DNA from: a virus
Length of the DNA stretch: 36,765 nucleotides
Reading direction: 5' to 3' (one strand)
Virus record (IMG/VR): IMGVR_UViG_3300042514_000228
Location: 1-36,765 of that record
Shown here: one piece after another, positions 1 through 36,765 of the stretch
Numbering within the stretch: position 1 is the stretch's first letter
Layout of the letters: the number at the start of each line of letters is the position of its first letter
The notes under the pieces: generated by a model
Told to the model about the DNA's origin: nothing
Database searches by the model: none
Seen by the model: the letters and a program-made list of their open reading frames with translations, nothing else
Program-made: the position numbers and the translations under genes

Positions 1-127
1 AAACAGGCGAAGAATACTACGTTGTTTTCAACGCTGAAACCATTAAGAAAATCGTGTTCAAATTCATGCGCGAGGGTAGGCTTTCAATGGTTAACGAGAT
101 GCACGAGAAAGACGTGGATGGCGTGTT
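1..127. repeat. Terminal direct repeat, left copy (equals 36639-36765)
   Basis: Positions 1-127 are identical to 36639-36765. The repeat lies inside a protein-coding gene whose reading frame continues perfectly from the right end into the left end. The simplest reading is a circular, or circularly permuted, molecule cut open by the assembler; 127 is also a common maximum k-mer length, which leaves exactly this overlap. A true short terminal repeat is the alternative. Confidence 0.95.
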
Positions 128-368
128 CATGTTTGAAAGCATACTAATAGATGAAGAACGCGGCATAGGTACTCCAAGCGGTCACGATACGCTACCAAAT
201 GGCAGTTGGTTTGGGTCTTTCAAAGTAGACAACGATGCGGTTTGGGCTAAAGTTAAAGATGGCACGTTTCGCGGTTTTAGTGTTGAAGGCATATTTGACG
301 AAGCAATAGAACGCGATATTGATAGCCGTATTATTTCGGCATTGCGCGAAATTTTAGAAGCTAATTGA
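1..368 (+). CDS. XkdF-like prohead protease, C-terminal part (gene starts at 36431)
   Basis: This is the C-terminal part of a protein that begins at 36431 and crosses the sequence ends; the codon frame starts at base 3. Joined, it is about 190 residues and matches the XkdF-like putative serine protease family that matures phage proheads. Recognisable stretches are the N-terminal 'KISFVDDPAI', then 'VSGALMVADLPIFR', 'NEMHEKDVDGVF' and the late 'GSFKVDNDAVWAKVKDG' followed by 'FRGFSVEG'. Proteases of this group cleave the scaffold and capsid delta regions during head assembly. It lies directly upstream of the scaffold-like and capsid genes, the usual order. The GTG at 54 that opens an in-window frame is not the real start. 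Confidence 0.85.
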   Translation, partial: TGEEYYVVFNAETIKKIVFKFMREGRLSMVNEMHEKDVDGVFMFESILIDEERGIGTPSGHDTLPNGSWFGSFKVDNDAVWAKVKDGTFRGFSVEGIFDEAIERDIDSRIISALREILEAN

Positions 369-408
369 ACACCAACACCATTAAATCTATTTAGACAAAA
401 TCGAACCT

Positions 409-1005
409 ATGAATTTAGAACAGACAATCAAAGAAAAATTGGGCGACATTAAGAAATTATTGTTTGCAACGGCCTTGAAATTTGAGGACGCAAAATTGAT
501 AGATGGCACGCTAGTACGTATTGAACCCGAAGTAGCCATAGGCGCATTGGTTCAAGTTATCGGAGCAGATGGCGAATTGCTACCAGCACCAGACGCAGCA
601 CACCAACTAGAGGACGGCAGCGTGGTTACTACTGAAGCTGGTCTAATTACTGAAATCATACCAGCACCCGAAGCTGAAATAGTTGTAGAAGAAATGGAGG
701 TTGCTCCAAACGCTCCAACATTGGCAGCACAAAAGCCTGCGTTCAACATGGATGAAATACAGGCAGCAGTTATGGCGAAGATTAACGCTTCAATTGGTGA
801 CCGTATCAACAACCTTAAATTCGAGAACGAAGCCATCAAAGCTGACAACGCTAATTTGAGAAAAGCGGTTAACGAAATGGCTGACCTTTTCGAGAAATTC
901 GCCACAACACCAACAGCAACACCAACCAAAGCCGTTAAAAATTACTTCAAAAAAGAAGATGCAAACGGACTTGATAGGTGGCTAGAAACACGTAAGAAAA
1001 ACTAA
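409..1005 (+). CDS. Putative capsid scaffolding protein
   Basis: This 198-residue acidic protein lies between the prohead protease and the major capsid gene, where tailed phages usually carry a scaffold. The N-terminus (MNLEQTIKEKLGDIKKLLF) is helical. The middle, about residues 25-105, is rich in Ala, Glu and Pro and looks flexible. About residues 110-165 form a predicted helix or coiled coil with heptad-like Leu/Ile/Ala spacing, and the tail is basic ('LETRKKN'). These traits suit a scaffold that the neighbouring protease would remove. The family itself is not one I can name with certainty, and a head-assembly or minor structural role is possible. The start is the ATG 40 bases after the protease stop. 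Confidence 0.6.
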   Translation: MNLEQTIKEKLGDIKKLLFATALKFEDAKLIDGTLVRIEPEVAIGALVQVIGADGELLPAPDAAHQLEDGSVVTTEAGLITEIIPAPEAEIVVEEMEVAPNAPTLAAQKPAFNMDEIQAAVMAKINASIGDRINNLKFENEAIKADNANLRKAVNEMADLFEKFATTPTATPTKAVKNYFKKEDANGLDRWLETRKKN

Positions 1006-1032
1006 AAAAATAACATTTAAAAACTTAACAAA

Positions 1033-2001
1033 ATGGCAAGTGCATTTAACGTAAACGGCTTAGTGGCATACATCGAAGAGAATCGTTTCCCTTTGATGGC
1101 TGGTACTATCAACAAAGCCAAAATGATGAATTTGGTAGAAGTAATGCCCGGTGTAAAAGGGCCATCTAAACTACCTATCCTTACTCAATCGGTTTTCTTT
1201 CAAGCAGACGGATGTTCTTTTGATGCGACTGGTAATACTACCTTTACTCAAAGAACGCTTACTCCGGGCAAGGTAAAGATTAACGATGAATGGTGTCCTA
1301 AAGATTTGGAAACCCGTTTCTTCGTTACCAAAATGAGAGCTGGTTCGCATTCGGAAGAAGTACAACCTGCTGAAGTATGGGCTAAAATCATGGAGGTTTA
1401 CTTGGCTAAAGTAGCTTTGGAAATTGACAAGAACATTTGGAAGGGTAGCCTTTCTGCTCCAACTTCAAATAACGGTTCTTATTGGGATGGCTTTATAACT
1501 ACAATCGGTTCTGGTTACATCAATGCAAACCTAGGTGGCACTCCACTTGCAACTGCATTCACAGTAACAAACGCACAAGAGATGGCGTTCCGTTTGTATA
1601 ATGCACTCGCTACTGCTGGCCTTACTTCTAAGACCGACCTAGTTGCTTTCGTAGGATATGACACTTACGCGGTTCTAGTGCAAGCGTTGGTAGTAGGCGG
1701 TTCAACTTACGGTGTTCAAATTAACAGCGGAGTGAATGGTGCAACTGACAGCGATGCAAGCGAAGGTCTTAGCTTCCCAGGCATCAACTTGAAGTTTATC
1801 CCTGTAGACGGTTTGACTGGAGTGAAGAGTGTATATGCTGGTTCTGCTTCTAACTTCTACATTGGAGTAGATGCTGAAAGTGACTTTGATTCTTTGGAAG
1901 TGTGGTATTCTAAGGACGACCGCAAAGTAAGAGTAGCAATGGAGTTTAAGGTAGGTACTCAGGTAGCTTTCCCGAACGAAATCGCTGCGATAGTTCTTTA
2001 A
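1033..2001 (+). CDS. Major capsid protein (HK97-fold type)
   Basis: This 322-residue protein has the size, position and composition of an HK97-fold major capsid protein, the subunit of the icosahedral head. It follows the protease and scaffold genes. Typical features are the N-terminal helix ('VNGLVAYIEENRFPL'), the segment with 'FQADGCSF' and 'TFTQRTLT', the 'CPKDLE' stretch around residue 97, and a C-terminal beta region ending 'EFKVGTQVAFPNEIAAIVL'. Bacteroidetes phage capsid proteins share this Cys-containing front half. It is followed within about 15 bases by a stable hairpin, which would suit high-level expression of this gene relative to the genes downstream. The fold is inferred from context and resemblance. 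Confidence 0.82.
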   Translation: MASAFNVNGLVAYIEENRFPLMAGTINKAKMMNLVEVMPGVKGPSKLPILTQSVFFQADGCSFDATGNTTFTQRTLTPGKVKINDEWCPKDLETRFFVTKMRAGSHSEEVQPAEVWAKIMEVYLAKVALEIDKNIWKGSLSAPTSNNGSYWDGFITTIGSGYINANLGGTPLATAFTVTNAQEMAFRLYNALATAGLTSKTDLVAFVGYDTYAVLVQALVVGGSTYGVQINSGVNGATDSDASEGLSFPGINLKFIPVDGLTGVKSVYAGSASNFYIGVDAESDFDSLEVWYSKDDRKVRVAMEFKVGTQVAFPNEIAAIVL

Positions 2002-2013
2002 TTTATTCATCTA

Positions 2014-2041
2014 AGGGCGTGGGCTTAACTGCTCACGCCTT
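2014..2041 (+). terminator. Hairpin after the capsid gene
   Basis: Bases 2014-2021 (AGGGCGTG) pair with 2034-2041 (CACGCCTT), extended inwards by GGC/GCT, giving a stem of about 11 bp with a 6-base loop (TTAACT). The U-tract is short (TTTA), so it may act as a partial terminator or a 3' stabiliser of capsid mRNA. Confidence 0.6.
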
Positions 2042-2058
2042 TACTATACACTAAAAAC

Positions 2059-2580
2059 ATGTCTTGCGTATTAACACAGGGGTTCACATTAGGATGTAAA
2101 GAGGACATTGGCGGCATCAAATCCGTAAGGTTTGCACGCTACAGTGATTACGTTGCTCTTGGAGCGGTTGCCACTACTGGACAAATATCATCATTTGCCA
2201 CACCAACAGCCGTCTTTAGAAAGTACGAGTTGACCAAAGAGGAAAGTATGTTTTCAGATGATCCAACTGCAGGCAATCGCAACGGGTCACTCCACTACGT
2301 GCCATCTTTGACATTTGTACTTCGCAAATTGGAAGTTGCAAAGCGTAACGAAATGCAACTACTTGCAAAGAATAGGGTAGTAGCAATTATTGAAACCAAT
2401 GAAGAAACTCCATCTTATTGGGTTGCTGGATATGCTAACGGATTGGACTTCGCTACAGGCACAGGCGCGACTGGTACGGCCTTCGCAGACTTGAACGGGT
2501 ATACAATGTCGTTCAATGGTTTAGAGCCTAATCCAATGCTCGCAGTTCCAGTAGCTTTACTTGCATCAATAACCGCCTAA
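2059..2580 (+). CDS. Structural protein, possibly tail tube
   Basis: This is a 173-residue protein. It begins 'MSCVLTQGFTLGCKED' followed by 'GGIKSVRFARYSDY'. A middle section has 'GNRNGSLHYVPSLTFVL', and the end contains 'WVAGYANGLDF' and 'DLNGYTMSFNG' then 'EPNPM'. This pattern recurs in Bacteroidetes phage virion proteins, usually near capsid and portal genes, and the beta-rich layout suits a tail-tube-like fold. A head-decoration or adaptor role cannot be excluded because it sits between capsid and portal, whereas tube genes more often lie after the connectors. It has hairpins on both sides (2014-2041 and 2607-2633), so it may be a separately dosed transcript like other abundant virion proteins. 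No catalytic motif is visible. Confidence 0.5.
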   Translation: MSCVLTQGFTLGCKEDIGGIKSVRFARYSDYVALGAVATTGQISSFATPTAVFRKYELTKEESMFSDDPTAGNRNGSLHYVPSLTFVLRKLEVAKRNEMQLLAKNRVVAIIETNEETPSYWVAGYANGLDFATGTGATGTAFADLNGYTMSFNGLEPNPMLAVPVALLASITA

Positions 2581-2606
2581 TAACGGTTTGACATAGGGAT
2601 TTAGAT

Positions 2607-2633
2607 AGGCCGTTAATAGCGGCCTTTCTTTTT
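2607..2633 (+). terminator. Rho-independent terminator
   Basis: AGGCCG (2607-2612) and CGGCCT (2620-2625) form a perfect 6-bp GC-rich stem with a 7-base loop, followed by TTCTTTTT. It separates the preceding structural gene from the next. Confidence 0.75.
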
Positions 2634-2676
2634 GAAACACTTTGAGCATTTTACCTATTTAAGCAAAATACACACG

Positions 2677-3114
2677 ATGGCAACTACAATAACAAACGCT
2701 ACTTTGACCGTAACAATTACGGAAGCGGTTAGCCTTAACAACAAAAGCTACGGCAACTCTAATACGCTTACCATTCCAAGCATAAATGAAGTTGACCAAC
2801 GCATTTTAACCATACCTACCAGCGAGGTGACCGTGGTTAACTATGGCACAGCAAATGCCGCTGGTACTTTTGTGAGAACAGCGGTTAAATACCTACGCAT
2901 CACCAACAAGGACGATACCAATTTTGTTAGCTTAAAAATATCAGATGGTTCTGATCACTATTGGGTTAAACTCGAAGCTGGCAAATCGTTTGAGTTGCAT
3001 AACGGCCTAATTGAAACGGCTAACACCTTCAGCGCGTGGGCAAACATTAGCGCGATTAGCGCAATAGCAGACACCGCAGCAGTTGACATTGAGTATTTCA
3101 TCGCACTTACCTAA
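2677..3114 (+). CDS. Putative virion structural protein
   Basis: This is a 145-residue beta-rich, Thr/Asn-rich protein starting at the ATG in 'CACACGATGGCA'; an earlier TTG at 2632 lies inside the terminator T-run and is rejected. The N-terminal half is Thr/Val-rich (TITNATLTVTITEAV). The middle carries 'VKYLRITNKDDTNFVSLKI' followed by 'KLEAGKSFELHNG', a pattern I associate with small capsid or tail accessory proteins of Bacteroidetes phages. The position between capsid and portal fits a decoration or cement protein. The stop overlaps the start of the next gene (TAATGA), so the two are probably translated together. No enzyme motif is visible, and the role is inferred from neighbourhood only. 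Confidence 0.6.
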   Translation: MATTITNATLTVTITEAVSLNNKSYGNSNTLTIPSINEVDQRILTIPTSEVTVVNYGTANAAGTFVRTAVKYLRITNKDDTNFVSLKISDGSDHYWVKLEAGKSFELHNGLIETANTFSAWANISAISAIADTAAVDIEYFIALT

Positions 3115-3503
3115 TGATTAGGATAACTAAAGGGCAAGCTAACACGGTAATAGTGACCACAACTGAAAAGGGGACGGCACTACATTACCTTTTTGCCTTT
3201 GAGAACCTTACTAGCATGGTAACGCAATACTGCATAGCTGATGATACTAGCGCTTTTCGTGACCGCTATAATGCGTTTACTATTACGGAAACGGCAAACC
3301 CCGTAGCTGTGAACGGTCAAGTCAAATTGACTTTGGAGGGAGAATATAGGTACGTGATTTATGGGCAAGCAAGCGCAAGCAACCTTAACCCAGCAGGATT
3401 AACAGCATTTGAAAGTGGAATGTGCGTGGTAACTGGCACAACTACAGCAACACCAACATACACGGGCAACGATGCCCAAACATTCGCGGTTTACAATGGG
3501 TAA
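3114..3503 (+). CDS. Putative virion structural protein
   Basis: This is a 129-residue beta-rich protein coupled to the preceding gene by overlap. It has the pattern 'HYLFAFENLTSMVTQYC' then 'DTSAFRDRYNAFTITE', a short 'GQVKLTLEGEYRYVIYGQ' strand pair, and 'ASNLNPAG' near the end. This layout is typical of small conserved proteins encoded between capsid and portal, or near tail genes, in Bacteroidetes phages; the function is unknown to me. The last eight bases overlap the preferred start of the portal gene (ATGGGTAA), consistent with translational coupling. A role in the head surface or the connector is a guess from position. Confidence 0.55.
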   Translation: MIRITKGQANTVIVTTTEKGTALHYLFAFENLTSMVTQYCIADDTSAFRDRYNAFTITETANPVAVNGQVKLTLEGEYRYVIYGQASASNLNPAGLTAFESGMCVVTGTTTATPTYTGNDAQTFAVYNG

Positions 3504-5412
3504 AAATAGCTTTTCAGTCTTAAATTTTGCCGCTCACAAAGTACCTGAGTTCAAAGAACAACAGTCCAAAGATTGGATTTTGTACGGGACTAGCGAAGGA
3601 TGGGTAAACCAATACCCTGACTACCTACTTCACATTTACGACCGTTCTGCAAAGCATTACGCAATTGTGAACGGCAAAGTTGATTATGTTATTGGGCAAG
3701 GTTTGAGCGTTAACGAAAAGGGATTAAACACCGAGCAGATAGCGCGGTTAAATAAATTCATTTCAGAGCCAAACCCAAACCAAACTTTGGAGGACATTAT
3801 CCAAATGTGTTCTTTGGATTTGGAGATATTCGGAGGTTTTGCACTTGAGATTCTGTACGATAAAAAGGGTGGATACCAAATGTATCACGCGGAGTTTGCA
3901 AAGTACAGGGTAAGCAAAGACCAAAAAACCTATTACCATTGCAACGACTGGAAGAAAGCCAAACCCGAAACAATCGAACCTATCAAAGCGTTTGATTACA
4001 ACGAAAAAAGCGGCAAGCAGTTACTTTATATTAAAGCATACCATCCAAAGGCCGACTACTATCCTTTGCCGCCTTATTTGGGTGCAATCCCTTACATCGA
4101 ACTAGATAGCGAAATTGCGAACTTCCATCTTAACAGCGTTAAAAACGGCTTTGTTGCTGGCTTTATGTTTAACTTCTTCAATGGACAACCTACGGAGGAG
4201 GAGCAGGAAACCATCGAAGCCCGAATAGAATCTAAGTTTTGCGGCACGGATAACGCAAACCGCATACTTTTGAATTTTAACGATAGCAAAGAGCAAGCGG
4301 TGGAGGTTTTGCCGCTTGGTTCTAATGACTTTGATTCGCGATTTGACATTCTAAATAAGACCGTACAACAAGAGATATTCAGCGGCCATAGGGTAGTTGA
4401 CCCTGCGCTGTTTGGAATCAAAGAGGATGGGGTATTTGCCACACGTACGCAGGTTCGCGACAGTTACGAACTGTTCAAAAACACGTACGTTCGGGCAAGG
4501 CAGGACTTTATTATAAATGTGCTTAACGAATTGGCTGCATTGCAGGGCTTTGAGAAACGCATTCAGATTATACCAAGCGAACCAATTTCGGAGGGCTACA
4601 GCGAAGCTACTAAGGTAGCCGTTATGACTACTAATGAAATACGCGAAGCTGTAGGGTTGCCATCTTTGGACACCGCTCAAGTTAAGGAAGTTTTAAAATT
4701 AAAATCTGAAAGCGATAGCGAAGATTTAGTAGCTGAAGCATTCGCTCAAACAGGCTACTCACTAGACGAGTGGGAAATTGTAAAGCCAATTCGCAAGGTT
4801 CGCTTTAGAGATGAAAAAGACCAGTTAGCTTTTGAGGATAGGGTTATGAAATTTGGAGTTGAAGATGACCCGTTTTTGATGGGCATACTTGAGCAACTAA
4901 AACAGAACCCGTTGGTTACCTACGCAGGCATTGCTGAACTGTTAAGTGTAAGCATCGAAGAAATAGCCTTAGCAGTAAACGAATTAGTTGCACAGGGGCT
5001 TTTGACCGTTGGCACGCAATCGGTAGCAGGCGCAACGCAAATAGCTTACGAGGTTAGTACGGATGGCTTGCGCAAATTAACACAGGCCAAACCGTTAGGT
5101 GTGAGTTTTAAGATAGCATACCGTTACGGATTAAGCCAAGAGGCAGGCGGTCGTGGTATTGACCCTAACACTGGCGAATTATTACCAGCGCCCGAAGCCA
5201 TCATACCAACTACGCGAGAATTTTGCCGAAAAATGGTTCGCGAAAGTAATAAAAGAGTATGGACAAGTGAGCAAATCCAAGGGATAAGCATGGCCGAAGA
5301 TAGGAACGTGTGGATGCGTAGGGGTGGTTTTTGGACACGCAAAGGCACAAACGTAACCACAAGCTATTGCCGCCATGCGTGGGAAAGTGTTGTAATTAAA
5401 TCACGAGCATAA
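3496..5412 (+). CDS. Portal protein with C-terminal winged-helix-like and MuF-like segments
   Basis: This is a 638-residue protein using the ATG at 3496; the in-frame ATG at 3472 lies further inside the upstream gene and is less likely. Residues 1 to about 430 look like a phage portal, the ring at the head vertex through which DNA passes ('DWILYGTSEGWVNQYPDYLL', 'HYAIVNGKVDYVIGQGL', 'EIFGGFALEIL', 'SGHRVVDPALFGI'). Residues about 465-530 look like a winged helix ('NPLVTYAGIAELLSVSIEE', 'ALAVNELVAQGLLTV'). Residues about 570-638 resemble the end of MuF-type minor head proteins ('TTREFCRKM' at 572-580, 'GGFWTRKG', 'CRHAW' at 625-629). In many phages the portal and MuF proteins are separate genes, so this reads as a fusion. 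The next gene starts two bases after the stop. Confidence 0.82.
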   Translation: MGKNSFSVLNFAAHKVPEFKEQQSKDWILYGTSEGWVNQYPDYLLHIYDRSAKHYAIVNGKVDYVIGQGLSVNEKGLNTEQIARLNKFISEPNPNQTLEDIIQMCSLDLEIFGGFALEILYDKKGGYQMYHAEFAKYRVSKDQKTYYHCNDWKKAKPETIEPIKAFDYNEKSGKQLLYIKAYHPKADYYPLPPYLGAIPYIELDSEIANFHLNSVKNGFVAGFMFNFFNGQPTEEEQETIEARIESKFCGTDNANRILLNFNDSKEQAVEVLPLGSNDFDSRFDILNKTVQQEIFSGHRVVDPALFGIKEDGVFATRTQVRDSYELFKNTYVRARQDFIINVLNELAALQGFEKRIQIIPSEPISEGYSEATKVAVMTTNEIREAVGLPSLDTAQVKEVLKLKSESDSEDLVAEAFAQTGYSLDEWEIVKPIRKVRFRDEKDQLAFEDRVMKFGVEDDPFLMGILEQLKQNPLVTYAGIAELLSVSIEEIALAVNELVAQGLLTVGTQSVAGATQIAYEVSTDGLRKLTQAKPLGVSFKIAYRYGLSQEAGGRGIDPNTGELLPAPEAIIPTTREFCRKMVRESNKRVWTSEQIQGISMAEDRNVWMRRGGFWTRKGTNVTTSYCRHAWESVVIKSRA

Positions 5413-5413
5413 C

Positions 5414-5968
5414 ATGGCAACAGCACTATTCTTATCGGAGGACTTTCTAAAAGATAACACGCAAGTATCTAAGAATGTCGATATTAAGTATATCAAAGAA
5501 GCCATCCTTTGGGCACAAGATAGCGAGATTCAAACAGTAATTGGCACAACTTACTACGTTGCTTTGATGGGATACATTATCGCCAACACATTAGCAGGCG
5601 TTAACAAGTCGCTAATGGATAACTACATACAGCCCTGTTTGAAGCACTACGTAACTGCTGAATGTATTAGGATGGCGCACTACAAGATTACAAACAAAGG
5701 GCTGCAAATCCAAAACAGCGAGCAAAGCAGCCCAGCTTTCAAGTCGGATGTAGACTATATCTGCGAGATGGAGTTGAACAAAGCGCAATGGTATAAGCAA
5801 CGGCTTATCAATTACCTATGCGAGAACTCTACTTTGTTTCCTGACTATGAGAATCCAGGAAGCGGCTTGGATGTAATTCAGCCCAGCAATAATGCGTTCA
5901 AGTCTAGCATATTTCTTGGAAGCACGCGGCTAGTTCAAAGTTTGCAGCAAAAATATAGAGATGAATAA
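5414..5968 (+). CDS. Head-tail connector/adaptor (DUF6712-like)
   Basis: This 184-residue mostly helical protein directly follows the portal, with a one-base gap between stop and ATG. The start 'MATALFLSEDFLKDNT' and the helices 'KYIKEAILWAQDSEIQTVIG', 'SLMDNYIQPCLKHYV' and 'AECIRMAHYKITNKGLQ' are typical of the DUF6712 family found after portals in Bacteroidetes phages. That family is thought to act as the gp6/gp15-like adaptor ring between portal and tail. Position and helical content agree with this role. No enzymatic motif is seen. Confidence 0.65.
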   Translation: MATALFLSEDFLKDNTQVSKNVDIKYIKEAILWAQDSEIQTVIGTTYYVALMGYIIANTLAGVNKSLMDNYIQPCLKHYVTAECIRMAHYKITNKGLQIQNSEQSSPAFKSDVDYICEMELNKAQWYKQRLINYLCENSTLFPDYENPGSGLDVIQPSNNAFKSSIFLGSTRLVQSLQQKYRDE

Positions 5969-6104
5969 ACGCGGAAAGTCAAAGAAAAACACAGAACTTC
6001 TAAAAGAATACTTACGTGCTACTGACACTCAATCAAGTAATATCACAGATAACGACACTCGGAGCAGCGCATCTACAAATCCAGTCAACAGGAGTAGGTG
6101 ATTT
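5961..6104 (+). CDS. Possible small basic ORF overlapping the next gene
   Basis: The ATG overlaps the end of the connector gene and opens a 47-codon frame. It begins 'MNKRGKSKKNTELLKEYLRA' and turns Ser/Thr/Asn-rich where it overlaps the following gene. It fills the only unassigned bases between 5968 and 6016 and may be a short coupling ORF rather than a functional protein. Half of it lies out of frame inside a convincing gene, so it is weakly supported. Confidence 0.25.
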
Positions 6105-8226
6105 TGCGGAGTGGCAGGCTTTAGAACGTGCGTACCCTTTGCTTTGGGTATTTCACGAAACTACCAGCATAGGTGACCGCGAACTGGTTTATTCTATTCG
6201 CTTGGTTTGTGCTGACAGGGTAATCACAGGCGAAGAAGGTGATGATACGGCAGGTATGGAACAGGAAGTTCTAAGCGATACGTTGCTTATTCTTTTGGAT
6301 TTTCTAGCATACTTTCAGCAGCAACACGCTCAAAGTTACAAGGTAATCACTAGCGCAAGCATCGACCCGTTCACAGAGAGGTTTAACGACCGAGTTGCAG
6401 GCAATAGCGTACTGATCCAAATACGGCAGCCGTTCACATGGGACGCTTGCCAAATTCCACAAACAGGCGCGGCAATCCCACCTAGTGTAGATGGGTTAAC
6501 GCTATACGATTTTTGCGACCCTAGTGTAATTGCACGCTTAACACCTTCGCAAGTAGCTTGTTTGGAAGCGGAGTATGGTATCACTTGCGTGGATGCTACG
6601 GTTACTCAAAATGGAAACGCATTTTTTACGGTACCAGCAGGGGCAACCTATCCACTTATTACTAGATTAGACGGGACAAATAACTTGGGTTCGTTTAACG
6701 CTGGCACAAAAACGCTAAGCTTTACAAGCAATCCATCCAACCTGCAGATTAACGGGGCGCAATCGGAGATTATACCGGGCAACTCCACGTTTAACCTGTT
6801 GGCGAAATTGGATGGCGTGGCTGGTGGAGTGTATAATGCTGGACTTGACACGCTAAATTTCACTACAACGCCTGCAATTCTGCAAAGGAACGCGATACAA
6901 ATTAAGACGTTAGCCAATGCAAGCACGTTTAACCTAATTACCAAATTAGACGGGGCGGCAAACAACGGCACGTGGGACGGAGTGGATACTTTAGACTTTA
7001 CATCTGCTGCCTGTTCACCCGTTACCTTTCAGATTAACGCAGTCAACAAGGAATCCTTGTCAAGTGGCTCGACCTTTAACCTAATTACCAAATTAGACGG
7101 GGCGGTTAATTCGGGCAGTTACGATGCGCCTACGGACACGCTTAGTTTCACAAGTTCATGCCCACCAGTCCCATCGGTATCACTCGCAGTAAGCGACACA
7201 ACGCCTGACGTTGCCCAAGTGATTACACTAACCGCAACACCCACCGACATAACCCCAACTGGTTACACGTTTTTCACATTTGACGGGGTAACTATTCAGT
7301 TAATAATTCAGCAAGCTGGGGCTGTGTATAACTGGACTGTTAACCGTGTTGGAACGTATGATGTGTATGTAATGGCAAGCGATGGCACAGATACCGTGAG
7401 TGATTTTGTTCCCATCGTTGCTACTCAATTATATGAAGCTGAAACAATAGCATATATGACAGCCGTTGGTATTGCAGACAATGGAAGTATTACTGTTCAC
7501 GGGATTACGGGCAGTGCGCTTTGGAGTGCAGTTAATAATTTCTTTGTAACATCAAAAGCAACTACTAATTGGTTGACAAAAATCAAAGCCGCTCACCTTA
7601 TGGTTGGTGGTACGTCAGTCACTACAAAATGGAATGCTGTAAATCCATTAGATACTAATGCCGCTTTTAGGCTTGGGTTCTTTGGTGGTATGACATTTAA
7701 TAGCAATGGCATTACTGGAAATGCTATAAATGCTTACGCAAATACCTTTCTCGATCCTGTTAGTTTTTTAACATCAAACGGTGCTGGTGTTACCATTTAT
7801 CAAAAAAATACAGTTGTACTTAGTTCTATTGCTGATAAATGGTTTTTAGGAACTGTTGCCTCTGGTTCGGATATTTTTGGACTGGATGGCGTAGGTATAG
7901 ATACAATATACCATCCTGTTAATGATGGATTCCCTCCTGTTTCACCAAGCATAGGGAATTTTCAAGGTATTTTCACAGCAAATAGAACCGCTTCAAATGC
8001 AAATAGTCTATTGAAAAATGGGGCTTTAGTGGTTACAAGAACAACAGGAGCTACTGGGAGGTCTACCAACCCAATTACCTTAATGGCTTTAAATCTTGGG
8101 TTATCAACATCGGGTTACGTTAATGCCAATATAGCCACATCAATAATTCACGATGGCATGACAAATGCAGAGGTAATAGAAATGCACGCTGCCATTGCAT
8201 CATTTAATACAGCACTTGGAAGATGA
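6016..8226 (+). CDS. Neck/tail-completion domain fused to repeats and receptor-binding C-terminus
   Basis: This is a 736-residue mosaic. Residues 1 to about 155 ('LLTLNQVISQITTLGAAHL', 'FHETTSIGDRELVYSIRLVC', 'DPFTERFNDRVAGNSV') resemble tail-completion or neck proteins, which sit between connector and tail. Residues about 195-380 carry four imperfect copies of a roughly 49-residue beta repeat with a core like 'LITKLDGA' and 'DTLSFTS'. Next comes an Ig/PKD-like stretch ('SVSLAVSDTTPDVAQVITLT'). The last about 270 residues look like a lectin-like receptor-binding domain ending 'ATSIIHDGMTNAEVIEMHAA', an ending common in Bacteroidetes phage adhesins. The start is GTG at 6016; an in-frame stop at 6001 excludes longer forms. 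The DNA from about 7430 on is visibly richer in A/T, suggesting a separately acquired tip domain. Confidence 0.7.
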   Translation: MLLTLNQVISQITTLGAAHLQIQSTGVGDFAEWQALERAYPLLWVFHETTSIGDRELVYSIRLVCADRVITGEEGDDTAGMEQEVLSDTLLILLDFLAYFQQQHAQSYKVITSASIDPFTERFNDRVAGNSVLIQIRQPFTWDACQIPQTGAAIPPSVDGLTLYDFCDPSVIARLTPSQVACLEAEYGITCVDATVTQNGNAFFTVPAGATYPLITRLDGTNNLGSFNAGTKTLSFTSNPSNLQINGAQSEIIPGNSTFNLLAKLDGVAGGVYNAGLDTLNFTTTPAILQRNAIQIKTLANASTFNLITKLDGAANNGTWDGVDTLDFTSAACSPVTFQINAVNKESLSSGSTFNLITKLDGAVNSGSYDAPTDTLSFTSSCPPVPSVSLAVSDTTPDVAQVITLTATPTDITPTGYTFFTFDGVTIQLIIQQAGAVYNWTVNRVGTYDVYVMASDGTDTVSDFVPIVATQLYEAETIAYMTAVGIADNGSITVHGITGSALWSAVNNFFVTSKATTNWLTKIKAAHLMVGGTSVTTKWNAVNPLDTNAAFRLGFFGGMTFNSNGITGNAINAYANTFLDPVSFLTSNGAGVTIYQKNTVVLSSIADKWFLGTVASGSDIFGLDGVGIDTIYHPVNDGFPPVSPSIGNFQGIFTANRTASNANSLLKNGALVVTRTTGATGRSTNPITLMALNLGLSTSGYVNANIATSIIHDGMTNAEVIEMHAAIASFNTALGR
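6596..7160 (+). repeat. Four intragenic repeats of about 147 bp
   Basis: Four degenerate units of about 49 codons run in frame within the adhesin gene. The third and fourth share an exact 31-base block at 6928-6958 and 7075-7105, 147 bases apart, beginning TTTAACCTAATTACC. Such identity suggests recent duplication or gene conversion, and it offers a site for repeat-number change. Confidence 0.85.
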
Positions 8227-8438
8227 TAGCACTATTAGCACAATTAACCGTACAACAAGCGGTTCGAGTATCGGGAAAAATGTATATGCCCGATTCTTAT
8301 TTTAACCCAATAGAGGTTTTAGAAAATTGGTATATTTCAGCGGAGGAGGTTAGGGATTGTGTTAATCCTGAATTTGCTTGGGTTAATGAATTGCAAATTG
8401 TAGAGGTTGAAATACCAACAGAAAATGAAATTCAGTAG
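8223..8438 (+). CDS. Small protein downstream of the adhesin
   Basis: This is a 71-residue protein whose ATG overlaps the adhesin stop (ATGA), so it is probably co-translated with it. It contains 'VSGKMYMPDSYFNPIEVLEN' and 'WYISAEEVRDCVNPEFAWV' and ends in an acidic tail. Short proteins of this sort often follow receptor-binding genes in Bacteroidetes phages and could be tip subunits or chaperones, but I do not recognise a named family. No signal peptide or membrane segment is evident. Confidence 0.55.
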   Translation: MIALLAQLTVQQAVRVSGKMYMPDSYFNPIEVLENWYISAEEVRDCVNPEFAWVNELQIVEVEIPTENEIQ

Positions 8439-8655
8439 CCACTACATTCGTTTCACACTTGCATTCATCGTGTACATTAGCGCGATGGGTTACGTTTTTG
8501 CAGCTTCATTCTTAACTATCCCAACGGAGAACCAGCGCACTATTGATACGGCCATCGGGTTTGCCTTTGGCATCGTTACATCGGTAGCATCATATTATTT
8601 CGGCAGTTCGCAGGGTTCTGCCGACAAAGACAAACGAAACAATGGCACACTTTAA
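8425..8655 (+). CDS. Small two-helix membrane protein (holin-like)
   Basis: This is a 76-residue protein from the ATG at 8425 (an upstream TTG at 8407 is rejected). It has two hydrophobic helices, about residues 8-30 ('FTLAFIVYISAMGYVFAASF') and 41-61 ('IDTAIGFAFGIVTSVASYYF'), and a short charged tail ending 'DKDKRNNGTL'. Size, topology and position after the tail-tip genes fit a holin, which would permeabilise the inner membrane at lysis. Sequence alone cannot separate a holin from another small membrane protein. It overlaps both neighbours by 14 bases. Confidence 0.5.
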   Translation: MKFSSHYIRFTLAFIVYISAMGYVFAASFLTIPTENQRTIDTAIGFAFGIVTSVASYYFGSSQGSADKDKRNNGTL

Positions 8656-8968
8656 GGCAATGGAAGCAGAGGGAATAGGCGCAATTATTACGGCAATCGG
8701 AGGGCTTGCGGGCGGTGCGTGGGGCGGCATTCGATTGGGCAAGAACCAGCAACTCGAAGAAGTAAAAGGGCTAATTACGCAATATAAGGAAGCTAACGAA
8801 TTTACCAAAGGCGAGATGGCAGACATAAAAGAAAGCCTGAGCGAAACAAGGCAACTTCACCGAGAATGTGAGGACGGCCGCAAAGGTTTGGAGGTGAAAG
8901 TTGACGGGCTGCAAAACGAAATGAAACGCATGGAGTTAATTATACTCAAACACATTAAAGCAGACTAA
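8642..8968 (+). CDS. Membrane-anchored coiled-coil protein (lysis candidate)
   Basis: This is a 108-residue protein. A Gly/Ala-rich hydrophobic segment ('GIGAIITAIGGLAGGAWGGI') lies at about residues 11-30, followed by a long charged, probably coiled-coil helix to the end. This is the architecture of small lysis or spanin-like proteins and of some holin partners. It overlaps the preceding membrane protein and is followed by a basic peptide through TAATG coupling. A structural role is possible, and there is no enzymatic motif. Confidence 0.5.
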   Translation: MAHFKAMEAEGIGAIITAIGGLAGGAWGGIRLGKNQQLEEVKGLITQYKEANEFTKGEMADIKESLSETRQLHRECEDGRKGLEVKVDGLQNEMKRMELIILKHIKAD

Positions 8969-9081
8969 TGGCAAAGATTATCGTAGGGGGCAAATTTAAG
9001 CCCCGTGTTAAGCGCAAATTGAGAAGACATAGTAAGTATAGGGCGAAGGGGTTTAAGGCGTACAGAGGGCAAGGGAGATAA
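8968..9081 (+). CDS. 37-residue Lys/Arg-rich peptide
   Basis: The ATG overlaps the preceding stop (TAATG) and opens a 37-codon frame: 'MAKIIVGGKFKPRV' followed by 'KRKLRRHSKYRAKGFK' and 'AYRGQGR'. More than a third of the residues are Lys or Arg, so it is a strongly basic, nucleic-acid-binding-like peptide. Nothing else occupies these bases. A minor virion DNA-associated peptide or a small regulator is conceivable; no family is recognised. Confidence 0.5.
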   Translation: MAKIIVGGKFKPRVKRKLRRHSKYRAKGFKAYRGQGR

Positions 9082-9084
9082 TAC

Positions 9085-9092
9085 TATATTTG
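9085..9092 (+). promoter_or_regulatory. Bacteroidetes -7 element TATATTTG, leaderless configuration
   Basis: TATATTTG matches TAnnTTTG and lies only four bases before the ATG at 9097. In this promoter class transcription starts about 4-6 bases after the element, so the mRNA would begin at or next to the start codon. No clear TTG lies about 19 bases upstream, so the -33 half is weak. Confidence 0.5.
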
Positions 9093-9096
9093 TCGC

Positions 9097-10104
9097 ATGG
9101 CATTATCGGGAGAAGTCGTGAAGGAAGCATTACTAAAGTGGCCTGACTTGCCATCGCTTACATTAGCCCGTAAGTTGCATGAAGATAACCCCGAAGTATT
9201 TACAAGCGTTGGGGCTGCAAGGTGTTCAATTCGCTACTATCGCGGCACACATGGCAAAGTAAGCAGAAAGCAAAGGAAACTCGAAAAACCACAACCAGCA
9301 ATGCAAGCTACAGCAATGGGAATACCCAATCCTTTCTACTTACCCGAAAGCGATGAAGTAGAATGGGAGCCATACATCATACCGCCATCGGTTACGCGGT
9401 TACTAATCCTTTCAGATGTGCATATCCCTTACCACAATGTCGAGGCCGTTACGTTGGCTTTGCAGTACGGCAAGGATAGGAACGTGAACGGCATAATGCT
9501 GAACGGAGATATTCTCGATTTTTACGGGCTATCTACATTCGAGAAAGACCCTCGCAAAAGACGGTTCTCAGCGGAGTTGGAAATGGGTAGGGAGTTTTTG
9601 AAGATACTCCGCAAAGAGTTTGACGGTGTGCCAATTTACTTTAAGTTGGGCAACCATTGCGAACGATACGAACGCTACCTTAGAATTAAAGCACCTGAAT
9701 TATTAGATGTTCCTGAATTTAGAATGGATGTATTATTAAAATTCGGAGAGTACAAAGTTGAACTTATAGACGATAAGCGAATCGTTAAATTCGGGAAACT
9801 CAATATAATGCATGGTCACGAATTTGGTAAATCTGTTTTCTCGCCAGTTAACCCCGCACGAGGGTTATACATGAGAGGTAAAGAAAACTGTATAGCGGGG
9901 CACAACCATCAAACAAGTAGCCATGTTGAGCCTACCATGAACGGGCACGTTATTAACACGTGGTCAACTGGATGTTTGTGTGAGTTGCATCCCTCGTATA
10001 TGCCTATTAATAAATGGAATCTTGGGTTTGCTTATGTCGAACGCGAATTGAATGATGAATTTACGGTGCATAATCACACTATTGTAAACGGCAAAATTCG
10101 TTAG
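9097..10104 (+). CDS. Calcineurin-like metallophosphoesterase
   Basis: This is a 335-residue protein with the full set of metallophosphoesterase metal-binding motifs: 'LSDVHIP' (D107, H109), 'NGDILD' (D138), 'LGNHCE' (N186, H187), 'HGHEFG' (H239, H241) and 'GHNH' (H269, H271). Enzymes with this dimetal centre hydrolyse phosphoesters such as nucleotides, nucleic acid ends or phosphoproteins; the substrate cannot be read here. Residues 1 to about 60 are a separate helical segment that resembles a DNA-binding or packing domain. It starts a short unit with its own promoter-like site, upstream of an HNH-type gene, which points to nucleic acid processing. Confidence 0.88.
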   Translation: MALSGEVVKEALLKWPDLPSLTLARKLHEDNPEVFTSVGAARCSIRYYRGTHGKVSRKQRKLEKPQPAMQATAMGIPNPFYLPESDEVEWEPYIIPPSVTRLLILSDVHIPYHNVEAVTLALQYGKDRNVNGIMLNGDILDFYGLSTFEKDPRKRRFSAELEMGREFLKILRKEFDGVPIYFKLGNHCERYERYLRIKAPELLDVPEFRMDVLLKFGEYKVELIDDKRIVKFGKLNIMHGHEFGKSVFSPVNPARGLYMRGKENCIAGHNHQTSSHVEPTMNGHVINTWSTGCLCELHPSYMPINKWNLGFAYVERELNDEFTVHNHTIVNGKIR

Positions 10105-10119
10105 TATCAATATATTTCG

Positions 10120-10127
10120 TATCTTCG
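10120..10127 (+). promoter_or_regulatory. Promoter-like TATCTTCG
   Basis: TATCTTCG is a one-base variant of TAnnTTTG, located 16 bases before the ATG at 10144. A similar variant (TACCTTCG) precedes 20570. The -33 region has no clear TTG, so this is a weak call supported mainly by position in a short intergenic gap. Confidence 0.4.
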
Positions 10128-10143
10128 TGCAAAACATGAAGAT

Positions 10144-10533
10144 ATGCAATTCGATAAATTAGAGTGGCAACGCAATAGGCGAGCAAACAACGATAACAGT
10201 TGGACAAAGAAATACGAAAAGACAAAAAAGGGCTTTTTGGTCAGGATGTACAGGAACATGAAAAGTAGAACCTGTGGCATTCAAAAAAAGAAAAGCCATT
10301 TGTATTTAGGTTTAACCCTATTGGAAAAGGATTTGTTTTATGACTGGGCTTTAAGTTCGGAGCAATTCCATGCAATGTTTTCAGCTTGGGAATTATCCAA
10401 CTACCATAGGAAGTTAACCCCTACTGTTGATAGGATTGATTCCGAGTTTGGGTACATTGTAGAAAATATGCAATGGCTTACCCATTCTGAAAATAGTAGA
10501 AAAGGGGTTAATTCAAAAAACGCCAAGCTATGA
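10144..10533 (+). CDS. HNH-type endonuclease, probably homing
   Basis: This is a 129-residue basic protein. The C-terminal third has the signature 'KLTPTVDRIDSEFGYIVENM' followed by 'QWLTHSENSRKG', a pattern seen in phage HNH-like and homing-type nucleases ('DRID..GY...N.QW....N..K'). The N-terminus is rich in Lys/Arg and suits DNA binding. Such enzymes nick or cut DNA; free-standing ones often spread by homing and can also help packaging. It lies between the phosphoesterase and a small conserved gene and overlaps the latter by four bases. The classical HNH histidine pair is not obvious, so catalytic competence is uncertain. Confidence 0.6.
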   Translation: MQFDKLEWQRNRRANNDNSWTKKYEKTKKGFLVRMYRNMKSRTCGIQKKKSHLYLGLTLLEKDLFYDWALSSEQFHAMFSAWELSNYHRKLTPTVDRIDSEFGYIVENMQWLTHSENSRKGVNSKNAKL

Positions 10534-10721
10534 GCCTACGTTATGAGCAAGAAGCATCTTTGCTAATTACACGGGAGTTTCTGCTCGACCTATTGAATAC
10601 CAGCACACGACCAAAGACCGTTAAGCAATTAAAGGAAAGGGCGCGGAGGTGTTTAAGGCATTACCCACCGTTGGATGTAGATGGTTCGCCTATCTTTTCA
10701 AACGATTCAAACGTACGATAA
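10530..10721 (+). CDS. Small conserved phage protein, function unknown
   Basis: This is a 63-residue protein overlapping the HNH stop. It has a helical first half ('ITREFLLDLLNTSTRPKTVK') and a motif 'RARRCLRHYPPLDVDG' that recurs in small proteins of Bacteroidetes phages. No function is known to me. A hairpin terminator follows at 10738, closing the unit that starts at 9097. Confidence 0.55.
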   Translation: MSLRYEQEASLLITREFLLDLLNTSTRPKTVKQLKERARRCLRHYPPLDVDGSPIFSNDSNVR

Positions 10722-10737
10722 TTTCGGACGGTTAAAT

Positions 10738-10760
10738 AGTAAGGGTATAGGCTTACTTTT
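10738..10760 (+). terminator. Rho-independent terminator
   Basis: AGTAAG (10738-10743) pairs with CTTACT (10752-10757), with an 8-base loop and a T-run after. It ends the 9097-10721 gene set before the non-coding control region. Confidence 0.65.
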
Positions 10761-10770
10761 TAGCGAATAA

Positions 10771-10802
10771 GTCAGTTCATAGGCTGACGTTTACTATATT
10801 TG
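10771..10802 (+). promoter_or_regulatory. Promoter TATATTTG with adjacent dyad GTCAG/CTGAC
   Basis: TATATTTG (10795-10802) is a full match to the Bacteroidetes -7 element. Immediately upstream, GTCAG (10771-10775) and CTGAC (10784-10788) form an inverted repeat with an 8-base spacer, placed where a -33 region or operator would be. No ORF follows for nearly 400 bases, so the promoter most likely makes a non-coding RNA. Confidence 0.6.
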
Positions 10803-10805
10803 CAC

Positions 10806-10934
10806 CAACAGTACCCGAACGCTTACCATTCAGAACAGCGTACCAGTTAGGGTCTTTTACCAGCTAACGGATAGCATCCAATGGCCGACCCGTTGTGAGG
10901 TTTGTGGTTATCCTTGCAACGGGTTTCTTTTTTT
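10806..10934 (+). ncRNA. Candidate structured non-coding RNA, unit A
   Basis: This is a transcript of about 129 nt expected from the promoter at 10795. Visible helices are ACGC/GCGT (10819-10822 with 10838-10841), GTTAG/CTAAC (10846-10850 with 10864-10868) with an inner GGT/ACC, and a strong terminator hairpin. The hairpin pairs ACCCGTTG (10888-10895) with CAACGGGT (10917-10924), continues inwards through TG/TG wobbles and AGG/CCT, and is followed by TTCTTTTTTT. The only frame in the region crosses terminators and promoters and is not credible. Whether it acts as an antisense, regulatory or leader RNA is unknown. Confidence 0.6.
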
Positions 10935-10952
10935 ATGATTGTAATTTCAATT

Positions 10953-10989
10953 GGTTACAATTTGTAACCGACTCATTTTTTTATCTTTG
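10953..10989 (+). promoter_or_regulatory. Promoter with palindromic operator in the -33 region
   Basis: TTG (10962-10964), 17 bases, TATCTTTG (10982-10989) fits the Bacteroidetes promoter pattern. The -33 part lies inside a perfect inverted repeat, GGTTACAATTTGTAACC (10953-10969), with 8-bp arms around one base. A dimeric repressor bound here would cover the -33 element. This promoter drives unit B. Confidence 0.7.
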
Positions 10990-10993
10990 TATC

Positions 10994-11100
10994 AATCAAA
11001 CTTGGCATGCCCCTGATTTAAGCACACTTTGCCGAGTCTTTTCGACCCGTTGCTTTAGGTTCGTGATTCACACGGACGGCAACGGGTTTATTTTTATTTA
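10994..11100 (+). ncRNA. Candidate structured non-coding RNA, unit B
   Basis: This is a transcript of about 107 nt expected from the promoter at 10982. ACTTGGCA (11000-11007) pairs with TGCCGAGT (11030-11037; 8 bp, one G-U). The terminator hairpin pairs ACCCGTTGC (11045-11053) with GCAACGGGT (11079-11087), contains an inner hairpin GTTCGTG/CACGGAC (11059-11065 with 11071-11077), and is followed by a T-rich tract. The outer terminator arm is the same as in unit A, so the units may be related. No credible ORF is inside. Confidence 0.6.
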
Positions 11101-11185
11101 TTTTCGCTTTTGTAAGTTTTATGCTATTTATATAGAAAACGAATTGTACTTTTGTCCTATCAAATAACCACAAAAACAAACCACA
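11097..11185 (+). promoter_or_regulatory. Promoter/leader module, copy 1
   Basis: This is an 89-base module preceding a small gene and repeated at 17388-17477. It contains a 24-base block (11097-11120) identical to 17388-17411 and beginning TTTATTTTCGC. After a divergent stretch comes the -7 element TACTTTTG (11147-11154), and then a leader that matches the other copy at 25 of 31 positions, including the shared core CAAATAACCACAAA. The -7 to ATG distance is 31 bases in both. The upstream block lies near -44 to -20 relative to the -7 element and may be an activator or repressor site. Confidence 0.7.
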
Positions 11186-11332
11186 ATGGAAACCATTTTT
11201 GAATCAAAAGAATTTACAATCAAGTATAACGGAGGCAAAACATTTATGTTAATTGACCCGACTGGACATTGTGTATTTGCAACTAACTCTTTGAGAAAGT
11301 GCAAAAATTACTACACTCGAATTTTCGCATAA
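11186..11332 (+). CDS. Small protein behind the duplicated promoter, copy 1
   Basis: This is a 48-residue ORF: 'METIFESKEFTIKYNGGKTF' then 'MLIDPTGHCVFATNSLRKC' and a basic aromatic tail. The start is chosen because the AC-rich leader (ACAAACCACAATG) matches that of the gene at 17478. No family is recognised. The short strand-turn-strand pattern resembles the product of 17478 in style but not in clear sequence. Expression from a dedicated promoter suggests a small early regulatory or anti-host protein. Confidence 0.6.
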   Translation: METIFESKEFTIKYNGGKTFMLIDPTGHCVFATNSLRKCKNYYTRIFA

Positions 11333-11400
11333 CTAACCAACCAGCATCCGAACGGGGGCGATAACTTCAAACCCACTCAACTACACAAAACCAAACCACG

Positions 11401-11664
11401 ATGACCACACTAACCCAACTTGAAACCGCGCTAATTGACACGCCAAACCTTAGCGAATTGGCAAAACTAAAAGGACAAATTGCAGCTGTAAGGTTGCAAG
11501 CCGAAACCTCCGCACACATCGAATGCGACAAAGTAACGCTGGGCGAACTTGCACGTGCTTTGCAAGTGGAAAGCCATTGGAACGGGCGCACGTATAGCCT
11601 AACGATTGAAAACGGGGCGCATTTTGTAATACTTCAAACGCCTGTAATTGTAAGCGCAAAATGA
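11401..11664 (+). CDS. Hypothetical protein
   Basis: This is an 87-residue protein beginning at an ATG with an AC-rich leader (AAACCAAACCACG). The first half is helical ('LIDTPNLSELAKLKGQIAAV'); the second half has 'VTLGELARALQVESHWNGRT' and a beta-rich end. No family is recognised. Its stop overlaps the next start (ATGA), so it is co-translated with the DnaA-IV-like protein and may work with it. The 68 bases before it hold no gene or clear hairpin. Confidence 0.5.
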   Translation: MTTLTQLETALIDTPNLSELAKLKGQIAAVRLQAETSAHIECDKVTLGELARALQVESHWNGRTYSLTIENGAHFVILQTPVIVSAK

Positions 11665-12032
11665 AAATGACAGCAGAACAACTGGCCGCCATAAAGCAAC
11701 GGCTAAGTGAGCGCAAATTCCTACCCGATGTAAGTGTTGAGGGGCTATGTATTGCCGCAATGCGAGTACATCAGATAGAATGGGAGCAGATAACAAGAAA
11801 GTCGAACCTTCCGCACGTTGTGAAATGTCGGGAACAAATAGCCTACGTTATCTACACCTACATCAACCAGTCTACGTACTTGGACATGGGTAAGTTGCTA
11901 AATAGAACCCATGCTACAATAATCCACAACGTAAGGCAAGCAAGGGCATACATATCAATTGAGCCAAAGTATAAGCATCAAATTGAAACAATAGTAAAGT
12001 TGGCAAAAGAATGGGAACAAGAGCAGAAATAA
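11661..12032 (+). CDS. DnaA domain IV-like DNA-binding protein
   Basis: This is a 123-residue protein whose C-terminal half resembles the DnaA DNA-binding domain. 'VVKCREQIAYVIYTYI' corresponds to the first helices ('R...R..A.yl'), 'YLDMGKLLNRTHATIIHNVR' corresponds to the signature with 'GRDHSTVLH', and another helix follows. In DnaA this domain reads 9-bp boxes at the replication origin. There is no AAA+ ATPase, so it would bind DNA without opening it. It lies upstream of an array of 9-mers at 12522-12761, which makes it a natural candidate to bind them. It is translationally coupled to both neighbours. Confidence 0.7.
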   Translation: MKMTAEQLAAIKQRLSERKFLPDVSVEGLCIAAMRVHQIEWEQITRKSNLPHVVKCREQIAYVIYTYINQSTYLDMGKLLNRTHATIIHNVRQARAYISIEPKYKHQIETIVKLAKEWEQEQK

Positions 12033-12199
12033 TCCGCGCCCTACTACTTCAAGGCAGCTACTCCGTTGTCGACTTACAAGCCCACGTTAGCCGAATACAA
12101 CAACGCAAGAAGTGGAGTGATAGCGTGATTGAAAATGAGTTGAAGAAGTTGCCAGTTACTAAGGATGGAAACCTTTACACTATTGAGCCATGCCAGTAA
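12011..12199 (+). CDS. Small winged-helix-like protein
   Basis: This is a 62-residue protein. It has a helix-turn-helix-like order: 'AEIIRALLLQGSYSVVDLQA' followed by 'WSDSVIENELKKLPVTKDGN' and 'LYTIE', the last two looking like a wing. The start overlaps the previous gene by 22 bases and the stop overlaps the next start, so it belongs to the same operon. A DNA-binding accessory role near the origin is plausible but not shown by any family match. Confidence 0.45.
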   Translation: MGTRAEIIRALLLQGSYSVVDLQAHVSRIQQRKKWSDSVIENELKKLPVTKDGNLYTIEPCQ

Positions 12200-12471
12200 A
12201 CAAGTCCGCTTTCAAACGTTACCTTGTAATCATTCGCGAGCTTCGAGGTGCCAGCTACGATATGCCACTATCAAGGTTTGCTTTAGCCGATAAGGTTAAC
12301 TCGTCCCTGGGAAATGATATTTCTGCGGCAACCGTTGAAAAGGATATCCATACGCTGCGGCATGATAGCGACCTTGCGTTTTTCGTTCCAATCCGAGCGC
12401 GTAAGTTAGGGTATTGGATTGAGGACGACTACCTACTTTCTGCACACATCGCCAAAACGTGGCGCATCTAA
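12190..12471 (+). CDS. HTH transcriptional regulator-like protein
   Basis: This is a 93-residue protein resembling the N-terminal helix-turn-helix half of WYL-type regulators of Bacteroidetes. It has 'SAFKRYLVIIRELRG', then 'ISAATVEKDIHTLRHDSDLA' (the recognition helix region), then 'GYWIEDDYLLSAHI'. The ligand-sensing WYL half is missing, so this is either a short stand-alone regulator or a shortened family member. It is the last gene before the terminator and the 478-base gap, so the gap's palindromes and 9-mers could be its sites. Confidence 0.55.
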   Translation: MPVNKSAFKRYLVIIRELRGASYDMPLSRFALADKVNSSLGNDISAATVEKDIHTLRHDSDLAFFVPIRARKLGYWIEDDYLLSAHIAKTWRI

Positions 12472-12476
12472 ACACT

Positions 12477-12506
12477 AAAGAGCCTCCATATGGGGGCTCT
12501 TTGTTT
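12477..12506 (+). terminator. Strong rho-independent terminator
   Basis: An 11-bp stem (12477-12487 with 12492-12502) has one G-U pair and an ATAT tetraloop, and is followed by TTTGTTT. It closes the operon of small DNA-binding proteins and isolates the repeat-rich gap. Confidence 0.85.
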
Positions 12507-12512
12507 GGTAGG

Positions 12513-12761
12513 TGTAAAGTCTTTACAGTAGATTTTGGCAGCACTTTACAGTAACTTTATAGCATTGGCGCGGCTTTGAGAAATGTTTACTGTAAAATTT
12601 TACTGTAAAGTTGGATTATGAAAATAAAAAAGGCAAAACAAAAAATTCTAAAATTTTCAATTAGGTGTCAAATTTTACAGTAAAACCTTCTACATCCCGC
12701 ATAAACATTGATTTTTTAGTGTAAAGTAGGTGTAAAATTACTTTACAGTAGGTTTACAGTA
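12513..12761. repeat. Array of seven TTTACAGTA 9-mers (origin or operator candidate)
   Basis: TTTACAGTA occurs at 12522-12530, 12545-12553, 12674-12682, 12742-12750 and 12753-12761, and in inverse orientation (TACTGTAAA) at 12588-12596 and 12601-12609. Two larger dyads overlap it: TGTAAAGTCTTTACA at 12513-12527, and TGTAAAGTA/TACTTTACA at 12720-12728 with 12739-12747. The stretch between 12610 and 12720 is very A/T-rich. Clustering in a gene-free gap just before the primase-helicase genes suits an iteron-type replication origin; a multi-site operator for the promoter at 12791 is the alternative. Confidence 0.75.
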
Positions 12762-12768
12762 TATTTTT

Positions 12769-12798
12769 TTGTTTGAATCAAAATTATGTTTATATTTG
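12769..12798 (+). promoter_or_regulatory. Strong Bacteroidetes-type promoter for the replication operon
   Basis: TTG (12769-12771), a 19-base spacer, and TATATTTG (12791-12798) is the best consensus match in the window. The last 9-mer of the array ends only eight bases upstream, so a protein bound to the array could control it. Expected start of transcription is about 12803. Confidence 0.8.
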
Positions 12799-12802
12799 CA
12801 CC

Positions 12803-12949
12803 CGTTCGGAGTATCGCCCGAATCAAATACATGAAGCTAAAAAACAAACTTTACTAAAAAATCCTTCACGGGGCAACCTCCGCAAAGCCGTCTTCATGTG
12901 GCTTGCGTAGGGTCGACTGATAACCGATGCCCCGTGACGGTATTTTGTC
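12803..12949 (+). promoter_or_regulatory. Structured 5' leader with predicted pseudoknot
   Basis: This leader of about 147 nt has a nested set of helices. There is a 5' hairpin GTTCGG/CCGAAT (12804-12809 with 12818-12823). A closing stem pairs TCACGGGGC (12866-12874) with GCCCCGTGA (12929-12937), 9 bp. Inside it an 11-bp stem (CCT-CGCAA-GCC at 12877-12889 with GGC-TTGCG-AGG at 12900-12911) carries a 10-base loop, and eight bases of that loop, CTTCATGT (12892-12899), are exactly complementary to ACATGAAG at 12829-12836 upstream, giving a pseudoknot. A small TGAC/GTCA hairpin covers the base before and the first base of the ATG at 12950. A riboswitch, autoregulatory leader or processed ncRNA are all possible. 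Confidence 0.7.
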
Positions 12950-13495
12950 ATGAACAAGAAAACAATTAATGAAGAATTGGATGCTTTATTCTCGGAGTCT
13001 ATTTGGTTTGAGGATAAGGAACAAGCAAAAGCCAGCTTTAATGCTTTAATGAAGCTAGTAGATGAACTATCTAAAAGCCCACGCGATTATGAGTATTACG
13101 AAATTTTTGCAACAGCATTAGATAAAGAGCCTAAAGAAATAAAAAGGTTCAATAATCTTTTAGTGATTCAGTTAATTACTGGATTATGGCGCGAAAAATT
13201 AAAGCCGATTGAAATATGGAATCGTGCGTACAACTCTACTCAAATAACTACTCAAACATTTACCGATTGCAATATCATTACGGTAGATGTAACCGACACG
13301 GGATTTAAAGGCGGTGATGCTGGACATGGTTGCGTAGTAAAATTTTCAATTACAGACGTTGCTTCGACCTGTATGTATGTTAATGGTATGGAAGCAAGTT
13401 TTTTTGAACTTGAATTACGTGGTGATTCTGAAAGACGTACTTTTTTAGATGCGCTAAAGTTTGCAGTAGATATAATTGAAACAAACAACAAATGA
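12950..13495 (+). CDS. Hypothetical protein leading the replication operon
   Basis: This is a 181-residue protein behind the strong promoter and structured leader. The first half is helical and acidic ('NEELDALFSESIWFEDKEQA', 'ALMKLVDELSKSPRDYEYYE'). The second half is beta-rich with 'DVTDTGFKGGDAGHGCVVKF' and 'MEASFFELELRGDSERRTFL'. I recognise no family. The stop overlaps the primase start (ATGA), so the two are made together, and an accessory or regulatory role in replication is inferred from that. If the leader is autoregulatory, this product is the first candidate ligand. Confidence 0.55.
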   Translation: MNKKTINEELDALFSESIWFEDKEQAKASFNALMKLVDELSKSPRDYEYYEIFATALDKEPKEIKRFNNLLVIQLITGLWREKLKPIEIWNRAYNSTQITTQTFTDCNIITVDVTDTGFKGGDAGHGCVVKFSITDVASTCMYVNGMEASFFELELRGDSERRTFLDALKFAVDIIETNNK

Positions 13496-15762
13496 GCAAG
13501 CACATCAAATTAGAAAAGGGCAAGTCATTACTTGCTGCTGGGTATTCTTTACTTGTAGCAAGTGAGGACAAACTACCATGCCACAGTTGGAAAGCGTTAA
13601 TGACAACCCCGTGGACGGTTGCGGAGTTAGAAAAGAATATACAGAATCCTAAAGCGTTTCGATACGGCTATCCAACTGGATACAATGACATTTTAGTTAT
13701 TGATATTGATTTAAAGGTGCTGCCGATGGAATTACGGGCTGCATTCTTTACCGAGTTTATAGCTTTTGTACGGGACAATGTAGACGGGTTTGATAAAAAA
13801 GTAGCTGTACATAAGACTATGAATTTCGGGTATCATTTAACCTATAGAACGCGGTTAATGATGGGTAACGAAAAGATTGCAGTACCTGTACTAACGGGTT
13901 TAAAATCTGAAAGTAGTGGAAAAACACAAGCCTTAATTGAAAGCCGAGGGACTGGTGGTTATGCGTTACTTTACGATGAATGCACAAACGGATTAGACTA
14001 TACAGCTATCCAATACCTAAGCGATGAAGAACATAATACACTACTTGCTATTTGCAAGATGTATGATGAACGCGTGGAGGTGCAAGAAATTGAGCAACCA
14101 AAAAAAGACAAAGCAACTGGAGTAAGCCCTTGGCAAGATTACAACCAAAGGCATACGGTTTTTGATGTAGTTGGTGATGAATTTAAAGTGATAAGAAACC
14201 TTGCAAGTAAAACCGTAATAAAGCGACACGGGGCAATTTCCGCACATTCGGGCTACGTGTTTAAGGATAGCGGTTGCTTGTACTTATTTAGTACGGGAAC
14301 GGCATACCCTAACGAAAAATTACTAAGCCCTTTTGCATTATTTGCTTACAAATACCATAGCGGCAATATGAGTACAGCGGCTAAAGAGTTGTATGCAAGC
14401 GGTTATGGTGATAGGATTAAGTTACCACAGCCCGAAATAGCTAAAGTAGATAAGCCAGTAATTGAAAAGCTATCTTTTCCTTTAGATATTTATCCTACTG
14501 AAATTCAAAATTATTTAATAGAATGCAATAGAACATTAGATAGTTCAATAGATTACATGGGAGCTGGATTGCTTTGGATGCTATCTATTTTGGTAGGTAA
14601 TAGCATGAAGATACAAGTTAAAAAAGGGTGGGACGAATGCTGTACTATTTGGGTAACGGTAGTTGGTAAAGCTGGAGTTGGAAAGTCGCCATCAATAAAC
14701 AACGTAATTAGACCGCTAATCCAAGCCAACAGCCGAGAAATACGCGAGTATCAAAAACGATTTAGAGAGTGGGACGAATACGACAAACTAAGCAAAAAGG
14801 AAAAGGAACAACGCCCAGAGGTGCAATGCCCAATCAAAAAGCAGTTTATAGTTAACGATGTAACGCTTGAAGCATTGGTAGAATTGCATGAAGAAAATCC
14901 AAACGCGGTTGGAGTATTTAAGGACGAACTTGCAGGCTGGATTAAGGACATGAACAAATATCGAGCTGGTTCTGACTTGGAGTTTTGGCTTTCAACTTTT
15001 AGCAACCAACCAGCAGCATTAAACAGAAAGACGGTTAAAAACACTTACGTTCACAGCCCAATCATTCCTGTACTTGGTGGCATACAACCAGCTGTATTGA
15101 ATCAAATTTTTACAGACGAATATCGGGACAATGGATTTAGTGATAGGATGCTACTTTGCTATCCTGACATTCAAGTGGAAATGTATAATGATAATGAACT
15201 AAGCGAAGAATTAATAGACTGGTATCATAATTACATAGGGGAACTTCATGCGCATATAAAAAACAGCCTTATCGTATTTGATGAAGAACGAGAAATAAAA
15301 CCACATTTAATACCTATGGACAATGCTGCAAAAGCAGAATGGAAACGGATTAATAATAAGATTACTATAATGCAGAATAGCGATAATGAAAGCGAGTTCA
15401 CTAAGTCCATGCTACCAAAGCAAAAGACTTACGTTCCACGTTTTGCTTTACTATTATCTATTATTGATGCCTATGCAAATGGTGAAGAATTAACCCGACC
15501 TATTGACGCGGCTACTATGATAAAAGCCGAGCGATTATCTGACTACTTTATCACAATGAGTAAAAAGGTAAAAGTAGATAGTATGGCATACAACGTAATA
15601 CGCGAAGCGGCTAATGTCAAAGGAGCGGCAACACCTAAAGAACGATGCAAGCAAATGTGGAGGACTGACACCGACCTTAATAGAACGTCCGCAGCCGAGT
15701 TACTTGCGGTATCGCGCCAAACGATTATCAACTGGATTAAAGAGTTTGAGAATGCAGCTTAG
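13492..15762 (+). CDS. Primase-polymerase/DUF3987 helicase fusion
   Basis: This is a 756-residue replication protein. Residues 1 to about 200 look like a bifunctional primase/polymerase (archaeo-eukaryotic primase) domain: 'GYNDILVIDIDLK' places acidic D71 and D73, followed by 'GYHLTYRTR' and 'ESRGTGGYALL'. After a linker, a DUF3987-like ATPase has a Walker A motif 'GKAGVGKS' (392-399) and a Walker B-like 'VFKDELAGWI' about 90 residues later. The C-terminus has an HTH-like end ('SAAELLAVSRQTIINWIKEF'). Such proteins prime and unwind DNA at the phage fork. It lies just downstream of the 9-mer array and overlaps the helicase gene by 11 bases. Confidence 0.85.
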   Translation: MSKHIKLEKGKSLLAAGYSLLVASEDKLPCHSWKALMTTPWTVAELEKNIQNPKAFRYGYPTGYNDILVIDIDLKVLPMELRAAFFTEFIAFVRDNVDGFDKKVAVHKTMNFGYHLTYRTRLMMGNEKIAVPVLTGLKSESSGKTQALIESRGTGGYALLYDECTNGLDYTAIQYLSDEEHNTLLAICKMYDERVEVQEIEQPKKDKATGVSPWQDYNQRHTVFDVVGDEFKVIRNLASKTVIKRHGAISAHSGYVFKDSGCLYLFSTGTAYPNEKLLSPFALFAYKYHSGNMSTAAKELYASGYGDRIKLPQPEIAKVDKPVIEKLSFPLDIYPTEIQNYLIECNRTLDSSIDYMGAGLLWMLSILVGNSMKIQVKKGWDECCTIWVTVVGKAGVGKSPSINNVIRPLIQANSREIREYQKRFREWDEYDKLSKKEKEQRPEVQCPIKKQFIVNDVTLEALVELHEENPNAVGVFKDELAGWIKDMNKYRAGSDLEFWLSTFSNQPAALNRKTVKNTYVHSPIIPVLGGIQPAVLNQIFTDEYRDNGFSDRMLLCYPDIQVEMYNDNELSEELIDWYHNYIGELHAHIKNSLIVFDEEREIKPHLIPMDNAAKAEWKRINNKITIMQNSDNESEFTKSMLPKQKTYVPRFALLLSIIDAYANGEELTRPIDAATMIKAERLSDYFITMSKKVKVDSMAYNVIREAANVKGAATPKERCKQMWRTDTDLNRTSAAELLAVSRQTIINWIKEFENAA

Positions 15763-16984
15763 AGATTACCAAGTAAAAGGTAGCGAAGATGCAGCCGCTA
15801 TACTACTGAAAAGGAAAATAGTCTATTTGGCATGGGAGGTACGTTGCGGCAAAACACTTACTGCCTTTGCAACGCTCCAAAAGATAGGCGCGAATAGATG
15901 CTTATTTGTGACCAAAAAGAAGGCAATACCCAGCATTCAAAAAGATGCGGAGTTAATCGGGTTCGATGTTGAATGTGTGAATTATGAAAGTTTGCATAAA
16001 GTAAAAGAACGGTTTAAGTACATCGTAATAGATGAAGCGCATTGTATTGGAGCGTTTCCAAAGCCATCGCTAAGGGCTAAACAATTACGGGCGATTATAG
16101 ACCAAAACACCTACCTAATTCTGCTTAGTGGAACGCCAAGTCCTGAATCATTTTCACAGTTGTATCATCAATTTTGGGTGCATCCATTAAGTCCATTTGC
16201 GCAGTATGGCAACTTCTACAAGTGGGCTAAAGTGTTTGTGAATATAGGAGTGAAATACATAGGCACGGGGCAAACCACGAACGACTACTCCGATGCACGT
16301 TGGAAGGATATTGCAATGTATGTCAAGCCGATTATGCTAACCTATACGCAACAACAAGCTGGATTTACTCAACAGATTATAGAGGACATTCTAATCGTTC
16401 CTTTGCAAAAGTCAACTTATAAGTTGATTAAAGCGGTAAAAGACCACGGGATTTATGAAGGTAAAACCGATGTTATACTTGCCGACACGGGCGTTAAACA
16501 GCAGTCAAAGGTTCACCAATTATGCAGCGGAACGGTAATAACTGAAAACGGGGTTCACATTGTAGATAATACGAAAGTAAAAGCTATACAGCGAAAATTC
16601 GCTGGTAGGAAGATTGCCATTTTTACCGTTTACCAAGCCGAGATGGACATGGTGAAAGAGTTGATACAAAATTGCGTAAGTACACCCGAAGCGTTTAATG
16701 CCGACCCAACGGCTACTTTTGTTGGGCAAATTCGCAGCAGCCGCGAAGGCGTTAACTTATCGAGCGCGGACTGTTTGGTTTACTTGAATATCGAGTTCAG
16801 CAGCCTATCATACATACAAGGTCGGGACAGGGCAACCACTAAAGACCGCACAACACCGCCCGAAGTTTGGTTTATAATGTCAGAGGGTGGTATTGAATCG
16901 GATATTTATAACACGGTTATGAAGAAGCAAGATTACACTCTAAAGCACTTTAAGAAATGGAAAGCACCTACCAGCGAAAACTAA
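15752..16984 (+). CDS. SNF2/DEAD-like superfamily 2 helicase
   Basis: This is a 410-residue protein from the ATG at 15752; longer upstream forms would overlap the primase C-terminus by a further 138 bases and are rejected. SF2 helicase motifs are visible: the Q-like 'LRDYQVKG', Walker A 'WEVRCGKT' (28-35), 'DEAH' (94-97), 'LLSGTPSP' (motif III), 'SSREGVNLSSAD' (motif V) and 'QGRDRATTKDRT' (motif VI). It resembles the SNF2-like helicases common in phage replication clusters, which remodel forks or protein-DNA complexes. A VRR-NUC nuclease follows with 28 bases of overlap, a pairing often seen in phages. Confidence 0.87.
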   Translation: MQLRDYQVKGSEDAAAILLKRKIVYLAWEVRCGKTLTAFATLQKIGANRCLFVTKKKAIPSIQKDAELIGFDVECVNYESLHKVKERFKYIVIDEAHCIGAFPKPSLRAKQLRAIIDQNTYLILLSGTPSPESFSQLYHQFWVHPLSPFAQYGNFYKWAKVFVNIGVKYIGTGQTTNDYSDARWKDIAMYVKPIMLTYTQQQAGFTQQIIEDILIVPLQKSTYKLIKAVKDHGIYEGKTDVILADTGVKQQSKVHQLCSGTVITENGVHIVDNTKVKAIQRKFAGRKIAIFTVYQAEMDMVKELIQNCVSTPEAFNADPTATFVGQIRSSREGVNLSSADCLVYLNIEFSSLSYIQGRDRATTKDRTTPPEVWFIMSEGGIESDIYNTVMKKQDYTLKHFKKWKAPTSEN

Positions 16985-17235
16985 AGCGATACTTTGAAGG
17001 CAATGGCTGGTTAGTGATTAAGATAATACGGGCAACGGTTAACGGCTATCCCGATTTGATGCTATTGCACCCACTTAGACCAATTATCTTCATAGAGGTA
17101 AAAGATGAAAAGGGTATATTGAGCAAGGTGCAAGAGTATCGCATAAAGGAACTGCAAGCAAAAGGATTTATAGCAATGGTAACTAAGCCCAGCAACTACG
17201 ATGAAACCATCCAACAAGTCAAGCAAACTTATTGA
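16957..17235 (+). CDS. VRR-NUC family nuclease
   Basis: This is a 92-residue compact nuclease of the VRR-NUC (PD-(D/E)XK) type. 'NGYPDLMLL' gives P32 and D33, and 'IFIEVKDEKG' gives E47 and K49, followed by 'LSKVQEYRIKELQAKGF', the usual Q-containing helix. Family members cut branched DNA such as recombination intermediates. Length is normal for a phage stand-alone version. It is embedded between the helicase and a small gene, both overlapping, and probably works with the helicase on replication or recombination structures. Confidence 0.88.
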   Translation: MESTYQRKLKRYFEGNGWLVIKIIRATVNGYPDLMLLHPLRPIIFIEVKDEKGILSKVQEYRIKELQAKGFIAMVTKPSNYDETIQQVKQTY

Positions 17236-17386
17236 TAGGCAACCAACTCACGTCCGGGCAATACAACGCAACGGAAAGACGTATTGGGTGGATGGAATAG
17301 AGCAACGGGGCGAAGATTGGTATTGCAGCATTCGTGAAGAAAACGGGCAAAAGTGGTGGTGGATTGAGGAATCGAAATGCAGATAA
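17201..17386 (+). CDS. Hypothetical protein
   Basis: This is a 61-residue Trp-rich protein ('THVRAIQRNGKTYWVDGIEQ', 'DWYCSIREENGQKWWWIEES'). It overlaps the nuclease gene by 35 bases. The beta-strand pattern and aromatic content suggest a small folded domain, possibly SH3-like, but no family can be named. A later start is possible because no other ATG lies close. The duplicated promoter module begins right after its stop. Confidence 0.5.
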   Translation: MKPSNKSSKLIDRQPTHVRAIQRNGKTYWVDGIEQRGEDWYCSIREENGQKWWWIEESKCR

Positions 17387-17387
17387 A

Positions 17388-17477
17388 TTTATTTTCGCTT
17401 TTGTAAGTTTTGAAACATTTAATTAGAAACAAGCCCTGTACATTTGACCCAACAAATAACCACAAACACAAACTACG
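17388..17477 (+). promoter_or_regulatory. Promoter/leader module, copy 2
   Basis: This is the second copy of the module at 11097-11185. It has an identical 24-base upstream block (17388-17411), -7 element TACATTTG (17439-17446), and a 31-base leader with the same CAAATAACCACAAA core. The spacing from block to -7 differs by only one base (27 versus 26), and the distance from -7 to ATG is the same. It lets a small gene be expressed independently inside the replication operon. Confidence 0.7.
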
Positions 17478-17684
17478 ATGTACACTTACAAATTAACTTT
17501 CGAAAACGGTGATAAGTTCCAAGTTACTACTGAAAATTTAGACCAAGCGCATTCAAAAATTATTCCTTACATGGAAAAAAACAAATTGACTAAATGCGTA
17601 ATCACTTGTCCAAATGGAGTTGTTACCAAAGTTCAAAAGACTGGTAACTGGCATTGGAATCACAACGGATACACTTTTAACTAA
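17478..17684 (+). CDS. Small protein behind the duplicated promoter, copy 2
   Basis: This is a 68-residue protein: 'MYTYKLTFENGDKFQVTTEN', then helical 'LDQAHSKIIPYMEKN', then 'KCVITCPNGVVTKVQKTGNW' and an aromatic end 'HWNHNGYTFN'. The beta-helix-beta order resembles a compact RNA- or protein-binding fold. No family is recognised. It has its own promoter module and a hairpin just after its stop, so it is a single-gene unit within the operon, comparable with 11186-11332. Confidence 0.6.
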   Translation: MYTYKLTFENGDKFQVTTENLDQAHSKIIPYMEKNKLTKCVITCPNGVVTKVQKTGNWHWNHNGYTFN

Positions 17685-17693
17685 ACCAAAACA

Positions 17694-17720
17694 GGGGCGA
17701 GCTTAACGGTTCGCCCCATT
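17694..17720 (+). terminator. Hairpin with weak U-tract
   Basis: GGGGCGA (17694-17700) pairs with TCGCCCC (17711-17717) around a 10-base loop. It is followed only by ATTT, so it may be a partial terminator or an RNA 3' end stabiliser separating the 17478 unit from the genes after it. Confidence 0.55.
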
Positions 17721-17732
17721 TAAAACCACAAC

Positions 17733-17906
17733 ATGAAAAACGAACTACTGCGCAGAATCGGATCACAACTAATGAATGACTACAGAATTTACTCTACAAG
17801 CATTACACGCCCACGTAATGCTGATTCAACAAACCAGCCTGTTTGGTTTTTGGCCGTATGCGATTCATGCGAAGATATTGACTCACTTCTTTACACTAAC
17901 AATTAA
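17733..17906 (+). CDS. Small protein hidden by a longer overlapping frame
   Basis: This 57-codon ORF starts after an AC-rich leader (TAAAACCACAACATG), like neighbouring genes. It reads 'MKNELLRRIGSQLMNDYRIY', 'STSITRPRNADSTNQPVWFL' and 'AVCDSCEDIDSLLYTNN', a natural-looking sequence with a CxxC pair. A competing frame through the same bases reads poorly (His/Phe/Leu-rich), and its own good ATG comes only at 17920, so this ORF is preferred. No family is recognised. Confidence 0.55.
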   Translation: MKNELLRRIGSQLMNDYRIYSTSITRPRNADSTNQPVWFLAVCDSCEDIDSLLYTNN

Positions 17907-17919
17907 AACCACAGAACAA

Positions 17920-18123
17920 ATGCCAAGCTACTATTTTGAATGGGAAGGTGTAGACCTTCGCGCAGATTATCAAGAACTTCACAGCTCAAGCGGTGAACAC
18001 GGACACCCAACTGCACACGTTGTTTCGGTTAACTGGAACGGCATGGACGTGCAAGCCTTAGCAGCTGAATGGGGAGGTTTGAACATTACACATTTAGAAG
18101 AAGAAATAACTGAAACACTATGA
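17920..18123 (+). CDS. Hypothetical protein
   Basis: This is a 67-residue protein from the ATG at 17920 ('MPSYYFEWEGVDLRADYQEL'), chosen over an ATG at 17776 because the upstream stretch codes convincingly in another frame and this ATG has the usual AC-rich leader. The middle has 'GEHGHPTAHVVSVNWNGMDV', and the end is acidic. No family is recognised. It overlaps the ERF gene by four bases, so it belongs to the recombination set. Confidence 0.55.
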   Translation: MPSYYFEWEGVDLRADYQELHSSSGEHGHPTAHVVSVNWNGMDVQALAAEWGGLNITHLEEEITETL

Positions 18124-18668
18124 AAACAAGCGAATCAATTACAAGCATAGCCGTAGCACTACACAAGTTTCACGGCCTAATGGGTAAGGTGGGGAAGGAT
18201 GCCGTTAACCCACACTTCAAAAACAAGTATGCATCTTTGAGCAATATCATTGAAGCCACCACACCGCATCTAAACGCGGTTGGGCTATCGATTATCCAGC
18301 TGCCGTGCGAAAGTGGATTAGAGACGATGCTACTGCACACATCGGGCGAATACATTAGCAGCGTATCACTCACTCCATGCAAAGATGCAAGCAACCCACA
18401 GGCTTTGGGTTCGGCATTGACTTATGCGAGGCGTTACGCATTAGGCGCGGTCTTATCTTTGAACATTGATGAAGATGATGATGCGCAAAAGGCAACGGTA
18501 GCACCAGTTGCACGTGTGACCGACCATAACGCATTGGCAGTATTGAACGCTTGCACTACGCTCGAAACACTGGGCATTGCATGGAAGTCGCTAAACGCCC
18601 ACGAGCAACGGATCCCGTCCGTTATCGCGTTAAAAGAATCACTCAAATCTAAATTTACAAACCAATGA
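18120..18668 (+). CDS. erf: ERF-type single-strand annealing recombinase
   Basis: This is a 182-residue protein of the ERF family, phage proteins that anneal complementary single strands for recombination and replication restart. Diagnostic segments are 'NPHFKNKYASLSNIIEATTP' then 'HLNAVGLSIIQLP', and 'NPQALGSALTYARRYALGAV' with 'LSLNIDEDDDAQ'. The C-terminus is more variable, as in relatives. It is followed by Gp157-like and SSB-like genes, a classic phage recombination block, each joined by short overlaps or near-zero gaps. Confidence 0.92.
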   Translation: MKTSESITSIAVALHKFHGLMGKVGKDAVNPHFKNKYASLSNIIEATTPHLNAVGLSIIQLPCESGLETMLLHTSGEYISSVSLTPCKDASNPQALGSALTYARRYALGAVLSLNIDEDDDAQKATVAPVARVTDHNALAVLNACTTLETLGIAWKSLNAHEQRIPSVIALKESLKSKFTNQ

Positions 18669-19159
18669 ACAAACCACTTTACAAAATTGAACAAGAGTAC
18701 ATCGAACTTGCTACCCTATTGGAGCAAGAGGAATTAACGCCCGAAATTGAAACCGCGCTGGCGATTAACCAAGCGGAACTACAAGGCAAGGCAGTTGCTT
18801 ATGCCTATGTGATTAAGCAAGCCGAGCATGACGTGGAAGCCATTAAAATTGAAATTGCAAGGCTACAGGCGTTGGCCAAATCGGAGGAGAAAAAAGCCGA
18901 CCGTTTGAAAGCCGCCATCTCACAGGCCATGCAATACTTCGAGATTACCGAGGTAAAAACGCCACTAATTAAGCTATCTTTTAGAACGTCTAAACGGTGC
19001 GTAAGCGATGGCGTGGCGTTCACTTTAGCCGAAAGGTTTACTACCTTAGTACCTGAAAGCCGCAAACCTAACCTAACAGCAATCAAAGCCGCAATCGAAA
19101 GCGGTGAGGATGTGCAAGGCTACAAAATTGAAACAATCAATAACCTTCAAATCAAATAA
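18665..19159 (+). CDS. Siphovirus Gp157-like protein
   Basis: This 164-residue protein matches the siphovirus Gp157 family in size and layout. It has an N-terminal helix ('LYKIEQEYIELATLLEQEEL'), a long central coiled coil ('AIKIEIARLQALAKSEEKKA'), and the C-terminal pattern 'LIKLSFRTSKRC' followed by 'VPESRKPNLTAIKAAIESGE'. Members occur with ERF-type recombinases. Gp157 of a Streptococcus phage was linked to phage resistance, but the molecular role is unclear. It is coupled by ATGA to ERF and immediately precedes the SSB-like gene. Confidence 0.85.
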   Translation: MNKPLYKIEQEYIELATLLEQEELTPEIETALAINQAELQGKAVAYAYVIKQAEHDVEAIKIEIARLQALAKSEEKKADRLKAAISQAMQYFEITEVKTPLIKLSFRTSKRCVSDGVAFTLAERFTTLVPESRKPNLTAIKAAIESGEDVQGYKIETINNLQIK

Positions 19160-19160
19160 C

Positions 19161-19505
19161 ATGACAATCACAGGCACAGTTCACCACATTGGATACACAG
19201 AAGTAATAAGCGACAAATTCAGCAAGCGATTGCTGGTAGTTGCAACGGAGGATAAATTCAACAACCTTTGCCCTATTGAGTTCACCAAAGAAAAGACGGG
19301 GCTACTTGACGGGCTGCAAATAGGGCAGTCGGTTAGTGTTGAAGCGAATGTTGGAGGGCGAGAATATTCGGGAAAGTATTACCCAAGCAACACGGGTTGG
19401 AAGCTGACTGCTGGGCAAAGTGCACCACCTCAAAAGCAAAGTGCACCACCTCAAGCCGTAAGTGCACCAGTTGAAGATATTGACGCGGATATGCTTCCTT
19501 TCTAA
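19161..19505 (+). CDS. DUF3127-like single-stranded DNA-binding protein
   Basis: This is a 114-residue protein from the ATG at 19161 (an earlier ATG inside the previous gene is rejected). It has an OB-fold-like front ('MTITGTVHHIGYTEVISDKF', 'KRLLVVATEDKFNNLCPIEF'), as in the DUF3127 proteins that replace SSB in many Bacteroidetes phages. A Pro/Gln linker of 7-residue repeats (SAPPQKQ) follows, and then an acidic tip 'DIDADMLPF' typical of SSB C-termini that recruit partners. It should coat single strands made by the recombinase, helicase and nuclease encoded around it. Confidence 0.82.
   Translation: MTITGTVHHIGYTEVISDKFSKRLLVVATEDKFNNLCPIEFTKEKTGLLDGLQIGQSVSVEANVGGREYSGKYYPSNTGWKLTAGQSAPPQKQSAPPQAVSAPVEDIDADMLPF
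19415..19454 (+). repeat. 21-bp tandem repeat in the SSB linker
   Basis: A 19-base block (GCAAAGTGCACCACCTCAA) occurs at 19415-19433 and 19436-19454 with a 21-base period, plus a partial third copy around 19460. It encodes the heptapeptide linker, so slippage would change linker length without breaking the frame. Confidence 0.8.
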
Positions 19506-19666
19506 TGCGCACATTAGCAATCACATATTACATCTCATGCCTACTTTGCCCACTTGCTGCCTATGAGCCGCACGTGTGCAAAGAGGTGATTAAGCCGACA
19601 CCAATACACGTTATGCTGTTTAGCGTGCAGCAACAAAGACTATTTTATAAAGACATCAACGAATGA
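19505..19666 (+). CDS. Short membrane- or export-type peptide
   Basis: This is a 53-residue ORF joined to the SSB stop by TAATG and to the next gene by ATGA. It begins 'MRTLAITYYISCLLCPLAA', a hydrophobic segment like a signal peptide or short anchor, then a polar stretch to the end ('FYKDINE'). The tight couplings and lack of any other gene in these bases support it. It may be a small membrane partner of the DUF5675-like protein that follows. Confidence 0.5.
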   Translation: MRTLAITYYISCLLCPLAAYEPHVCKEVIKPTPIHVMLFSVQQQRLFYKDINE

Positions 19667-20103
19667 TTAAAGCAACACTTACCCGAAAGTATACACCAAC
19701 CCAAACGCTGGGCGAGTTGGTGATTGGCAATTTTAAATGCAAGACTTTGGAGCTTGCTTGGAGGGATAACGCTTCAAAGATTAGCTGCATACCAGAAGGC
19801 GTGTATACGGTAGTTCCACGTCACTCGGCAAAGTATGGCCGCCATCTACACATTACCAACGTGCCAAACCGTTCGTTTGTGCTAATCCATTGGGGCAATT
19901 ACGCTGGGAGTATTAACCCGAAAACTGGGCAGAGTGACATAAAAGGCTGCGTGTTGGTAGGTTCTGCAATGTCAGACATAAACAAGGATGGAATACTGGA
20001 CATTGTGAACTCCAAGCCTACCTTTGCTGGCTTGATGCTTATGTTTCCTGACGGGTTTGAATTGACGGTTAAGAGTAACACTATGGAGATTTATGACTTT
20101 TAA
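19663..20103 (+). CDS. DUF5675-like protein, possible cell-wall enzyme
   Basis: This 146-residue protein matches the DUF5675 family found in Bacteroidetes and their phages. Segments are 'TLGELVIGNFKCKTLELAW', 'CIPEGVYTVVPRHSAKYGR', 'SFVLIHWGNYAGSINPKTGQ', 'SDIKGCVLVG' and 'SKPTFAGL'. The order H...G(x)n...GC resembles the active-site layout of L,D-transpeptidase-type (YkuD) enzymes, so peptidoglycan modification or lysis is possible. No other candidate endolysin is visible in the genome, which raises interest, but catalysis is inference. It follows a hydrophobic peptide gene. Confidence 0.65.
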   Translation: MIKATLTRKYTPTQTLGELVIGNFKCKTLELAWRDNASKISCIPEGVYTVVPRHSAKYGRHLHITNVPNRSFVLIHWGNYAGSINPKTGQSDIKGCVLVGSAMSDINKDGILDIVNSKPTFAGLMLMFPDGFELTVKSNTMEIYDF

Positions 20104-20141
20104 AAGTGGTATAATTCATAGTAACTTAATTTAAAAACGAA

Positions 20142-20366
20142 ATGAAACATTCATTCACACATTATTTTTTGCAGTCTAAATTAGGCGATGCAGCACCGCA
20201 AATTGTCGGTCATTCACAAGATGAAGAAACCAATGAAATCTATCACAAGTTTTTAGACCGCAAAAAAGCTGTCAAACTTATGGAAGATGAAAAGAAAGTA
20301 AGCCCTGAATATAAATACAGGATTGTTAAATGCACAAAAACTTATGATGAGGGTTCGTGGTCGTAG
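20142..20366 (+). CDS. Hypothetical protein
   Basis: This is a 74-residue protein that starts after an A/T-rich 38-base gap. It reads 'MKHSFTHYFLQSKLGDAAPQ', then 'EETNEIYHKFLDRKKAVKLM', then a basic C-terminus 'YKYRIVKCTKTYDEGSWS'. No family is recognised. Its 3' end converges with a likely minus-strand gene (25-base overlap). Confidence 0.5.
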   Translation: MKHSFTHYFLQSKLGDAAPQIVGHSQDEETNEIYHKFLDRKKAVKLMEDEKKVSPEYKYRIVKCTKTYDEGSWS

Positions 20367-20527
20367 CCTTGCAGGTAACGCATTAAAATATGAGAATTGG
20401 CGGGAAAAAAGGTTTGTAGTACCGAGTGGAAATCTGAAACCTTGAAATACCCATTAAGCTCGACAGTAGCCACTCTTAGCCATTTCTTATATTCTTTGTT
20501 GTAAAACTTTATTCCCACAACGTCCAT
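20342..20527 (-). CDS. Likely minus-strand small protein
   Basis: This 61-residue ORF on the minus strand fills the only gap (20366-20570) in this region that has no plus-strand frame. It reads 'MDVVGIKFYNKEYKKWLRVA', 'TVELNGYFKVSDFHSVLQTF' and 'FPANSHILMRYLQGYDHEP', a natural mixture of hydrophobic and charged residues. It would be the only minus-strand gene in the genome and is divergent from the gene at 20570. No clear promoter or family is seen, so support is moderate. Confidence 0.45.
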   Translation of the reverse strand: MDVVGIKFYNKEYKKWLRVATVELNGYFKVSDFHSVLQTFFPANSHILMRYLQGYDHEPSS

Positions 20528-20557
20528 CTAATTACACAAACAAAGAAAAACACGTAA

Positions 20558-20565
20558 TACCTTCG
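20558..20565 (+). promoter_or_regulatory. Promoter-like TACCTTCG, leaderless configuration
   Basis: TACCTTCG is a variant of TAnnTTTG placed four bases before the ATG at 20570, the same spacing as TATATTTG before 9097. It lies in the divergent gap beside the minus-strand ORF. If active, the transcript would begin at or next to the start codon. Confidence 0.45.
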
Positions 20566-20569
20566 CAAC

Positions 20570-20770
20570 ATGAGCAACCAAGCAAAAAAAGACATCCCGA
20601 TAGAGGGCATTTTTACATTAGCCAGCCAGCTAATTGACTTAATCAAAACGGGCATCGAAAAGCGTGGGCTACTTCGCGAACGGGTTAACCGTTTGGAGCA
20701 AGCACTACTTAAAGCTGCGGAGTACAATTTGATACAGGACGAACGCATTAAAGCACTTGAGGACAAATGA
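20570..20770 (+). CDS. Small coiled-coil protein
   Basis: This is a 66-residue protein: 'IEGIFTLASQLIDLIKTGIE' then a charged, heptad-patterned helix 'RERVNRLEQALLKAAEYNL' to the end. It would oligomerise or sit peripherally on a membrane. No family is recognised. Its stop overlaps the next start. Confidence 0.5.
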   Translation: MSNQAKKDIPIEGIFTLASQLIDLIKTGIEKRGLLRERVNRLEQALLKAAEYNLIQDERIKALEDK

Positions 20771-20952
20771 AAACCTACGCAATAGTATTGACCGATTCTC
20801 ACCCGTTAATCCCAAAGGACACCAAGCTATTGATGTTTGATACTCGTGGATTTGGGCGGCAGTTTGGAACTAAAAAAAATGGGGACTACTGGAGTGAGGC
20901 ATTCATTCTAAGCAAGCCAAGCTTGTTTAAAGTGGTAGAAGAAAATGAGTAA
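20767..20952 (+). CDS. Hypothetical protein
   Basis: This is a 61-residue protein. It begins 'MKTYAIVLTDSHPLIPKDTK' and contains 'DTRGFGRQFGTKKNGDYWSE', ending acidic. It overlaps both neighbours by 4-8 bases and lies in a run of small genes of unknown role. No motif is recognised. Confidence 0.5.
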   Translation: MKTYAIVLTDSHPLIPKDTKLLMFDTRGFGRQFGTKKNGDYWSEAFILSKPSLFKVVEENE

Positions 20953-21181
20953 TTATTCGCACATCACAGATGTTCTAAAGGGCGTGGAGGTGGTTGGACG
21001 TGCCAAGCCAACACGTTACACGGCTATTCACTTTGACGGGCGCACGGTTAAGCATTCGGGTACGTTTAGGGATTTTTGCACGTTGCACCAATTTCCATAT
21101 CACACGCTAAAAACACAAGGCAGCACCGCGTTCACAGTTGGGTATAACTGGGAGGGCTGGCAATTTACTAAAGAAAACTAA
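20945..21181 (+). CDS. Hypothetical protein
   Basis: This is a 78-residue protein: 'MSNYSHITDVLKGVEVVGRA', 'YTAIHFDGRTVKHSGTFRDF' and 'FTVGYNWEGWQFTKEN'. The strand-rich pattern suggests a small DNA- or RNA-binding domain, but no family is recognised. It overlaps the previous gene by eight bases. Confidence 0.5.
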   Translation: MSNYSHITDVLKGVEVVGRAKPTRYTAIHFDGRTVKHSGTFRDFCTLHQFPYHTLKTQGSTAFTVGYNWEGWQFTKEN

Positions 21182-21187
21182 ACGAAA

Positions 21188-21544
21188 ATGAACCCTGTAC
21201 TTTTGACCATACCAGTATTTATAGCAGCTACGTTAACGCTTGCGTGTGGTATGCTATTTGCAATTATCCATCAAAAGGATGAAAGGATAGCTGACCTTTT
21301 GGAAGATAAAGAAATTTCGCTAAAGGCAATCACAACCATGCGAAAACTTTACGAAGTGGAGATTGAAGTGTCAAAGAAACTTGAGGACGATCTACTGCAA
21401 GCTGACAAGGAATATGATGCGAAGGATAGGGAATTGAAAGCCGCTAAGGAAACCATCCAGCATTTGACCGCTCGCACGTTCACAGGACGTAAGCGGAACA
21501 ATAAAGGGCAGTTTGTGACCGTTGCTAAGGATGTTGAGCCTTAA
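21188..21544 (+). CDS. Membrane-anchored coiled-coil protein (spanin or Rz-like candidate)
   Basis: This is a 118-residue protein with an N-terminal hydrophobic segment (about residues 4-26, 'LLTIPVFIAATLTLACGMLF'). A long charged coiled coil runs through about residue 90, and the basic tail ends 'GRKRNNKGQF'. The topology, N-terminal anchor plus periplasmic or cytoplasmic coiled coil, resembles i-spanins, which disrupt the outer membrane in Gram-negative hosts. There is no overlapping o-spanin visible, so the role is uncertain. The basic end could also bind nucleic acid. Confidence 0.5.
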   Translation: MNPVLLTIPVFIAATLTLACGMLFAIIHQKDERIADLLEDKEISLKAITTMRKLYEVEIEVSKKLEDDLLQADKEYDAKDRELKAAKETIQHLTARTFTGRKRNNKGQFVTVAKDVEP

Positions 21545-21565
21545 CTTTACATTGTGGTAGAGGCA

Positions 21566-22027
21566 ATGTATAACCAACTTCGGAATGATACTAGCCTTTG
21601 CAACTTAGCAAAGCGATGTTCGGGCGATAAGTGGGAGGACGTTATGCAAGAAATCGGGATAGTTCTTTGCTTAAAATCTAATAGCGAACTGCAAAGGATT
21701 AGCCAATACTTCAACTTTTGGTGTGCACGTACAATTATGAACATGAGTAGCCGCAAAGGTGTTGTTGGCCGTATTGATGTTCTTATAGACGGCAACGTGG
21801 AGGTTAGCGACACGCCCGACATAATAGACGAGTGCAACGTGACCGAGATGGCAACGCAAGCAAATAAGATGCTAGAAGAAATGCCGTGGTATGACCGCGA
21901 ATTGTTCAAAGTCTACTTACAAGAGGGGTCGTTTCGTAACGTAGCCAAAGCGACCAAACTACCTTTGTCGAGCGTTTACAGTTCTATTTCACAAGTCCAA
22001 ATCAAACTACGCAAGCAAATCAAATGA
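21566..22027 (+). CDS. Sigma-factor-like protein
   Basis: This is a 153-residue protein from the ATG at 21566 (GTG at 21554 is an alternative). The first half carries 'WEDVMQEIGIVL', reminiscent of sigma region 2. The C-terminal third has 'MPWYDRELFKVYLQEGSFRN' followed by 'VAKATKLPLSSVYSSISQVQ', an HTH like sigma region 4. The composition fits small phage sigma-like or late transcription activators (ECF-like). It would redirect host polymerase, probably to late promoters, though which sites is not readable here. It lies right before the surface-modification and packaging genes. Confidence 0.65.
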   Translation: MYNQLRNDTSLCNLAKRCSGDKWEDVMQEIGIVLCLKSNSELQRISQYFNFWCARTIMNMSSRKGVVGRIDVLIDGNVEVSDTPDIIDECNVTEMATQANKMLEEMPWYDRELFKVYLQEGSFRNVAKATKLPLSSVYSSISQVQIKLRKQIK

Positions 22028-22254
22028 TTGAATTAATAGTATCGGGCGCATTTATATCTATTATAGCAATGGCCATCACCGAGTTTACCAAGCAGATACC
22101 ATACAAACCGTTCAACTGCTCTATGTGCATGGTGTGGTGGTGTTCTTTGGCTTTTGCCTTATTGCATTTCACGACAGTAGATGCCGTTGTATTTATTGGA
22201 GCTGCAATTTTAACCCGTCAAACCCTATGGAAAATATGGCCAACAATGTTTTGA
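22024..22254 (+). CDS. Small membrane protein with Cys-x-x-Cys motif
   Basis: This 76-residue protein has three hydrophobic stretches, about residues 3-20, 35-50 and 54-70. A 'PFNCSMCMVWWCSLAFALL' segment contains a CxxC pair in the middle. Similar small membrane proteins with Cys-rich centres occur in Bacteroidetes phages; a holin or exclusion role is conceivable. It overlaps the sigma-like gene by four bases and the next gene by 28. Confidence 0.5.
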   Translation: MIELIVSGAFISIIAMAITEFTKQIPYKPFNCSMCMVWWCSLAFALLHFTTVDAVVFIGAAILTRQTLWKIWPTMF

Positions 22255-22469
22255 GTGAGCAGGATGCTGCATGGGTTGAATCAAAACGCGACACCATTCT
22301 AAGGATGGCAAGCGGCAACTTTGCAGGCGAAATATCAATAGAAGATAGGGGCAACTATCACAGGATAGCACAGCATTTAATCGGGTTTGGTTTTTTGGTG
22401 TGTTGGACTTGTGGCTCGGGCATTCAAACAATAGGCGCATACATTAAAAATAGTCTACAATGGCACTAA
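22227..22469 (+). CDS. Hypothetical conserved phage protein
   Basis: This is an 80-residue protein using the ATG at 22227 ('MENMANNVLSEQDAAW'). The longer upstream extension runs out of frame through a better gene. It has the recurrent pattern 'ILRMASGNFAGEISIEDRGN' and ends 'CWTCGSGIQTIGAYIKNSLQ', which I have seen in Bacteroidetes phage small proteins of unknown function. It is coupled to the glycosyltransferase that follows by 10 bases of overlap. Confidence 0.5.
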   Translation: MENMANNVLSEQDAAWVESKRDTILRMASGNFAGEISIEDRGNYHRIAQHLIGFGFLVCWTCGSGIQTIGAYIKNSLQWH

Positions 22470-23224
22470 TTTCTTTAGCAGTTTGGGATACGGAGGAAAA
22501 CGGTAGGACAGAATACACAGCGAAAACATTAGAAACACTTTACTTAACGGTCAACACACGTAAGCATCGCATTATTATTGTGGACAATGGGAGCTGCGAA
22601 GCAACCCAAAACCTACTAAATAAAGCCGCACGCATTGAAGTGATACGCTTGCATGAGAATATCGGAACGGCTAAGGCGGTCAACAAGGCATGGCAGCTAC
22701 GTAAGCCAAACGAAAACTGCGTGAAGATGGATAACGATGTTGTAATTCATTCGCGCGATTGGGTGGAGGATATGGAGCGTGCAATTAAACTAGATCCTGC
22801 TATTGGCATTGTTGGCCTTAAACGAAAGGACTGCTGGGAAGAGCCAATCCGCAACGACTTCTACAAGTCTAGCCTAGAGATGTTGCCACACGTACCGGGC
22901 GAACCGTGGGTAGTTGTTGAGCGTGTTAATCATGTGATGGGTACGTGTCAAATGTTTAACTCCGCTTTGCTAGACAAGATTGGCTACCTATACCAACCGC
23001 GTCTTTATGGTTTTGACGATGCACTTGCGGCTATCCGTTGCCAAGTTGCTGGGTTCTATTCTTGTTTCCTTCCACACATTGAAATTGACCACATCGACAC
23101 GGGAGCCACCGCGTATCAGGGATGGAAAGAGAAACACGCAAGCGAAGATATGGCAGAATATAACCGACTTAAAAATGGCTACCTTAGTGGAACAATTCCA
23201 GTTTATTCAGAAGCGACATGGTAG
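22460..23224 (+). CDS. Family 2-like glycosyltransferase
   Basis: This 254-residue protein has the GT-A fold pattern of family 2 glycosyltransferases. It shows 'IIIVDNGSCEATQNLL', 'NIGTAKAVNKAW' and the DxD-like 'VKMDNDVVIH' that would bind metal and sugar nucleotide, with an acceptor-site region later ('GFDDALAAIRCQVAGF'). It would add a sugar to host or virion components. It starts a block of sugar and SAM-dependent enzymes (22460-25085) all overlapping head to tail, suggesting joint surface modification. Confidence 0.85.
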   Translation: MALISLAVWDTEENGRTEYTAKTLETLYLTVNTRKHRIIIVDNGSCEATQNLLNKAARIEVIRLHENIGTAKAVNKAWQLRKPNENCVKMDNDVVIHSRDWVEDMERAIKLDPAIGIVGLKRKDCWEEPIRNDFYKSSLEMLPHVPGEPWVVVERVNHVMGTCQMFNSALLDKIGYLYQPRLYGFDDALAAIRCQVAGFYSCFLPHIEIDHIDTGATAYQGWKEKHASEDMAEYNRLKNGYLSGTIPVYSEATW

Positions 23225-24477
23225 TAATAACGACGACCTCCGACCGCTCAAAATGCAAACGTTTAGAGCGTTCACTTATTGCAACTGGACACCAGTATCA
23301 TATTATTGAACACGAATGGGGTGGCTTTTTGGATAAGATACATTTCACTTATCGCTATTTAAAAACCTGCAACCATACGCATTTTATTTATACCGACGCA
23401 TGGGACACCGTAGCCATTGCAACCCCTTGCAACCCCTTGCAAGGTTTATTATTTTCGGCAGAACGTGCCTGCTATCCACATCCCGAAAAGGCCGTGCTAT
23501 ATCCCGAAACTGATAGCCCGTTTAAGTACGTTAACGGTGGAGGGTTTGCAGGCGAATCACAACGCTTTATTGAGTTATACGAATTATGCCCACCAACCGA
23601 TGAAGTAAACGACCAAGTATGGTTAACGGATAGATACCTTGCCAACACCAACACAATCAAACTAGACACCAACCGCGAACTATTCCAGACCTTAGCCTTT
23701 TGCCCACCTACTGACTTTGTGGAGGGTGCAACCTTTTGGCATGGTAACGGACACACACCTTTAGAACCAGCACTAATGACATTACCTATCACCATTGCAA
23801 CGCTTACGGCCCTATGGCAGGACACGCCCGAAAGCCACAGGAACATCAACAACTTACTTACTGACCTAACCAACGCAGACCTAAAGCTAAAAGAGTTTAG
23901 GGATTACGTAGAGCAAACAGCCTACGGTTTTGGTGAGCGTTCCTTTATTGGATTTTGGCAAGTATTAGCTAACGCATTACCGCCTACCTTTTCATTCCTA
24001 GAGATTGGAGTTTATCGCGGGCAATCTTTAGCAGCCATCAAACTAGCGCAACCCAAAGCCAAAGTAACGGGCATCACTCCACTAGACACTACAGGCGGTT
24101 TTCATTCGAGCGATTACTCAAAGGACATAAGCGACCTGCACAAACGCTACAAATTAAAGCAGCCTACTATCGTGCCATATCGCAGTGATGCACCCGAAGC
24201 ATTAGCAGTTGCAAGTGGGCAAGAGTGGGACGTTATCTATGTAGATGGTGGCCACAGTTACGAGGTAGCCAAACAAGACATTTATACCTACTCATCATTT
24301 GTTAAAGTAGGCGGTTACTTAATTGTTGATGACTGCGCAAACCGTTACAATATGCCTGAAGGTTACTTTAAAGGAATTGAAACAGTCAGCCAAGCAGTAG
24401 ATGAATTGCTGCCAAATGATTACTTTTGTGAGTTATTTAGCGTTGTCCACATTAGAGTGTTTAAGAGAATTAAATGA
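23218..24477 (+). CDS. Glycosyltransferase fused to a class I methyltransferase
   Basis: This is a 419-residue two-domain protein. Residues 1 to about 200 resemble glycosyltransferases of the procollagen-modifying type ('HFIYTDAWDTVAIATP', 'YVNGGGFAGESQRFIELYEL', 'NDQVWLTDRYL'). Residues about 230-419 form a SAM-dependent methyltransferase: 'FLEIGVYRGQSLAAIKLA' (glycine-rich motif I), 'YVDGGHSYEVAKQDIYTYSS' (motif II), 'GGYLIVDDC' (motif III). This resembles Methyltransf_24-type enzymes that methylate sugars or nucleotides. The fusion could attach and then methylate a sugar. It overlaps the preceding gene by seven bases. Confidence 0.75.
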   Translation: MVVITTTSDRSKCKRLERSLIATGHQYHIIEHEWGGFLDKIHFTYRYLKTCNHTHFIYTDAWDTVAIATPCNPLQGLLFSAERACYPHPEKAVLYPETDSPFKYVNGGGFAGESQRFIELYELCPPTDEVNDQVWLTDRYLANTNTIKLDTNRELFQTLAFCPPTDFVEGATFWHGNGHTPLEPALMTLPITIATLTALWQDTPESHRNINNLLTDLTNADLKLKEFRDYVEQTAYGFGERSFIGFWQVLANALPPTFSFLEIGVYRGQSLAAIKLAQPKAKVTGITPLDTTGGFHSSDYSKDISDLHKRYKLKQPTIVPYRSDAPEALAVASGQEWDVIYVDGGHSYEVAKQDIYTYSSFVKVGGYLIVDDCANRYNMPEGYFKGIETVSQAVDELLPNDYFCELFSVVHIRVFKRIK

Positions 24478-25085
24478 ACGTACTACTGCACTACACAAAT
24501 GAGGGGCGAGATATTGTAAAGCAATACGCAACGGGCAAGATTTTAGATATTGGCGCAATGGTTAACCCCATGTTTGCCAACGTGGACACGGTAGACATTA
24601 ACCAGCCTTGCACCTTTCAAGGCAATATAAACAATCCCGATGTTTGGAGTAAGGTTCTAGCGCACGTTAAAAAGAACGGCAAATATGACTTTGCTATTTG
24701 TACGCATACGCTCGAAGATATATCCAACCCGTTATTCGTTTGTGAGCAAATGGCAAAGGTTGCTAAAGGCGGTGGGATAGTAGTGCCTAGCAAGTACATT
24801 GAAAGCGGTCGACACGCTGGCTATTATCGCGGCTTTATTCATCACAGATGGATTTGGAATATTGAGGGCAATAACTTTGTAGGTTATCCAAAACTGAACT
24901 TATTTGAGCATTCTAAGTTTGATAAGCTAAATGAGTTTGGAAGTACAAAGACTGAAATAGTATTGATTTGGCAGGGTAGTGTAGACGTTAGCGCGGTTAA
25001 CGGTGATTTCCTTGGCCCTGACAATGCAAGTGTTGAACAGTATTACGAAAACTTGATAACAGATGCACCCAACACGAACATTTAA
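24474..25085 (+). CDS. Putative SAM-dependent methyltransferase
   Basis: This 203-residue protein has a shortened Rossmann-type SAM-binding fold: 'KILDIGAMVNPMFANVDTVD' (motif I and acidic residue), 'DFAICTHTLEDISNPLFVCE' and 'MAKVAKGGGIVVPSKYIES' (motif III-like). The acceptor is unknown. It is the last gene of the surface-modification block and overlaps its predecessor by four bases. A tiny ORF (25063-25116) overlaps its 3' end. Confidence 0.65.
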   Translation: MNVLLHYTNEGRDIVKQYATGKILDIGAMVNPMFANVDTVDINQPCTFQGNINNPDVWSKVLAHVKKNGKYDFAICTHTLEDISNPLFVCEQMAKVAKGGGIVVPSKYIESGRHAGYYRGFIHHRWIWNIEGNNFVGYPKLNLFEHSKFDKLNEFGSTKTEIVLIWQGSVDVSAVNGDFLGPDNASVEQYYENLITDAPNTNI

Positions 25086-25116
25086 GACACCAGACGAATT
25101 ATTTGCAGCGCATTAA
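25063..25116 (+). pseudogene. 17-codon remnant resembling a terminase small-subunit N-terminus
   Basis: An ATG at 25063 opens 'MHPTRTFKTPDELFAAH' and stops at TAA (25114-25116), directly followed by the ATG of the ParB-like gene (TAAATG). The 'FKTPDEL' opening is reminiscent of small terminase or DNA-packaging proteins of Bacteroidetes phages, and the packaging genes follow just downstream. It may be a gene cut off when the ParB-methyltransferase cassette arrived, or just a short leader ORF. Confidence 0.35.
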
Positions 25117-25656
25117 ATGAAAACAGAAACCGTAAAAATATCGGAGGTTAAAAGCAACCCGAACAACCCGCGAATCATTAAAGACGATAAGTTTAAGAAG
25201 CTTGTTGAATCTGTAAAGACGTTTCCCGAAATGCTAAACATTCGCCCTATTGTCGTAAATAGCGACATGGTGGTGCTTGGTGGTAATATGCGGTTACGTG
25301 CTTGCAAAGAAGCAGGATTGAAGGAAATACCAATAATCAAAGCTGACACGTTAACACCCGAACAGCAAAGCGAGTTCATTATCAAAGACAACGTAAGCGG
25401 TGGCGAATGGGATTGGAATATGCTTGCGAATGAATGGAACGCGGAGGAGTTGGATGCGTGGGGGTTGGATGTGCCTATTGCATTTGATACGGATTATTCA
25501 GATAAAAATAAGGAAATTGACATTGATGAATTAGATTCTGAAATGGTAATAAAACTAAAGTATTCAGAGGGCGAATACAATACCGTAAAAGACCAACTAA
25601 GCAAAATTGCAGCTACTCCAGAGCAAGCCGTTTGGAAACTATTAGGAAATGAGTAA
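25117..25656 (+). CDS. ParB/Srx-like protein
   Basis: This is a 179-residue protein with a ParB-like N-terminal domain: 'VKISEVKSNPNNPRIIKDDK', 'IRPIVVNSDMVVLGGNMRLR' and 'ACKEAGLKEIPIIKA', the GGN-x-R-x-x-A-x-x-x-AG signature. Stand-alone forms in phages are often paired with DNA methylases, and some have nuclease or ATPase activity. The C-terminal half is acidic and helical. It overlaps the cytosine methyltransferase by eight bases, so the two are a cassette. A role in choosing or protecting DNA sites is inferred. Confidence 0.8.
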   Translation: MKTETVKISEVKSNPNNPRIIKDDKFKKLVESVKTFPEMLNIRPIVVNSDMVVLGGNMRLRACKEAGLKEIPIIKADTLTPEQQSEFIIKDNVSGGEWDWNMLANEWNAEELDAWGLDVPIAFDTDYSDKNKEIDIDELDSEMVIKLKYSEGEYNTVKDQLSKIAATPEQAVWKLLGNE

Positions 25657-26665
25657 ACACCTATTTCCATATAAGTGGAATTTGTCAAACGGTTATCCTG
25701 AAAAGAAAAACGGGTTAAAAGTTTTTGGCACGTTTATTTGTGGTGGAGGTTCAACAATGGGCTATAAGTTAGCAGGCTTTGAACATTTGGGAGGGGTGGA
25801 AATCGACCCTCCTATTGCGGACGTTTACAAAACAAATCACAACCCAAAATATCTATTTGTTGAGGACATTCGGGATTTTGCAAAGCGATTGGATTACCCT
25901 GCGGATTTATACAACTTGGATATTTTAGACGGTTCGCCCCCTTGTTCAAGTTTTAGCATGGCAGGAAATCGCGAAAAGGATTGGGGCAAGACTAAGGTAT
26001 TTCGCGAAGGTCAGGCAGAACAAAGATTAGACGATTTGTTTTTTGATTACATTGCATTGGCAAAGAAGCTGCAACCGAAAGTGGTAATTGCTGAAAATGT
26101 AAAGGGGCTAATTCAGGGCAATGCAAAAGCTTACGTTCACAGAATCAAAAAGGAATTTGAAGCGGCTGGTTATGTAGTTCAGTTATTCCTATTAAACGCA
26201 GCAAGCATGGGAGTACCGCAGAAACGTGAACGGGTGTTCTTTATTTGCCAACGAAATGATTTAAATTTTCCTAAATTAGAATTAAAGTTTAATGAAGAGG
26301 CGATAACTTTTGAAAAAATTGACGAGGGTATTATTATAAGTAAAGAACTTTCAAAAGGATTTTTAAATGATTGGGAAAATGCAAAAATTGGGGGAAGTGT
26401 AGGGAAATTTTTTTCAAATCAAAAAGTTAATCCAAAAGATATTTTAAATACAATTGCAAGTGGAACTTATAAATTCCATTGGAAACAGCCAAGAGAAATA
26501 TCTAAAAATGAATTTTGTCAATGCGGAAGTTATCCACTTGATTACAACTTTAAAACTATCGAACCAAAGTATTTAATTGGAATGAGTGTGCCGCCTGTTA
26601 TGACTGCGCAAGTTGCCAATCAGATATTTTTGCAATGGTTTAAAACAGCCGAAAAGCAGCCGTGA
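25649..26665 (+). CDS. C5 cytosine DNA methyltransferase
   Basis: This 338-residue enzyme has the C5-cytosine methyltransferase motifs in order: I 'GTFICGGGSTMGYKLAGFEH', II/III acidic 'GGVEIDPPI', IV 'DGSPPCSSFSMAG' (catalytic C99), VI 'IAENVKGLI', VIII 'QKRERVFFI', and IX/X 'GMSVPPVMTAQVANQIF'. It methylates cosine carbon 5 (cytosine) in a site fixed by the variable region, here a strongly A/T-rich stretch around 26270-26530. Phage versions protect viral DNA from host restriction. No matching restriction nuclease is nearby, so it is likely an orphan. Confidence 0.93.
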   Translation: MSKHLFPYKWNLSNGYPEKKNGLKVFGTFICGGGSTMGYKLAGFEHLGGVEIDPPIADVYKTNHNPKYLFVEDIRDFAKRLDYPADLYNLDILDGSPPCSSFSMAGNREKDWGKTKVFREGQAEQRLDDLFFDYIALAKKLQPKVVIAENVKGLIQGNAKAYVHRIKKEFEAAGYVVQLFLLNAASMGVPQKRERVFFICQRNDLNFPKLELKFNEEAITFEKIDEGIIISKELSKGFLNDWENAKIGGSVGKFFSNQKVNPKDILNTIASGTYKFHWKQPREISKNEFCQCGSYPLDYNFKTIEPKYLIGMSVPPVMTAQVANQIFLQWFKTAEKQP

Positions 26666-27042
26666 AAAACCCAATCCCAAATAACAAGCCTTTCGTTAAA
26701 GGTCAAAGCGGAAACCCTAACGGTCGACCCCGTAAGTATGTCAGCCTTTTGACCGAGCAGGGTTATAAGCGGTCTGAAATAAATGACACTATTAGTGCGA
26801 TGATGGCAATGACTTTAGATGAGTTGGCAGAAGTTTACAGAAACCCATTAGCAACAATACTGGAAAAAACTATTGCAGGAGCCATGAAAAAATCACTGGA
26901 AAAAGGAACACTATATTCTTTAGAAACTTTAATGAGTAGGGTGCATGGTGTGCCAAACCAAACGGTTAATCAAGTAGTTAGTGAACGCCCGATATTTAAC
27001 GAAATAGACTTGGATGTTCCAACGGACAACAGCGCAGGTTAA
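26662..27042 (+). CDS. Terminase small subunit-like protein (KGQSGNPNGRP motif)
   Basis: This is a 126-residue protein starting at GTG 26662, overlapping the methyltransferase stop (GTGA). It has the 'FVKGQSGNPNGRPRK' motif of DUF5681-like proteins and a helical rest ('ISAMMAMTLDELAEVYRNPL', 'ILEKTIAGAMKKSLEK'). In Bacteroidetes phages such proteins immediately precede the large terminase and probably serve as its DNA-recognition partner. The next gene overlaps it by 29 bases. No ATPase motif is present, as expected. Confidence 0.7.
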   Translation: MKNPIPNNKPFVKGQSGNPNGRPRKYVSLLTEQGYKRSEINDTISAMMAMTLDELAEVYRNPLATILEKTIAGAMKKSLEKGTLYSLETLMSRVHGVPNQTVNQVVSERPIFNEIDLDVPTDNSAG

Positions 27043-28171
27043 AATAGCTAAACTCCGCAAGCGAGTTAGGGTAGTACAAGGCGGCACGAGCAGCTCAAAA
27101 ACGTTCACCATAATACCGCTATTAATTCAATACGCAACGCAGCAAAAAGGGTCAGAAATAAGCGTAGTAGCGGAATCAGTACCCCATTTGCGGAGGGGCG
27201 CAATACGTGACTTCTTGAAGATAATGGATTGGACTGGAAACTTTAATTCATTAAACTGGAATAAATCAAGCCTATTATACACCTTTGAAAACGGCAGCTT
27301 TATAGAGTTTTTTAGCGCAGACCAACCCGATAAAATGAGGGGCGCAAGGCGTGACGTTCTATTTGTGAACGAAGCCAATAACACAAGCTGGGAAACATAT
27401 ATGCAGCTAAGTATTAGAACGCGAAAGTTTATCTATATTGACTACAACCCGACTATGCTATTTTGGGCGCATACGGAATTAATAGGCAAACCCGATACTG
27501 ACTTTATCGTGCTAACATACAAGGACAACGAAGCCCTAGAGCCTGCCATTGTCAAAGAGATTGAAGCAGCCCGAACCAAAGGTGAAACGTCTAGCTATTG
27601 GGCGAATTGGTGGAGGGTTTACGGGCTTGGTGAAGTAGGTAGCTTGCAAGGCGTTGTGTTCAAAGAATGGCAGCAAGTGGACAAAATGCCTACTACCTTT
27701 AAGTGGAAAGCATACGGCCTAGACTGGGGGTTTACAAACGACCCGACTAGCTTTGTAGAGGTGTGCGAAAGTGAGGGCAAACTTTGGCTTAACGAATTGC
27801 TTTATGAAACGAACCTAACCAACAGCGACATAGCCCAACGCCTTAACGCTTACAAGGGCGGTGAGATTATCGCAGACAGCGCAGAACCGAAAAGTATTGA
27901 GGACTTAAAGCGGTTTGGCTTTAGGATAAGAGGGTGCAAAAAGGGAGCAGATAGCATACGCATAGGACTAGATAAGATGCAACAACAACCGCTTATGGTA
28001 ACAAGTAGCAGCCTTAATCTAATCAAAGAACTTCGTGGTTACATTTGGCAAGTGGATAAGACAGGCGCGCAGACAAACGACCCGATAGGATTAGACCATG
28101 CCATAGATGCGAGTAGGTACTGCATTATGGAGAAACTAAGCGCACGCAGCGGCACATACGCAATAAGATGA
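27014..28171 (+). CDS. terL: Terminase large subunit
   Basis: This 385-residue DNA-packaging motor has both expected domains. The ATPase has Walker A 'GGTSSSKT' (23-30) and Walker B 'VLFVNEA' with E120. The RNase H-like nuclease has 'GLDWGF' (D237), 'IIADSAEPKS' (D288) and 'GLDHAIDA' (D361), forming the catalytic acidic triad. It pumps DNA into the prohead and makes the terminal cut. The composition resembles PBSX/Terminase_3 type enzymes. It is coupled to the small subunit upstream and a glycosyltransferase downstream. Confidence 0.95.
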   Translation: MFQRTTAQVKIAKLRKRVRVVQGGTSSSKTFTIIPLLIQYATQQKGSEISVVAESVPHLRRGAIRDFLKIMDWTGNFNSLNWNKSSLLYTFENGSFIEFFSADQPDKMRGARRDVLFVNEANNTSWETYMQLSIRTRKFIYIDYNPTMLFWAHTELIGKPDTDFIVLTYKDNEALEPAIVKEIEAARTKGETSSYWANWWRVYGLGEVGSLQGVVFKEWQQVDKMPTTFKWKAYGLDWGFTNDPTSFVEVCESEGKLWLNELLYETNLTNSDIAQRLNAYKGGEIIADSAEPKSIEDLKRFGFRIRGCKKGADSIRIGLDKMQQQPLMVTSSSLNLIKELRGYIWQVDKTGAQTNDPIGLDHAIDASRYCIMEKLSARSGTYAIR

Positions 28172-29112
28172 AGATAGGTTACATAGTACATTTTGAAGAT
28201 GTTGGAGGGGTCGAGTATCACCGCCTTTACAAACCGCTTAGCCTTATCGGTTTTGAGGTCGTTCGATGCGTTGGAGTGGACAAGGGCATTCTAGAAATGG
28301 AGTTTGATGTGGTAATCTTTAACCGCGTATTACCTTGCCTAAAGCAGTCGGAGTTGATTAACGACCTTCGCAAAGCTGGCACGTATGTGATATGCGATAT
28401 AGACGATAGCTGGGTGCTAGATGGCGGTCACTACCTAGCCAAACATTGGAAGGTGAACAATATCAAGTCCCGTATTATTGGCGCAATTATGGCTAGTGAT
28501 GAAGTATGGGTAACGCATCAACACCTAGCTAACCTAGTCACTCCGCTTAACTCAAACGTGTATGTGATACCTAACGCCATCGACCCCGATGAACAGCAAT
28601 GGAAACCGACATACAACGGTAACGGTCGCATTGGATGGACTGGCAGCATTACCCATGTGAACGACTTACTTTTAACCGCTGGCAGTTGGAACGGAATCGA
28701 ACCCGTAATATGCGGTTACGTGGAAGGTGAACCCGAATGGACAAGGCTATCCGATAACCTACCAGCTACCTATGTCAAAGGGCTAGACGTTTGGAACTAT
28801 GCCATGCTTTACGACCAGTTCGATATTGCTATTGCACCGCTCACAGATGCAAAGTTCAACACCTACAAATCCAACCTCAAAATACTTGAAGCTGGCTTTA
28901 AAGGCAAGCCGATATTTGTACAAGATATGCACCCATATACCGACAAGGCAAAAGGGATTTACCACGTGTCTAATTGGTTTGAGGGCATAAGAACAGCAAG
29001 CAGAATGAGTGATGCGCAAATAGAAGATGAAGGTATGGAACTGATGACTTACTGCTTCGATAAATACGACCTTAACAAGATTAACGAATTACGAAAAGAA
29101 CGCCTATTATGA
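28168..29112 (+). CDS. GT-B glycosyltransferase (family 1/4-like)
   Basis: This 314-residue protein has the two-domain GT-B pattern. The N-terminus is 'MKIGYIVHFEDVGGVEYHRL' with a later 'VYVIPNAIDP' hinge, and the C-terminal half carries 'RIGWTGSITHVNDLL', 'FDIAIAPLTDAKFNTYKSNL' and 'KILEAGFKGKPIFV', the conserved nucleotide-sugar site region. It probably glycosylates virion or host-surface components. Placement between terminase and tail genes is unusual and suggests virion glycosylation. It overlaps both neighbours by four bases. Confidence 0.8.
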   Translation: MKIGYIVHFEDVGGVEYHRLYKPLSLIGFEVVRCVGVDKGILEMEFDVVIFNRVLPCLKQSELINDLRKAGTYVICDIDDSWVLDGGHYLAKHWKVNNIKSRIIGAIMASDEVWVTHQHLANLVTPLNSNVYVIPNAIDPDEQQWKPTYNGNGRIGWTGSITHVNDLLLTAGSWNGIEPVICGYVEGEPEWTRLSDNLPATYVKGLDVWNYAMLYDQFDIAIAPLTDAKFNTYKSNLKILEAGFKGKPIFVQDMHPYTDKAKGIYHVSNWFEGIRTASRMSDAQIEDEGMELMTYCFDKYDLNKINELRKERLL

Positions 29113-29777
29113 AACTCAAACTACCTACATCGTGGGACGCGGTGACCCTAGCTGAATGGCAAGCAATACGGAAGATACTAAGCGAAGATGAAGACCCCTA
29201 TCTAACGGAGTGCGCTATAATTAGCACGCTATCGGGTGCAGACATGGATGTGATTATGTCGATTAGTAGGCACGAACACGGGCATATTATGTGCCACACG
29301 CTCAAGTTCCTAAACACCGTACCTAATGGCAAGCTAAAGACCCGTGTTAAAGTGGGTGGCAAGTGGTATAGAATTGAATCACAGGCTAAGGATATAACAG
29401 GGGGGCAGTACATCGACATGAACCACTTTATTAAGGACGTGGACAAAGTAGATTTTAACCTGCACAACGTGATTGCTTGCCTTGCTACTCCGTTAAAGTG
29501 GGGTTTTATCAAACAGCCATACAACGGCAAAGAACATGAGAACGTAGCGAAGGCAATGCTAGGGCTACCAATTACCACGGTCAAACCATTAGCGGATTTT
29601 TTTTTGCAGAATTACGTGGACTTAATGAAAAATATCGCGGACTATTTGATGCGAACCGGGACGGAGATGAAAACAAAGGCATTGGCGCAGCTAGCCAATT
29701 CATCGAAATCTACGGATGGCTTTACTCAATTCACCTCCTCACGAATGGCAGGCGCGAGCAGTGGGACTTCTACTTGA
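29109..29777 (+). CDS. Tail assembly chaperone, short form (gpG-like)
   Basis: This is the zero-frame product of 222 residues that shares the N-terminal 165 codons with the long form. The N-terminus 'MKLKLPTSWDAVTLAEWQAI' and the helical core 'YIDMNHFIKDVDKVDFNL', 'HNVIACLATPLKWGFI' fit a gpG-like chaperone. After the T-run it continues for 57 Ser/Thr-rich codons of low quality to TGA at 29777. It is predicted to be the abundant form if frameshifting is inefficient. Confidence 0.75.
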   Translation: MKLKLPTSWDAVTLAEWQAIRKILSEDEDPYLTECAIISTLSGADMDVIMSISRHEHGHIMCHTLKFLNTVPNGKLKTRVKVGGKWYRIESQAKDITGGQYIDMNHFIKDVDKVDFNLHNVIACLATPLKWGFIKQPYNGKEHENVAKAMLGLPITTVKPLADFFLQNYVDLMKNIADYLMRTGTEMKTKALAQLANSSKSTDGFTQFTSSRMAGASSGTST

Positions 29778-29869
29778 ACATGAACGTGGTTGAGCTATTT
29801 AATACCATGACGTTCTTTAAGCACGTGGGTATTTACGAACGGCAACAAGCACAAAGGCATGGCAAATAA
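29109..29869 (+). CDS. Tail assembly chaperone, frameshifted long form (gpGT-like)
   Basis: Translation in the zero frame runs 165 codons to the T-run at 29597-29605. A -1 shift then continues in the second frame from GCA at 29606 to TAA at 29867-29869, adding 87 codons and giving about 253 residues. The added segment reads 'AELRGLNEKYRGLFDANRDG', 'SQFIEIYGWLYSIHLLTN', 'EQWDFYLNMNVVELFNTMTF' and is clearly coding. Its stop overlaps the next gene's ATG. This is the gpG/gpGT arrangement of siphoviruses, where the ratio of short and long chaperone forms guides tape-measure-scaffolded tail assembly. The frame reading is direct; the biological shift is inferred from the family. Confidence 0.85.
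29597..29606 (+). promoter_or_regulatory. -1 ribosomal frameshift site (T-run)
   Basis: Nine consecutive T bases (29597-29605) are followed by G. Zero frame is GAT TTT TTT TTG; slipping back one base keeps Phe tRNA pairing on TTT, giving TTT then GCA. The heptamer T TTT TTG is a canonical slippery type. It lies exactly where the coding quality shifts from the zero frame to the -1 frame. Confidence 0.85.
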
Positions 29870-30356
29870 GTACACCAATACAGCGGCCGAGTTAGAAGTG
29901 ATTGGCGGCCTAATCGTTCAAAGGTTAGCCGACAACCTAGACGCAAATAACACCAACGCAAGCGGAAGCCTAAAGGGTAGCATAACGCTGCACTTAAAAC
30001 CTAACGGGCTGGGTATGTTCATAGATGCCTTGGACTATTGGGATGATGTAGATGAAGGGACACGGCCACACACACCGCCACGTTCTGCGATATTGAAGTG
30101 GCTAAGTTATCCAAACGTGCGCGATAAGATACGATTTGGGGCAAGTGATAGCGCATTTGGCGAAAGGGAAGCAAATAGCCTTGCATACTTAATTCAGCGC
30201 AAAATAAAGCGCGAAGGAACGAAAGGCACTAAATTCTTCACGAACGTATACAACAGCGGCATATTTGATGACATGGCAAGCGCATTAGCTGATTCGATGG
30301 AACAGGACATTCTCGCAATCTTAAACAATCAAATTGACAAGATAAACAGTAGGTGA
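29859..30356 (+). CDS. HK97 gp10-like head-tail joining/tail completion protein
   Basis: This is a 165-residue protein with the shape of HK97 gp10-type proteins. It has an N-terminal helix, 'SLKGSITLHLKPNGLGMFID', 'YWDDVDEGTRPHTPPRSAIL' and a C-terminal basic helix region 'LIQRKIKREGTKGTKFFTNV'. Such proteins terminate or join the tail to the head. Its ATG overlaps the end of the frameshift product by 11 bases, so it is translated with the tail chaperone. The place among tail genes rather than connector genes is slightly unusual. Confidence 0.65.
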   Translation: MANKYTNTAAELEVIGGLIVQRLADNLDANNTNASGSLKGSITLHLKPNGLGMFIDALDYWDDVDEGTRPHTPPRSAILKWLSYPNVRDKIRFGASDSAFGEREANSLAYLIQRKIKREGTKGTKFFTNVYNSGIFDDMASALADSMEQDILAILNNQIDKINSR

Positions 30357-30375
30357 AATTTGCCTATTTATAGCC

Positions 30376-31638
30376 ATGCTGATATTTGACCAAGAACCAA
30401 GCGAATACACGCCTGCCTACAATCAAAGCCCGTGGGTAGTTCGCGAAAGTGATACAAGTGGAACGCTAAACGACTGGCGTATGCAGGTCGAAGTGTTTAA
30501 CGGAAACACGCCTGTATCTACTTTAGCGGCTACATTCATTTTACGATTTAGAGCGAACTCCAATAGGCGAATCGTATTCGACCCATCTAGAGTTATGCAG
30601 GGCTTTATGTCCTATGATCACACCATTCAAACGCCTACCTATGCACCGTGGGGGCTTTGTGAAAATAGCATCCAATGGTATTCCATCACGTGGAAGTCGC
30701 AAAAGTATGAAGCTGGTAAATGGGTAACGAAAAGCCAATTTAACAAAGGGCGCAAATGCTTATTTAATGGCGTGCTACCTACACTTTCATTTATTGACTA
30801 CAATCAAAACGACTACATATGCGTTCAAGGCGCAGCACCTAAAGCGTTAACGGGTTACAACCCTACCATACGCGACATTGGTAGCGCAGAAAGTCAATGG
30901 GTTCACTTTCTTTCAAAGGACGAGCAAGCACCGTTAAGCATGACTTTGACCAAGTACCCATTACCTAATTTGCAAGGCACACCGCTACCTGCAGACCCCA
31001 CTTGGATTAACACCTTTGGATTTACATTTACTGGATTTCCTACGGTTGATGGTAATGAGTTCACACGCCATCGCGTACGTGCTGGCATTGGCACACGTGA
31101 CTTTAGCTTAATGGCAAGTCCTCCGTCTTTTGTAGGGGTGCAGTCCTATAAAGTTGAATTCTTATCTACGGGGTCGGCTACTCCGCTGACCTTTGCATTC
31201 AATATAACCAACTGTTCAAAATATGAGCCTATTCGCTTGCATTGGCTTAATCCTTACGGTGGGTTTGATGCGTACACTTTCAAACTAAAGAGCCAACTTG
31301 AAGAGAGCATTAAGCGCGAAACATTTGTACAACAGCAAAACAAGCTAAGTACAGCAGGGGCATACGGTTACACGTACGATTCAAGAGGTCGCACAGAATA
31401 CTACACGCGACTAGATACGTCTATAGGCGTTAGCAGCGACAACCTGACAGATGCTGAATGGAATTGGCTACATGGTTTGATTACTTCGCCCGTTGCATTT
31501 ATGGAGCAGGGGTCGGAGTTTGTAGCGATAACTATTGAGGACAAAAAATGGCAGTTGAAACGCGGTGTGCAGGATGGCGTTTTCCAGTTGGAGTTGGAGT
31601 TCAAAACAGCATTGGCTGATTACACGCAAGCGCAATGA
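30376..31638 (+). CDS. Tail structural protein, distal tail-like
   Basis: This is a 420-residue beta-rich protein. The C-terminal half contains 'CSKYEPIRLHWLNPYGGFDA' followed by 'YTFKLKSQ', a stretch I associate with tail-tip or baseplate proteins of Bacteroidetes phages; the end ('WQLKRGVQDGVFQLELEFKT') is also beta-rich. It is followed immediately by a larger tail protein (4-base overlap) and the tape measure, so a distal tail or hub role is plausible. No enzymatic motif is seen. The name is positional rather than a confident family match. Confidence 0.55.
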   Translation: MLIFDQEPSEYTPAYNQSPWVVRESDTSGTLNDWRMQVEVFNGNTPVSTLAATFILRFRANSNRRIVFDPSRVMQGFMSYDHTIQTPTYAPWGLCENSIQWYSITWKSQKYEAGKWVTKSQFNKGRKCLFNGVLPTLSFIDYNQNDYICVQGAAPKALTGYNPTIRDIGSAESQWVHFLSKDEQAPLSMTLTKYPLPNLQGTPLPADPTWINTFGFTFTGFPTVDGNEFTRHRVRAGIGTRDFSLMASPPSFVGVQSYKVEFLSTGSATPLTFAFNITNCSKYEPIRLHWLNPYGGFDAYTFKLKSQLEESIKRETFVQQQNKLSTAGAYGYTYDSRGRTEYYTRLDTSIGVSSDNLTDAEWNWLHGLITSPVAFMEQGSEFVAITIEDKKWQLKRGVQDGVFQLELEFKTALADYTQAQ

Positions 31639-34514
31639 TAGGCACAGAGGTATTAGTAGAAGGGTACTTGCTAGACGTAGTATCGGGTGCAGACTTTTCG
31701 TTCAACTATGCGGTTAGTGATGTACGGGAACCCGACAAACGTCAAACCGAGTTCACCAAAACAATACGGTGCGCAGGAACGGCAAATAATAACACGCTAT
31801 TTGGTAACCTATTCGAGGCCGACATAGCTAATCTATACGATGCAAGCCTTCCAAATATAGGGGCAAATTTTAACCCCAACAAAAAGGCAAGCGTTCAAGT
31901 ATTGCACAACAGTTTGCCGCAATTAGACGGGTCGATGCAACTACGAAAGATTAGCATAACTGAAGGGCTAATTGAATACGAGGTTGTTTTTATAGGCAAG
32001 CTAATTGATATTTTTGGAGTATGGGGTGACCAACAATTAAACGGTCGAGATGATGCAGGCAAACGCATTATTGACATTAGCGACTTAAACCATAACCTTA
32101 CTGAAAGCGACCAATCGGCTACATGGTTTGCTCCCGTTGGTGAGGGTTATGTATATCCGTTAATTGACTACGGGCGAAATACTACGCTTGTTGACAATAG
32201 TGGAGTGCGTACTTACCCTGTACTTGACCTACGTCCTGCGCTATATGTAAAGGAATTGTGGAATAGAATTTTTGCCTATGCTGATGCAACCTATGAGGGT
32301 TCATTCTTTACAGATGGCACGTTTGAACGGTTATGCTTGCCGTGGGTTAGTGGCTTTGAAATATCTAGCGAAGATTTGCTATTGCGTGAGGTGCAAGCGA
32401 TAAGAACAACATCTTTTGAAATGTACTCTGGGCCAGCATTTGCCGCAGGAACATTGTACGCTATGGAGCAGGTTACTTTGGATGAAAGCAATCAATACTA
32501 TTTGCCTACAAGCCAAATAAACATTGCCAACAATAGCACCTACCAAATAAGCGGTTTTATGAACTTTTCATCAAAACAAAGAACCGCAGTTCCTGACCAA
32601 ACTGGATTTTTGCCGTTTGACGTTCGTTTGTTCGTGAATGGTGTGTTGATTAGTACAGTTACTTGTATCATAACAATTTCTGAAGCTGGCGACCCAATAG
32701 GAACAATGGTATATAGCGGTTCTGCATTTACATTTCCCGATGTAATACTTGACCAATATGATGTAGTTGAAGTTAGATATGGGGGCACAGGAGGTAACGC
32801 TGTGTCCGTTAATTACAGGGTGGATTTACTGCTAGGTTCATCGCTATCTATGACAGCGGTCAATACTGAATTGGCTTATGGTGACTTAGTGCGCATGAAT
32901 TTCGGGATGCCCGAAACAACTATCAAAGACTTCTTTTTGAGCATTTTAAAAATGTTCAATCTGTACATGACACCGAGCAAAACATTAGATAGGCATTACA
33001 TATTCCAAACCCGTAATGATTACTATGCGAGTGGTGTGCTACGTGATTGGACGTATAAGCTGGCACGCGATAAGCAGCTAAGCGTTACACCTATGGGTTT
33101 GCTTTCGGGTCGTGAGTACGTCTATACCTATTCAGAAGATGGCGACTATTACAACGAACGATTCCAAAGCAACTACGGAAAGGCATACGGGCATAGGACA
33201 CTAAACATTGACAACGACTTTGTGCCCGAAAAGAAGGAAACAAGCGTTGTGTTTAGTGGTACTCCGCTAGTAAATGATGGCATTAGTAGCCGTATCATTC
33301 CAAAGATATACGATGCAGACATAAGCGAGGGAGCAAAGCAAACAGATGCAAACATTCGCATTCTGTATTATGGTGGGATGTTGGATAGCTTTCCAAGTTG
33401 GTCGCATGAGATAGTTACAGGAACGGTTATTACTTACGATCAATATCCATACGCTGGGCACTGGGATAACCCGATAACCCCAACGCTAGACATAAATTGG
33501 GGGCTATCACAAGAGTATTACTATCAGGGGAACGGGGCTACTGGAACGGTGCAAGTAACCAACAACAACCTATTTAAGAAGTACCATGAAGCGCAGTTTT
33601 TGGAATTAGCAAGCAAGGATAGCAAGCTAATCACAGCGATGTTCTACTTGACTGAATTGGATATTCAGCAGTTGGACTTTCGCGACACCATACTAATTGA
33701 CCAAACCTACTACAGATTAAACAAGGTAATTGATTACAACCCTTTTAAAACAGGGCTTACCAAAGTAGAACTATTCAAAGCTGGCGACATTGTAATAGAT
33801 GAAAAGAAAAGCGCGGCAATGGGTAGTGGTAAGTCTTTGGGTAGTGGCAGGCTATTAGAACTTGCGCCACTTAACCCATCAAAAAGGCTACTAAACGGCA
33901 ACCAATTTGAGCCGTTCCAAGGTAAGGTGGTCGGTCGCGAAAACGTGGTAAGTCCAAACGCGGTCGGGTTCTTTGTGCAAGGTGATAATAACAGGGTAGG
34001 TGCAAGTAAGAACGTCACTCTAATCGGTTCTAATAACGTGGTAGCAGATGGCGTGGAGAACGTGACCGCTATCGGAGTGAGCAACCTTAACATTACCCAA
34101 AGCAATACTACAATAAATGGAGATGGGGGGGTTCAAGTGGCAACGCTCGAATTGACAAGCGCACAAATACTAGCACTAAATACAACGCCTGTTTCCTTTG
34201 GAATAACAGTTCCATCGGGATACTATGCTTGTCCTCTTTTCTGTCAATTTAGCGGTGATTTTAACACAGTATCATACGCAACTGCTACCACAATAACGGT
34301 ATACACTCAAGGTTCAGCAAGCCTTTTGTTTAGCGGTAATTTATTAGCCTTTGGAGTAGATACGTTTGTGGACATACCTAAAGTTTTTGCATCCGTTAAC
34401 AACGCTCAATTCTTAAACGGAAACATATTGGTGTCTGTTTCGGGGGCATCAAACCCAACAGCAGGCAACAGCACGGTTAAATTATACCTTACATACATAC
34501 TCGTTCAAATCTAA
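31635..34514 (+). CDS. Large tail-tip/baseplate-like structural protein
   Basis: This is a 959-residue protein. The N-terminal 150 residues ('VLVEGYLLDVVSGADFSFNY', 'TEFTKTIRCAGTANNNTLFG') and a long beta-rich body fit a tail hub or baseplate protein. The C-terminal about 250 residues change character. First there is a Gly/Asn-rich repeat-like run ('GFFVQGDNNRVG', 'VTLIGSNNVVADG', 'VTAIGVSNLNI') that may form a stacked beta structure. It is followed by a Ser/Thr-rich beta domain, possibly the host-facing tip. It overlaps its neighbour upstream by four bases and is followed directly by the tape measure gene. Confidence 0.6.
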   Translation: MIGTEVLVEGYLLDVVSGADFSFNYAVSDVREPDKRQTEFTKTIRCAGTANNNTLFGNLFEADIANLYDASLPNIGANFNPNKKASVQVLHNSLPQLDGSMQLRKISITEGLIEYEVVFIGKLIDIFGVWGDQQLNGRDDAGKRIIDISDLNHNLTESDQSATWFAPVGEGYVYPLIDYGRNTTLVDNSGVRTYPVLDLRPALYVKELWNRIFAYADATYEGSFFTDGTFERLCLPWVSGFEISSEDLLLREVQAIRTTSFEMYSGPAFAAGTLYAMEQVTLDESNQYYLPTSQINIANNSTYQISGFMNFSSKQRTAVPDQTGFLPFDVRLFVNGVLISTVTCIITISEAGDPIGTMVYSGSAFTFPDVILDQYDVVEVRYGGTGGNAVSVNYRVDLLLGSSLSMTAVNTELAYGDLVRMNFGMPETTIKDFFLSILKMFNLYMTPSKTLDRHYIFQTRNDYYASGVLRDWTYKLARDKQLSVTPMGLLSGREYVYTYSEDGDYYNERFQSNYGKAYGHRTLNIDNDFVPEKKETSVVFSGTPLVNDGISSRIIPKIYDADISEGAKQTDANIRILYYGGMLDSFPSWSHEIVTGTVITYDQYPYAGHWDNPITPTLDINWGLSQEYYYQGNGATGTVQVTNNNLFKKYHEAQFLELASKDSKLITAMFYLTELDIQQLDFRDTILIDQTYYRLNKVIDYNPFKTGLTKVELFKAGDIVIDEKKSAAMGSGKSLGSGRLLELAPLNPSKRLLNGNQFEPFQGKVVGRENVVSPNAVGFFVQGDNNRVGASKNVTLIGSNNVVADGVENVTAIGVSNLNITQSNTTINGDGGVQVATLELTSAQILALNTTPVSFGITVPSGYYACPLFCQFSGDFNTVSYATATTITVYTQGSASLLFSGNLLAFGVDTFVDIPKVFASVNNAQFLNGNILVSVSGASNPTAGNSTVKLYLTYILVQI

Positions 34515-34517
34515 GCT

Positions 34518-36419
34518 ATGGCCGAAACTAGGAAAATAATGATTGACGTTGAGGTCAATCCATCGGGGGCAAGTTTAGGTAACGTAAACAAGCAACTCGA
34601 TGAAACGAAAGACCGAGTAAAGAACTTAAAGACCGAAACCGATAAGACTAGCAAGTCTATGGGGCAAGGATTTAGAGCAGGCGCAGATGCAGCAGCTTTA
34701 ATACCGGGGCCTATTGGACAAGCTGCAACAGCAGTAACTGGGTTAAAAAGTTCATTTGATGCAGTAAAGGCATCACTTGTTGGCGTTCGCATTGCATTGG
34801 TTGCTACGGGAATAGGTGCATTTGTAGTTTTAGTTGGCACGTTGGTAGCATATTTTTCTAACACCGAAAAGGGGGCACAGTCTTTACGTGTTGCGATGGC
34901 TGGTCTTGGTTCAGTTGTAAGCAATTTAGTAGATGGATGGCTTGGGTTTGTTAAAGCCGTTGGTTCTTTTTTAACGCTAGACTTTAAAGGTGGCATTGAT
35001 AATATCAAACAATCCTTTAATTCATTTACCGTTGGATTAGTTGAAAATACAGCAGCAGCCGTAAATAATGCAAAAGCCTTAAATAATATTGAAGTTGCAG
35101 AAGGAAAATTAACTGAAACAAGGGCAAAGTCTAATTTAAAAATAACCGAAGCGCGACTAATTGCGGACGATTTAACCAAGTCTACTGAAGAACGAATTGA
35201 AGCCATTAAACGTGCTGCTGAATTTGAAGAAAAGGTTGCTGCACAAGAGTTAAAAATTGCCGAACAAAAAGCTAAAATATTAGCTGCCAATGTAGCAGCA
35301 CAAGTAGACGCTGGTGAAGAAGAAAAAAGGATTGCAAGCGAAGCTGCTGTTCGTGTTTACCAACTTCAAAATGAAGGATTAAAAAGAGAAAAGAGTCTTA
35401 ATTCTGAAATACAAGGCTTAAAAAATGAACAGGAAGGCAAGGATAGGGAACGGGATGCTGCAAGGTTAGCTAGACTAAAAGAACAAAAGGAAGCAGAACT
35501 AGAAGCTGAAAGAAAATTAGCAGAAGAAAAGGCAGCTATAGCAGAAAGCAATTATAAAATAGCTGAAAAGCAAGCTGAAAATGCTGTTACAATAGCTGAA
35601 TATACAGCGGAGCGATTAGCGGTTACAGCTGAGGAGCAACTACAATTAGATATTGATAGGGCTTTAGAAGCGGAAAAATTAAAATTTCAAGCTGTAAACG
35701 CGGCCATACTTCAACAGCAGGGGGATAGGGAGTTAATACTTGACCAAGCAGAGGCAGCAAGCTTACTGTATGAGCAAGAGCAAATGGTTATCAGAAATGA
35801 TTTGACTGCTGCGTTTAATCAAAAACAATTATCTGATGCCGAGAAATTAGAAGCCGATTTACTTAAAGTTCAACAGGATGCCAACGCCAAAAAGGTAGAA
35901 GAAGAAAAGAAAGTAAAACAAGCGCGGCTTATGGTTGCTGGGCAAGTAGCTAATGGGCTTGGTGCAATAGGGCAACTTATCACAACTGCGCAAGGTGAAC
36001 AAACGGCTGCATCTAAAGCCTTTGCAATCGGTCAATTAGCTATCAACACGGCAATGTCAATATCGGAAGCCATAGCAGGCGCAACTACTTCGGCAACAGC
36101 AACAGGACCAGGTGCATTTGTGGCTACTCCATTATTTATTGCTACATCTATTGCAACCGTTTTAGCTTCAGTAGCGCAGGCAACCGCTATACTTTCAAGC
36201 GCACCAGGTGGGGGGTCGGTATCTACTCCAACCGCATCCAGCATTGGCGCAACATCCGCACCATCATTCTCTCCAGTTACAACCAACACAACGCAATTAG
36301 GCAACACGCAGCAAGCTGAACTACAGCCAGTGCAAGCCTATGTAGTTGAAACGCAAATAACAGGGTCGCAAGCAAACATTAACCAAATAGAATCACAGTC
36401 CACTTTTGGAGGTGGGTAA
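34518..36419 (+). CDS. Tape measure protein
   Basis: This is a 633-residue protein with the hallmarks of a tail tape measure. It has an N-terminal segment with coiled-coil character ('NVNKQLDETKDRVKNLKTET') and hydrophobic segments near 90-115 ('VRIALVATGIGAFVVLVGTL') and near 500-560. A long Lys/Glu/Ala-rich coiled coil runs between about 185 and 480, and the C-terminus is Ser/Thr/Gln-rich. At about 0.15 nm per residue the tail would be about 95 nm long, typical for a siphovirus. The coiled-coil part is visibly A/T-rich. The protease gene starts 11 bases after the stop, so tail and head modules run on without a break. Confidence 0.88.
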   Translation: MAETRKIMIDVEVNPSGASLGNVNKQLDETKDRVKNLKTETDKTSKSMGQGFRAGADAAALIPGPIGQAATAVTGLKSSFDAVKASLVGVRIALVATGIGAFVVLVGTLVAYFSNTEKGAQSLRVAMAGLGSVVSNLVDGWLGFVKAVGSFLTLDFKGGIDNIKQSFNSFTVGLVENTAAAVNNAKALNNIEVAEGKLTETRAKSNLKITEARLIADDLTKSTEERIEAIKRAAEFEEKVAAQELKIAEQKAKILAANVAAQVDAGEEEKRIASEAAVRVYQLQNEGLKREKSLNSEIQGLKNEQEGKDRERDAARLARLKEQKEAELEAERKLAEEKAAIAESNYKIAEKQAENAVTIAEYTAERLAVTAEEQLQLDIDRALEAEKLKFQAVNAAILQQQGDRELILDQAEAASLLYEQEQMVIRNDLTAAFNQKQLSDAEKLEADLLKVQQDANAKKVEEEKKVKQARLMVAGQVANGLGAIGQLITTAQGEQTAASKAFAIGQLAINTAMSISEAIAGATTSATATGPGAFVATPLFIATSIATVLASVAQATAILSSAPGGGSVSTPTASSIGATSAPSFSPVTTNTTQLGNTQQAELQPVQAYVVETQITGSQANINQIESQSTFGGG

Positions 36420-36430
36420 AAACTAAGGCA

Positions 36431-36765
36431 ATGGAAAACAAAATAATCGAAATGACTATTGACGAGTTGGATGATGAAACAAGGGTTGAAAAAATATCCT
36501 TTGTGGACGACCCTGCAATTAAACGCGAATGGCTTGCATTTCAAAAACACGGGCAAGCGTTCAAAATCCAAAGCGAAGAAAAGCGCATAGTGTCGGGCGC
36601 GCTAATGGTTGCCGACTTGCCAATCTTTAGACGGTCAAAAACAGGCGAAGAATACTACGTTGTTTTCAACGCTGAAACCATTAAGAAAATCGTGTTCAAA
36701 TTCATGCGCGAGGGTAGGCTTTCAATGGTTAACGAGATGCACGAGAAAGACGTGGATGGCGTGTT
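36431..36765 (+). CDS. XkdF-like prohead protease, N-terminal part (continues at 1-368)
   Basis: The gene starts at ATG 36431, 11 bases after the tape measure stop, and reads 'MENKIIEMTIDELDDETRVE' then 'KISFVDDPAIKREWLAF'. It continues without interruption across the window end into base 3 of the window start, and the same bases are repeated at both ends. See the entry at 1-368 for the remainder and function. Confidence 0.85.
   Translation, partial: MENKIIEMTIDELDDETRVEKISFVDDPAIKREWLAFQKHGQAFKIQSEEKRIVSGALMVADLPIFRRSKTGEEYYVVFNAETIKKIVFKFMREGRLSMVNEMHEKDVDGV
36639..36765. repeat. Terminal direct repeat, right copy (equals 1-127)
   Basis: This is the exact second copy of bases 1-127; removing one copy gives a closed unit of 36,638 bp. 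The copies are inside a single open reading frame, so they carry no independent function visible here. Confidence 0.95.

Follow-up and report, generated by a model that had tools for sequence, protein, structure and literature searches.

What are the two small non-coding transcription units that a phage carries in tandem between positions 10795 and 11100 of its DNA? The window, a stretch of 36,765 nucleotides that makes up an IMG/VR phage record, encodes a portal, a terminase, methyltransferases, a DUF3987 helicase/primase-like protein and a metallophosphoesterase. The terminase is closest to those of Flavobacterium phages (50% identity) and the portal to those of Nonlabens phages, and the host inferred from these proteins is therefore probably a Bacteroidota bacterium. 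A small ORF upstream of the replication genes (11661-12032) has a weak match, below the cut-off, to the DnaA C-terminal DNA-binding domain (PF08299, E 6e-6). The initial annotation had described two tandem promoter-hairpin-terminator units at 10795-11100, which are present as claimed, and had given their RNAs no identity as AbiF antitoxin mimics. AbiF, the proposed ancestor of Cas13, is a widespread abortive-infection toxin restrained by a small RNA. On the combined grounds of sequence, structure and synteny, the two RNAs, A and B, are relatives, in orphan form, of the antitoxin RNAs that go with Abi_2/AbiF HEPN ribonucleases. Very probably they serve as a two-type decoy that would be expressed by the phage and neutralise host AbiF by mimicry of its RNA antitoxin, much as pseudo-ToxI does for another toxin.

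The order along the window is promoter, A, terminator, promoter, B, terminator, promoter and genes, with the RNAs, their terminators and the -7 boxes on the plus strand. Promoter A has the Bacteroidetes-type -7 box TATATTTG at 10795-10802. Promoter spacing and the terminator place the predicted transcript A at 10806-10934, with a conserved 5′ end, CAACAGTA. Its core (10808-10858) is an AbiF-antitoxin-like hairpin with an outer stem, an inner stem ACGCU/AGCGU, a loop and a 3′ bulge; an extra hairpin module found in some relatives only (10863-10885) and a terminator with a T-tract (10887-10934) follow. Promoter B has its box, TATCTTTG, at 10982-10989, and transcript B is predicted at 10993-11100 by the same reasoning. 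The abiF-like core hairpin of B (10999-11039) consists of an outer stem of 7 bp, an inner stem of 3 bp, an 11-nt loop and the 3′ bulge CACUUU, and ends before a terminator with a T-rich tail (11045-11100). Both terminators do use the same outer arms, as first noticed in the initial annotation: the ACCCGTTG/CAACGGGT hairpins lie at 10888-10924 and 11045-11087, and there are exactly two such hairpins in the whole window and none in 100 shuffles. A third -7 box, TACTTTTG (11147-11154), belongs to the downstream operon.

The relatives of this phage, located via the metallophosphoesterase and DUF3987 proteins of the window, have A and mostly B as well in the corresponding gap, with A alone in some of them (L086, L004). 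By itself the TAxxTTTG motif is not enriched in the window (42 observed versus 44.6 expected). At a fixed distance upstream of A it is present in 14 of the 15 listed relatives, with TTTG invariant in all 15, and at a fixed distance upstream of B in 12 of 12. The original proposal of two independent, paired non-coding sRNA genes with their own promoters and terminators was right, and the genes are conserved in relatives. A coding ORF at 10895-11167 was rejected: it spans both units, in a stretch where whole modules and swapped terminators set the relatives apart. A search for tRNA and tmRNA genes found none, Rfam gave no family in the window at gathering score, and weak Rfam matches to DapZ, RUF20, NsiR1 and HDV were taken as chance. 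Searches of cultured phages and plasmids by DNA similarity with the letters of A or B, or with the A consensus, returned nothing usable.

Several elements around the two RNAs vary. An operator-like inverted repeat, AGTAAGGGTATAGGCTTACTT, read from the sequence at 10738-10762, is repeated in relatives and is replaced by a different inverted repeat in L063, L003 and L090; another, GTCAGTTCATAGGCTGAC (10771-10788), adjoins promoter A. Two unrelated versions of the repeats before promoter A occur among relatives (GTAAG..CTTAC or GTTCA..GTGAAC), like swapped operators, and a repressor of the phage or of the host may control A. The inverted repeat TTGGTTACAATTTGTAACCGA upstream of promoter B (10951-10971), terminator- or operator-like, was found in L063 only among the relatives read. 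Between the A core and its terminator lies a variable hairpin cassette (10863-10885 in the window, about 10130-10170 in L179, about 8090-8125 in L185), of which three distinct modules occur in different relatives and which others lack. These modules could mimic other RNA partners; the idea that they are further B-type hairpins was dropped, as neither those of L185 nor those of the window gave a match. Another conserved intergenic element, GCACCAGTTAGGTAGTG, is found downstream of the RNAs in L003 (2002-2018), L004 (7486-7502), L016 (4602-4618), L019 (3975-3991), L177 and L179, and none was seen in the window region. In IMGVR 3300033995_000490 (L181 and L187) the B element stands at both ends of the record, which is therefore probably a circularly permuted, wrapped genome.

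Single-sequence folding is remarkable for B (z-score -5.1) and unremarkable for A (-1.9, and -0.7 for the A core alone); the proof for A is comparative. In the window family both RNAs covary, with a score reached by 0 of 500 shuffles each. A compensatory change in A turns the inner stem ACGCU/AGCGU into ACGCA/UGCGU, and in B there are double changes in both stems. Twenty-one B-type sequences keep the 10-bp structure in 96% of cells, with 29 double-change cells (0 of 500 shuffles). The wider A family, with 42 sequences, has 90 double-change cells and is 98.2% paired (0 of 500 shuffles). Its 7-bp outer stem varies almost freely by compensation, and the inner stem, the loop and the 3′ bulge are almost invariant. 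The outer stem of A in the window is shortened and partly mismatched.

The identity of B follows from hairpins elsewhere. A degenerate B-core pattern found an equivalent hairpin in seven Bacteroidetes chromosomes, and in five of them the next gene, 12-28 nt downstream, is Abi_2 (PF07751, E 1e-43 to 1e-59). These are L193, L194 (Kaistella jeonii), L195, L198 (Pedobacter westerhofensis) and L199 (Puia dinghuensis), and the core copies that adjoin Abi_2 in Kaistella, Pedobacter, Puia and two Bacteroidetes MAGs are near-identical. L196 and L200 are chromosomal orphans of the B type. Loci found with relaxed patterns (L197, L201-L211) had no flanking stem and were discarded as chance. The B-core scan also identified two unrelated phages, L190 (75 kb) and L192 (53.5 kb), with an orphan B-type hairpin whose outer stem is completely different in sequence and still complementary; in L190 a T-tract directly follows the hairpin, which may double as a terminator. 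The Rfam abiF family RF03085 has a consensus of a 6-bp outer stem, a 3-bp inner stem, an 11-nt loop and a 6-nt 3′ bulge. B matches this layout, with a full-length alignment in the relative L179 and support from covariation. RF03085 scores the B copies of relatives at 17.8-31.2 bits (31.2 in L179, positions 1 to 37; then 28.2 and 23.8) and chromosomal copies at 28-33 bits (two loci with confirmed Abi_2, one orphan), all below the gathering cut-off of 37 bits; it does not match the window's own B. B is therefore classed as abiF-like and not as a strict RF03085 member. The model R2 gives the window's B core 63.6 bits, with the window in its training set.

A is linked to the same toxin family by two models. 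R1, built from the window family and scoring 78 bits on the window's A core, finds matches in 12 of 345 Bacteroidota genomes. Eight of the 12 have a terminator and then, about 50 nt downstream of the RNA, an Abi_2 ORF; a ninth contig ends within the first codons of such an ORF. R3 is a covariance model made from 42 orphan copies of unrelated phages only, with the window family excluded. It scores 46.6 bits on the window's A (E 4.4e-10). Of 30 Bacteroidota Abi_2 loci selected by the Pfam protein model alone, it matches the upstream RNA in 21. The B model adds four of the 30 (L229 and L246, and weakly L239 and L245). Abi_2 follows 13 of 18 R3 matches in the class Bacteroidia and two of three in Flavobacteriales. 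An A-linked Abi_2 protein matches PDB 8vz6 (262 bits, E 6e-77), which is PbAbiF in a structure that includes its ncRNA (PMC12737573, PMC12373285). The topology of A is like that of abiF RNA, but its inner stem has 5 bp and its bulge 5 nt; no Rfam match was found for this subtype, and RF03085 does not match A. In L218/L372 a chromosomal A-type RNA without Abi_2 stands beside a type I restriction HsdR gene, an orphan A in what is likely a defence island.

The initial annotation had called paired phage sRNAs of this kind rarely described in Bacteroidetes phages. A-type orphan RNAs turn out to be common in uncultured phages: a relaxed A-core pattern finds toxin-less copies in at least 115 IMG/VR contigs of 38 flank clusters, where about one would be expected, as estimated from the information of the pattern and the size of the collection. 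Fifteen orphan A copies have their own TAxxTTTG box, against 2.9 expected. In twenty-nine of the 115 the start lies no more than 40 nt from the 3′ end of a tRNA gene, in most cases one for tRNA-Met or tRNA-Thr. Such tRNA-adjoining copies (L259, L263, L267, L332 and others) lack a promoter box and may be expressed within tRNA arrays; they may also have another role.

Relatives of both types lie directly upstream of Abi_2/AbiF in chromosomes, and the phage RNAs combine the sequence and structure of a host antitoxin with absence of the toxin. The window has no Abi_2, and none was found in a further 19 phage records carrying A or B (17 of relatives and the two unrelated B phages) or in 50 whole orphan-A records; some of these records may be incomplete. 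Unlike AbiF antitoxins of the AbiFr/RCd22 type, the RNAs in these records have no toxin gene of their own alongside. The split between orphan and complete forms is not absolute, as complete RNA-toxin units occur in prophages: the viral contig L391 (IMGVR_UViG_2524614553_000001) has a complete pair of a PbAbiF-type RNA and an Abi_2 gene. Six further viral contigs carry a PbAbiF-type RNA sub-type (CCGCUUCCC..AGA..GCGCGCUCAG), with Abi_2 not seen in the sequence examined.

The suggestion that the two RNAs are related or duplicated holds in its first part. Models of both types match chromosomal intermediates, and the B model weakly matches the spots of R3 in L238, L230, L235, L374 and L375. Because the two models meet at the same spots, A and B seem to be the two extremes of one superfamily of AbiF RNA antitoxins, distant members that are joined via these intermediates. 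They are not recent duplicates, as the B model gives the window's A only 4.9 bits. Across relatives, terminators have moved between the slot of A and that of B, and this swapping, not recent duplication, accounts for the shared arms in the window. A clean split of Abi_2 into A-linked and B-linked clades was not found; the labels are clustered but need five and four changes on a tree with long branches, so type specificity may not be strict.

AbiF is a HEPN single-strand RNase that is kept off by direct binding of its RNA (PMC12373285; PMC12737573), and in C. difficile RCd22 neutralises AbiF in trans as well, again by direct binding (PMC12373285). The bulge nucleotides responsible for inhibition are given as C32 and U38 (PMC12737573). 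A phage RNA that comes without the toxin is therefore expected to lower AbiF activity. There is a precedent in the pseudo-ToxI RNA of phage phiTE, which suppresses ToxIN (PMC3475682). For A and B we infer a course that leads from transcription through AbiF binding and neutralisation to a benefit for the phage. As stand-alone, toxin-less mimics of two sub-types of the Bacteroidota RNA antitoxin found upstream of Abi_2/AbiF, they would be transcribed in infection as separate units, with transcription of each starting at a Bacteroidetes-type promoter and stopping at a strong terminator. The hairpin, with its stacked outer and inner stems, conserved loop and conserved 3′ bulge, would bind the host AbiF dimer like the cognate RNA. 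The bound decoy would then keep the RNase off as the host's own antitoxin falls, so that abortive infection is blocked, and the pair of RNAs would deal with two antitoxin types. Several points count against this proposal: AbiF loci of the A or B type are rare in Flavobacteriales, to which the host may plausibly belong; RF03085 does not match the window's own B; and the outer stem of the window's A is shortened and partly mismatched.

Other readings have to be weighed against the decoy. Some temperate phages, such as L391, carry RNA plus toxin, so a complete system may conceivably have lost its toxin; AbiF is also known on prophages in C. difficile (PMC12373285). A and B might then be remnants of complete AbiF units, either functionless or providing immunity against co-resident AbiF prophages. 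This is unlikely, since the promoters, terminators and compensatory changes of both RNAs are kept in many relatives, and Abi_2 is missing from the window family as well as from all 50 orphan-A records; conserved parts and consistent absence of the toxin point to selection on the RNA alone.

Still less probable is an ordinary base-pairing role in trans, with A and B as sRNA regulators of phage or host mRNAs, as the initial annotation implied. A non-coding pair with its own promoters and terminators would suit such a role, but the letters conserved across independent phage lineages are those of the stem-loop and bulge of an Abi_2-linked RNA family, and pairing with a particular mRNA would leave the association with Abi_2 unexplained. 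An equally slight chance is given to cis-acting leaders that attenuate the downstream phage genes. The hairpin and terminator upstream of genes, and the precedent of RCd22, which lowers abiF transcription by early termination (PMC12373285), speak for it. However, the downstream operon has its own conserved -7 box at 11147 and does not need B as its leader, the genes downstream vary between relatives, and most of the orphan A copies found elsewhere lie in unrelated contexts, including tRNA arrays.

If the decoy reading is true, phages defeat AbiF by decoy RNAs on a large scale, RNA mimicry works generally against HEPN toxins under RNA control, beyond the case of ToxIN, and anti-AbiF RNAs in phage genomes can readily be annotated with the A-type model. 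It is reasonably likely that A and B belong to a widespread, undescribed class of counter-defence RNAs: toxin-less AbiF-antitoxin mimics in dozens of phage lineages, often in tRNA arrays, combined in some Bacteroidota phages into exchangeable two-type cocktails, with variable modules perhaps mimicking other RNA antitoxins. Phage RNA-antitoxin mimicry and phage-borne abiF RNA are known already; the tandem two-type arrangement, the A subtype and its breadth appear to be new. In the literature searched, neither phage RNAs directed at AbiF nor an orphan A-type phage family nor a tandem two-type arrangement is reported, although the AbiF/Cas13 study of Zilberzwige-Tal et al. may overlap. A work cited by title in PMC12737573 reports that a region of the lactococcal phage sk1 protects phage 712 from AbiF. 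This region was considered as a carrier of such an RNA and set aside, as sk1 has no RF03085 or R3 match.

Among known systems, A and B are closest to abiF RNA (RF03085) and AbiFr, as in PbAbiF-AbiFr (PDB 8vz6) and the AbiFCd-RCd22 pair of C. difficile. They share the small hairpin with an outer and a short inner stem, a loop of about 11 nt and a single-stranded 3′ bulge, as well as the own promoter and terminator, and their nearest relatives stand directly upstream of Abi_2 genes. They differ in that the phage has no Abi_2, that B falls under the Rfam cut-off and A is unmatched by RF03085, and that two sub-types form tandem separate units. Phage-borne abiF RNA was annotated earlier in the cyanophage S-CREM1, a lytic phage, and in three phage genomes in Rfam, with no AbiF target given (PMC9964418). 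In S-CREM1 there is one RNA, a single RF03085 match of 51.6 bits, in a phage of another host phylum. The pseudo-ToxI of phiTE is likewise a non-coding RNA from a phage, similar to a type III antitoxin of the host, and it demonstrates that such mimicry can suppress abortive infection (PMC3475682). Its toxin is ToxN and not a HEPN AbiF, its RNA has a pseudoknot-repeat fold, and its activity has been tested, whereas A and B are known from sequence. Racr RNA anti-CRISPRs are phage decoy RNAs that mimic CRISPR repeats. Like these, A and B would be phage decoys that imitate the RNA partner of a defence nuclease, in their case the antitoxin RNA of AbiF.

Follow-up and report, generated by a model that had tools for sequence, protein, structure and literature searches.

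Iteron plasmids encode winged-helix Rep_3 initiators (RepE of F, RepA of P1, TrfA of RK2) that carry neither primase nor helicase, and for uncultured phages the assignment of a replication origin is mostly guesswork. Experimental precedent for a different arrangement comes from SaPI Rep and SCCmec Cch2, self-encoded helicases whose C-terminal domains bind iterons beside their own genes, and SaPI origins adjoin rep directly downstream (PMC7581432). The principle of an initiator with matched iterons is already known from SaPI Rep. All3500 and other PrimPol-PV1 proteins of mobile elements consist of an AEP primase fused to a putative DUF3987 helicase, but iterons are unmentioned in the text of that report (PMC5862659). 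In the open literature searched, iterons were nowhere found to be described for DUF3987 PrimPol proteins, and the PrimPol-DUF3987 iteron family and its readable specificity code appear to be undescribed there.

The locus analysed here belongs to a 36,765-bp virus record (IMGVR_UViG_3300042514_000228), taken at its full length and called the window below. It resembles the SaPI Rep and Cch2 systems in that a self-encoded initiator helicase would use its C-terminal domain to read short iterons by its own gene, in that such a helicase often comes with an AEP primase, as a partner or in fusion, and, in part of the PrimPol-DUF3987 family, in a downstream origin like that of SaPIs. It differs in its helicase, which is of the DUF3987 rather than the DUF927 or D5/Primase_Cterm type, in its Bacteroidota-associated phages, in the upstream position of most arrays, and in a residue-by-base code visible across the family. 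DUF3987 was the sole Pfam helicase match of the initiator, with no homology to DUF927 or D5/Primase_Cterm, so that the protein would work like SaPI Rep but outside that family. ORF904 of the archaeal plasmid pRN1 is likewise a multidomain primase and helicase with a matching PrimPol fold; however, only the PrimPol part was matched with confidence, and the helicase and DNA-binding parts found no match. Iteron plasmids likewise have several short iterons, direct or inverted, next to an A/T-rich region in the vicinity of the initiator gene, and possibly share autoregulation, but the phage initiator carries its own primase and helicase and no DnaA box accompanies the phage array.

An earlier note made from the letters of the window had reported a 9-mer occurring five times forward and twice in reverse within about 240 bases. 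All seven exact copies of TTTACAGTA were found at 12522-12761 (Table 1, which lists them in the opposite-strand reading, TACTGTAAA), and a count of the 9-mer outside the gap, which the note had suggested as a check, found no further exact copy anywhere in the 36,765 bp. Of all 9-mers in the record, this one alone clusters in such a way. When the 479-bp gap was shuffled 20,000 times with its dinucleotides preserved, TTTACAGTA occurred at most twice, and 9-mers containing G/C never exceeded five copies in 5,000 shuffles of the same gap. Box positions were numbered from the third letter of TACTGTAAA (C1 T2 G3 T4 A5 A6 A7). The palindromes claimed in the note were present, but there were three (TTTACWGTAAA) rather than two, and all were pairs of overlapping inverted iterons. 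The gap also holds GTGTAAA half-sites near 12513 and 12730. The iterons form two groups, one on each side of a box-free A/T-rich stretch, and few 60-bp stretches of the record are less stable than 12593-12652 and 12735-12794. The A/T-rich region that the iteron-origin class requires within or beside the array was thus present by predicted stability, and a short word recurs within a single intergenic region next to the initiator gene, in the window as in its relatives. GC skew was uninformative, being positive nearly throughout the record; its lack of a switch at the array counts against the origin reading.

Table 1. Features of the array region in the window, and sites of the kissing leader in relatives
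Feature	Position	Strand	Basis or remark
Iteron 1, TACTGTAAA, exact	12522..12530	-	Sequence match
Iteron 2, TACTGTAAA, exact	12545..12553	-	Sequence match
Palindrome TTTACTGTAAA	12586..12596		Exact iteron 3 (12588-12596, +); overlaps an iteron with one mismatch on the opposite strand
Palindrome TTTACTGTAAA	12599..12609		Exact iteron 4 (12601-12609, +); overlaps an iteron with one mismatch on the opposite strand
A/T-rich iteron-free core, candidate unwinding element	12610..12673		Low stability of 12593-12652
Palindrome TTTACAGTAAA	12674..12684		Contains exact iteron 5 (12674-12682, -)
Imperfect iteron TAGTGTAAA	12717..12725	+	Sequence match; GTGTAAA form usual among relatives
Iteron 6, TACTGTAAA, exact	12742..12750	-	Sequence match
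Iteron 7, TACTGTAAA, exact	12753..12761	-	Sequence match
Putative Bacteroidota-type promoter of the replication operon	12769..12798	+	Sequence match; TTG at 12769, TATATTTG at 12791
Structured leader with kissing hairpin loops, distinct from the iterons	12796..12949	+	TATC/GATA here; 5-8 bp in relatives
181-aa ORF, first gene of the operon	12950..13495	+	ORF list
756-aa putative initiator	13492..15762	+	PrimPol ~1-320, DUF3987 helicase 352-692, C-terminal HTH ~715-755
Kissing leader in relatives	L001:4105-4205; L009:4105-4205; L006:4878-4972; L177:2835-2939; L182:3880-3976		
Kissing leader, further sites	L188 near 3884; L155 near 3882 and 9063		

The array had been described as lying directly upstream of the primase-helicase. 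It does lie upstream, but the promoter, which starts 8 bp past the last iteron, a leader of ~150 nt and the 181-aa ORF, for which Pfam and PHROG gave no match, intervene. Genes for a SNF2/DEAD-like helicase and a VRR nuclease come after that of the 756-aa protein. The promoter type and the MAG relatives point to Bacteroidota as hosts. On the other side of the array, a 93-aa ORF (12190-12471) looks by eye like the winged-HTH N-terminal half of WYL-type regulators standing alone, and ORFs of this type precede several unrelated replication modules in relatives. Further upstream (11661-12032) lies a phage-encoded 123-aa protein that resembles DnaA domain IV (Bac_DnaA_C, E 6e-6) and lacks an ATPase domain; nine other phage contigs encode it with 84-97% identity.

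The 756-aa protein matched DUF3987 in Pfam with an E-value of 2e-54. Its N-terminal part showed a fold match to the pRN1 ORF904 primase-polymerase (1rni, E 1.7e-5), and Prim-Pol (PF09250) was matched in 10 of 14 relatives. The PrimPol catalytic residues (DxD and H: D71, D73, H115) were invariant in alignment A1, as were the Walker A residues G392..G397-K398 and D478-E479 of what is by sequence a P-loop ATPase/helicase domain. The C-terminus is a trihelical HTH, for which fold searches gave weak E-values, with the recognition helix VSRQTIINW (V740-W748). A1 used as a profile against the sequences of solved structures gave zero matches. Relatives in the phage and plasmid record collections were distant only (<32% identity), and a scan of bacterial genomes gave no match with the single protein as query and eight loci with a profile.

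A profile scan counted 537 relatives. An array was scored where five or more identical 8-mers stood within 1.7 kb ahead of the gene or right behind its stop codon. By this definition 137 of 157 relatives from viral contigs had one; the rest mostly have incomplete sequence or four copies, and a clear array was absent in a few (L129, L173/L176, L200, L077). In almost every relative, 7-21 iterons lie immediately upstream or directly downstream of the gene. Their words vary (GTGTAAAGT, GTGTGAAA, GTGTAACAT, GTGGGACAT, GTGTACAAA, GTTTAAAA and others) within a common GTG- or GTT-type frame. L002 and L005, whose primase-helicases are 94-96% identical to that of the window, retained the seven boxes, arranged as in the window, and a scan with the pattern TTTACAGTANNTTTACAGTA hit 17 viral stretches, of which only these two held the array, the rest being unrelated pairs. 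One apparent upstream array, ATCATCAT in L179, was rejected as a microsatellite, the true array of L179 lying downstream of the gene. Several other arrangements were observed alongside. Related phages with a different replication protein of 791-797 aa have different arrays in the equivalent position (L084, ~5850-6080; L086, ~5840-6110), with words like GGCGTAA and GGACGTA, and phages with a VirE_N/BT4734-like protein (L082, L117) have no array at the corresponding place. A second array of TAGTGGAAAACAAAA type, distinct from the gene-adjacent one, lies ~3 kb upstream of the primase in L073 (2001-2438) and also occurs in L011, L058 and L067. L130 and L132 have a perfect host DnaA box, TTATCCACA, right after the downstream iteron array.

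We further compared the recognition helix with the box over 43 helix/box types, using a tree from which the HTH was left out. The boxes had in part been oriented and put in register by hand. Since relatedness inflates sequence counts, independent changes were tested. Arg742 went with G at box position 3 in 34/34 types versus 0/9 without G3 (seven changes each), and Arg747 with CA at positions 7-8 (C7A8) in 10/10 types versus 0/33 others (nine changes each). For residue 747 and C7A8, the box changed with the residue in 8:0 independent pairs (p=0.008). Arg743 accompanied G5 in 6/7 types, a rule with five exceptions that is only partial because G5 is also found without Arg743; Lys743 was discarded as a predictor of G5 after three failures. 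The rules were formulated on upstream arrays and then tried on downstream arrays and bacterial genomes. In the downstream arrays both held without exception (R742, 10/10 and 7/7; R747, 5/5 and 12/12). Five copies in the independent bacterial-genome collection behaved as predicted, the helix VSLQMIYKY occurring with GTTTAAAA (L202), ISRRTIINY with GTGTGAAA (L203) and Arg747 with TGTAACAT (L204, L205, L206), and the sixth, the remote L208 (33% identity), was an exception with Lys742 and G3. The window itself fits the rules (R742 with G3, N747 with A7). In 32 non-redundant upstream arrays, the partial Mantel correlation of box distance with recognition-helix distance given PrimPol distance was r=0.39 (0/2000 permutations), compared with -0.01 for the helicase domain given PrimPol and 0.035 for PrimPol given the HTH. 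Mutual information between helix and box was roughly diagonal (helix 3-box 3, helix 4-box 5, helix 8-box 7, helix 9-box 8), a pattern as expected if the helix were to lie in the major groove. Across the ~150 related phages compared, three recognition-helix residues predict much of the iteron spelling.

Natural domain swaps were also found, in which chimeric proteins with 97-100% identical primase-helicase parts have a different HTH and different iterons. L192 compared with L172 and L190 was 97-98% identical in PrimPol, 99-100% in the helicase and 65% in the HTH, with boxes GTTTAAAAT versus GTGTAACAT. For L130 and L132 the corresponding values were 98, 100 and 78%, with boxes (G/C)TATGCAAA, which agrees with the rules of the code, versus GTGCGACAT. 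Pairs with lower identities were L193 and L144 (88, 89 and 39%; GGTTGTTAT versus GTGTGACAT) and L158 and L185 (86, 93 and 78%; GTGTGCAA versus GTGTAACAT). Downstream arrays are physically linked to the HTH, and joint transfer alone could therefore make them match; the arrays of L158 and L185 lie upstream, ~2.5 kb from the HTH codons, and linkage does not account for upstream arrays or for repeated independent changes. We consider it likely that PrimPol-DUF3987 initiators of Bacteroidota phages and their adjacent 9-bp iterons form an exchangeable origin-specificity system, in which residues 742, 743, 747 and probably 748 dictate iteron bases through a simple code and close relatives switch by swapping the last ~50 residues together with the iterons.

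The earlier note had proposed an origin by analogy with iterons, with a multi-site operator as the alternative. Because the promoter begins so close to the last iteron, the array may serve as an operator as well, and autoregulation by the initiator in addition to the origin role is plausible. The same spacing, at the promoter of the replication operon, would suit an array that is only the operator of the primase-helicase's own promoter, the origin lying elsewhere, and iteron initiators commonly autoregulate. We regard this explanation as unlikely. About one third of the helix/box types have the array directly behind the stop codon, where it obeys the same HTH-iteron rules and cannot be the operator of that gene's own promoter, and 7-21 sites around an A/T-rich core exceed what autoregulation needs. 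A matched array behind the gene in many relatives instead favours a cis-acting replication site that needs only nearness to its initiator.

It is less probable still, indeed very unlikely, that the array is the operator of a separate regulator, either the 93-aa winged-HTH or the 123-aa DnaA-C-like protein. The array follows closely on the genes of both, one matches DnaA domain IV as given above, and DnaA domain IV reads 9-bp boxes, yet mosaic relatives led us to reject both proteins as binders. The 39.7-kb record L002 keeps the seven boxes without a wHTH gene and with a DnaA-C-like protein only 20% identical, and L005 keeps them although its leader differs and its first ORF is only 50% identical. 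L009, by contrast, is 96% identical to the window in DnaA-C, 90% in the helicase and 97% in the VRR protein, yet its boxes (GTGTACAAA) are entirely different; L001, with a wHTH 88% identical, also has boxes entirely unlike those of the window. In the primase-helicase, identity of L009 to the window was 81-86% for PrimPol, 54-70% for DUF3987 and only 38% for the C-terminal HTH part. L082 and L117 possess the wHTH but no array. The DnaA box TTATNCACA was found nowhere near the array and once in the record, at ~7323, and a host DnaA-box origin was likewise rejected for the lack of such boxes near the array. From L002, L005 and L009, the box type is seen to follow the C-terminal part of the primase-helicase and not the neighbouring genes. 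Simple words do recur in A/T-rich gaps such as this one, but a chance or neutral origin of the repeats is already refuted by L002 and L005, in which every copy is exactly conserved along with the arrangement of all seven, and by the family-wide covariation of helix and iteron, with the shuffles also against it.

With the array, its unique location, the protein domains and the family-wide helix-iteron match established by computation, the array is very probably the iteron region of the phage replication origin, bound by the phage's own PrimPol-DUF3987 helicase via its C-terminal HTH. The origin proposed in the note gained support from the constant pairing of the array with one initiator gene in diverse phages, and also from its shift to the other side of the gene and its covariation with the recognition helix. 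What we infer, from physical binding and melting to the loading of the helicase and the firing of the origin, is as follows. Several copies of the phage-encoded protein would bind the 9-bp iterons through the C-terminal helix-turn-helix, with R742, residue 743, N747 and W748 reading the major groove. Binding in two groups flanking the A/T-rich core would assemble the helicase, which would then open the core, and the fused primase-polymerase would prime the new strands.

The leader between promoter and first gene belongs to a widespread, covarying kissing-loop RNA. Such leaders sit right after TAnnTTTG promoters of phage operons; hairpin 1 starts 1-13 nt after the -7 element, its loop pairs with that of a second hairpin, and the first gene follows ~95-170 nt downstream. 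Under strict geometry the leader was present at 35 of 1872 distinct TAnnTTTG sites (29 different kissing words), compared with 45 of 10462 control sites. In the relatives of Table 1 the loops kiss over 6-8 bp, and they covary in a compensatory way between close relatives (TAGCAG/CTGCTA in L001, TAGCCG/CGGCTA in L009; ACGCAC in L182, ATGCCG in L183, ATGCAG in L189). L177 and L182, whose loops do kiss, were recovered by a covariance model from which the kissing pairs had been left out. The pair of the window itself is weak, with 4 bp (TATC/GATA) that alone are no better than shuffles, and the close relative L002 has a 5-bp pair (TGACA/TGTCA). No Rfam match was found for the leader. Since it is present without iterons in L082 and L117, it is a separate element. 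It is possibly a new regulatory RNA class, for which attenuation, antitermination or 5' end protection are possible roles.

The code makes the origin address readable from the last 50 residues of the initiator and checkable in hundreds of genomes, and its rules predicted arrays in genomes outside those used to make them. With its natural variants, the family is also a ready library in which to test how a small HTH recognises DNA. For proteins annotated only as DUF3987 it suggests a probable function, that of an origin-binding replicative helicase, and it would explain near-identical phages that differ exactly at the initiator tail and the origin. If true, such specificity switching would create replication incompatibility groups among otherwise near-identical phages.

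Follow-up and report, generated by a model that had tools for sequence, protein, structure and literature searches.

What does a structured RNA do at the entry to a phage replication operon? The question is raised by a viral DNA of 36,765 nucleotides (IMG/VR record IMGVR_UViG_3300042514_000228, referred to below as the window), in which a leader RNA spanning positions 12803–12949 lies between a promoter match and the first gene of the replication operon. The promoter consensus behind this match and all other box calls (TTTG and the TAnnTTTG box) is the one which we take to be typical of Bacteroidota, and the window transcript would start at approximately 12803. The leader and the genes that follow it are listed in Table 1. 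The product of the first ORF matched no entry in Pfam or PHROG. Searching Rfam 15 gave no match above the gathering threshold in the window and none in the loci of 17 relatives (133,416 bases), and permissive Rfam scans of the window leader and of the leader of Flavobacterium phage 11b gave sub-threshold hits only. The predicted fold of the 150-nt leader had a z-score of −3.84, with 1 of 200 shuffles being as good.

Table 1. Features of the leader region and the downstream genes in the window.
Feature	Position	Strand	Basis
Promoter, Bacteroidota-type, TTTG-N19-TATATTTG (−33/−7)	12768..12798	+	Pattern match to the presumed consensus
5′ hairpin P1, stem TTCGG/CCGAA, 8-nt loop 12810–12817	12805..12822	+	Sequence, MFE; stem kept in L002
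Linker arm ACATGAAG, 5′ side of PK1	12829..12836	+	Compensatory replacement in L008, L130
Basal stem P2 of three-way junction, 12866–12874/12929–12937	12866..12937	+	Sequence, repeat search
Hairpin P3, 12877–12889/12900–12911, loop CTTCATGT (12892–12899) pairing with 12829–12836	12877..12911	+	Sequence, MFE
Hairpin P4, TCG/CGA, 12913–12915/12925–12927, loop TGATA 12918–12922	12913..12927	+	Sequence; loop can pair with TATCG 12812–12816 (PK2)
First gene of the operon, 181 aa	12950..13495	+	50% identical homologue in L010
DUF3987 DNA primase/helicase	13492..15762	+	PF13148 1.9e-54; PHROG DNA helicase and DNA polymerase/primase

Relatives were obtained by two primase searches of viral contigs, from which the best 80 of 116 and the best 80 of 504 were taken, with some contigs present in both. 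Leaders like that of the window, designated type A, were found in L002 (primase 94% identical to that of the window; 936 of 1,001 bases identical around the leader), L008 (primase 60% identical) and L130 (52%). An earlier note on this DNA had described a 9-bp stem enclosing an 11-bp stem with a 10-base apical loop, and direct reading found each of these at all of its positions. The outer stem, P2, pairs TCACGGGGC with GCCCCGTGA, and its arms extend to 12857–12875/12928–12946 at 84% in a repeat search; the inner stem, P3, has 11 pairs, one bulged A and one mismatch, with GTCTTCATGT as the apical loop (12890–12899). A third hairpin, P4, which that note did not contain, completes a three-way junction. 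Compensatory changes were observed in L002 in both P2 (G-C to A-U) and P3 (C-G to A-U), and the P4 stem is TCGG/CCGA in L002 and L008.

The note had also claimed that the apical loop is exactly complementary to an upstream segment, forming a loop-closing pseudoknot in the leader of a replication operon. The loop letters CTTCATGT are indeed the reverse complement of ACATGAAG, giving an arm-loop pairing of 8 bp in the window (PK1). PK1 was found in four leaders: the window and L002 share one sequence, L008 has GAGCAAG/CTTGCTC, and L130 has TGCAACTA/TGGTTGCA with one G-U pair. Among 20,000 shuffles of the linker, those as good numbered 9 for the window, 8 for L002, 95 for L008 and 439 for L130, and mismatched combinations of arm and loop among the window, L008 and L130 gave at most 4 pairs. 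Because the arm and loop of L008 and L130 still pair although their letters have been replaced entirely, in a compensatory manner, the pseudoknot withstood the comparison with homologous leaders, in which uncompensated changes had been named as evidence against it. As for the suggestion of a riboswitch or regulatory RNA, a regulatory RNA is likely, whereas the riboswitch found no support, no sequence core common to the leaders having been detected beyond an AGTA/GAA internal loop that recurs in 7 of 35 terminator hairpins.

A further putative contact, absent from the earlier note, was recognized between the loop of the 5′ hairpin and that of the last hairpin (PK2). It reads UAUCG/UGAUA in the window (12812–12816/12918–12922; 5 pairs including one G-U), UGACA/UGUCA in L002, UGACAG/CUGUCA in L008 and CGGCAA/UUGCCG in L130. 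Shuffles as good, of 20,000, were 2,390 for the window, where PK2 alone is not significant, 291 for L002, 72 for L008 and 175 for L130. For the window it is the relatives that argue for PK2, and since L002 and L008 have the same letters, the covariation lies between the window, L002/L008 and L130. It is not the arm-loop pairing of PK1 that is the more general element but contact between the loops of the 5′ and the last hairpin, which was found in some thirty leaders. None of the type A leaders has a strong U-tract; 3′ of the window's stem there is only TATTTTG, a weak one. The window leader, which has the position typical of the class (TAnnTTTG box, leader, first gene of the operon) and lacks the U-tract after the last hairpin, would thus be a type A relative of the kissing-terminator class and not a member of type B. 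A search of viral contigs for the type A pattern returned 25 stretches, of which only those in L005 and L115, both contigs already in the set, were judged real by eye.

Type B leaders consist of a promoter, a 5′ hairpin, a linker and an intrinsic terminator, with the first gene starting approximately 15 nt later, and the apical loop of the terminator is complementary over 6–8 bp to the loop of the 5′ hairpin. One of them occupies the place of the window leader in L010 (one contig with L004), the primase of which is 96% identical to that of the window. Its 5′ hairpin has the loop GTAGCAG, and its terminator-like hairpin has the loop CTGCTAC followed by seven T. DNA similarity between the window and L010 stops at 12807 and resumes at 13254, the neighbouring DNA being 87–90% identical; the two phages therefore differ in one block that comprises the leader and the 5′ part of ORF1. 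The L010 leader is also present in L006, whose sequence upstream of the promoter is different. The loops are GTAGCCG/CGGCTAC in L014 and L011, and the primase is the first gene after the L011 leader (3872–4001), which it follows immediately. In L095, the same pair of hairpins is joined by a different linker and stands before a different first gene, and no window-type primase was found in its 33,970-base record. The loop-flanking stems of L174, L175 and L181 are identical, with the loops being ACGCAC/GTGCGT, ATGCCG/CGGCAT and ATGCAG/CTGCAT, respectively. Searching viral contigs for the type B pattern gave 9 stretches, 6 of them real and 3 (L091, L096 and L097) judged to be chance; two hits in genome contigs had no promoter box and were both regarded as chance, and a profile search (A2) of genome contigs found nothing. 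Different kissing leaders at L157:1783 (CCGCCA/TGGCGG) and L169:1834 (CGTCCAC/GTGGACG) precede genes with the same N-terminus, that of L157 being a DUF3127 gene.

To what extent the loop complementarity is general was addressed with 5′ hairpins and terminators defined without regard to it, behind 115 promoter boxes. This blind test yielded 32 leaders (some boxes share a leader and some leaders are related), in which at least 6 Watson-Crick loop pairs occurred in 17 of the 32 matched combinations versus 17 of 992 mismatched ones, and none of 2,002 permutations reached the observed mean. Fewer than 6 pairs were found in 15 leaders, some of these being second boxes of one leader or mis-called loops. 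Behind 1,395 other boxes there were 49 such leaders, of which 2 reached 6 pairs (L004, i.e. L010, and L157:5509). An anchored scan gave scores of at least 28 for 17 of the 115 boxes, which lie within 1 kb upstream of a primase, 9 of the 1,395 other boxes and 10 of 2,300 shuffles. These two tests replaced an unanchored upstream scan, which discriminated poorly (score of at least 28 in 36 of 114 real versus 75 of 1,140 shuffled sequences) and was inflated by iteron repeats.

A stricter detector, which demands a run of four T, was applied to both strands of 171 loci (1,315,990 bases, including overlapping loci of one contig). It produced 56 hits, 36 of them non-redundant, and 27 of the latter follow a TAnnTTTG box. 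No hit was obtained in the window, in 449,534 strand-bases of 27 unrelated loci, a lenient control because mostly G+C-rich (median 62%), or in relatives shuffled in 500-base pieces (830,500 bases, one strand from 110 of the 171 loci). Two of the nine hits without a box, L199:1204 and L192:906, precede the same kind of gene and were kept; the other seven were treated as chance. These two, the 27 with a box and four from phages 11b, elemoA and tooticki9-1 constitute a curated set of 33 leaders. In all 33, an ORF of at least 40 codons starts 10–61 nt (median, 15) after the hairpin, the linker is 12–33 nt, and a mean of 6.1 T is present in the 8 nt following the hairpin, the detector itself demanding four. 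As judged from N-termini, 14 of the 33 leaders have the primase itself as their first ORF. Because the set was assembled around one primase family, its association with replication genes is partly built in; the first gene in L179 resembles a lipoprotein gene. In the primase clade L015–L085 (approximately 45% identity), no kissing leader was found in the upstream regions of L015, L016, L017, L029 and L052; several members have GTGTAAAC-type repeats upstream of the primase.

Nine comparisons of related leaders, including three among L174, L175 and L181 and with helices entered by hand, showed differences in 12 of 56 kissing pairs, 11 on both sides, 1 on one side and none broken. The absence of broken pairs is partly built in, since most leaders were found via loop complementarity, and the blind test is the unbiased one. 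Among 155 stem pairs in the same comparisons, 17 differed (5 on both sides, 8 on one side and 4 broken); the idea that loops evolve faster than stems was dropped, the difference not being significant (p 0.07).

Cultured phages carry such leaders as well, and 9 of 17 named records or regions scanned with the detector had hits. In Flavobacterium phage 11b, the hit at 33634 (CGGGCAGG/CCTGCCCG) is followed directly by gp62 (start 33738) and then by gp63, which matches elemo phage genes with the annotation 'replication protein'. In elemoA 1-9A, TGAGAGC/GCTCTCA precedes a small ORF followed by replication-protein/primase genes. Phages tooticki9-1, sniff9-2, lillamy9-3, hemulen6-1 and stinky9-1 have one common leader, GTGAGACG/CGTCTCAC (six pairs reported by the detector); downstream of it come a small ORF, a relative of gp63 and a primase. 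In four of these five phages, an endonuclease gene is likewise preceded by a leader, GTCGTCG/CGACGAC. Two further phages are not represented in the curated set. In Croceibacter phage P2559S (L225), GTGCAG/CTGCAC at 33914 precedes gp48, annotated as hypothetical. The annotated start of this gene (33955) falls within the hairpin predicted as terminator, and translation more probably begins at the in-frame ATG at 34000. In Flavobacterium phage FCL-2, CATCCAC/GTGGATG at 37487 precedes gp54 (start 37596; annotated as hypothetical), and a second hit at 1595, inside a coding gene, is probably chance. PMC8092290 was set aside as a source of FCL-2 transcripts, the RNA in the part of that paper available to us being from bacteria grown without phage. 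The detector gave no hit in phi38:1 (31 kb of 72 kb), P12024S, B124-14 and 6H, or in the scanned regions of phi13:2, phi19:3, CRP6 and LoVEphage. By eye, phi13:2 and phi19:3 have a gp63 relative preceded by CTCTCAC/GTGAGAG, the 5′ hairpin being weak.

We consider it somewhat more probable than an even chance that the window leader belongs to a class of 5′ leaders of phage operons whose type B members act as conditional terminators (attenuators) set by self-complementary loops. Judging from the sequences, the operons would be mostly replication operons, in a set centred on primases, and the hosts, where named, Bacteroidota. Kissing in these leaders would take place between the 5′ hairpin loop and the apical loop of the hairpin nearest the first gene. 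In type B, RNA polymerase would either stop after approximately 90–100 nt or continue into the operon. The apical loop would emerge before the 3′ arm of the terminator exists and hence be free to pair with the 5′ loop, and this pairing would compete with, or strain, closure of the terminator, thereby deciding on read-through. The loop letters could vary freely if both sides change together, so that each leader would be specific to itself. Type A would add a hairpin whose loop pairs with the linker; because of the weak U-tract, such a leader could as well control translation or mRNA stability as terminate transcription.

The promoter match, the hairpins, the complementarity and covariation of the loops, the terminator features and the adjacency to the first gene are shown by comparison of sequences, and for type B, in which the last hairpin has the form of an intrinsic terminator, the strong hairpin, the U-tract and a gene start approximately 15 nt on make attenuation of transcription the natural reading. 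From these we infer termination in vivo, a switching of transcription and a signal that sets the balance. That the window has type A where L010, with a 96% identical primase, has type B was counted in favour of this explanation; counted against the attenuator were the type A leaders without a strong U-tract, the lack of detector hits in the window and the 8 of 17 named records without a hit. When the transcript was cut before the 3′ arm of the terminator, the predicted fold contained at least 4 loop-loop pairs in 27 of the 33 curated leaders and lacked the 5′ hairpin in 29, this hairpin being present in the full-transcript fold of 32; in the model, therefore, the loops can pair at an early stage, before the terminator takes effect. 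The energy model excludes pseudoknots and is silent on whether kissing helps or hinders termination. With low confidence, the likelier sign is that kissing would favour read-through over termination. For the similar layout of the fhsA motif, such pairing could prevent termination according to its authors, in the part of their paper available (PMC11109978). Geometry of linker and stack was uninformative as a discriminator: the reach of the linker is about the stacked length, exceeding it in 27 of 33, with no correlation (rho −0.15).

It is rather unlikely that the leaders are structural mRNA elements only, in which the kissed 5′ end blocks decay or insulates the start region and the U-tract is no terminator in vivo. 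Such a role would fit the type A leaders without a strong U-tract and the placing of the structure between the predicted 5′ end and the AUG; the type B hairpins, however, resemble intrinsic terminators in the T content given above. Translation of T4 gene 32 is repressed by protein binding to its leader, and a phage or host protein, e.g. the first gene product or an ssDNA-binding protein, may similarly recognize the kissed structure and repress translation. The RNA is compact and near the start codon, and an AGTA-stem-loop-stem-GAA internal loop, presumably resembling bulged-G (loop E) motifs, recurs in 7 of 35 terminator hairpins (three of them relatives) versus 4 of 7,000 mononucleotide shuffles. 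We regard protein binding as quite unlikely, as the first genes differ among phages of one leader type and no sequence common to all leaders was seen.

Pseudoknotted leaders before genes also bring riboswitches to mind. According to the accessible text of PMC6478431, HMP-PP (thiS) riboswitches likewise are compact switches with the aptamer embedded in an intrinsic terminator and with a possible pseudoknot; their loop is well conserved and they have a ligand, whereas in the phage leaders the pairing alone is conserved. A small-molecule riboswitch is very unlikely here, since no conserved ligand core was seen by eye or in helix counts, the loops and many stems vary, Rfam gave no match in the window and the 17 relatives' loci, and the genes are phage genes, often for replication. 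The fhsA motif (WRC-63-1) is given in the available part of PMC11109978 as a weak riboswitch candidate associated with formate-tetrahydrofolate ligase in Leptotrichia and environmental sequences; the present leaders differ from it in belonging to phage operons and in having loops of many sequences.

Control by complementary RNA is well known in replication systems. The attenuator of Staphylococcus plasmid pT181 controls replication. Like the type B leaders, the pT181 rep attenuator has a 5′ hairpin with a specificity loop, an intrinsic terminator in the 5′ UTR and a changeable kissing-loop specificity; it relies on a second RNA, the antisense RNA, and on an antiterminator sequence by which the terminator stem is sequestered (both from the accessible part of PMC4878617). 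The phage leaders, in contrast, carry both partners in one RNA, the 5′ loop being complementary to the apical loop of the terminator itself. Of the systems compared, the pT181 attenuator is the closest working analogue, but as described in that part it needs the antisense RNA. No TAnnTTTG box, the one promoter type searched for, was found on the minus strand of 12803–13070 in the window, such antisense boxes occur in 4 of the 33 curated leaders, and the basal arm of the terminator was at least 75% paired in the cut transcript, as for an antiterminator of the pT181 type, in 4 of these 33.

The P4 CI and P1 c4 RNAs are trans-acting immunity RNAs of temperate elements; they too involve complementary segments of a phage operon leader, for P4 that of the primase operon. 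The c4 antisense RNA is listed in the accessible part of PMC2864571. The present leaders differ from these in that Rfam, which holds c4, gave no match and in that they recur, in several phages, before more than one operon. Leaders of IncI/IncB plasmid rep genes contain a pseudoknot between a hairpin loop and a distant segment that controls the replication gene, acting on translation together with an antisense RNA and a leader peptide. A possible leader peptide from an ATG inside the pseudoknot arm (MKLKNKLY-stop in the window, MKPKNKPY-stop in L002) was without counterpart in the leaders of L008 and L010, a difference from the IncI/IncB case, and was rejected as a general feature. No description of a leader like the present ones was found in the titles, abstract openings and passages searched, preprints and many subscription papers lying outside this scope.

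Working in the manner of such systems, the leaders might exert RNA-based dosage or superinfection control in trans: the short terminated leader would bind, via its loops, nascent leaders that match it in specificity and so shut off the operon, and turnover of the loops would create new specificities. The primase operon context, the self-complementary, changing loops, the related phages L174, L175 and L181 with the same flanking stems and different loops, and the block-wise difference between the window and L010 are consistent with it. We nevertheless find it unlikely: a search of 27 records, the window among them, found no tyrosine integrase domain (PF00589; control, 14 of 14), so that prophage immunity is improbable as far as this type of integrase and records that are in several cases fragments can tell; several phages (L157, L190, L192, L199 and tooticki9-1) have two leaders with different loops; antisense boxes are few, with none in the window leader; and the rate of change in kissing pairs is not significantly above that in stems. 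A variant is doubtful to us as well, namely that the terminated leader is both product and repressor in a one-RNA sensor of copy number. At low phage copy number, the loops would pair within one molecule and polymerase would read through; as genomes multiply, free leaders would accumulate and bind, in trans, newly emerging leaders of their own loop type, and termination would be restored. Loop types would then define 'incompatibility groups' among phages without an antisense promoter or a repressor protein.

The covarying knots, often placed in a stop signal before the first gene, suggest a kind of phage gene on/off switch that has not been described. If the attenuator reading is correct, Bacteroidota phages would have in common a small RNA switch, easy to re-specify, that guards the start of replication operons and of others, giving a testable mechanism for early-gene control in these phages and a natural attenuator family of many loop specificities with sensor and actuator in one RNA. 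Annotation based on sequence misses such leaders because their letters are not conserved; the self-complementary loops provide a simple signature for finding more of them, and cultured carriers, e.g. Flavobacterium phage 11b, elemoA and the LMO phages, exist.

Several minor observations were made in the window. Leader positions 12867–12884 recur with 2 mismatches in its primase gene (14227–14244) and exactly in that of L004 (576–593, minus strand); this 18-nt repeat, CACGGGGCAACCTCCGCA, is a probable coincidence, as the L002 leader differs and its primase keeps only 11 nt. At 10961–11110, another TTTG/TAnnTTTG box is followed by a predicted hairpin whose stem is G+C-rich and whose tail is rich in T, possibly a second short structured RNA or attenuator; loop complementarity was not seen there by eye, and the detector gave no hit. 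Upstream of the leader, at 12521–12766, are iteron-like CTTTACAGTA repeats with inverted copies, and a DnaA-C-like gene is located at 11661–12032 (PF08299, E 5.7e-06, below the curated cut-off); together, these could be a replication origin region.
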